Shown here: positions 1 to 37,120 of the stretch, piece after piece
Numbering within the stretch: the stretch's first letter is position 1
Layout of the letters: each line of letters begins with the position of its first letter
NCBI GenBank assembly: GCA_019894715.1
Contig: JAGXOA010000100.1
Span: forward strand, 1-37,120
DNA: 37,120 nucleotides
From: Promethearchaeota archaeon
GTDB taxonomy: Archaea; Asgardarchaeota; Lokiarchaeia; Sigyniarchaeales; SOKP01
Direction of reading: 5' to 3'
The notes under the pieces: model-generated
Seen by the model: only the letters and a program-made list of their open reading frames with translations
Told to the model about the DNA's origin: nothing
The model's database searches: none
Made by a program: the position numbers and the translations under genes

Positions 1-126
1 TCCTCAGTGAACGAGGAATCATTCCAAATATGATGGAATGGTTTTCTACGATAAACAGGCCAACCCGTAGTAGAAGCGGTTGTGTACTCGTAGGGAGCCA
101 CGGTCTTTAGGCCGTGTGTAGTTCAC
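1..126 (+). mobile_element. Right end of an IS200/IS605-type element with omegaRNA-like fold
   Basis: This GC-richer stretch contains consecutive hairpins: 1-5 with 13-17, 20-25 with 35-40, 44-49 with 70-75, and a terminal 7-bp stem at 99-105/110-116 with a TTTA loop, followed by TGTAGTTCAC. A terminal hairpin built on CGGTCTTTAGGCCG and ending in GTTCAC is characteristic of archaeal and bacterial IS605 tnpB right ends, whose transcript is the omegaRNA (guide RNA) of TnpB. The rest of the element lies off the left edge. The exact end near 126 is inferred. Confidence 0.6.
3..110 (+). CDS. Possible C-terminal tail of TnpB (partial)
   Basis: An open frame of 35 codons enters from the left edge and stops at TAG 108-110, inside the terminal hairpin of the IS end. 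TnpB genes commonly run into their own right end and overlap the omegaRNA, so a tnpB tail is the natural reading. The visible residues (ending TRSRSGCVLVGSHGL) carry none of the RuvC or zinc-ribbon motifs, which would lie further upstream outside the window. Identification rests on position alone. Confidence 0.35.
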   Translation, partial: LSERGIIPNMMEWFSTINRPTRSRSGCVLVGSHGL

Positions 127-222
127 ATTATAGTAAATACATAGAACAAAAATTATTAAAATTCCTTTTTTTTTAGACAGGAATATTTCTTATTTTAAAT
201 AATTGCACGGAGACTATAATTA

Positions 223-354
223 ATGCAACAGAATAAATGGATAAAACTAAAATATATATTGCATAATTATTTAGAGAATGATCTAATAGAAGAGTGCTTG
301 TATAATAATAATAGAAAAAATATAGATATTATCTTTTTAGAAGAATTTATTTAA
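223..354 (+). CDS. Small hypothetical protein, 43 aa
   Basis: An ATG at 223 is preceded by GGAG (209-212) at a normal ribosome-binding spacing and opens 43 codons to TAA at 352-354. The product is charged and mixed in composition (it starts MQQNKWIKLKYILHNYLEND), unlike random AT-rich translation, with no recognised motif, membrane segment or cysteine pair. It lies in the spacer between the IS end and the NYN gene and runs the same way, 27 bases ahead of it, so co-transcription is possible. It could also be a chance frame. No function is proposed. Confidence 0.4.
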   Translation: MQQNKWIKLKYILHNYLENDLIEECLYNNNRKNIDIIFLEEFI

Positions 355-381
355 CTTAGATATTTATAGGACAAATAACAA

Positions 382-894
382 ATGATTTCTAAACAGTTAA
401 AGATTATGATCTTTATAGATAATAGCAATATCTTTAAAGGTTTTAAGAAGTATAATATCAAGGCTGATTATGAAAAACTTAAGTCTATAATTACAGGTAA
501 CCGAAATCTAAAAGGTATATTCTTATATGAAGGAATTGTCTACCCAATCAGTAATGAAAAAAAGAAATGGTATAATGATCTAAATAAAAAAAGCGGTTAT
601 ACTATAAAAGCTAGCTTTGATAAAACAATAAAACACAAAACAATCGAAAAAAAAGTTGATGTCAAAATAGCAATTGATTTGATATCAAACGCTTATGAAA
701 ATAATTACGATATTGCTATTTTAATTTCTGGTGATGGGGATTTTCTTCCAGTAATAAAAAAATTGAAACAGTTAAATAAGAAATTTGAGATATGGGCATT
801 TAGATATTCTTTAGCAAATACAATAAAGGAAGAGGTCGAATCAAATAGTCTTTTCTATTTAGATGATATTTTAAATGATTTAAAATTAGTATAG
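382..894 (+). CDS. NYN-domain (LabA/DUF88-like) putative ribonuclease
   Basis: The 170-aa protein is a single NYN domain, a PIN-like nuclease fold of the LabA/DUF88 family. The acidic metal-binding pattern is visible: FIDNSN near residues 11-16 (Asp13), KKVDVKIAIDL at 90-100 (Asp93, Asp99), and ISGDGDF at 115-121 (Asp118, Asp120). Length and motif order match stand-alone family members, which are metal-dependent RNases or RNA-processing factors; the substrate is not predictable here. There is no signal or membrane segment, so it is cytosolic. It converges tail to tail with the phosphatase gene, ten bases away. The ATG at 382 leaves FIDNSN ten residues from the N-terminus, as is usual. Confidence 0.88.
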   Translation: MISKQLKIMIFIDNSNIFKGFKKYNIKADYEKLKSIITGNRNLKGIFLYEGIVYPISNEKKKWYNDLNKKSGYTIKASFDKTIKHKTIEKKVDVKIAIDLISNAYENNYDIAILISGDGDFLPVIKKLKQLNKKFEIWAFRYSLANTIKEEVESNSLFYLDDILNDLKLV

Positions 895-904
895 GTATTT
901 TAAA

Positions 905-1393
905 TTAATTAAAGTGAGTATTATTAATTTTTATAATTTTTTGAATCATTTTTTCGATATTATCATCAATTAAACTAAGAGTTTTCTTGTAAAAACTAGA
1001 TGAACAATAGTAAGGATCAACAATATCTAGATCTTTTTTAACTCCATTAAATTCTTTCAATGTAAAAATTTTAGATTTAAAGTTATCATCTAAATTATAA
1101 TTATTAAAAATTTCCTCTTTATGGTATACTTCCATTGTAATAATGAGGTCTGCTTCTTCAAGAAGTTTAACAGATACTACTTGAGGTTTAAAATCAGAAT
1201 GATTTATTCCTATTTTATTTAGGTATTCTCTCGATTGAGGTTGCATATATTCAAAAGCATTAAAAAGACCACAACTTCTAATATTTAAATTTATTCCATA
1301 TTTTCTGGTATAATATTTTGCAATATATTCTGCAGCAGGAGATCTAGCTGTATTGCCTGTACACATTATAAGGATGTTTTTAATTTTCTTCAT
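905..1393 (-). CDS. Low-molecular-weight protein tyrosine phosphatase family
   Basis: The 162-aa protein has the family's N-terminal phosphate-binding loop CTGNTARS (Cys11, Arg17; CX5R followed by Ser) directly after a short beta strand, and the downstream general-acid motif DPY at 126-128 (VDPYY). This gives a complete catalytic set. Length is typical for the LMW-PTP/Wzb/arsenate-reductase-like superfamily. The ArsC-type cysteine redox relay is not evident; Cys41 and Cys130 are isolated, so a protein phosphatase is favoured over arsenate reductase. The gene is transcribed alone, diverging from nadB and converging with the NYN gene. The target is unknown: Asgard genomes carry few tyrosine-kinase candidates, and none is visible here. 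Confidence 0.9.
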   Translation of the reverse strand: MKKIKNILIMCTGNTARSPAAEYIAKYYTRKYGINLNIRSCGLFNAFEYMQPQSREYLNKIGINHSDFKPQVVSVKLLEEADLIITMEVYHKEEIFNNYNLDDNFKSKIFTLKEFNGVKKDLDIVDPYYCSSSFYKKTLSLIDDNIEKMIQKIIKINNTHFN

Positions 1394-1522
1394 TGTTCTA
1401 ATAGATACAATAAATCAATTCATTTTTATTTTATCAAAAAAATCATAAAAATAATTAAAAATTAATAATCTTTTAATCATTAGAATATAAAAAAAGGTTC
1501 TAATAAATAAATTGAGATTATT

Positions 1523-3094
1523 TTGAATTTTAAAACTGATGTCTTAATTATTGGAGGAGGCATATCTGGATTATCTTTAGCTATAAAATTGACGGAATTT
1601 AAACCTAATACAAATATTATGGTAATAACCAAACAAGAACTATCTGAATGCAGTACCTTTTATGCTCAAGGTGGTGTAGCTTGTGTTTGGAATAATAATG
1701 ATAGTTTAGAGAAACATGTTCAAGATACATTGGTTGCTGGGGATGGTTTATGTAATGAGAAGGTTGTAAGAAGAATATTATCTGAAGTACCTGCCCGGAT
1801 AAATGAATTAATAGATTGGGGTATTGAATTTTCAAAAGATAAAGATGGGAATTATGATCTTGGACAAGAAGGAGGACATTCAGAACGTAGAATTCTTCAT
1901 GTAGATGATTTAACAGGAAGATTCCTTGAAGAAACACTGATAAAGCAAGTGAAAAAATATGATAATATAGATATAAAAGAACATATGTGTGCAATTAATC
2001 TTTTTGCTAGAGACGTAAAATGCTATGGTGTATATGTACTAGATCAAATTAATAACGTGATTCATAATATATCCGCCAAAGCTACAGTTTTGGCCACAGG
2101 AGGAGCAGGAAAAATATATTTATATACTTCAAATCCTGATGTAGCTTCTGGTGATGGCATTGCAATGGCTTATCGTGCCGGAGCTGTAATTTCAAATATG
2201 GAGTTTTATCAATTCCATCCAACATGTCTTTTTCATCCATTTGCAAAATCATTTCTTATTACTGAAGCTATGCGAGGAGAAGGTGCTATCCTTAAAGATA
2301 TCAGAGGAAACAGATTTATGGAAAAATATCATCCACTAAAAGAATTAGCACCAAGAGATATTGTTTCTAGAGCAATAGATTCAGAATTAAAAAAATCAGG
2401 AGATGATTTTGTATATTTAGACATTTCATCTAAAAGAGATGCAAATTTTATTATAACTCATTTTCCAGGAGTCTATAAAAATTGTTTAGAATTTAATATT
2501 GATATTACAAAAGATTCAATACCCATTGTTCCAGCAGCGCATTATTGTTGTGGTGGAGTTGTGACAGATCTTGAAGGGCGTACTCAAGTTAAAAATCTTT
2601 ATGTACTTGGAGAATCTGCTTGTACTGGGCTTCATGGTGCTAATAGATTAGCAAGTAACTCATTAACAGAAGGTCTTGTTTGTGCTCATAATTGTGCTAA
2701 ATTCCTAAGTCAAGAGTTAGTAAATTTAAATTTAAAAGAATTTAAATCTTGGGAACAAGGTAATGCAATACCTTCTACAGAAGCAGTAATAATTTCTCAG
2801 AATTGGGATGAAATTCGGAGATTTATGCAAAATTATGTAGGAATTGTTAGAACTGACAAAAGACTTCAAAGAGCAAATAAACGAATAAATTTAATTCTTG
2901 ATGAAATTGATAGATATTATTGGGATTTCAAGATCGAAAAAAACCTAGTTGAATTAAGAAATTTAGCAATTGTTGCACAAATTATAATAGTAAGTGCGAT
3001 TTCTCGAAAAGAAAGTCGAGGAATTCATTATAATATTGATCATCCAAAAAAAGTTAAAAAAGCAAGACCTTCCTTTGTAGAAAAACCATGGTAA
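1523..3094 (+). CDS. nadB: L-aspartate oxidase (FAD), NAD biosynthesis
   Basis: Flavoprotein of the succinate dehydrogenase/fumarate reductase superfamily that oxidises L-aspartate to iminoaspartate, the first step of de novo NAD synthesis. The FAD-binding GGGISGLS is at 11-18. YAQGGVA and GGHSERRILH follow, then FYQFHPTC, RGEGAI and LAPRDIVSRAID. The signature GLHGANRLASNSLTEGLV comes after HYCCGGV (His340). A helical C-terminal domain completes 523 aa, full length for NadB rather than for SdhA/FrdA. The only start compatible with the flavin loop is TTG at 1523. nadA and nadC are not adjacent, so the pathway must be completed elsewhere. The preceding bases offer only a weak Shine-Dalgarno (GAGAT). 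Confidence 0.93.
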   Translation: MNFKTDVLIIGGGISGLSLAIKLTEFKPNTNIMVITKQELSECSTFYAQGGVACVWNNNDSLEKHVQDTLVAGDGLCNEKVVRRILSEVPARINELIDWGIEFSKDKDGNYDLGQEGGHSERRILHVDDLTGRFLEETLIKQVKKYDNIDIKEHMCAINLFARDVKCYGVYVLDQINNVIHNISAKATVLATGGAGKIYLYTSNPDVASGDGIAMAYRAGAVISNMEFYQFHPTCLFHPFAKSFLITEAMRGEGAILKDIRGNRFMEKYHPLKELAPRDIVSRAIDSELKKSGDDFVYLDISSKRDANFIITHFPGVYKNCLEFNIDITKDSIPIVPAAHYCCGGVVTDLEGRTQVKNLYVLGESACTGLHGANRLASNSLTEGLVCAHNCAKFLSQELVNLNLKEFKSWEQGNAIPSTEAVIISQNWDEIRRFMQNYVGIVRTDKRLQRANKRINLILDEIDRYYWDFKIEKNLVELRNLAIVAQIIIVSAISRKESRGIHYNIDHPKKVKKARPSFVEKPW

Positions 3095-3235
3095 TTATTA
3101 TATAACTAATAAATTCAATAAAATTGTTGAAAAGTTTAAAAACCAATATTGATTATTCTAAACAATTAAAAACTTATTATTTACTTCTCCTATAAATTCT
3201 GTAATACCACGATATTACATATCAGTGATGAAAAT

Positions 3236-4063
3236 ATGATTTATAAAAACATTAAGAATTTTCAGATAAGGAAGAAAGGGTACACTCTAATATTATCTTT
3301 AGATCGTCCTCCTGTGAATGCCATGAATGAAGAGGTATTTACAGAACTACATAAACTCGTAGAAAATGTAAATACTGATCCAAATATTATTACTGTGATA
3401 ATAACCAGTGCTCTTACTAAGGTCTTTACTGTAGGTGCGGATGTAAAAGAACTCTTGAAAAAATATGGAAGCAAAAGAAAATTGAAAAATGCTATAAATA
3501 ATCTTGATTTGGTTCATGAAACCTATAAATTAATAGAGTCATCTCCAAAGCCATTTATTGTAGCTTTTAGGGGACTCTCTTATGGAGGGGGAATTGAGCT
3601 AGGATGTACTTGTGATATAAGAATTGCATCAAGAGATGCAGTTTTTGCAATGCCAGAAACACGAATTGCTTTTATTCCAGGATATGGGGGTACTCAAAGA
3701 TTACCAAGATTAATAGGTTCTGGCGCAGCAAAAAAGTTTATTTTTAGTGGAGAACCTATGAATGCAATAACTGCTTTGAAAGTTGGTCTGGTTGATGAAA
3801 TTACCCCAAAGAATAAAGAATTAGACCTTGCTATTAAAATAGCAGAATCAATCGCTAAAGGATCACCTCGTTCAACTGCTTTTGCAAAGAGAGCAATAAA
3901 TGAAGGTCGAAATCTTAGCTTGGAGGAAGCACTCGAAAAAGAAAAAGAATTCTTTATTAAAAATCTTAATACTAAAGAATGTTATGAAGGAGTATTTGCT
4001 TTTATTAAGAAGAGAGAACCTAATTTTAAACGTGTAGGAAATCAACATCCAGAGAAAATTTGA
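3236..4063 (+). CDS. Enoyl-CoA hydratase/isomerase (crotonase) family
   Basis: Crotonase-fold acyl-CoA enzyme, 275 aa. The first oxyanion-hole segment is FTVGADVKEL (64-73). The second is GLSYGGGIELG (113-123). Both acid/base glutamates of true hydratases are present: Glu121 in GGGIELG and Glu141 in AMPETRIAFIPGYGGTQRL. Isomerases or dehalogenases usually lose one of them. The product is therefore likely to hydrate a 2-enoyl-CoA to the 3-hydroxyacyl-CoA in beta-oxidation or a butyrate-type pathway. No thiolase, acyl-CoA dehydrogenase or hydroxyacyl-CoA dehydrogenase lies nearby, so the exact pathway is open. ATG 3236 follows GTGATG at a plausible distance. It is a single gene. Confidence 0.92.
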   Translation: MIYKNIKNFQIRKKGYTLILSLDRPPVNAMNEEVFTELHKLVENVNTDPNIITVIITSALTKVFTVGADVKELLKKYGSKRKLKNAINNLDLVHETYKLIESSPKPFIVAFRGLSYGGGIELGCTCDIRIASRDAVFAMPETRIAFIPGYGGTQRLPRLIGSGAAKKFIFSGEPMNAITALKVGLVDEITPKNKELDLAIKIAESIAKGSPRSTAFAKRAINEGRNLSLEEALEKEKEFFIKNLNTKECYEGVFAFIKKREPNFKRVGNQHPEKI

Positions 4064-4245
4064 ATAAATCTTTTCACATCTTTATTTTGCATTATATAAT
4101 AAAAATTGTACTAAAAAAGTTATATATATTTCTTAATTTTTTAGTATAAACAAATAGTTCGAAATGTGCACCTCAAACATTTATATATTACCTAGATTTA
4201 CATTATTATATTGGATATTTTCTGTTTTTGATCAAAAAAAAATAG

Positions 4246-4755
4246 ATGGTGAAAAAAATTCCTAGAGATTATAATAAATGGAATAAAAAAGGCGCAAAAT
4301 TATTTTCAATTAATAAATTTACAGAAGCGATTGAATGTTATAATAAATCCTTAAAATTAAATACATCATATATAAAGGCATGGTATAATAAAGGACTTGC
4401 TTTAGAAGAATTAAAAAGATATCAAGAAGCAATTGATTGCTATAATAAATATTTAGAAATAGACTCCAATGATATTGATACTTGGCATAATAAAGGAAAT
4501 GCATTATATCAACTAGGAAAATATGAAGAAGCAACTCAATGTTTTGATAAGATTTTACAAATAGATGCAAATGATATAGATGCATGGTTGAATAAAGGAA
4601 ATATATTACACAATTTAAAAAGGTATAAAGAAAGTATAGAGAGTTTTGAGAAAGCCTTAGAAATAAATCCTAACCATGTAGAAGCTGAAAAATTAAAAGA
4701 ACTTGCTATAATTAATTCTACATTTAATAAAAGATTAAATAATTATTTTAATTGA
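4246..4755 (+). CDS. Tetratricopeptide (TPR) repeat protein
   Basis: The 169-aa protein consists almost wholly of four consecutive 34-residue TPRs, roughly residues 10-43, 44-77, 78-111 and 112-145, each with the W/LxNKGxxLxxLxxYxEAIxCxxKxLxIxxNxI pattern, then a short polar capping helix. TPR arrays are protein-protein scaffolds. Repeats 2-4 are very similar to each other, which suggests recent internal duplication. There is no signal peptide or membrane helix. It stands alone between AT-rich spacers with no obvious partner. TPR proteins of this compact type are abundant in Asgard genomes; the bound partner cannot be read from sequence. Confidence 0.92.
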   Translation: MVKKIPRDYNKWNKKGAKLFSINKFTEAIECYNKSLKLNTSYIKAWYNKGLALEELKRYQEAIDCYNKYLEIDSNDIDTWHNKGNALYQLGKYEEATQCFDKILQIDANDIDAWLNKGNILHNLKRYKESIESFEKALEINPNHVEAEKLKELAIINSTFNKRLNNYFN

Positions 4756-4962
4756 TAATTATCCCATTTACTTAAAAAATCAAATCAATACTATCGAAAA
4801 TCCTTCTGAAATTTAAATAAATTAATGCAATAGTTAAATTTCATTATTGTATCAAATAAGGAAAAATAGTACAAAATTATATTTTTTATTAATAAAAAAA
4901 CAATAATTTGAAAAGTACACCTCTTATTCCTGAGAAACTTCTTAGTGATATCATAACATATC

Positions 4963-6093
4963 CTAAATATCTAGAACCTTTTTTCTTTCTTTAAGAGAAA
5001 TTATTCTTTTCAATATTTTTTCTTTTTTTTCCTTCCATTCTTTCTTTTTTTCATCATGAGAAATAGGATAATGTACAATATAATTATACAAAAAAAGATT
5101 TTTCAGTAATTTTTCTCCTTTTTTATTACGTGTTAGAATTGTTGAATATCCCTCAGGTGCTCCAGTAGAACCAACACTAATATCAGAATATTTTGAAGTA
5201 AAGTCATTACAAAATAAACAATGTTTTCTTACTGCTGGATCTAAGCTCTTTAAATCTACTTCAAATTTTTGATTATCCCAAGTTTTTATAAAAAACTTTT
5301 CGTCAATAAAAGTTCTTTTTATATCCACAAGCTTAACATTTGTCTCTTTTTCCAATAATTTATATAATTTTTCATAGTGAAAATTTTCAAAACAAAAAAG
5401 ACCAATTATATATTTTATAATATGGGTAGGTAGTTTTTCTAAATATTGCATTTTCTTTATAGCTTTTACTTGACATGGAGTACCCACAAATGCAATCCTT
5501 AGCTTATCAATATCTTGAATATTATTATCTTTCTGAAAATCCTTAGATTTTTTATATAGATTCTTTAAGGGTAATAATTGAGGGGATATAGAATATCGAG
5601 TACCTGCTGATTTTAATAAGTCTTCTCTATTAAAGATGATTAAGGGTATAGGCCTTAAATCTTTTTTAAATGTTGAAACTATAGCTGCATCAATTTTATC
5701 TTTATCAAATAAATATTTCAAAACAGTAGTAACTATTCCTCCATCTTGTCCTACTTTTTTAATTGAATTTATTAATGTTTTAGCTATCGAAATATTAGAT
5801 ATAGGACCTATTTTATCTTCAATTCCTAAAGAAAGATCTAATTTTATTTCTATTTTTCGTGTTTGAGGACAAATAGAGTAACAAACACCACATAGAGTGC
5901 AATTACGTTTAGTCTTATTAGATTTATATTGAGGTATGTTATTTTCCATCTTAATTACATTAAAATCTTGACTTTCACAATATGCTACACATGCACCACA
6001 AGCACAACATAACTCCTTTTTTATTATTTCTTTGTAAAGAGTTGCAAAAACTTCAGTAATTTTTTTATTCTTTTTAAATTCTTTCTGACTCAT
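4963..6093 (-). CDS. FrhB/FpoF-like F420-dependent iron-sulfur flavoprotein
   Basis: The 376-aa protein has two N-terminal [4Fe-4S] ferredoxin motifs, Cys29/32/35/39 and Cys65/68/71/75. An FrhB/FdhB-type flavin and F420 domain follows: QDGGIVTTVLKYL near 115-130, SAGTRYSISPQL, FVGTPCQVKAI, and the C-terminal HCLFCNDFTSKYSDISVGSTGAPEGYSTI. Proteins of this type pass electrons between reduced coenzyme F420 and ferredoxin or a partner oxidoreductase (FrhB, FpoF, FdhB and related sulfite-reductase-like proteins). No FrhA/FrhG hydrogenase, FdhA or Fpo genes are adjacent, so it is an orphan beta-like subunit. The reaction is uncertain: F420H2:ferredoxin oxidoreductase or a partner-specific subunit. 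It implies F420 use by the host. Confidence 0.88.
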   Translation of the reverse strand: MSQKEFKKNKKITEVFATLYKEIIKKELCCACGACVAYCESQDFNVIKMENNIPQYKSNKTKRNCTLCGVCYSICPQTRKIEIKLDLSLGIEDKIGPISNISIAKTLINSIKKVGQDGGIVTTVLKYLFDKDKIDAAIVSTFKKDLRPIPLIIFNREDLLKSAGTRYSISPQLLPLKNLYKKSKDFQKDNNIQDIDKLRIAFVGTPCQVKAIKKMQYLEKLPTHIIKYIIGLFCFENFHYEKLYKLLEKETNVKLVDIKRTFIDEKFFIKTWDNQKFEVDLKSLDPAVRKHCLFCNDFTSKYSDISVGSTGAPEGYSTILTRNKKGEKLLKNLFLYNYIVHYPISHDEKKKEWKEKKEKILKRIISLKERKKVLDI

Positions 6094-6173
6094 ATTTAGA
6101 ACTCATTGTTTATAAAATCAAGATTAAATATTTATGATGTTTATTTGAGAATATTTAAGAATTCTTATTTATT

Positions 6174-6296
6174 TTATTTTTTATTCACAATATTTAACTT
6201 TGGAGGGTTGTCCATAGTTTCTAAAATTCTATACAAATCTGGACCTTGAGGGGTAATGTTTATTTTTCGTTCCTGGAAGTGATGGGTGATATGCAT
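6174..6296 (-). CDS. Small hypothetical protein, 40 aa
   Basis: An ATG at 6296 opens 40 codons to TAA at 6174-6176. The translated end (ITPQGPDLYRILETMDNPPK) reads like authentic coding sequence rather than AT-rich noise. It lies one frame away from, and overlaps, the C-terminal part of the reading frame at 6229-6402. It may therefore be a separate small gene or the true C-terminus of that gene after a frameshift. No family is recognised. Confidence 0.35.
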   Translation of the reverse strand: MHITHHFQERKINITPQGPDLYRILETMDNPPKLNIVNKK

Positions 6297-6402
6297 GTGA
6301 AATGTTTATTATTCTGGCGTCTGGGTTTGCTTCTTGAAATTCCCTTACACGTGTTTCAACACTTGAAAAGGAGATTCTTCCATGTCTTTTTATTTTTATT
6401 AT
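6229..6402 (-). pseudogene. Small reading frame lacking a standard start, possible frameshifted gene
   Basis: Downstream of the 74-aa gene, a frame of about 57 codons reads FSSVETRVREFQEANPDARI, clearly protein-like. It has no ATG, GTG or TTG. The only initiation candidates are the ATA codons at 6402-6400 and 6399-6397, spaced after AGAGGA (6414-6409). The layout (amphipathic helix followed by a 'PDARIINIS' strand) resembles the neighbouring 74-aa product (helix, then NVEIVAMSQS). The end may continue in the frame of the 40-aa gene. It is either a decayed paralogue or a gene with a rare start codon. Confidence 0.4.
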
Positions 6403-6420
6403 TTTATTTCCTCTTATTTT

Positions 6421-6645
6421 TTATTCTTTCCAAATTAATGTTATTGCTAACATTGGTCTAGTTTTAAATGCATCCTTGGATGGATCTATTGTTGATTGAG
6501 ACATAGCTACAATCTCAACATTTTCATGTTCTTTAAAAAACTTAAAAAGTGCTTTATCTATTTCGTCTATTGGTTTTATAAAAACTGATGATGTTATCAT
6601 AGAGTATATTTTTTCTGTATGCTTTTTAAATATATTTAATATCAT
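6421..6645 (-). CDS. Small hypothetical protein, 74 aa (helix-strand fold)
   Basis: The ATG at 6645 gives a 74-aa product; a second ATG sixteen codons in is an alternative start. The second half runs helix (IDEIDKALFKFFKEHE), strand (NVEIVAMSQS), loop, strand (MLAITLIWKE). That arrangement is reminiscent of the small Cse60-like proteins found in firmicutes and mobile elements, but the resemblance is structural impression only. It is followed on the same strand by the related-looking frame at 6229-6402, with 18 bases between. It belongs to the GC-richer island of small genes. No enzymatic residues are evident. Confidence 0.6.
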   Translation of the reverse strand: MILNIFKKHTEKIYSMITSSVFIKPIDEIDKALFKFFKEHENVEIVAMSQSTIDPSKDAFKTRPMLAITLIWKE

Positions 6646-6853
6646 GTTAATATTGATTTGAATTGTGATATATAATCCAAATTGAGAAAAAAAAGCTTTA
6701 AATAGACTTTTTTTATAGATATGTTAAAAGTAGAAGCGGATTATATAAATCAAACATTTTTATTCTCATAATTAAACTGTTGTCATTCTCATTTTTAGTG
6801 CAAACTCGCTACATAAAATAACTGCTTTTACCTTATATATACTTCTTCTATGG

Positions 6854-7072
6854 GTGTTAATAGCGTCCTCAAAAATGACCGAAGATATACCACAAACGGC
6901 TGCGATTAGCAGCTGGTTAGAAAGTATTGGCTATGAAGATAAAGGGGATAAGCTAAAGTTCACTACGTTAACAAGTTCTAATGGGTTCTCTTATGCTGGT
7001 GAGTGGAATGGATTCCCGTTTAGTGTGTTTAAAAGAATGGCTATGGCTGGTAGTAAGGGACGCATATTATAA
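6854..7072 (+). CDS. Hypothetical protein, about 72 aa, GTG start
   Basis: The frame opens at GTG 6854 (first internal ATG at codon 8) and ends at TAA 7070-7072. The product (for example TAAISSWLESIGYEDKGDKL) has balanced residue and codon use, unlike chance frames in this DNA. A TATA-like CTTATATATAC at 6832-6842 sits very close to the start, so the transcript would be leaderless or nearly so, or begin at the internal ATG. No membrane segment or known domain is seen. It converges with the minus-strand 110-aa gene 12 bases away. It may be a remnant of a larger mobile-element gene. Confidence 0.5.
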   Translation: MLIASSKMTEDIPQTAAISSWLESIGYEDKGDKLKFTTLTSSNGFSYAGEWNGFPFSVFKRMAMAGSKGRIL

Positions 7073-7084
7073 AGTTGGATAAAC

Positions 7085-7417
7085 TTAGACATTCATCCTA
7101 CTTGATTTGACCCGAAAGTTGCGTCCTCGGGGATTAACTGGTGGAAGGTCTACCACCAGATCTGTTATACTATTATACTGTTCTATAATTTCTTTAACCC
7201 GGTTCTCAATATTTTCAGCAGAATTTTCATGCATATCGATTACTACATCACACACGGGACATTTTCCACTAATACCTACTCTTTCTAGTATATGACCACA
7301 TATGCTATGGAATTTACTTGTTCCTTCTTTTCTTACTAATACAAGCTTTACATCCTTTTCTAATGCTAAATTAAAGGCTAAGAGTTCTTTTGCAACCAAT
7401 TCAATATGGTCGGGCAT
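7085..7417 (-). CDS. Hypothetical small zinc-finger-like protein, 110 aa
   Basis: The 110-aa product has a Cys/His cluster: Cys40-Gly-His42 and Cys53-Pro-Val-Cys56 (CGH...GKCPVC), consistent with a structural zinc site between an alpha/beta N-terminal part (VKLVLVRKEGTSKFHSI) and an acidic helix (residues 62-82). The frame is open for 18 further codons upstream (to a stop at 7472-7474), reading KDTRGGLAKAISS before the ATG, with no ribosome site at the ATG. The true start could be non-ATG, or the gene could be a 5'-truncated copy. Base composition is richer in G+C than the neighbours. No family is recognised. Confidence 0.6.
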   Translation of the reverse strand: MPDHIELVAKELLAFNLALEKDVKLVLVRKEGTSKFHSICGHILERVGISGKCPVCDVVIDMHENSAENIENRVKEIIEQYNSITDLVVDLPPVNPRGRNFRVKSSRMNV

Positions 7418-7516
7418 ACTTGAGATTGCTTTGGCAAGCCCACCCCGTGTATCTTTGTATCGTGTGAAGTGTTAGTAGACAATCCAATCCTGTATTATGT
7501 ATAAATTGAAAGATTT

Positions 7517-7624
7517 TTGGAAAAGGAAATAATAGAAAATCTACCTCTTAATATGTTTAATTTACAAGAAAGATATGGAATGAAGATTCTGAAACTTAAT
7601 AAAAGAAGATTAGGAATAGAATAA
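7517..7624 (+). pseudogene. Possible C-terminal gene fragment, 35 codons
   Basis: From TTG 7517 a frame reads EKEIIENLPLNMFNLQERYG and ends with a basic tail (KLNKRRLGIE) at TAA 7622-7624. It looks like the end of a charged helical or DNA-binding protein, but an in-frame stop lies just upstream and no good start is present. It is probably a remnant at the right border of the small-gene island (7418-7781). The rest of that spacer shows nothing but AT-rich DNA and the promoter region of the Snf2 gene. Confidence 0.25.
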
Positions 7625-7781
7625 TTAAATTTCTTTTTAGAATTATTAATACTTTTTTTTTCATTATAAAATTAATAAATAGAAAGGATTACATTCATTT
7701 CTAATAAAATCTTTAATATTTCTAAACAATAAGAAATAAAAACAAATAATTTGAGTAATAATTATTTATTAAAATCCTATT

Positions 7782-10700
7782 ATGATGGATGAAATAACTG
7801 ATATAAATATAAAATCTTTCAATTATAAATGCCCTTTCTGTGGTAATACTTTAGAATCAAGATATTCAAAATGTTTTAATATATATTGTAGTGGAAAGGA
7901 ATTTAATGAAAATAATTTTATTATATATCGTTTAAATCCAAATTTAGGTATTGGAAAAATTATCAAACAAGTCAAAATACCTGTTTCTAAATCTCTTGAT
8001 GAAGATGATCTAACTTTTATTACAAAATATAAAGTAATATTTAATAATAATATTCAGAAAATCATCCATCCTATTGATTTGATTCATTATGTCTTCCAAA
8101 TAAACGAGAAAATACAATCTCAAAAAAATATAGGAATAATAAATGATTCTAATCTTTTTTTAAAAGATGGACAAATATCCTATGAAATAATACTTCCAGA
8201 TGGTAAAAAATCACAAATATACGAGTCTGAAATTGAATCACTTTTTCAACCAAATTTAAATCAAAAAATATTAAAAAAAGACATAGATCCTCCCAGAAAC
8301 TTCTTAATTAAATATTGGGCTAATTTATTTGATTCATATTACAAATCTCATCATATTAAATGTATAACCAATTCAAGACTTAATTTAATGCCCCATCAGA
8401 TAAATGTTGCACATAGGTTATCAAAAGAATATTTTCCAAGGATGATTTTAGCTGATGAGGTTGGATTAGGAAAAACTATTGAAGCGGGAATTTATATTAA
8501 AGAAATGATGGCTAGAACTCTGGTTGAGAGAATATTGATTATTGTTCCCGCAACCTTGGTAAAACAATGGAAATTTGAGATGAAAAATAAATTCAATATA
8601 GAATTTTCAATATATGATGGGAAAAAATTCAAACAATATAAGGTAAAAGGAAATAATAAAAATCCAAAATTATTAGAAAATCCATTTTATTATGATAACC
8701 TAATCTTATGCTCTCTTCAATTTGCAAGAAATCCAAAATATAGAGAATTATTATCACAAATAGCTTGGGATATAGTTATTTTTGATGAAGCTCATCATTT
8801 ACGACGTTATCTTACAAATATTTCAACAGAAAATTACCGTGAAACAAGAAATTATCTTCTTGCCAGAAAAATAAGCGATAATTGTGAAAGTTTATTATTA
8901 TTAACAGCAACACCTCTTCAACTTCACTCATTTGAACTCTATTCACTTATAGAACTAATACATCCTGGTGAATTTGAAAACTTTTCTGATTTTGAACATT
9001 TTAGAAAAAATATGCCCTTTATTAATCTTTTAGCTTCAAATATTAAAACAATCGATAAATTAAACAGCTTCGAATTGAAAAATACTATCAAATTATTAAA
9101 GAATTTCAAATATATAAATGAAAACCAATCTGATAATGCTGTAATCCATTATCTCCAAATTGAGGAAAATAAAAATAAATTAATTGAGAGAATAGAGAAA
9201 GATCATACATTATCTAAATTTTTAATAAGAAATCGTAAACAAAAAGTATTTCCAAAGGAACTTTTAAATGAGAGAATTGTAAATACAATTATGGTCCATC
9301 CTAAAAATGAAGAACTATCAATATATAATGAAATCCGAATATATCTAGCAAAAATTTATAATTCAGCATTAAACAGAAAAAACCCTGGAATTGGATTCAT
9401 TATTACTACTTTACAAAAATTATTAACAAGTTCAAAATATGCAATATTAAAAAGTTTAGAAAGAAGATTAGAGCAAATTACTAAATTAAAAAATCTAAAA
9501 ACTGAATTTAAAGAATTAGAAAAAGAAGACCCAGAATTCTTTCAATCAGAATTAGAGGAAGAATTCCTTGATACAGAATCGGAATTAGAATCAATCTCAT
9601 CAAATTTTTCCAAGATTAAAACTGATAAAAAATTAATAGATGTTCTAAATCAAGAGAATATTATCAAAGAATTTTATATAAAACTTAAAAAAATACCTTA
9701 TGATTCCAAATCGGAGAAATTTATCGAGATTATTGATCAAATATATAAGAAAAATCCAAAAGAAAAGATTTTAGTATTTACTCAATTTGTTGATACATTA
9801 CTTTATCTTAAAGACTTAATATATAAGTCAAATCAACAATTTACTATCAAAACATTCTATGGGGGATTGAATAAAGAAGCGAAAGATAATGCTGTAGAGG
9901 AATTCCGGAATAGCAAAAATTTATCAATTCTATTATCAACAGAAATAGGAGGAGAGGGTCGAAATTTCCAATTCTGTAGAGTTCTTATAAATTATGATTT
10001 GCCTTGGAATCCTATGAAATTAGAGCAAAGAATTGGAAGACTTGACAGAATTGGTCAAGAATCAAGAAAGATCTTTATATATAATCTATTTATGGAAGGG
10101 ACTATAGAAAATGATATTTTATTTGCCTTAAACAAAAGAATTAACATTTTTGAGGAATCAATAGGATATCTGGAACCTATAATTGGAAAAATTGAAAGAG
10201 ATTTCAAAGATTTGATTTTTTCTGAACCTGAACAAAAACAGAGGAAATTAAGAGAATTTAATTTTGATATAGAAAATCAACTAAAATCTTTAAAGGAAAC
10301 AAATGCACAATTCGATGATTTTATGATTGATAAAAAATCTTTCCAAATAAAAGATTTATTATCATTCATTTCCTCTTGCGAAGATATTCAACTAAGTCAT
10401 AATGAGTTGTTTTATTTTATTACTTATTTCTTTAATTTAGAAGATAATTATGGTTCTATTATTAATACTCCTCTATTTTATAAAAAAGAAGAGATTTCAA
10501 ATTATTCAAAAATAATCCTAGAGAAAGCTATTCTTAACTTTTTACATCAAAAACTTTTAAAAGAATATAACGGTACTTTTAATTTAGAAATAGCTAGAAA
10601 TAGAGAAGAAATAGACTTTTTTGCTTTAGGTCATCCTTTAATCAATTCAATAATTAATTTTTGTATCAATAAATCATTTTTGGGAGATTTTACAACACTA

Positions 10701-11399
10701 TATTTGGATAAAGAAAAAGTAATTCAGTATTACTCCTCAATAGACAAGATAAAGTTTCCTCTTTATCTATTTATATATAAAACAACATTTCAAGGATTTA
10801 TAATCGAAAGTCATATCTCAACCATTTTAATTGATAAGGATTTTAAAGAAATCAAAAATCTTTCTGATATTATTCTTGATATTAATAATTACAATTCACT
10901 ATTCAATTATAATGTAAATAATAATGAAGATCTTATATTAGACATAAAAAATTTAGAAATTATGGATCGTTTAGCTCAAGAATATATTCAGAAGAATTTA
11001 GATGATTGGAAAAAAGAAATTATTAGTCTAAATGAAAGTATATTTAATCTTGATATGGATAAGAGAAATAGACTTTTCCAAGGTAAATTAATTAGATTAG
11101 AAAAAAAGAAAAATAAAATTGAGTTGAAACTCCAAAAAAAAAATGAAAGTTTACCAAAAGAGAAACAACTAATAAGAATTACTCAATTAAGTAATGTTAA
11201 AGAGAAAGAAAATCGATTAAGAAAAATTAAAGAAATAAAAGAACAAATTCATTTCCTAAGAGAAGATGTTAGCAAAATAACAAATAAATTGGAGGATCTA
11301 AAATTTTTTTATGATGATCTTAGAAATGAAATGAAAAAAAGAAAAAAAAAAGATTTTTCAACTGAATTTTTATCTTTGGCTTGTATAAGAATTGATTAG
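7782..11399 (+). CDS. Swi2/Snf2-family (RapA/HepA-like) ATPase with N-terminal zinc motif
   Basis: This 1205-aa superfamily-2 helicase-like ATPase starts with a probable zinc knuckle (Cys17, Cys20, Cys31, Cys36). The Snf2 core follows: Walker A DEVGLGKT (225-232), DEAH box (335-338), motif III TATP (375-378), motif IV region LVFTQFVDTLLYL near 664-676, and GGEGRNFQFCRVLINYDLPW into QRIGRLDRIGQ (about 723-761). The EVGLGKTIEAG form and the long insertions resemble RapA/HepA and phage-defence-type Snf2 proteins (such as DrmD) more than eukaryotic remodelers. The C-terminus (about 1080-1185) is a highly charged coiled coil. It is a lone gene with non-coding DNA on both sides and no methyltransferase or phospholipase-D partner, so a DISARM-like system is not supported. 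A role in transcription recycling or DNA handling is inferred. Confidence 0.9.
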   Translation: MMDEITDINIKSFNYKCPFCGNTLESRYSKCFNIYCSGKEFNENNFIIYRLNPNLGIGKIIKQVKIPVSKSLDEDDLTFITKYKVIFNNNIQKIIHPIDLIHYVFQINEKIQSQKNIGIINDSNLFLKDGQISYEIILPDGKKSQIYESEIESLFQPNLNQKILKKDIDPPRNFLIKYWANLFDSYYKSHHIKCITNSRLNLMPHQINVAHRLSKEYFPRMILADEVGLGKTIEAGIYIKEMMARTLVERILIIVPATLVKQWKFEMKNKFNIEFSIYDGKKFKQYKVKGNNKNPKLLENPFYYDNLILCSLQFARNPKYRELLSQIAWDIVIFDEAHHLRRYLTNISTENYRETRNYLLARKISDNCESLLLLTATPLQLHSFELYSLIELIHPGEFENFSDFEHFRKNMPFINLLASNIKTIDKLNSFELKNTIKLLKNFKYINENQSDNAVIHYLQIEENKNKLIERIEKDHTLSKFLIRNRKQKVFPKELLNERIVNTIMVHPKNEELSIYNEIRIYLAKIYNSALNRKNPGIGFIITTLQKLLTSSKYAILKSLERRLEQITKLKNLKTEFKELEKEDPEFFQSELEEEFLDTESELESISSNFSKIKTDKKLIDVLNQENIIKEFYIKLKKIPYDSKSEKFIEIIDQIYKKNPKEKILVFTQFVDTLLYLKDLIYKSNQQFTIKTFYGGLNKEAKDNAVEEFRNSKNLSILLSTEIGGEGRNFQFCRVLINYDLPWNPMKLEQRIGRLDRIGQESRKIFIYNLFMEGTIENDILFALNKRINIFEESIGYLEPIIGKIERDFKDLIFSEPEQKQRKLREFNFDIENQLKSLKETNAQFDDFMIDKKSFQIKDLLSFISSCEDIQLSHNELFYFITYFFNLEDNYGSIINTPLFYKKEEISNYSKIILEKAILNFLHQKLLKEYNGTFNLEIARNREEIDFFALGHPLINSIINFCINKSFLGDFTTLYLDKEKVIQYYSSIDKIKFPLYLFIYKTTFQGFIIESHISTILIDKDFKEIKNLSDIILDINNYNSLFNYNVNNNEDLILDIKNLEIMDRLAQEYIQKNLDDWKKEIISLNESIFNLDMDKRNRLFQGKLIRLEKKKNKIELKLQKKNESLPKEKQLIRITQLSNVKEKENRLRKIKEIKEQIHFLREDVSKITNKLEDLKFFYDDLRNEMKKRKKKDFSTEFLSLACIRID

Positions 11400-11744
11400 A
11401 TATAGAAATCATATTTTTAATTTTATATCCAGTATAAAGATAATAGTGGATACAATTCCTAGAATCTTGAATTACCATCTCCTAAAAATGTTGGATTCGT
11501 AATTTATCGAAACAAGCTCAATGGATTACTTGAATCTTAGAGTTTCTCCAAACGCTTGACATTCCGTAGTCCCTACGGTAGTATGATAATGAATTATTGG
11601 TTTTTGAAATTTTTTTTTTACAAAATTCATCCCATAACTAAAAGAATAGATTTTCTTTTAATTATATGATAAAGATTTCCAATCCAAGGAATACTTTCTT
11701 TTGGAGGTTCACGACCACTGGAGACTAATTTAAGAATTATTGAA
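11400..11744. other. Non-coding spacer with a perfect GC hairpin
   Basis: No credible gene is seen on either strand. At 11564-11569/11573-11578 lies a perfect 6-bp stem (CCGTAG, loop TCC, CTACGG) preceded by GCTTGACATT. The order TTGACATTCC plus a GC hairpin resembles the end structure of IS200/IS605-type elements, and GGTTCACGACC at 11706-11716 adds a TTCAC. It could be an element remnant, a small structured RNA, or a terminator-like fold. No tnpA or tnpB coding sequence is present. Confidence 0.35.
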
Positions 11745-12302
11745 TTAACGTTGTCTATTCATCATTAAATAAGCTAATTGAAGAAAAGCATTTTCTACAT
11801 TATCGCCTGACTTTGCTGACGTTTCTATATAAATACTATTATATTGCTCTGCGAACATTCTTACTTCGTTTGAATCAACGCATTCTCCTATATCTTTAAT
11901 TAAATCTGCTTTATTTCCAATTAAAACAAATGGTGTTTTTATTCCTGCAGATTGTTGTAGTTCTAGAAGCCATGATTTCATCTCATGAAATGTTACTGCT
12001 CTTGTCAAGTCGAATACTAATAATGCTCCATGAGATCCTTCATAAAAACTCTGTCGTAAGAATTTAAATCTCTCTTGTCCACCTATGTCCCAAATTGTCA
12101 TCTTGGCTATTTTATTCTGATTGATTTTGAGAGTTTTACTCATAAAATCTACACCTATAGTGATTTTATAATTTTTTACAAAAGTATTCGTAATATATCT
12201 GTTAACTAGACTTGTCTTACCAACTGCTCCTGGACCTGTTAAGATAACTTTAAAGATATAGTCAATTCCGCTAGTATATATAATGCTCGCCTCTATAAGC
12301 AA
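11745..12302 (-). CDS. Ras-superfamily small GTPase (Asgard Rab/Arf-like)
   Basis: The 185-aa protein has a complete set of G motifs: P-loop GPGAVGKT (23-30), switch I threonine in TIGVDF (Thr48), G3 WDIGGQE (71-77, catalytic Gln76), G4 NKAD (130-133) and G5 TSAK (161-164). Switch I is Rab-like, whereas WDxGGQ in switch II is Arf-like. No C-terminal cysteine is present, so Rab-type prenylation is excluded, and there is no N-terminal Gly2 for myristoylation. The only upstream start in frame is TTG at 12302, leaving about 17 residues before the first core strand. Expansion of such GTPases is an Asgard hallmark; partners could include the roadblock/longin-like proteins further right. Confidence 0.93.
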   Translation of the reverse strand: MLIEASIIYTSGIDYIFKVILTGPGAVGKTSLVNRYITNTFVKNYKITIGVDFMSKTLKINQNKIAKMTIWDIGGQERFKFLRQSFYEGSHGALLVFDLTRAVTFHEMKSWLLELQQSAGIKTPFVLIGNKADLIKDIGECVDSNEVRMFAEQYNSIYIETSAKSGDNVENAFLQLAYLMMNRQR

Positions 12303-12425
12303 TAATTATATTTTATTATTATATCCGACAAAAAAAAACCTAACAATATAATACAATTATTTCTATCATTTAGAATTATTTAAATTTTGTTTTTATTTTT
12401 TTTAAAAGATAAATATAACTTATTT

Positions 12426-14447
12426 TTAACCAATATATTTAAAAAAAGTTGATAGCCTTATATCTTTCGAAGAACTTCCTATTAATATTATAAATTCTCC
12501 TTTTTCTGTAATCCAGGAATTAATATTCTCATCATAATAAGATAAATCCTCTTTTTTAATCGTAAATTCTACTCTTTCTTTTTGTTTTGGTTGTAAATAT
12601 ACCTTTTTAAATCCCTTTAATTCTTTTAGGGGACGATCAATACTTGATTCTATATCTTGAATATATAATTGAACAATCTCTGCTCCATATCTATTACCTG
12701 AATTTAAAATATCAACTGTTATTTTGATTTTTTCATCATTTTTCATTACTTCCTTATCAATTTTTAAATTATTATATTTAAAATCGGTATATGACAAACC
12801 AAAACCGAAAGGAAATAGTGGATCGATATTTTCAGTGTCAAAATATCTATAACCTATGTAAATTCCTTCTCTATACTCTACTTTATCTTTACCTGGATAG
12901 GTCTCTATGGATTTATGAGCTGGAGAATCTGTTAATTTTTTTGGGAATGTGATAGGTAATTTTCCAGAGGGATTTATATCTCCAAATATTATATCTGCAA
13001 TAGCTCTCCCACCCTCTAAACCAGGATACCATGCTTCAATAACAGCAGGGATATCATCAATCCACTTTTGAAAAGATATCGGACTACCATTTATTAAAAT
13101 GACAATTATATTTGGATTTTCTTTTTTTGTCTCATTAATTAACTTAATTTGTTTTGGAGGTAATTCAAATGAAATTCTATCCATATCTTCTGAATCCATT
13201 CCTTTATTATGATTAAGACCCATTATTAAAATTGAAACATCTGCTTCGATAGGTGAATTTGTAATTTCAATTTTTCCTTTACATTTTTCCTTAAATCCTT
13301 GTAATGGGGTAATTTCATAAGGAGGATGAACCTCTGATGAGCCACCTCCTAATGCTAACTCTTTATCTGCATTTGGACCTAATATAGCTAATTTTTTAAT
13401 TTTTTTAATATCTAGAGGTAGAAAATTATCCTCATTCTTTAACAATACAATTCCTTCTTCAGCTATTTTACGAGATAAATTTTGATGTTCTGATATATTC
13501 AATTTATTCTCTAATTTTCCTTTTCTGTTATCAAATATTCCTACAAGAAACATCACACGTAATAATCTTCTTAAATTTTCATTTAAAGTTTCAATTGTAA
13601 ATTTTCCTTCTTGATATGCTTTTTTTAGTGATTGAATTGTGAATTTAACCTCTATAGGCATTTCTAATGATAAACCCGCATTTATACAATCTTCTGAATT
13701 ATTAATATATTGAGTAGCATCCCAATCAGATATAACAAATCCATTGAATCCCCACTTATTCATCAATATATTCTTTATTAAAAACTTATTTTCACATCCA
13801 TATGTTCCATTAATTTTATTATAAGATCCCATTACAGACCAAGCATTACCTTCTTCTACACATGTTTTAAAGGCAGGAAAATAGATCTCCTCTAAGGCTC
13901 TTCTACTAACTATTGCATCATATGTGAATCTATTTTTTTCTTGATTATTACAGATAAAATGCTTGATGCAAGCAGCAATATCTTTACTTTGAACCCCCTT
14001 TACTACAGCTAAAGCTATCTTCTTATTTAAGTAAGGATCCTCTGTTTGATACTCAAATGTTCTTCCTCCAAGGGGAGTTCTATGAATATTTATACCAGGA
14101 GCTAGAATCATATGATAACCAATCGATTTAACCTCTTTAGCAATGGCTTTTCCAAATTTTAGAGACAGTTTTTCATTCCATGTTGCAGTTCTACAAATTG
14201 CTACTGGAAAATAAGTACCTCTAAATCCTCTTGAACTCAATGATCTTACTCCATGAGGCCCATCAGTCATCTTAAAAGAAGGAATATTTAACCTATCTAT
14301 GGGTGCTGTATACCATGTTTTAAAACCTGAACACATCTTAAATTTTTCTTCTAAAGTGAATTTTTCTATTAAGTCATTAATTCTGAATTCTATATCAATA
14401 TCTGTATTTAAATAGCTTGAAATCTGTTTTTTCTTTTTATTGTCCAT
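12426..14447 (-). CDS. Glycoside hydrolase family 3 beta-glucosidase-type enzyme
   Basis: The 673-aa protein has the GH3 N-terminal barrel, with TDGPHGVR (61-68), the KHF motif (162-164) and the nucleophile Asp241 in VISDWDAT. The alpha/beta sandwich domain follows, with a candidate acid/base Glu420 in MDSEDMDR and GGGSSEV near 367-373. The C-terminus from about 570 has a fibronectin-III-like domain (SGNRYGAEIVQLYIQD, then RPLKELKGFKKV). All parts of a three-domain beta-glucosidase/beta-xylosidase are present. There is no signal peptide, so it acts inside the cell, probably on imported oligosaccharides or glycosides. The substrate is not determined by the sequence. It runs in the same direction as the GTPase, 123 bases upstream, without a functional link. 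Confidence 0.92.
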   Translation of the reverse strand: MDNKKKKQISSYLNTDIDIEFRINDLIEKFTLEEKFKMCSGFKTWYTAPIDRLNIPSFKMTDGPHGVRSLSSRGFRGTYFPVAICRTATWNEKLSLKFGKAIAKEVKSIGYHMILAPGINIHRTPLGGRTFEYQTEDPYLNKKIALAVVKGVQSKDIAACIKHFICNNQEKNRFTYDAIVSRRALEEIYFPAFKTCVEEGNAWSVMGSYNKINGTYGCENKFLIKNILMNKWGFNGFVISDWDATQYINNSEDCINAGLSLEMPIEVKFTIQSLKKAYQEGKFTIETLNENLRRLLRVMFLVGIFDNRKGKLENKLNISEHQNLSRKIAEEGIVLLKNEDNFLPLDIKKIKKLAILGPNADKELALGGGSSEVHPPYEITPLQGFKEKCKGKIEITNSPIEADVSILIMGLNHNKGMDSEDMDRISFELPPKQIKLINETKKENPNIIVILINGSPISFQKWIDDIPAVIEAWYPGLEGGRAIADIIFGDINPSGKLPITFPKKLTDSPAHKSIETYPGKDKVEYREGIYIGYRYFDTENIDPLFPFGFGLSYTDFKYNNLKIDKEVMKNDEKIKITVDILNSGNRYGAEIVQLYIQDIESSIDRPLKELKGFKKVYLQPKQKERVEFTIKKEDLSYYDENINSWITEKGEFIILIGSSSKDIRLSTFFKYIG

Positions 14448-14588
14448 TATTTTTCATTTCCAAATCCTAGTATTAAATTGTTAATTTCCATATAAACCTG
14501 GTCAAGTTTCCATATTTGATAATCTTATGTGAATAGGAATATAAAAAAAACTAATATTAAATATGATAAATAGAATATAATTTTAATT

Positions 14589-17195
14589 ATGAATTTAAAA
14601 AAAAAAATCAAAACTAAAATTCAACCTGTTAATTTGATATTATTGGCTATTTCATTAATAATTTTTGGTGGTCTGGGAATTATCTTTATGACTCAAATGG
14701 AAAGCCAATCTGGTTGGTTTTGGAATGATTTAGAAAAAGAATATCCTATATTAATAACTACCATTGAAACAGATGATCTTAATGGAGATGGTAAAAAAGA
14801 TATTATAAGTTATGCTGATATTAAAGATATGGATTTACAAAAAGAGAATGAAGTAAATCATGGTATAACTCAGTTTGGGGGGATTTACGCTTTTAATGCG
14901 GAAAGTGGGACTAAAATATGGAACAATACATATGATAAACCCGTAAGAAATGTATATCCCATAATAGACATAAATAATGATGGTACATCTGATTTTTTTG
15001 TTAGTTTATCTACTGTAGATCCTGCTTGGGATGAATCTAATCCTGACAGAAAAGAAATTATCAATTATTTCGATCAATTTGAAAACTTTTTGATATATGG
15101 AAATAATGGTTCTGAATCAATAGTAGGTAATAATTGTACTAGTAATGGTATAATGGATTTAGTAAGTTTTGGTGTTCCCTATGGGCCAGTTGATAATCTA
15201 TTTTGCTTAGAGCTCTGGGACAGTAATACAACTGAAAACTCTTTTAAAGTAAATTTAACAAGTTATTCACTAAATGGAGTTCAAAATTATAATGAATTTA
15301 CTGGAATGTATTTTAACTACAATAATTTGTATGGAGATCGTAGTATATTTCCTGAGATTTTTCTTTATAATCATAATGGTGAAGATCAATTATTCTTTTT
15401 TTATAATAATCACTTTTCACTCTTAGATATAGATAATTTAAACTTCACTACTCCCATCTATAATAATTCTTTATTGTATGATATAGAATCATTTACATTG
15501 ATTAAAGATCTAAACTCCGATGGCAATTCTGAAATAGCAATTATAATGAAAAATGACACAAATATTGCAACCCTAAATATTTTTAATGGCTCCAATGGAT
15601 CTCTTCTAAATTCATTTAATATACCTACTCATTTTGAAATAGATGTTCTTAAAATTGCTGAACTTGGTAATGAAATCTCGATTGATAATACCTTTATTGC
15701 GATTGAAAATGCAAAAAACGAAGAAACTACAAATCAAGAATTAAACGAAATGAGTATATATAAACTCAATTTAACAGATTGTATTATAGAATGGGATTAC
15801 CAAAAAATTTCATCAGAAAAAAAGACTATATTTCATCTTATAAATGATGATCTTGATGGAGATCTTATTAATGATGTAGTTATAATAGAATCAATCTATC
15901 CATTTGGCTCTCTTAATAGAATTACTAGAATTTACATCAGAAATATAATGACAAATAATAATCTAGCTATTATTAATGCAAATATAGATATAAAAATCTT
16001 AAATACTATTAATGATTTTGATGGAGATAATAAAAAAGACCTATTGATCAAGGGTTGGCATTCATTTGTTGTATTATCCTCTCAAGATCCTCTAGATATA
16101 TGGCTTTCTCCAAATTATCCCTTAGGAATACCCTTTTTAATAATTCTTGTTGCAGCTCTTATAATAGGTATAATATTACTCATACAGAATATAAGAAAAA
16201 TGAGGTCGAGAAGAGAAGAAATAATAGAAAAAATGAAAAAAAGAAAATTGGCAATATTTGTAAATGTTTTGTCTATCTCCTTAATGACAATAACATTTTT
16301 CCTCTTTTTATTACAGCTTAATGTCTTTAATAGTACCCTTATAACAGGAGATGATATGACCAAGTTAACTATCGTATTTCTATTGGTTTCTATTATTTGG
16401 TATGGTATGTTACCATTAACAGCCGCTATATTTAATCAGTTTGCTCCTAGATTTGCATTTTTCTTCGTTAGACTTAGAAATATATTTTTCAAATTTTCTA
16501 AAAAATATGATAGCGAGATTTTAGTGTTGGATATGGAGGATAGACAGGAAATTGGGACTTTTATTAAACTTAAAAGAGTTCTTTTACCATTATTACTCTC
16601 CATTACTATAGGATTCTACTCTTATAATACATTAACACCAATTTTAGGATACACTTCAAGTTTCCAACAATTTGGTGGACCAGAATTCTTCGATTTTATT
16701 GTAGGTTACTTTGCTCTTTGTATGCTTCCTATGATCCTATCATTTGTTATATTCTCATTCTTAATCGCAGGTAATTATTTACTTGATGATGCTGGAGTAG
16801 TATATTTTCGTCAACCTAAAAAATATAGAGGTCCTGGTGATATTGAATCAATTAGTGTATGGTCTCAATCAATGATTAAGGGAATGGCTGGAATATCTGC
16901 CATATTTACTTTTATAACATTTTTCTCTCATGTAGATTTTAGTGGATTTTTCGATCTTAGTAACTTCTTTTTTCTTATATTTGGAACTTTGATGGTGGTT
17001 GTTATCTTTTGGGGGACACCTTTCTTTACTTCATTTTCATATATGTTATTAAGTCAAGAAATAATGGAGTTTTCAATAGATGATAATATTAAGAAGCTTT
17101 ACAAAAAAATGGAAGACCATGGTTTTGATACATCTCCAAAGAACTTAACAAATCTTTATCCTTCAGGATTTCAAAAAAAAATAAAGAATGAATAA
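14589..17195 (+). CDS. Membrane protein: calcium-type (FG-GAP/VCBS-like) ectodomain plus polytopic domain
   Basis: The 868-aa protein opens with a basic stretch and one membrane helix (about 14-36). An outward domain follows with DxNxDGxxD repeats: DLNGDGKKD near 63, DINNDGTSD near 128, DLNSDGNSE near 308, DLDGDLIND near 422 and DFDGDNKKD near 477, typical of FG-GAP/VCBS-like beta-propeller blades that bind Ca2+. The C-terminal half has about seven hydrophobic segments (roughly 511-534, 556-579, 594-616, 664-682, 705-730, 760-777, 795-816). It includes LLDDAG followed by VVYFR, which matches LEDSG plus AFR/AYR in the membrane proteins at 33169-34116 and 34233-35159. It may be a surface receptor or scaffold; function unknown. 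Confidence 0.75.
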   Translation: MNLKKKIKTKIQPVNLILLAISLIIFGGLGIIFMTQMESQSGWFWNDLEKEYPILITTIETDDLNGDGKKDIISYADIKDMDLQKENEVNHGITQFGGIYAFNAESGTKIWNNTYDKPVRNVYPIIDINNDGTSDFFVSLSTVDPAWDESNPDRKEIINYFDQFENFLIYGNNGSESIVGNNCTSNGIMDLVSFGVPYGPVDNLFCLELWDSNTTENSFKVNLTSYSLNGVQNYNEFTGMYFNYNNLYGDRSIFPEIFLYNHNGEDQLFFFYNNHFSLLDIDNLNFTTPIYNNSLLYDIESFTLIKDLNSDGNSEIAIIMKNDTNIATLNIFNGSNGSLLNSFNIPTHFEIDVLKIAELGNEISIDNTFIAIENAKNEETTNQELNEMSIYKLNLTDCIIEWDYQKISSEKKTIFHLINDDLDGDLINDVVIIESIYPFGSLNRITRIYIRNIMTNNNLAIINANIDIKILNTINDFDGDNKKDLLIKGWHSFVVLSSQDPLDIWLSPNYPLGIPFLIILVAALIIGIILLIQNIRKMRSRREEIIEKMKKRKLAIFVNVLSISLMTITFFLFLLQLNVFNSTLITGDDMTKLTIVFLLVSIIWYGMLPLTAAIFNQFAPRFAFFFVRLRNIFFKFSKKYDSEILVLDMEDRQEIGTFIKLKRVLLPLLLSITIGFYSYNTLTPILGYTSSFQQFGGPEFFDFIVGYFALCMLPMILSFVIFSFLIAGNYLLDDAGVVYFRQPKKYRGPGDIESISVWSQSMIKGMAGISAIFTFITFFSHVDFSGFFDLSNFFFLIFGTLMVVVIFWGTPFFTSFSYMLLSQEIMEFSIDDNIKKLYKKMEDHGFDTSPKNLTNLYPSGFQKKIKNE

Positions 17196-17204
17196 ATCTA
17201 ATAT

Positions 17205-17228
17205 ATTTTCTTTTTTTTTTATATTTTT
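17205..17228 (+). terminator. Poly-T transcription terminator
   Basis: A long T-rich tract (TTTTC followed by ten Ts, then more T-rich sequence) starts ten bases after the stop codon of the 868-aa gene and before the next start. This matches archaeal intrinsic termination at oligo-T without a hairpin. Confidence 0.4.
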
Positions 17229-17271
17229 CATTTATAAAAATTAATAAAAATTAGACAAATTTAAATTAATA

Positions 17272-17787
17272 ATGGATGAATTGCATGAAAATGAACAGTA
17301 TTTTTTTGAGAAAAATACTGAAATTAGACTGTTTAATTTTCTAAAAGAATTTGAAAATCCTTGTCTATTATGTGCTCCTAAAATGGGGGAAATATTTGCA
17401 CGAAATGCAATAAAATGTAGTATTTTAGATATTGATAAAAGATTTTCAAATATTTCAAGCTTTCAATATTTTGATATTACTAGACCCAATTGGATTGCTG
17501 GAAATAAATTTGGAATTATATTTTGTGATCCTCCCTTTTTTAATATAAAACTATCTCAATTATTGAGAGCTATAAAATTATTAAGTCAGTTTGATTTTTC
17601 TCAATTTATATTTATTAGTTATCTCGTGAGGAGATCTCAGAAATTTCTTAACATATTCAATTCTTTTAATTTAAAACCTTCTGGATTTTTTCCAATATAT
17701 AAATATGTTGAAAAATGTAAAAGAAATAAAATTGAGTTTTATACTAATCTGCCGAAAGAATTGCTTAATAGGTTAAAAATTAAATAA
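17272..17787 (+). CDS. DPPF-motif methyltransferase, eEF1A-lysine-methyltransferase-1-like
   Basis: The 171-aa Rossmann-like protein resembles the N6-adenineMlase family (Pfam PF10237), whose eukaryotic members (EFM5/EEF1AKMT1) methylate a lysine of elongation factor 1A. The order matches that family: QYFFEKNTEIRLFNFL (9-24), a beta strand CLLCAPKMGEIFA (31-43), the acidic DIDKRF (53-58), FDITRP (67-72), then the catalytic IIFCDPPFF (82-90, Asp86-Pro-Pro-Phe89), and a basic C-terminal part with KCKRNKIEFYTN. It is slightly shorter than the eukaryotic enzymes. Substrate could be aEF1A or another protein; nucleic-acid adenine methylation cannot be excluded. It follows the 868-aa gene after a T-rich terminator. 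Confidence 0.7.
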   Translation: MDELHENEQYFFEKNTEIRLFNFLKEFENPCLLCAPKMGEIFARNAIKCSILDIDKRFSNISSFQYFDITRPNWIAGNKFGIIFCDPPFFNIKLSQLLRAIKLLSQFDFSQFIFISYLVRRSQKFLNIFNSFNLKPSGFFPIYKYVEKCKRNKIEFYTNLPKELLNRLKIK

Positions 17788-17811
17788 AAATATAATAATA
17801 AAGATTTGTTA

Positions 17812-18531
17812 TTATTTTTCTATTGGTATTATATAACCATATTGTCTAAGATCAAAAATATTAGCTATTATTTTTTCTTTAGGTTCATTTGAATCTTTTT
17901 TTAATAAAAGTTGATTTAATAATTCACTTAGAAAAAATTTTCCCTTTTTTTTTTGAATCATGGTAGCCATATTTAACATATTATCTTGATAAGGACTAAC
18001 ACTTGTTGATAGATGGCTAAGATTAATAATATGGGGAAATACTAAAGTAATATCGATAATCTTTTCTACAAGGTCTAAAAATTTTGGATATTTTATTATT
18101 TTCCTCTTATACGTTTCTAGATATTGTTGATTGTCTTTTTCATACTCTTTAACAAAGGTTTCTAGGGCTTTATGTAAATAATATGAAGGATTAGCATTTA
18201 AAATCATAGCTCCTCGGATAAAATTTCCCTCTTCAAGAATAATTTTATAATTGTCATACTCAAAAATGGATATGTCTTTTTGAATATCTCCATCTGATAT
18301 ATTAGCCCTTTTAGAACTAATTTCATAGGACATAATTTCTAGAAGTAATTTATTTGTTAATTCTAGATCAAATAATGATTCATGAATATTTTTTTGTCCT
18401 ATAATCGCATTAGTTTCTTTATGTATAATTAAAATTAATTCTATTTTTAAAACATCAAAAAAAATATTGGACTTTTCTTTCCAAATATCTATTTTCTTTT
18501 TTTTGACTTTAGTTTGGTTAATATTTGACAT
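17812..18531 (-). CDS. Roadblock/longin-like domain protein (Asgard type)
   Basis: The 239-aa protein starts with a lysine-rich tail and then has the pattern seen in roadblock/longin-like Asgard proteins: IELILIIHKETNAIIGQKN (strand-turn-strand), a helix with the ELTNKLLLEIMSYEI segment, strands around YKIILEEGNFIRGAMIL, and a helix LHKALETFVKEYEKDNQQYL. The C-terminal third (about residues 160-239) is a separate helical region ending in a winged-helix-like DLRQYGYIIP. Roadblock and longin folds are platforms for small GTPases; a GTPase lies 5.5 kb away. Cytosolic. It converges with the methyltransferase gene, 24 bases apart. The assignment rests on pattern, not on an invariant residue. Confidence 0.55.
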   Translation of the reverse strand: MSNINQTKVKKKKIDIWKEKSNIFFDVLKIELILIIHKETNAIIGQKNIHESLFDLELTNKLLLEIMSYEISSKRANISDGDIQKDISIFEYDNYKIILEEGNFIRGAMILNANPSYYLHKALETFVKEYEKDNQQYLETYKRKIIKYPKFLDLVEKIIDITLVFPHIINLSHLSTSVSPYQDNMLNMATMIQKKKGKFFLSELLNQLLLKKDSNEPKEKIIANIFDLRQYGYIIPIEK

Positions 18532-18666
18532 ACATAATTTTTTAATTAACCCTATTTTGAAACTTTTTCTAATTTTTTTAAATTTCTTTTAAATAATTTT
18601 TTCAAAGAGTTCTAAAAGCTATTAAGAATTTTTGAATTATTGAGATTTTAAAAATATAAAAAAATA

Positions 18667-18678
18667 CGTATAAAAAGG
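18667..18678 (+). promoter_or_regulatory. TATA box/BRE-like promoter core CGTATAAAAAGG
   Basis: The 12-mer CGTATAAAAAGG lies 61 bases ahead of the 527-aa coiled-coil gene. The identical 12-mer recurs at 32625-32636 ahead of the 140-aa coiled-coil gene. It fits an archaeal TATA element with flanking bases; the shared extended sequence suggests common regulation or a strong promoter class. Confidence 0.5.
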
Positions 18679-18739
18679 GAAAAGCTTATTTGTTAAACTT
18701 ATTTAAAAAATAATATATCATATAAGAGGAAAAAAAAAA

Positions 18740-20323
18740 ATGGTAGATAGAGTTATTCCATATTTAATCAATTTAGGTGATGTTATACCTTCTAGATCTA
18801 AAGCTACTTTATTAAGTGAAATGGCTATGGGACTTGTTGAATTGACTAATATTTATGGAGCTAAACTAAAAAAATTTGGTAAAGTTCATCATATTACATC
18901 CTGCTTTTGGCCTGTTCGTCTGATTCCCTTAAATGAAACAAGAGCCTGTGTTTGTTCATACCTTCTTAATACTAATGAGATATTATATATTGGGAAATTT
19001 AAAAAATTACCTCCAAAACCGGATAACGTAATTACTGGAGCAGATCCTGCATCATTTTTATCTTCTCTTGCCAATTATAATAAGCGTTATCTTGGTAAAA
19101 GTACAAATTTTAAAAGAGGTAAAATAATACAAGAAGCAATTTTTAATTCTGCTGATATAGATTACTTCAAAACCTTTTTCTTAAATCAATACAACATAAA
19201 TTCTTTTACAGAACCATATTTCTTATTAGAAGGCGATCCTATAGCAAAAAGTGTTAATCAAATAAAAATAGTTCCTGATATTAATGAATTTATTGATTTA
19301 AAAGACGTTAGAATGCTAGATAAATATCAAGATATCATAATTAATTTATGTGATAAATGGATAAAAAAAGGTGGTCAAGACGTAGATAAATATAGAGATA
19401 CTAAAATTGATACAAGTGAAGAAGAAAAGCAATTAGCAATTCTGAACAAAGAATTACAAAAAGAAAAAGAAAAAGATTTGAATGCAACTCCAGAAGAATT
19501 AATGCAATCTGGAAAATATAAAATACATGATAAAACAGGAGATTTTTCTACAAATCTAGATGCAATAAGAAATTCTAATGGAAGAGTAAAAAACGCTGTA
19601 GATAAAAAAGATCTTTTCTTAGTTGACGAAGCTATGAACGAATTAGTTCTAAGATATACTGATTTAGGAAATTCAATAAAACGGTATCAAAATGAGCTTT
19701 CGCAATTACATAAAAGCATAGACCGTGAAATCTCTGATATTGAAAAAACACATCAAAAACGAATCTCTGAATTAGAAAGAAAAATATCTGAAGTCGAAAG
19801 ACAGATAAAAAATAAACATAGTGATCTTAGCAATAAAACAGTAACTGTAGGAGATGTTGTCACAAAAATTAAAACAGAAAAGCAATCAAGTCTAGATAAT
19901 ATAGAATATATAAAAGATCAAGAAATGAACAATGTCCAACAATTCTTAAAGGATTTTACAATAGAATTAAAAACAAAGGATATAGTTGTTGGAATTCCAA
20001 TATTTATCTTTCATTTTACAGATCCTAACACAAAAAGAACAACAAAAAGAATTCCTGTTTTACCAATATTGGTTGATCATGAAAAAATTGTTTCAGCTAG
20101 GTTAAAAGAAAAATTTAGAGCTAAACTAGAAGATCTGATGAATAAATATAATCCTGTTATTAATTTAGTTGAAAAAGAGGGAGAAAAATCAAATCTTATG
20201 GAAAGTATTAAAAATTTAGATACTAAACTCGAAGAAACAATCAGTGATTTACGAATTAAAAGAATTTTAGGAAAAAGAACGGCTGAAAAAGTGCAAGAAA
20301 TAATTCATGAATTAGTTTGGTAA
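18740..20323 (+). CDS. Hypothetical coiled-coil protein, 527 aa
   Basis: No known family is recognised. The N-terminal globular part (1-190) is hydrophobic-patterned and contains Cys residues in TSCFWPVRLIP and ACVCSYLLN. A charged linker follows (about 215-250), then a long coiled coil around 297-370 (heptads in SDIEKTHQKRISELERKI), and a C-terminal alpha/beta segment with VVGIPIFIFHFTD and KRTTKRIPVLPILVDHEKI, closing in another helix. There is no signal peptide or membrane segment. AGAGG (18725-18729) precedes the ATG at 18740 by ten bases. The globular-coil-globular layout suggests a structural or oligomeric cytosolic protein. It shares its promoter core with the small coiled-coil gene at 32727. 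Conserved lineage-specific protein is the most that can be said. Confidence 0.85.
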   Translation: MVDRVIPYLINLGDVIPSRSKATLLSEMAMGLVELTNIYGAKLKKFGKVHHITSCFWPVRLIPLNETRACVCSYLLNTNEILYIGKFKKLPPKPDNVITGADPASFLSSLANYNKRYLGKSTNFKRGKIIQEAIFNSADIDYFKTFFLNQYNINSFTEPYFLLEGDPIAKSVNQIKIVPDINEFIDLKDVRMLDKYQDIIINLCDKWIKKGGQDVDKYRDTKIDTSEEEKQLAILNKELQKEKEKDLNATPEELMQSGKYKIHDKTGDFSTNLDAIRNSNGRVKNAVDKKDLFLVDEAMNELVLRYTDLGNSIKRYQNELSQLHKSIDREISDIEKTHQKRISELERKISEVERQIKNKHSDLSNKTVTVGDVVTKIKTEKQSSLDNIEYIKDQEMNNVQQFLKDFTIELKTKDIVVGIPIFIFHFTDPNTKRTTKRIPVLPILVDHEKIVSARLKEKFRAKLEDLMNKYNPVINLVEKEGEKSNLMESIKNLDTKLEETISDLRIKRILGKRTAEKVQEIIHELVW

Positions 20324-20449
20324 TTTTAATAAGAATTTCTTTCTTATTTTTTTGTTATATCATTAAAACTAGAGCTTCTACTTAAATATGTACTTAGTTT
20401 AAAAAAAATATAGAATAAAATGATATGCTTCAATCAAATTTAAAAAGGT

Positions 20450-20623
20450 TTAATCAACATAATGCATCTTTTGACCGCAACATTTTGAAATCTCTTGATA
20501 ACCACATTCTTTAGATTCACAACATAGCATATATTCATCCTTTACAAGCATAGATTTATCACAGTGTTTTGGAATCTCTAATTTTTTTCCACATTCATCA
20601 CATATTAAACTTATTTTAATCAT
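20450..20623 (-). CDS. Small zinc-ribbon protein, 57 aa
   Basis: A minus-strand gene of cysteine pairs: CDECGKK, KHCDKS, LCCESKECGYQ and KCCGQKM, giving enough ligands for at least one, probably two, zinc sites. The ATG at 20623 is preferred because ten upstream residues in the longer frame (starting at 20653, MFIFFSKISG) are hydrophobic and not ribbon-like; the 57-aa product begins directly with a strand leading into the first CxxC. Such mini-ribbons occur widely in archaea, as cofactors or nucleic-acid-binding partners. No operon partner. Function unknown. Confidence 0.75.
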   Translation of the reverse strand: MIKISLICDECGKKLEIPKHCDKSMLVKDEYMLCCESKECGYQEISKCCGQKMHYVD

Positions 20624-20931
20624 CCCTGAAATTTTACTAAAAAAAATAAACAAATTATTCCTATAAAGTCTCTCTTTTAAAATTTATAAAAAAAAACCAT
20701 TAATTAATTATTATATTTAAGGAAAAATTTCAGAAAATCTATGGAAAATAAATCAGATCAAAATAAAACATTTTAAGATATTGATATATTGGCTATTCAA
20801 GTTGCTTAAATAATGAAATATTCAATTTATTCTTTAAATATAATATTATTAGTATGAATGATTTTGTATAATGTATATTTTCTTTAATAAAAATCTAATT
20901 TTAAATGTAACTAATAATATCGTTGAAAAAT
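20624..20931. other. Spacer with a stop-interrupted short frame
   Basis: Mostly AT-rich DNA. On the plus strand an ATG at 20741 after AAGGAAA opens MENKSDQNKTF, then a TAA (20774-20776), then continues in frame as DIDILAIQVA to a second TAA (20807-20809). It could be a decayed gene start or chance. No RNA gene or repeat was seen. Confidence 0.2.
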
Positions 20932-21744
20932 ATGGATGAGAAATCTACTGTTGCAAAAGAAATAATGACTCAATATATAATTACTTTAGATAAGAGTGCA
21001 AAATTGAAAGAAATTATTAGCCTTTTAGATAAACATAAGATTTCTGCTATTTTTATTCATAATAAAGATGAAGTAGATTATTATATAGTTACTAAAACAG
21101 ATATTATACAGTTTCTTAATAGGGGGGGTATGGAAAAAAATAATCTTAGAGAAGTACCAATTAACGAAATTATGAAAGGCCCCATTGAATTAATTGATGC
21201 TAAAACACCAATTGATAAAGTCATCCGGTCTCTGATAGAAAATAATTATAAACGTGCTTTAATATCAGAAAATGGAAAGGCTGTAGGTGTTGTATCAACA
21301 AAAGATATTATGAAATTTAATAACACATATTTCAAACCAGCTAAACCACAGATTTTACTTTTTATGGATAATTTTAACAGTACTTTCATTGCCAAATACA
21401 TATATGAAGAAAATCTTAAAGATGATGTGAGTCAAGATTTAATTGATATTTATGGAGGGGCTCTAACATCTATCTCTATTATTACAAATCATATTATTAA
21501 AAAATCTGGAGCTATTCGTCAATTAATAAAAGATAGACGCTCAATTATCCTAGAGCAATATAGGGGGATTACTGGTATTTTAATTAGTGATTATAATTCT
21601 TTGGATTTAAAACGAAAATTACAAATAGCAACAAAGCAATTTTATCAAGAACATTCTGAAATCATCAACAACAGTCAAAAACATGAATCTGGTATTTGTT
21701 TTGAACTTGATATAGATTCAGTAGTGTCTATTTTTAAAGAATAA
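20932..21744 (+). CDS. CBS-domain pair with C-terminal roadblock-like domain
   Basis: The protein has two CBS motifs, starting VAKEIMTQYIITLDKSAKL and NEIMKGPIELIDAKTPIDKV, forming one Bateman module that typically binds adenine nucleotides. From about residue 140 a distinct domain begins with ILLFMDNFNSTFIAKYI and continues through a helix, IYGGALTSISIITNHIIK, the strand SIILEQYRGITGILISDY and a helix with KLQIATKQFYQEHSEI. That alternation resembles a roadblock/longin-type fold, so the protein could couple nucleotide sensing to a GTPase-type partner. The ATG at 20932 gives 270 aa; a TTG nine bases earlier would add three residues. The roadblock assignment is inference; the CBS pair is secure. 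Confidence 0.85.
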   Translation: MDEKSTVAKEIMTQYIITLDKSAKLKEIISLLDKHKISAIFIHNKDEVDYYIVTKTDIIQFLNRGGMEKNNLREVPINEIMKGPIELIDAKTPIDKVIRSLIENNYKRALISENGKAVGVVSTKDIMKFNNTYFKPAKPQILLFMDNFNSTFIAKYIYEENLKDDVSQDLIDIYGGALTSISIITNHIIKKSGAIRQLIKDRRSIILEQYRGITGILISDYNSLDLKRKLQIATKQFYQEHSEIINNSQKHESGICFELDIDSVVSIFKE

Positions 21745-21775
21745 AATACTTTAAAAAAACCGATTTTACATTTTA

Positions 21776-22021
21776 TTATTTTAAAAATTCTTTCATTACT
21801 ACATGTGTATTTGTATCTATAATGCCTTCAATTAAATCAATCTTTTTTGCAAAGGAATCGTAAAGTTCACCAATTTTAATTACTTCAATTTCAGCACAAA
21901 TATCATAATCTCCGGTTAATGAAAATATTTTCTTTATTTCTGGGATTTCATTTAGCTTATTTAATACTTCCAACATTGACTTATGTGATATTTTAAAAAA
22001 TATAAGAGCTTTAATTGACAT
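21776..22021 (-). CDS. Stand-alone AsnC/Lrp-type ligand-binding (RAM) domain protein
   Basis: The 81-aa protein is one RAM domain: strand ALIFFKIS, helix MLEVLNKLNEIPEI, then the ligand-loop motif SLTGDYDICAEIEV (the GxYD turn of Lrp/AsnC proteins), a second helix and the final strand IIDTNTHVVMKEF. It has no helix-turn-helix, so it is not itself a DNA-binding regulator. Stand-alone RAM proteins form dimers or octamers and sense amino acids. It is 27 bases downstream of the EamA transporter on the same strand. The transporter carries its own RAM domain, so a shared ligand or mixed oligomer is plausible. Confidence 0.9.
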   Translation of the reverse strand: MSIKALIFFKISHKSMLEVLNKLNEIPEIKKIFSLTGDYDICAEIEVIKIGELYDSFAKKIDLIEGIIDTNTHVVMKEFLK

Positions 22022-22048
22022 TTATTGTTATCACCTTTTTTTTTGATT

Positions 22049-23359
22049 TTACTTATTAATTTTATCTATAAATAATATATCAAGATTTTCTATACCATCT
22101 ATCTTTCTAATTTCTTTATTTATAAGTTTGTAGATATCTTTTATTGAATTTGTTTTTATATTTAATAATAAATCATGAGTTCCAATCAAAGATTGTACAC
22201 AACATACACCACTAAGTTTTAATAATTGAATAGGAATTGAATCTAATAATCCTTGTCTGAGATTTAGAAGGATATATGCATTCACCTTATTTTTAGTTTC
22301 ATGGGCGTACCTTAATAAAATTGAGATTATCAATAAAAATGTAACTATAATAAGAAATTCTAAAGGAAAATACTCACCTATGAAGATAATTCCTAGAATT
22401 AGAGAAAAAATTGGTTCAATAATTGTTAGAATACTAATCCACTGGCTATAAGTTAAATTATATGGACTCCAATTCACATTAGAAATAAACATTAAAGTAT
22501 ATGGAATTATAGTTGAGAAAACTATTAAAAGAACCATTCTCCAATCAAAAAGAATATTAAAGAAATTTGAAAATTCTGAAAAAAATAGAACGATTTCATT
22601 GTGTAAATTCAATTCGATTGGAAAAAAGTAAAATATTAGCATAAATGGAATCAGAGGTATAAAACCTAATATAAAAATTAGAGAGAGTTTTATCAACATT
22701 CTAATTATTTTAAAATCTTTATTTTTGTTGATTAAATTTACTTCTTTTGAAGTATATGTATCTTTACTAATACCTATATGTAAAAAAGACACACACACAG
22801 CAAATAGAACAATATAAATCCAACCTATGATTGAAGAACTAATATATGTCTGAGAAGGATCCTGGAATTTAATATAGCTAATGATTATTACACAGAATAT
22901 TAAAATAACAAGATAAAGTGTCTTAAAAATATCTAAATTCTCTAATCTAACTCCATGTTCATAAAAAGCTATAATAATTATGCTTAATTGAAATCCAACC
23001 AAAGCAAATGATATAGATGTCAGTTTTAGAGCAAAGAAATATCCAAAAATATGAAGAATAATTCCAAAAAATCCTAATAATAAAAAATACATAAAAAATC
23101 TGAAATTAGAGAAATCTTCATTTTTTTCTAAAACCAATCTTAATAATTGACCAATTGGTATTTTCTCTCTTTTTTTGTGTTTATTATTATAAATGGCTAA
23201 AAAAAGTGCTAGGAAAAATAAGAATATTCCAGAAATAAAAAATCTTTGAAAAGCAACCATAATTATTGACGTAAATCTGAATAAATCTGACGCTAAGATT
23301 GGAACTATACTCCAAAAAAAATTTGCTAAAATTATATAGAAGAAGTGTTTATTTTGCAT
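22049..23359 (-). CDS. EamA/DMT-family transporter fused to a C-terminal AsnC-type sensor domain
   Basis: The 436-aa protein has about ten membrane helices typical of the drug/metabolite transporter superfamily. It starts NKHFFYIILANFFWSIVPIL; the second repeat includes LTYSQWISILTIIEPIFSL, the usual EamA signature ending, then IFIGEYFPLEFL. The last roughly 76 residues (361-436) are soluble: AYILLNLRQG, a helix, then SLIGTHDLLLNIKT and the final strand ENLDILFID. This matches the Lrp/AsnC ligand-binding (RAM) fold, with GTHD in place of GxYD. The transporter would thus carry a cytosolic amino-acid-sensing domain. The exported metabolite is unknown. It is followed at 27 bases by the free RAM gene, forming a two-gene operon. 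Confidence 0.88.
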   Translation of the reverse strand: MQNKHFFYIILANFFWSIVPILASDLFRFTSIIMVAFQRFFISGIFLFFLALFLAIYNNKHKKREKIPIGQLLRLVLEKNEDFSNFRFFMYFLLLGFFGIILHIFGYFFALKLTSISFALVGFQLSIIIIAFYEHGVRLENLDIFKTLYLVILIFCVIIISYIKFQDPSQTYISSSIIGWIYIVLFAVCVSFLHIGISKDTYTSKEVNLINKNKDFKIIRMLIKLSLIFILGFIPLIPFMLIFYFFPIELNLHNEIVLFFSEFSNFFNILFDWRMVLLIVFSTIIPYTLMFISNVNWSPYNLTYSQWISILTIIEPIFSLILGIIFIGEYFPLEFLIIVTFLLIISILLRYAHETKNKVNAYILLNLRQGLLDSIPIQLLKLSGVCCVQSLIGTHDLLLNIKTNSIKDIYKLINKEIRKIDGIENLDILFIDKINK

Positions 23360-23724
23360 CTCTATCTCATATTATTTAATTTAACAAATATAAATTATTC
23401 TATATATACTATAATAGAATTACTATAACTAAAATATACAAAAATTGATTTTTAATATGAAAAAAAACATAAAATTTAGATTACATCTAACGATTTTGCA
23501 GCAGTAAAAAATTCATGAAATCTTCACTATTTATAACAAAGTTAATCGAGTGGGATTTATTTTGGATAGTTAATATACAGACTTATTTAATTTTAAATTT
23601 TGAATCTTTATTGTTTTAGAAAATTTTTATTAAATATATTATTGTATGTTAATATCGACAAAAATGTTAAATATCAGTTTATAATTTTTTATTCTGATCT
23701 TAATTCTTTTTTGGTGAAAAATAA
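23360..23724. other. Divergent promoter region with left copy of a direct repeat
   Basis: This is the spacer between the transporter (minus) and the giant gene (plus). It contains the left repeat (23418-23465) with an ATG at 23457 that stops after four codons, and then AT-rich DNA up to a GGTG ribosome-site-like sequence at 23713-23716 ahead of the giant gene. No small gene is credible in it. Confidence 0.5.
23418..23465. repeat. 48-bp direct repeat, left copy (43/48 with 31399-31446)
   Basis: The block includes TATACAAAAATT and ATTTTTAATATGAAAAAA. It matches 31399-31446 at 43 of 48 positions without gaps, and a shared ATAAATTATT lies at a similar distance upstream of both copies. The right copy holds the start codon of the DUF6125 gene; in the left copy the same ATG (23457) runs into TAA after four codons. 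The two copies bracket the giant gene. Confidence 0.65.
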
Positions 23725-26700
23725 ATGAAGACTAAAAAGGATTTTAAAAAGAAACTATGGAGTTTAGTGTTAATATCATTTTTCTTACTCCAAAGCAACC
23801 AATTTTTAAATTTTAATCAAAATAAAATCAACCAAAGATTAAATAATGATAGCGAAAATGGAATTAACAATTCAGAGTACGAATCAGTTGATCCTTTAAT
23901 CATCGATGGCAGATCTTCTGCTCCTGGTTCTTACATGTGGGATGACTTGGTTAATAATGAATGGTGTTCTGGATCAGGAACAATAGATGATCCATATATA
24001 ATTGAAAATATTATGATTAATGGTGAGGGATCTAAATGGTGCTTATATATTCGTTTTTCCTCAGTCTATTTTATTATTAGAAAATGTAAATTTTATAACT
24101 CTAATGATTTCTCAGGAGAAGGAGGAGGTATATATACATTTCAAACATATAATGGAAGGATATTTAATAATAATTGTTCAAATAACCGTTATGGTGGAAT
24201 AAAAATTGAAGAAGGTAGTAATTTTAACATTTCTGGAAATTTATTAGATCAAAACGATTTGGGGGGGATATCATTATTAAAAGTCGAAGACAGTTATCTT
24301 TTATCCAATAATATAAATAATAATGGAGCAAATGGAATAAGTCTAACATCATCAAATTATAATACAATTGAAGAAAATATTATAAATAATTCCGTTAACG
24401 GAATATATATTTTTAATTGTGATGATAATCGTATTTCAAATAATTCCTTTAATAATAATGATCATAATGGATTGAGTTCACAATTTAGTGATTATAATAT
24501 CATATCTAAAAATCGTTTTAATTCAAATGGTTTAAATGGCATCTCTATATTATATGGAAGAAATAATTCTCTTTTAGAAAATTTGGTTTCCAAAAATAAT
24601 AAAAAAGGAATCTATACCGATGATTGTAATTATTCTCGAATTTCTAATAATATTGTTAAAAATAATTATGATCTCGGAATAGAGTTAAGAGATTGTAGAT
24701 ATAGTGTTATTGATGAGAATTTAATATCAAATAATAACGTTAATGGCATAAGAATCACAGGATCCTATAATAAAATATCGGAGAATATTATTGAAAAAAA
24801 TATTGGAGATGGAATTGTTTTATATGGTAGTTATTATGATGTTTTTAATAATGATATACTAAACAATAATTTAGCTGGCCTATATATGCAGAGTTGTAAA
24901 AATAGTAATATAAAAAGCAATCTAATTGAAAATAATAATTATGGTATTTTACTTACATCTGGGAACGAAAATAACATCATTTTAAAAAATTCAGTAAATT
25001 ATAATAGAGGAGGGATTTATCTTTGGGGTTCTGGAAATAATAATAATGAAATCTCAAGCAATAATATCAAATATAATCTATTAAATGGTATTGAAACAAG
25101 AGTAAATAGTAATAACAATATTATAACTTATAATCTTATAGAAGAAAATATTAATTTGGGTGTATTAATTTATTCAGATTTTAATACTATTTATAAGAAT
25201 TATTTAATTGGTAATAGAATTAATGCCTATGATTATGGTGATGATAATTATTGGGATAATGGTGTTTTCGGTAATTATTGGGATGATTATAATGGTATAG
25301 ATGAGGATGGGGATGAAATTGGTGATATTCCTTACTCTATTGCTGGTAGTTCTGGAAGTCGAGATAATTACCCAATTATTCATGCTATGGTTGATTTTGC
25401 CATATTTTACGAAGATATCTATTTCTCAATTAATGTGGGAGAATTAGACGTAAACGCGGAAATAACTAATATCGGATATGGCTATAAGAGTAATATTACA
25501 ATAAGCTTTTTTGAGAAAAATATTGATGGTTCGATTAAACAAATAGGTAATAATCATACAATAAATGGATTACTAAGGCATGAAAATGCTATAATCACTG
25601 AAAAATGGACACCTAAAATGCATTTTAGTATCTTTGTAATTATTGATCCTGAGAATAAAATCACAGAACTTAGTGAGTCTAATAATATAGCAGAAAGAGA
25701 ATATAGTGGTACATCTCCAATTGTTTATCATGTAACATCTAAATTTGGATCTTGGTTAGGAACAAATACAGTAGGTACGTTTATTACTAATATTGATTTA
25801 AATAATAAGTTTACTGCTAAAATAACAGATTTTGATGGTCCTGATGATGTAATTAAAGTTATATTTAAACTTAATGATATTTCTTTTGAAGGTAAAAAAA
25901 TTTCAGGGGAATTATGGGAATTTGATTTAAATTTATTGGATTTACATGGAGGAAAGAATTTTCTAGAAATATTCGCCTACGACGCAACAGGACATGTTTC
26001 TAAAGCAAAGAATGTAATAATTAAAGCTAAACAACTTCCTTTTTGGCTAAATGAAGTTCTAATAGGTATAGAAATAAAGTTTTTAGAAATTACGGTTAAT
26101 TTACTATCCCAATCATTAAATATTTCATTTAAATACCCTTATAAAAAAGATAAATCCACTGTTTTTGATAAAACTATTCCTAAAGACACAGAATTTTTGG
26201 GTGGAAAGAGCGCTAAATATAACTATAGTATGTTTTTTTCATTTGAATATTTCTTTTTAACAGGGATGGCAAGACTTACAACAAAAGGTTCATTATCAGG
26301 CAAATTATTTGGTTATATATTGGAAGGAACAATAACTTCACAAGCAAATTTAGATACTACAACATTAGATATAAAGAGTATTATGATATCTTTTTCACTT
26401 TCTTTAACTATACCGCTTGTAGAGCACGATGTAAAACATAATAAATGGCCAATTTCAGTTGATTGCAAAGTTACAGCTAAAGCAAAAATAACAGTTGAAG
26501 TAATGATGGAAGCTCACAATAAAGCATTAGAGTGGGTGTCATTTAAGATTATTACAGAAATCTCATTAAACGGACATTTTGGTATTAAAGTAGATCTTGG
26601 ATTTGTAGGTGGGGGATTAGATATCGATGTAGGAGGAACTGGAACATTCGAAATTATAATTGATGAAGATGATTTTGCTATGCATCTCTATATTGGATTT

Positions 26701-29700
26701 TATTTAAAATGGACAATTTCATGGAAATTTTTATTTCTAAAAGGTAGTTTTAGTGGGAAATTTAATTGGGATTACCAAGTTTTCTCTCCTGAACAAATAA
26801 ATGAAAATATCGATTATGAAGATTGGACTTTTACAAATAATAATTCAGATCCTATGGATTCGAGACCAAATATAGCCGTAGATTCAAATGGGAATGCTAT
26901 GATGGTCTGGACTCATACAAGATATCAGGAAAATGAGATGTATACCGATATATGTTATTCTATATGGAATGGAAATAGTTGGGGTGATTCTCAATTTGTT
27001 ACATATGATGATCAACCTGATTTCGACCCCTCTATAACTTATGATTCAAAAGGTAATGTTATGCTAGTCTGGTCTAGAATTACAGGAAATATGAGTTCAA
27101 TATCTCTTGATGAACCATATAAAATCCTAGAAACTCAGGAGATTGCATATTCCATTTGGGATGGGACTTTATGGACTCCTGTGCAACTAATTACTGATGA
27201 TTCCTATTCTAATGGTCGTGTAGTTGTTTCAAGTGATTCTAATGATAATTTTATAGCAGCTTGGGTTGGAGATCCAGATAATAATTTAACTACAACAGAT
27301 GATATGGAGATTTTTTATTCTACTTGGAATGGAAATAATTGGATTTCGAAAGAGTCATTGACAGATAATAATAATATGGATTATAGTCTTTCAATAGCTC
27401 ATAATTCAGAAGGAATAATAATTCTAAGTTGGTTAAGGGATATAGATGGTAATAGAACTACAACGAAAGATATTGAATTAAGATACACTTTATGGGATAA
27501 TGGTAATTGGATAGATTCAAGTGAAGTTACAACTTTAAATGAAGAAAAGGAAAGTCCATCAGTGACATTTGATAAAAATGATAATGCATTAATTACTTGG
27601 ATTGGAAGAGGTGAAAATGCCTCTAGAGTATATTTTGCAATCTTAGATAAACAAACAAATATTTGGAGTAAACCAGAAATTGTATATGAGGATCCATTTT
27701 TAGTCTATAATCCTATTATAAATGTTGATTCAGATAATAATGCTGTAATTACGTGGAGAGGATTTGAAGAAGAAGAAGTTGATAATTTTTATAACGCTGA
27801 AAATTCCTCCTCAAATTTCTATTTTGATGGAGAAATATGTTATGCGACTAAAGATCTTTCAAGGGATAATTCTATATGGAGTAATATGAAATATTTAACG
27901 AGAGATAATAAAACAGATTGGATGGTATCAGCTGCAATTATTGAAGGTCAAAGTAATGATCTTCTCTTAGTATGGGAAAAAGATGGTGAGAATTTTAATA
28001 AAGTCCATGAAATCAAATCAGATCTTTCAATAATACCAACAGATATATCCTTTTCTAATTCCTATCCAAACGAAGAAGAGATTATTGATATAAATGCATT
28101 AATTAGAAATAATGGTGATATTCCTGCAAATGATATAAACATATCTTTCTATGATGATCATCCTGATTATGAAGGAATTTTCATTAGTAGTAGAATAATC
28201 TCTTTTTTAGATTATGATTCCTCTCAAAATGTTTCGATTCCTTGGCAAGTAAAAAGAGGTGTTAATAACATTTATATCAAAATTGATCCAATAAATACAA
28301 TTGAAGAATTAAACGAAACTAACAATATTGCTTTTAATAGGCTAATGGTGTGTCCTGATTTATCAATCATAGATAATAATATAATTTTTTCAAATAATGA
28401 TCCACAAGAAGGAGATCTAATAACAGTTGAAGCACAAATTTATAACAATGGTGGTATGATTGCTGAGAATATACCTCTTGAGTTTTTCTTAAATAGTAAC
28501 AGTATAGATAAAATATTAATTCCATCATTAAAACCAAATGAAATCATTCTAGTCTCTACAGATTTCATTGTTGGTGCAAATAAAAACAAAATGACTATTA
28601 TAATCGATAAATTTAATGATATTATAGAATGGAACGAAAATAATAATGAAGCAACAAAAGAATTAAATATTTTTCCGGATCTTGATATAAATAGTTTCAC
28701 TCTTTCAAATAATTACATAACTTATGGAGAAAATATAGATTGCGAGTTAATATTAAGAAATGTTGGTAAAGCTAGTGCTTATAATATATTTATTGAACTA
28801 TTTAATGGAAATCCTTATGAAAATGGTGAGAAAATTGATAATTATACGTTAAATGAACTTAAAATTGGAAACCAAGAAATTATCAATTTTCATTTCGTAC
28901 CTTCTATAGGAATCCATCAAATATTTATTATTATTGATAGAGTAAACATTATAATGGAAATAAATGAAGATAATAATTTGGCTTTCCATGAATTAGCAGT
29001 AACCGCTTTACCTGATTTATATTTTGAAAATTATATGATTACTTCAGATACTGGATCAAAATCTATCAGTATAACTATTAGAAATAACGGATTAATTGGA
29101 GCTACTGGTATTATTATCAATATTTATGATGGAGAAAATTTTATAAGTGAGAATTTGATATTTAATCATTTAGTCTTACATATTGGTCCAGGTGAGACTA
29201 GAAGTTTTAGTTTTAAAATAATTGAAGAACTTAAAGAAAAATTTATTGGCATTACTCTTGATCAGGAAGATTTAATTAACGAAACAAATGAAAACAATAA
29301 TATTTTAATTATTGACTATTTAGAGATACCTAAAATAAATGCAGGACCTGACCAAGTATCTTATGAAGGAGATTCAATTCAATTTTTAGCATCCATATCC
29401 ACAGAACTTATTGAAGAATATGATTTTGTATGGGATTTTGGAGATTCTCTCTATGGACATGGAATAAGTATACAACATCAATATCTTGATAATGGTGAAT
29501 TTCAAGTAACTTTGACTGTAATAGGTCCAAATTATTATGGAATAGATATCCTTTTGGTATCCGTGTTAAATTCTAAACCAATAGTAAATGCGGGTTCAGA
29601 TATGGGATGTAATGAGGGTGATGAAATAACTTATAGTGGAAGTTTTTATGATATCGGTTATTTTGATACTCATAAAATTATATGGAATTTTGGTGATGGT

Positions 29701-31302
29701 TCTACTGCTATAGATACTTTAACACCAACACATAGTTATGAGGATAATGGAAATTATAATGTAACTTTAACAGTTACCGATAAGGACGGAGCTATTGGTA
29801 TTGATGAACTTCAAATCATGGTTTATAATGTGAATCCAATTGCAGATTCAGGTTTTAATCAGATTGTAAATGAAGATGATATTGTTGAATTTACTGGATC
29901 ATTCTTCGATCCTGGAATTAATGATACTTATACTATTCAATGGGATTTTGGAGATAGCAACAGAATTAGTAATAGTCTGAATCCATCGTATGTATATAGT
30001 AATTGTGGAAATTATAATGTAACTTTAATAGTTACTGATGATGATGGGGGGACTGGAATTCATTATCATACAATTACTGTTCAAAATGTATATCCAATTG
30101 CTGATGCCGGTTTAGATATAGAATGTAATGAGGGAGAAAAAATAATCTTTAATGGTGAAAAATCATGGGATACTCCTTCAGATCTTCCCTATCTTACATT
30201 TTTATGGGATTTTGGGGATGGATACAATGACACAGGTAAAATTAAAGAACATATTTATTCAAATCCAGGTATTTACAAAGTTAATTTAACCGTATTAGAC
30301 GATGATAACTACATGGGTACTGATTTGCTTACTATTGTTGTTTTAGATAATACACCACCTCAAACATCCTTGTCAATAGATGAATTTTCTTTTGATGAAC
30401 TTGGAAATATTATTATTAAAACAATATCTAATTTCACTTTAGTAACTATTGATGGCTATTCCGATATTTCTAGTACCTTTTATAGAATTAATCAGGGAGA
30501 ATGGATAGAATATATTGCTCTTTTTAATATAATTAATCTTGTAGGGAATATATCAATTGAATTTTACAGTATTGATAGTGCAGGAAATATAGAACCTATA
30601 AATTACTTGAATGTAATATTGAAAGATGATTTTAATATTTTCTATGAAGAAATTATTGATAAATTAGATTTTCTAACATTATTTATGAAAGATAATCTAC
30701 ATTGGCGAATTAGTCGTTGTTCAACTTATAAATTATATTCCATACAAAAACATTTACAAAAAGTAAATCATTTTTTTAAGAATTCTAATATAGATCTTAC
30801 TTTAATTCATATAAAAATAGCTAGTCAACATTTAAATATTGTTTATTATAAAGTTAAATGTTTAACTAAGATTGGAATTATTTCAGCAGATAAAGGAACT
30901 TTCATATTAAATGAACTAAATGATCTAAAAATTCTTATGATATATTTAAAATCTGTTGTAATTGGGGAAGAAATTGCTTATAAAATTGCTTATATTGAAG
31001 AGGATATAGTAAATCTTATTTCATACATAGAGGATTCAATTAAAATCAAGAATTCTTGTTATTTTACATATTCATTATATTCAACTATCAAATTACTTGA
31101 TTGTATCCTTTTAAAGGCCTTAAATAATAAATATCTAAATTGTTTGTTATCATATTCTCAATTAAAATTACAAAAAATAATAAATTTCGTTGAAAAATTG
31201 TTAATGAAGGAAAAAATAAATCAAAACTCAGCATATTATATCATGAATAAAATAGATAATATTATCCAATCAATTGAACAATTGAAACCAGATTTAATTT
31301 AA
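23725..31302 (+). CDS. Giant secreted multidomain protein (NosD beta-helix, propeller, CARDB, PKD)
   Basis: This 2525-aa protein begins with a basic and hydrophobic signal (KKLWSLVLISFFLLQ). Approximate domain order: 73-552 right-handed beta-helix with NosD/PbH1 repeats, closing with FGNYWDDYNGIDEDGDEIGD; 556-661 first CARDB; 662-780 Ig-like; 780-1030 beta-rich domain; 1042-1428 about seven repeats of the xxxVDSNGNAMMVW type, probably a propeller; 1433-1869 four CARDB domains (ending in ELNETNNIA-like motifs); 1868-2209 four PKD domains (WDFGD, WNFGDGS, WDFGDS, WDFGDG); 2210-2300 Ig-like; 2300-2525 helical tail with several cysteines. No C-terminal membrane helix or sorting signal is visible, so attachment is unclear. 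Probably an S-layer-associated or adhesive glycan-binding protein. It is flanked by direct repeats. Confidence 0.9.
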   Translation: MKTKKDFKKKLWSLVLISFFLLQSNQFLNFNQNKINQRLNNDSENGINNSEYESVDPLIIDGRSSAPGSYMWDDLVNNEWCSGSGTIDDPYIIENIMINGEGSKWCLYIRFSSVYFIIRKCKFYNSNDFSGEGGGIYTFQTYNGRIFNNNCSNNRYGGIKIEEGSNFNISGNLLDQNDLGGISLLKVEDSYLLSNNINNNGANGISLTSSNYNTIEENIINNSVNGIYIFNCDDNRISNNSFNNNDHNGLSSQFSDYNIISKNRFNSNGLNGISILYGRNNSLLENLVSKNNKKGIYTDDCNYSRISNNIVKNNYDLGIELRDCRYSVIDENLISNNNVNGIRITGSYNKISENIIEKNIGDGIVLYGSYYDVFNNDILNNNLAGLYMQSCKNSNIKSNLIENNNYGILLTSGNENNIILKNSVNYNRGGIYLWGSGNNNNEISSNNIKYNLLNGIETRVNSNNNIITYNLIEENINLGVLIYSDFNTIYKNYLIGNRINAYDYGDDNYWDNGVFGNYWDDYNGIDEDGDEIGDIPYSIAGSSGSRDNYPIIHAMVDFAIFYEDIYFSINVGELDVNAEITNIGYGYKSNITISFFEKNIDGSIKQIGNNHTINGLLRHENAIITEKWTPKMHFSIFVIIDPENKITELSESNNIAEREYSGTSPIVYHVTSKFGSWLGTNTVGTFITNIDLNNKFTAKITDFDGPDDVIKVIFKLNDISFEGKKISGELWEFDLNLLDLHGGKNFLEIFAYDATGHVSKAKNVIIKAKQLPFWLNEVLIGIEIKFLEITVNLLSQSLNISFKYPYKKDKSTVFDKTIPKDTEFLGGKSAKYNYSMFFSFEYFFLTGMARLTTKGSLSGKLFGYILEGTITSQANLDTTTLDIKSIMISFSLSLTIPLVEHDVKHNKWPISVDCKVTAKAKITVEVMMEAHNKALEWVSFKIITEISLNGHFGIKVDLGFVGGGLDIDVGGTGTFEIIIDEDDFAMHLYIGFYLKWTISWKFLFLKGSFSGKFNWDYQVFSPEQINENIDYEDWTFTNNNSDPMDSRPNIAVDSNGNAMMVWTHTRYQENEMYTDICYSIWNGNSWGDSQFVTYDDQPDFDPSITYDSKGNVMLVWSRITGNMSSISLDEPYKILETQEIAYSIWDGTLWTPVQLITDDSYSNGRVVVSSDSNDNFIAAWVGDPDNNLTTTDDMEIFYSTWNGNNWISKESLTDNNNMDYSLSIAHNSEGIIILSWLRDIDGNRTTTKDIELRYTLWDNGNWIDSSEVTTLNEEKESPSVTFDKNDNALITWIGRGENASRVYFAILDKQTNIWSKPEIVYEDPFLVYNPIINVDSDNNAVITWRGFEEEEVDNFYNAENSSSNFYFDGEICYATKDLSRDNSIWSNMKYLTRDNKTDWMVSAAIIEGQSNDLLLVWEKDGENFNKVHEIKSDLSIIPTDISFSNSYPNEEEIIDINALIRNNGDIPANDINISFYDDHPDYEGIFISSRIISFLDYDSSQNVSIPWQVKRGVNNIYIKIDPINTIEELNETNNIAFNRLMVCPDLSIIDNNIIFSNNDPQEGDLITVEAQIYNNGGMIAENIPLEFFLNSNSIDKILIPSLKPNEIILVSTDFIVGANKNKMTIIIDKFNDIIEWNENNNEATKELNIFPDLDINSFTLSNNYITYGENIDCELILRNVGKASAYNIFIELFNGNPYENGEKIDNYTLNELKIGNQEIINFHFVPSIGIHQIFIIIDRVNIIMEINEDNNLAFHELAVTALPDLYFENYMITSDTGSKSISITIRNNGLIGATGIIINIYDGENFISENLIFNHLVLHIGPGETRSFSFKIIEELKEKFIGITLDQEDLINETNENNNILIIDYLEIPKINAGPDQVSYEGDSIQFLASISTELIEEYDFVWDFGDSLYGHGISIQHQYLDNGEFQVTLTVIGPNYYGIDILLVSVLNSKPIVNAGSDMGCNEGDEITYSGSFYDIGYFDTHKIIWNFGDGSTAIDTLTPTHSYEDNGNYNVTLTVTDKDGAIGIDELQIMVYNVNPIADSGFNQIVNEDDIVEFTGSFFDPGINDTYTIQWDFGDSNRISNSLNPSYVYSNCGNYNVTLIVTDDDGGTGIHYHTITVQNVYPIADAGLDIECNEGEKIIFNGEKSWDTPSDLPYLTFLWDFGDGYNDTGKIKEHIYSNPGIYKVNLTVLDDDNYMGTDLLTIVVLDNTPPQTSLSIDEFSFDELGNIIIKTISNFTLVTIDGYSDISSTFYRINQGEWIEYIALFNIINLVGNISIEFYSIDSAGNIEPINYLNVILKDDFNIFYEEIIDKLDFLTLFMKDNLHWRISRCSTYKLYSIQKHLQKVNHFFKNSNIDLTLIHIKIASQHLNIVYYKVKCLTKIGIISADKGTFILNELNDLKILMIYLKSVVIGEEIAYKIAYIEEDIVNLISYIEDSIKIKNSCYFTYSLYSTIKLLDCILLKALNNKYLNCLLSYSQLKLQKIINFVEKLLMKEKINQNSAYYIMNKIDNIIQSIEQLKPDLI

Positions 31303-31398
31303 ATTTCACTTTATTCTTTAAAAATGATCAAAATTATCTTTATAAAGATATTGCTCATCTATTTTAATCATAAATTATTATATTCTTTTCATTTATAA

Positions 31399-31446
31399 AA
31401 TTATTATAGTTAAAGTATACAAAAATTTATTTTTAATATGAAAAAA
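31399..31446. repeat. 48-bp direct repeat, right copy
   Basis: This copy matches 23418-23465 at 43 of 48 bases and includes the promoter-proximal bases and first three codons of the DUF6125 gene (ATG 31438). With the left copy it flanks a segment of about 8 kb that carries only the giant secreted protein. Confidence 0.65.
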
Positions 31447-31956
31447 GATTTAGAAATCCTCTCAAAAGAGGAATTAATAGATTATATTGAGGATCTTTCA
31501 AAAAATTGGTTAGCAATTGATGGAACTTGGTTTTTATCTGTAGAAAGAAAATATGGGACGGATGTAGCAATTAAGTTAGATGAACAATCATGGAAAATCT
31601 TTAGTCCTATTGAAGCAAAACGCATTATGAAAAGATTTAATATTCCTGAAAATGGGGGTATTTCTGCATTGGCTAAAGCATTAAAATATAGAGTTTATTC
31701 AAATATTAATAAGCAAGAAATAATTGAAATTTCAGAGAATCGTTGTGTTTTTAGAATGAATAACTGTAGAGTTCAAACAGCAAGGAAAAATAAGAATTTA
31801 CCTGATTTTCCATGTAAATCTGTTGGTATAATTGAATATTCTGAATTTGCCAAGACGATTGATCCAAGAATTGAAGTACGATGCATATGCTGTCCTCCAG
31901 ATGATCATCCTGAAGATTATTATTGTGCTTGGGAATTTAAATTAGAAAAAAAATAA
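31438..31956 (+). CDS. DUF6125 family protein
   Basis: The 172-aa cytosolic protein fits the DUF6125 family as I recall it: LSKEELIDYIEDLSKNWLA and DGTWFLSVERKYG (residues 8-40), SPIEAKRIMKRFNIPENGG, then VFRMNNCRVQTARK, LPDFPCKSVGIIEYSEFAK, TIDPRIEVRC and the C-terminal CCPPDDHPEDYYCAWEF. Conserved cysteines and histidine in the second half suggest metal or cofactor binding. Family members occur in anaerobic bacteria and archaea; biochemical role unknown. It sits directly after the giant gene but has its own promoter-like leader, within the right direct repeat. Full length. Confidence 0.85.
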   Translation: MKKDLEILSKEELIDYIEDLSKNWLAIDGTWFLSVERKYGTDVAIKLDEQSWKIFSPIEAKRIMKRFNIPENGGISALAKALKYRVYSNINKQEIIEISENRCVFRMNNCRVQTARKNKNLPDFPCKSVGIIEYSEFAKTIDPRIEVRCICCPPDDHPEDYYCAWEFKLEKK

Positions 31957-31972
31957 AAAAAAAAACTTTTAT

Positions 31973-32489
31973 TTATATAAAAGTTTGGACTAGTAATCCA
32001 CAAGAAAAGATATAGGTTGTCCCTCCAATTGCAAAACCTTTAGCAGAAACATTATACGTACCAGGAGAAATTGAAATTCCTACCCATTGTATTGAAAATA
32101 CAAATCTTTCATTAGCAGTTGTATCATCACGGGTAATTCTAGTATGATAACTAGCATCAGCATCATTGAGGTATATATGTAAGAATACCTCACTAGCACC
32201 TACCGATAATCTTACATATCCCGTAAATAATACATAAATATTTTCACCTGAATTTACTGAGGCACTAATTGATAAAGGATCAAGATATTCTTCATCCCCT
32301 GTTGTTACTCCTATTGGAACTAATATTCCTAACGGACCTGTTTTATTAACAATACCAAGTATTCTTGATTGATTCTTCGCTACTGGGATCTAACATAGGT
32401 AATATTTTACTATCTATAATCAGATAACCTGCTAATCCCATACCTATAAGTCCAAATAATAAACCAATTGTTGCTGTTTTTTGACTCAT
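31973..32489 (-). pseudogene. Frameshifted signal-anchored surface protein (pilin-like N-terminus, beta-sandwich)
   Basis: From ATG 32489 the frame reads KTATIGLLFGLIGMGLAGYL (a membrane anchor) and ends at a premature TAA (32346-32348). The other frame continues ILGIVNKTGPLGILVPIGV and runs, rich in beta-strand-like segments (IYVLFTGYVRLSVG, ERFVFSIQWVGISI, GTYNVSAKG), to TAA 31973-31975, ending in the ILLVQT-like CGLLVQTFI. Removing one G from GGG at 32385-32387 (plus strand) joins them as MLDPVAKNQSRILG, about 171 aa. Short proteins with this anchor and a jelly-roll-like domain are familiar in Lokiarchaeal genomes. The break is either real decay or a single-base sequencing error in a homopolymer. 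Confidence 0.75.
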
Positions 32490-32624
32490 AATTATCACTT
32501 AATTATATTAAATATATGAATTCTTTAAGAAAGTATAATAATTATTATCCTATAAAAATATTACATCAATTCTATTATTTTTCAGATAAATTTCCTATAA
32601 ACCTATTGATCTTTTATTTGCTAG

Positions 32625-32636
32625 CGTATAAAAAGG
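32625..32636 (+). promoter_or_regulatory. TATA box/BRE-like promoter core, second copy
   Basis: CGTATAAAAAGG is identical to 18667-18678 and lies 90 bases ahead of the 140-aa coiled-coil gene. The leader between is AT-rich without another start. Confidence 0.5.
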
Positions 32637-32726
32637 AACAATTAAAAATTATAAAAACAATGTTATAATATTCATACTCATATATAAAAAAAAAAATAAA
32701 ATTAAATCAAAAGGTACAGAATAATT

Positions 32727-33149
32727 ATGTCAGAAGAAGAAATTAGGAGTAACATTAGTGATAAGCAAGATGACATTACAAAAATTGAAGAAGAAATCAC
32801 TAAAAAAGAAGCTTCAGCAGAGAGAGAAATCGAAGCTGATTTTGATTCTAAAATAAAAACAACTAAAGATACTCTAACAACTGAAGATAAGAATTTAGAT
32901 GAGGCTACTAAAAAATCTGAAGAATGGACCACAAAAGCAAAACGATTTAAAGATGTTGTGAAAAATCTAACAAAAGAATTAGCCACTCTAAAAAAAGATA
33001 AAACATCAGCTCTTAAAAATAAACTAAAAGATATTGAGAAAGAAAAGAAGACAAGAATTGGTGTTATTGATAAAGAAATTAAAGGTTTAGAAAAAGAATT
33101 AGCTAAATTGTTAAAAGCTGCTGAATTAGCTGCTAGAGAAGAAGACTAA
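32727..33149 (+). CDS. Small coiled-coil protein, 140 aa
   Basis: Nearly the whole protein is a charged heptad-type helix (for example SDKQDDITKIEEEITKKEAS and KNKLKDIEKEKKTRIG), broken only near residue 65-75 (SEEWTTKAKRF) so that a helical hairpin is possible. It has no cysteine, signal or membrane segment. It is a cytosolic structural or adaptor protein. It shares its promoter core with the 527-aa coiled-coil gene at 18740, whose central coil is similar in style, but homology is not established. It converges with the membrane-protein gene 19 bases away. No family recognised. Confidence 0.8.
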   Translation: MSEEEIRSNISDKQDDITKIEEEITKKEASAEREIEADFDSKIKTTKDTLTTEDKNLDEATKKSEEWTTKAKRFKDVVKNLTKELATLKKDKTSALKNKLKDIEKEKKTRIGVIDKEIKGLEKELAKLLKAAELAAREED

Positions 33150-33168
33150 AATCTTTTTTCCTTAATCT

Positions 33169-34116
33169 CTATTTTATTTTCCTATTTTTTTTGAAATCAT
33201 CAAATTTAGGTATTATAATATCTTCATATCCTTTTTTCTTAAGATAGGTAACAACTTTATTCATCGTCTTATCAAATGACTTTTCATAAATTAATATGGG
33301 GGTTGCTAGAATTCCAGAGAGGATAAAAGGAAGTAAGAGTAAGAGAATTGTTGGTATTAATGCTATATTTTCATAAGAAATTACCTGTATTATTTTATAA
33401 ACAATCACTATGTAGCTTATGAAAGTTAAAACTCCAACGAAATATCCAATAAATCCTTTAAATTGTTTAAATATTCCTAGAATCTCAGGATTTTTTCGTT
33501 TTTCTGGAAAACTTCGAAATGCCATCATTCCAGAATCTTCCAACATCCATAAAGGTATTAAAATAATAATAGCAAGTGGAATAAAGAAGAAAGATGCAAT
33601 ATATGAAGCATCAATGAAGACTAAAAATTTATTACCACTCTCTAATGAATCATAATTGATGTTTAGTTGTTTGAATAATTGTATTGTACCTTCTTGAACT
33701 ATCATTGCAGCTAATGTTACTGATAAGAAACTTGCTATTAATAATCTATATATAATTTTTGATGTATATGTATTATTTTTTTGATTATATATTCCATATT
33801 TTGGTTTTTCTCTAAATATATATAACAATCTATGAATCTTAGTATAGAATAAAGTACTATAGGGTAAAATATATCTGATCAATATATATATAATTATAGG
33901 TAGAATAAAAATTAAGATTATATCTGTCCAAATTGGACCTGGTAAAATTACTATTAAATCAATGATATAGTCATTTGTTATCTCTGAATTGATATATATC
34001 TGTCTAATAAGATTAAAAACAAATAAAAATCCAAATATGGTAATAGAAATGATTAATGAAAAAAAAACATATGAGAATTTCTTACTTATCAGTGAAATTT
34101 TTTCTTTATTTGACAT
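33169..34116 (-). CDS. Polytopic membrane protein, LEDSG family, 315 aa
   Basis: About six membrane helices: near 14-37, 63-83, 123-142, 168-192, 222-242 and 253-276. Motifs shared with the next gene: VILPGPIWTDI (56-66), IFREKPKYGIY (100-110), LEDSG (192-196), EKRKNP (205-210), FKGFI (219-223), and LPFILSG (262-268) followed by ILIYEKSF. The ends are soluble and lysine-rich. The downstream soluble tail (KKKGYEDIIIP) is also conserved. No transporter or enzyme signature is recognised. The LEDSG region recurs in the membrane half of the 868-aa ectodomain protein. Transcribed after its paralogue (116-base gap), so probably co-expressed. Confidence 0.8.
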   Translation of the reverse strand: MSNKEKISLISKKFSYVFFSLIISITIFGFLFVFNLIRQIYINSEITNDYIIDLIVILPGPIWTDIILIFILPIIIYILIRYILPYSTLFYTKIHRLLYIFREKPKYGIYNQKNNTYTSKIIYRLLIASFLSVTLAAMIVQEGTIQLFKQLNINYDSLESGNKFLVFIDASYIASFFFIPLAIIILIPLWMLEDSGMMAFRSFPEKRKNPEILGIFKQFKGFIGYFVGVLTFISYIVIVYKIIQVISYENIALIPTILLLLLPFILSGILATPILIYEKSFDKTMNKVVTYLKKKGYEDIIIPKFDDFKKNRKIK

Positions 34117-34232
34117 TTTTTTTCTTTTTTGTTTATAATTTTAATTTGATTTATTATTTTTAAATTATTATAATTTTAAAAAATTTAAAAAAAAGAAAAA
34201 GAAAGTAAATAATCTGTATTTTTGTATTATAT

Positions 34233-35159
34233 TTATCTTATCTCAATACTCTCAAATTCAGGAATGTTAATTTTTTTAAATCCATGATTTATTAAATATG
34301 GATGGACTCGATCCATCATTTTTTTAAAATATTTCTCGTATAAAAATATTGGAATTGCTAAGAATCCACTTAATATAAATGGTAAAAAGAATAAGATTAA
34401 TGGAATCAAAAAGGCTGGATCTCCAGGAGATGTCTCTTGTAATGCACTATTTGTGAGATCGTAATATGCAATTAATATAGAAAATCCAATAACATATTCT
34501 ATAAATCCCTTGAATATTTTATATACACCATTGATATCAGGATTCTTTCTTTTTTCTGAAAAAATTCTGTAGGCAACAATTCCAGAATCTTCTAGAGCCC
34601 ATAATATAAAGAATAACATTAATACAAAAGGTAGAAAGAAGAATGTACCTAAAAAGGTTGCTTCCGCTTTTAACAATCCTGGTGGTGGAATTGGAACATC
34701 TACATATCTAAAAATACGATCAAAACCAAGTTCTACTAAAGACCAAGCAATAAGAAAAGATAATAGACATACTATAATTGAACGAAATATTAATTTTGAA
34801 GAATATATTCTAGTTGAAGGTTGATAAATACCATATGATGGTTTTTTCCTAAAAATATAGAAAAAACTATGCACTTTTGCAAATCCTCTATTTGTATATT
34901 GAGAAATATAATAAGCAATACAAAATATTCCAATAGGCAATCCATATATTAATAATATATCTGTCCACATTGGACCTGGTAATATAACAATAAAATGCGA
35001 TATAAATTCATCTGGCATTTCTAAACCAAAAAGAATTCCTCTAGTACCAGGAGTGGCTAAGAATATTATTAAACCGATAAATAAAAATGAAATAATCAGT
35101 GAAATTAAAACATATAGAAATTTTTTCTCCAGTAATGATATTTTTTCTCTCCCTGACAT
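34233..35159 (-). CDS. Polytopic membrane protein, LEDSG family, 308 aa
   Basis: Tandem paralogue of the gene at 33169-34116. The N-terminus MSGREKISLLEKKFLYVLIS parallels MSNKEKISLISKKFSYVFFS. It shares VILPGPMWTDI (58-68), IFRKKPSYGIY (102-112), LEDSG (189-193), EKRKNPDINGVYKIFKGFI and LPFILSGFLAIPIFLYEK. About six membrane helices are visible. It differs most in the loop near 38-50 and in the PIPPPG loop near 157-161, which probably face one side of the membrane. Nothing indicates a catalytic role; the conserved acidic-DSG and lysine-rich loops could be an interaction face. First gene of the pair. Confidence 0.8.
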   Translation of the reverse strand: MSGREKISLLEKKFLYVLISLIISFLFIGLIIFLATPGTRGILFGLEMPDEFISHFIVILPGPMWTDILLIYGLPIGIFCIAYYISQYTNRGFAKVHSFFYIFRKKPSYGIYQPSTRIYSSKLIFRSIIVCLLSFLIAWSLVELGFDRIFRYVDVPIPPPGLLKAEATFLGTFFFLPFVLMLFFILWALEDSGIVAYRIFSEKRKNPDINGVYKIFKGFIEYVIGFSILIAYYDLTNSALQETSPGDPAFLIPLILFFLPFILSGFLAIPIFLYEKYFKKMMDRVHPYLINHGFKKINIPEFESIEIR

Positions 35160-35545
35160 TTTTAAAAATTTAAATTATTTTATAAATCTAATTTAAATCC
35201 TTATTTTTAAATCTTTTATTTTAGTCCAAGAAAATCTAATAAATTGTATCAAAAAGATTTAATGTAAATTGAATAAAATATTAAACATATAAATAGAGAC
35301 ATCTTGAAATAATAGAATTACAAATTAATAGGTAAATCCTGACCTTTTTGATTGATAATGTTCTTAAATTCTGGACGATATATTTTTATTTCCTCATATA
35401 ACCAATTTAGTAATCGTAATCTAGAATTCAGAATTTCTATATCAGACTCAATTAGCTCCATATTAATAATAATTAGAATGTTTTGAAAAAGAGTTTGTTG
35501 AGGTAATATATTTATTGTAATAATATGTACGTTATATGGTTAAAC
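35160..35545 (-). other. Spacer holding one small gene
   Basis: AT-rich DNA upstream of the membrane-protein pair. The only protein-like content is the 47-codon frame at 35318-35461, listed separately. The part next to the membrane gene (35160-35317) shows only promoter-like AT tracts. Confidence 0.4.
35318..35461 (-). CDS. Small hypothetical protein, 47 aa
   Basis: The ATG at 35461 opens 47 codons to TAA 35318-35320. The product (for example LNSRLRLLNWLYEEIKIYRP, ending QDLPINL) is amphipathic with mixed charge, protein-like rather than random. No clear ribosome site is seen. It lies 84 bases downstream of the 67-aa gene on the same strand and may be co-transcribed with it. No family recognised; a helical interaction peptide is possible. 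Confidence 0.45.
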   Translation of the reverse strand: MELIESDIEILNSRLRLLNWLYEEIKIYRPEFKNIINQKGQDLPINL

Positions 35546-35749
35546 TTAAATTATTACAGTTTGTAATTCTTCTTCTTCTAAGTGTAATTCACTTACAACA
35601 ATATATTTCTTAATTAATGATTTTTTATCAGTAAAAAAATCTACTTTATATATTTCAATAATTCCCTCATCTTTTAGAGGAATATTCTCTAACAATTCAT
35701 TAAGAACTTCCTCACATGAGAAACTCTCAAATTTCAAGATTTTTTTCAT
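35546..35749 (-). CDS. Hypothetical protein, 67 aa
   Basis: The ATG at 35749 is preceded by AGAGGAAAT, a good ribosome-binding site. The 67-aa product has a strand-helix start (ILKFESFSCEEVLNELLENI), an acidic loop, strands EIYKVDFFT and KKYIVVSELHLEEEE, and the C-terminal QTVII. It looks like a small alpha/beta domain. One cysteine, no membrane segment. No function or family is recognised. Confidence 0.6.
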   Translation of the reverse strand: MKKILKFESFSCEEVLNELLENIPLKDEGIIEIYKVDFFTDKKSLIKKYIVVSELHLEEEELQTVII

Positions 35750-36044
35750 ATTTCCTCTAAATTTTGCTAGATAGAATTTTTTGAAAATACTTATGACCTA
35801 CCACCTCAGCGTAATATAATCTATATTACCCTAATTTTGATACCCATTTGATATCATAAAAATTCGCATTAATAAATATAACTAAAAAAAAATCTTTATA
35901 AGTAGAAAACAATTCAATCCTAAAAATGCACTTTTTATTATGGTTAGATCAAATTTTTACATCGAATTATTTTTTTATTTTGAATAACAAAGGAAAATAA
36001 AAATTAAATCTTAAAATTCATTCTTAATTCTAAATTATAATTTC
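35750..36044. other. Divergent intergenic promoter region
   Basis: AT-rich spacer between the 67-aa gene (minus) and the TatD gene (plus). A TATA-like TCTTTATAAG (35892-35901) is followed about 25 bases later by an ATG at 35927 that opens 24 codons; this could be a leaderless micro-gene but has no other support. Nothing else was seen. Confidence 0.3.
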
Positions 36045-36956
36045 ATGATATTTCCAATGGTAAACAAAGAAAATATTCCTGAGCCTGAACAAAATCTTAA
36101 ATTCATTGATGTTCATTGTCATTTACCATTTCCTCGTCCTAGAAAAAATGATATACTCCCTCCAGATGATATTCAATTTCAAGATTACTTCAGTAAAGGT
36201 GGATTATACTTAATAACAAGTACTATCGATATGAACACAATTAAAATTACCCTCAAGTTTATGAATACTCATAATGTTAATTTTGGTTTCACGTGTGGTT
36301 GGGCACCTCAAACAGTTACTTTTACAGAAAGAAGTATTTACAAAAAGCAATGGAAAAATTGGGTAAATTTTATTGAAAATAATCAAGAGAAATATTTAGC
36401 AATAGGGGAAATAGGTCTCGATTTCCATCATGCGAAGACTTTAGAAGAAAGAAATAGACAAATTGAGGAATTATATAAAATATTTGATTTAACAAATAAT
36501 TTTGGTAAGCCTTATGTTATACACATAAGAAATCCTTCCAAAAATGATATAGATAAAACTCATCCAAATCATAAATTTAACAGAGATAATAGTGCTACTG
36601 AAGAAATTCTTGAACTTCTTGATAATTTTAAAATGGATCCAAAAAAGGTAATGTTCCATTGTTTTTCAGGACCAAAAGAATATGGTACTATTTTACCTAA
36701 GAAAGGTTTTACTTTATCTGTTCCAAGTTCTGCATATGGATTTTCTCGTTGGAGAAATGTCACCAGAGACACACCAATAGAATTTTTAGTTACTGAAACA
36801 GATAGCTATTATCAACATCCCTACAAAAGAGGCCCAATTAATACACCTACAAATGTAAAATATTCTATAGCAGCTATTGCATATTCTCATAATCTCTCTC
36901 AAAAAGAAGTTAGTCAAAAGACAACAGTAAATGCTAAGAAATTTTTCAATATTTAA
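36045..36956 (+). CDS. TatD-family metal-dependent hydrolase (putative DNase)
   Basis: The 303-aa TIM-barrel hydrolase has all metal ligands of the TatD family: HxH in FIDVHCHL (His24, His26), Glu122 in AIGEIGLDFHH, His160 in YVIHIRN, His205 in MFHCFSG and Asp253 in VTETDSYY. Family members are 3'-5' exonucleases or related deoxyribonucleases and some are D-aminoacyl-tRNA-deacylase-like in other lineages; the substrate here is inferred. It has an N-terminal extension of about 18 residues before the first strand; the second Met (residue 5) is an alternative start. An insertion at 164-184 (NPSKNDIDKTHPNHKF) is longer than in bacterial TatD. Single gene, cytosolic. Confidence 0.9.
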   Translation: MIFPMVNKENIPEPEQNLKFIDVHCHLPFPRPRKNDILPPDDIQFQDYFSKGGLYLITSTIDMNTIKITLKFMNTHNVNFGFTCGWAPQTVTFTERSIYKKQWKNWVNFIENNQEKYLAIGEIGLDFHHAKTLEERNRQIEELYKIFDLTNNFGKPYVIHIRNPSKNDIDKTHPNHKFNRDNSATEEILELLDNFKMDPKKVMFHCFSGPKEYGTILPKKGFTLSVPSSAYGFSRWRNVTRDTPIEFLVTETDSYYQHPYKRGPINTPTNVKYSIAAIAYSHNLSQKEVSQKTTVNAKKFFNI

Positions 36957-36993
36957 TTAGATCAATTGCTTTGTTTTTTTTTACTATTTAAAC

Positions 36994-37062
36994 ATGTCCG
37001 ATAAAGAAGTGGTTAGGAATTTAAGAAAAGTTGGTAATTATTTTCTACTTATAGCATTTTAG
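36994..37062 (+). other. Short frame of 22 codons, possible gene start or remnant
   Basis: An ATG at 36994 opens MSDKEVVRNLRKVGNYFLLI to an early TAG. The start looks like the cytosolic lead-in of a membrane protein that is then cut off, either a decayed gene or a micro-protein. The rest of the right edge (36957-37120) is AT-rich, with a poly-T tract at 36974-36982 that could terminate the TatD transcript. Confidence 0.25.
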
Positions 37063-37120
37063 TTTGTGTTGATTAATATTAATAATCTTTTTTATTTACG
37101 TTAAAAAAAATTGAAATCAA

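Follow-up and report, generated by a model that had tools for sequence, protein, structure and literature searches.

RAM domains, the effector-binding part of the Lrp/AsnC proteins, form dimers, with amino acids bound at the interfaces between these dimers, and the stand-alone RAM protein DM1 forms a hetero-octamer in vitro with the full-length Lrp protein FL11 (PMC2995911). Such stand-alone proteins, exemplified by the solved structures of DM1 (2e1a), STS042 (2zbc) and TTHA0845 (2djw), have not been reported as partners of transporters and their role has been called unclear (PMC2995911). A genetic link of the RAM domain with transporters of the EamA family is known from Pseudomonas, where the Lrp protein PA2577 is the repressor of the EamA gene PA2576 (PMC8707732). 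Among transporters more generally, fused regulatory domains have been described in MetNI, CorB and MgtE, the C2 domain of the methionine importer MetNI being a cytosolic amino-acid-binding domain that is fused to a transporter component and dimerises around its ligand, and control by a small separate cytosolic sensor is known from AmtB-GlnK, whose genes are linked, and from SbtA-SbtB (PMC10710835). In this 2023 review of transporter control by such domains and sensors, neither Lrp nor DMT occurs (PMC10710835), and AsnC goes unmentioned in a study of transporters in Asgard archaea that includes many DMT proteins (PMC7997004).

The locus described here lies in a 37,120-nucleotide stretch of an Asgard archaeal contig, hereafter the window, and comprises the following features.

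22049..23359, minus strand: EamA/DMT transporter with a C-terminal RAM domain, 436 aa (Pfam, AlphaFold2, Foldseek, Asgard profile search)
22289..23359, minus strand: ten-helix DMT membrane part, residues 1-357 (PF00892, AlphaFold2 helices, Foldseek, K/R counts)
22052..22288, minus strand: RAM domain of the fusion, residues 358-436, predicted to lie in the cytosol (PF01037, AlphaFold2 fold, profile match to 2e1a)
22022..22048, minus strand: 27-bp spacer with a Shine-Dalgarno-like GGTGAT (22030-22035), 8 nt 5' of the next ATG (sequence)
21776..22021, minus strand: free (stand-alone) RAM protein, 81 aa (PF01037, RAM fold, linked Lokiarchaeal orthologues)
21753..21759, minus strand: oligo-T run past the free RAM gene, a possible archaeal terminator (by eye)

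The fused and the free RAM genes stand on the same strand, 27 bp apart, and look like a two-gene operon, flanked on one side by a convergent gene for a CBS-domain protein and on the other by a divergent gene for a giant surface-type protein. The latter (window 23725-31302, plus strand) encodes 2525 aa rich in repeats, in which NosD-like beta-helix repeats and PKD-type domains were recognized by eye. A DUF6125 gene (8.8e-78) is also found near the module (window 31438-31956, plus strand), and directly adjoins it in genome G017 (L150:9599-10129).

The free gene encodes a single RAM domain of 81 aa without helix-turn-helix (HTH), fits the class of stand-alone RAM proteins (about 75-85 aa), and resembles DM1, STS042 and TTHA0845 in length, fold (TM 0.84-0.92) and profile similarity; unlike them, it is paired with a transporter gene. 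The association of RAM with an EamA carrier is shared with PA2577-PA2576, but that link is transcriptional and acts through DNA binding, whereas the present module is devoid of HTH and has a RAM domain as a part of the carrier itself. The membrane part has the ten-helix DMT fold in common with YddG (5i20), LicB (7paf) and SLC35B1, and none of the matched structures bears a RAM tail. MetNI, in contrast, is an ABC importer with a domain of another family and without a separate free copy of it, and the sensors GlnK and SbtB belong to the PII family and dock on a bare transporter, whereas here transporter and sensor have homologous domains. Fusing regulatory domains to transporters is a known principle; the new element is an EamA-RAM fusion paired with a free RAM, of which no description was found in the open-access literature, and for which we claim neither priority nor absence outside Asgard archaea. 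The sequence-only reading of this DNA had considered RAM domains as normally attached to HTH repressors, a statement too narrow in view of the HTH-less stand-alone proteins DM1, STS042 and TTHA0845, already known; its novelty stands for the fusion to a transporter and the pairing of the genes.

The last ~79 residues of the transporter constitute a Lrp/AsnC RAM domain. Pfam assigned residues 7-161 to EamA (PF00892, 6.8e-10, 39.8 bits for a cut-off of 28.2) and residues 372-430 to AsnC_trans_reg (PF01037), with 25.1 bits for the full protein, above the curated cut-off of 25, and 29.6 bits when the tail was scanned alone. The A1 family profile matches DM1 (2e1a) within the tail (1.7e-13). The 81-aa protein is itself assigned to PF01037 (5e-13, 49.2 bits), as the earlier reading had proposed for the neighbouring gene, and shows profile similarity to the stand-alone RAM structures 2cvi, 2e1a, 2zbc and 2djw; no HTH domain was matched by Pfam in either protein at E<=1.

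An AlphaFold2 model was computed from a 25-sequence alignment in which the two genes were joined, the intervening stop codons being read as glycine (pTM 0.81, mean pLDDT 84.8). Ten membrane helices are followed in it by two domains of beta-alpha-beta-beta-alpha-beta topology, at 359-437 and 449-526. For the membrane part, Foldseek returned the DMT structures SLC35B1, YddG (5i20), Vrg4 and LicB (7paf), and for the RAM part the stand-alone proteins 2e1a (TM 0.92, rmsd 1.1), 2djw (TM 0.87) and 2zbc (TM 0.84), the modelled RAM folds lying 1.1-1.3 Å from the solved ones. Pfam, the profile match to 2e1a and the predicted fold agree on a C-terminal RAM domain carried by a ten-helix DMT transporter, which bears out the main structural claim of the sequence-only reading; its boundaries for the domain (about 361-436) proved correct within a few residues, its GTHD motif corresponds to G393-D396, and the structure prediction it had called for gives the tail (residues 359-437) a RAM fold. 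Lysines and arginines are concentrated in the predicted inner loops (14, vs 1 in the outer loops), from which the RAM tail is predicted to be cytosolic, and the model is that of a ten-helix DMT fold with both ends in the cytosol. A second model, for a f8-type protein (10 sequences, pLDDT 63, pTM 0.48), is poor in its membrane part and has both RAM domains folded.

The architecture is widespread. A profile built from 35 fused proteins and searched against 228 Asgard genomes retrieved the EamA-RAM fusion, nearly always over the full length, in 134 of them, representing 41 of 62 genera. The survey of relatives proposed by the earlier reading thus recovered the fusion both at large scale and close by, a Lokiarchaeota MAG encoding it over the full length with 76% identity to the window protein. 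In Pfam at E<=0.01, RAM was detected in 33 and EamA in 21 of the 35 family members, the EamA domain of f8-type members being undetected by single-sequence search. In eight Lokiarchaeal genomes, the remaining EamA proteins are nearly all encoded by frames of 282-360 aa, and only the fused ones reach ~440. Plasmid records, searched for the fusion, gave no match. That a frameshift or a chimeric join merely placed a RAM domain on an EamA gene is practically inconceivable and was rejected, since the same architecture recurs in 134 genomes, mostly without internal stops and including the single-contig assemblies G037, G070, G084, G125 and G180. The profiles of the Lokiarchaeal and of the f8/f23-type membrane parts are only weakly similar (hhalign probability 6.5), so that two separate DMT lineages may have acquired a RAM domain.

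The association of the fused gene with a free RAM gene is equally recurrent. The reading of 126 long RAM-tailed frames led us to set aside one (L004, a tandem Lrp and not a transporter), leaving 125 fused loci, 115 of which have a free RAM gene on the same strand within 400 bp: downstream in 69, upstream in 39, on both sides in four, and with two downstream copies in three. The gaps between fused and free genes are mostly shorter than ~45 bp, and the genes overlap in some loci. Among the ten loci devoid of a near free RAM, four are cut or at contig ends (L069, L090, L097, L100), two are real or unexplained (L031, L099), and four form the f4 group, where in three of the four genomes a free RAM lies at a distance of 2-5 kb, on the contig and strand of the fused gene. 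A conserved read-through of the stop that would join the genes, which are spaced in frame in the window, was ruled out by the gaps, which cover all three frames across loci.

Some loci depart from the common layout. In the f4 group (L151, L153, L154, L155) the module extends over several kb, close to genes for a GH4-like glycosidase (by eye), an amidase and a KaiC/GvpD-like ATPase, and these neighbours possibly hint at a substrate. The flanking genes beyond the pair differ between genomes and, not being conserved, do not allow the substrate to be inferred. Loci L132, L137 and L142, of families f21 and f25, have the fused gene flanked on either side by free RAM genes, of which the downstream ones form a long separate branch, and an apparently decayed second free-RAM copy with an internal TGA is found beside the module at G054:C15:33858-34043.

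Presence and absence of the two genes also go together. Within the Lokiarchaeal family, the linked free RAM (at least 107 bits) was detected in all eight fusion-bearing genomes tested and in none of the 14 fusion-less ones (Fisher p 3e-6, treating genomes as independent and ignoring their relatedness). The best match in the latter reached 69 bits and is a different stand-alone RAM, while HTH-bearing Lrp proteins are retained. Since fusion-bearing and fusion-less genomes occur together inside genera g2, g6 and g8, the pair was gained or lost jointly more than once. The free RAM appears to be reserved for the transporter, as it is lost with it while the HTH-bearing Lrp proteins stay. Evolutionary distances correlate between the carrier, the fused RAM and the free RAM (r 0.68-0.97), as expected from vertical co-inheritance.

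Trees of 133 and 54 RAM domains were used to compare the fused with the free ones. The two kinds separate, with 5 changes compared to 44.6 by shuffling, which excludes that the fused domain is a recent copy of its neighbour, and to judge from these trees they are old, separate paralogues. In the reduced tree, the fused RAMs fall on one side of a branch with weak support (28/9), making a single origin of the fusion possible. Their signatures are likewise different. The free RAM conserves a TGxYD/Thr signature phylum-wide (T36 94-96%, G37 97-100%, D40 92-100%, T72 84-100%), whereas the fused RAM conserves the Gly (100%) and the Asp (94-96%), and in its Lokiarchaeal version the two Thr are replaced, by Ile/Val/Ala and by Ile. 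With the conserved adjacency and the joint gain and loss, the age and contrasted signatures of these paralogues make it well supported, at the level of sequence comparison, that the fused transporter and the free RAM form a functional pair.

The reading we prefer, and hold to be marginally probable, is that the free RAM assembles on the cytosolic RAM of the carrier and sets its activity by binding a small effector molecule, probably an amino acid. We infer a physical heteroassembly in which the free RAM would pair with the fused tail through the usual RAM-RAM interface, as the same chemistry is displayed by the DM1-FL11 hetero-octamer. The free RAM, having kept the TGxYD/Thr signature, would be the sensor and would bind the effector, probably an amino acid or a related metabolite, whereas the Lokiarchaeal fused RAM, having lost the threonines, would mainly serve as dock and transducer. 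Effector binding would then alter the RAM assembly and thereby the activity of the carrier, with either sign of regulation conceivable. The DMT superfamily comprises importers as well as exporters, LicB being a choline importer, and the putative substrate might accordingly move in either direction. The sequence-only reading, which suggested direct, allosteric control of metabolite export by the sensed amino acid, is thus supported in part: its amino-acid ligand, the export and the allostery would each be one possibility within this scheme. In the AlphaFold2 model, both RAM domains taken together loosely resemble two-domain alpha-beta barrels, NirDL and PenE among them (TM 0.44-0.49 to target, chains tethered), as expected if they were modelled next to each other in the manner of a RAM dimer; this association is only suggestive, because the tether through the read-through stops favours it and the tethered model gives no interface error estimate for the RAM-RAM contact. 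Extended to the whole phylum, the preferred reading would define an ancient class of DMT carriers, found across the Asgard archaea and gated directly by metabolites, with hetero-assembly of a dedicated free RAM and a built-in RAM opening or closing transport, a generalisation that we advance tentatively, as falling a little short of an even chance.

The main rival, which we regard as rather unlikely, places the output in transcription: depending on the state of transport or of the ligand, the tail would retain the free RAM at the membrane, and once set free this RAM would act on Lrp-type transcription factors by forming hetero-oligomers with them. The DM1-FL11 hetero-octamers show that Lrp regulators can take up stand-alone RAMs (PMC2995911), HTH-bearing Lrp proteins are encoded in the genome of the window, and GlnK offers the precedent of a small sensor encoded beside its transporter and sequestered at the membrane (PMC10710835). 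Such signalling to transcription factors would leave an identical sequence footprint. It fits less well with the loss of the free RAM along with the transporter in genomes that keep their HTH-bearing Lrp proteins, and with the retention of the fused domain even where a neighbouring RAM was not found.

A purely structural role, in which the tail and its free counterpart act as a scaffold for oligomerisation or stability of the carrier and sense no ligand, appears unlikely. Dimerising and multimerising are basic properties of RAM domains (PMC2995911) and the Lokiarchaeal fused RAM is devoid of both conserved threonines, but the 84-100% phylum-wide conservation of the TGxYD/Thr signature in the free RAM is more than a scaffold would need, and the rest of the EamA proteins in these genomes (282-360 aa) almost all do without such an appendage. 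A catalytic function of the two RAMs, linked to transport and conceived after the catalytic Lrp-like pairs AhbA/AhbB (sirohaem decarboxylase, PMC4145669) and NirDL, or after the hydrolytic activity reported for a P. furiosus stand-alone RAM (cited in PMC2995911), is very improbable, since the NirDL structure, although among the top Foldseek matches for both RAMs together, reflects a common two-domain barrel, and the conserved residues are those of the RAM signature, with no further catalytic set in the alignments.

The pairing provides stand-alone RAM proteins with a dedicated partner in more than 100 genomes and turns their role into a question testable with two small genes. If the preferred reading is true, it would give these proteins a physiological function and would be the first role of a Lrp/AsnC sensor in which a transporter, and not transcription, is gated, shifting this sensor from DNA to the membrane and adding a third kind to the CBS- and PII-type control of transporters. 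The module is moreover a conserved trait of the Asgard archaea, the nearest archaea to eukaryotes.

Other RAM architectures were encountered in these genomes. A second lineage of stand-alone RAM proteins, of 77-80 aa and with the motif VTGGIDIIVKVEG, is present in the Lokiarchaeal genus g8 (L156:3025-3267, L157:3153-3386, L159:3294-3536); it has no fixed neighbour and occurs also where the transporter module is absent. In the Lokiarchaeal genome G037, an 866-aa protein (L158:50-2650, minus strand) combines an N-terminal AsnC-type HTH and a RAM with ~740 residues without Pfam match. The tandem double Lrp of 317 aa from the window's own genome (L004:350-1303, minus strand) is divergent from an adenosylhomocysteinase-like gene (by eye); this partner gene is also found in L160, and in genome G071 the same neighbour stands opposite a Lrp-type gene.
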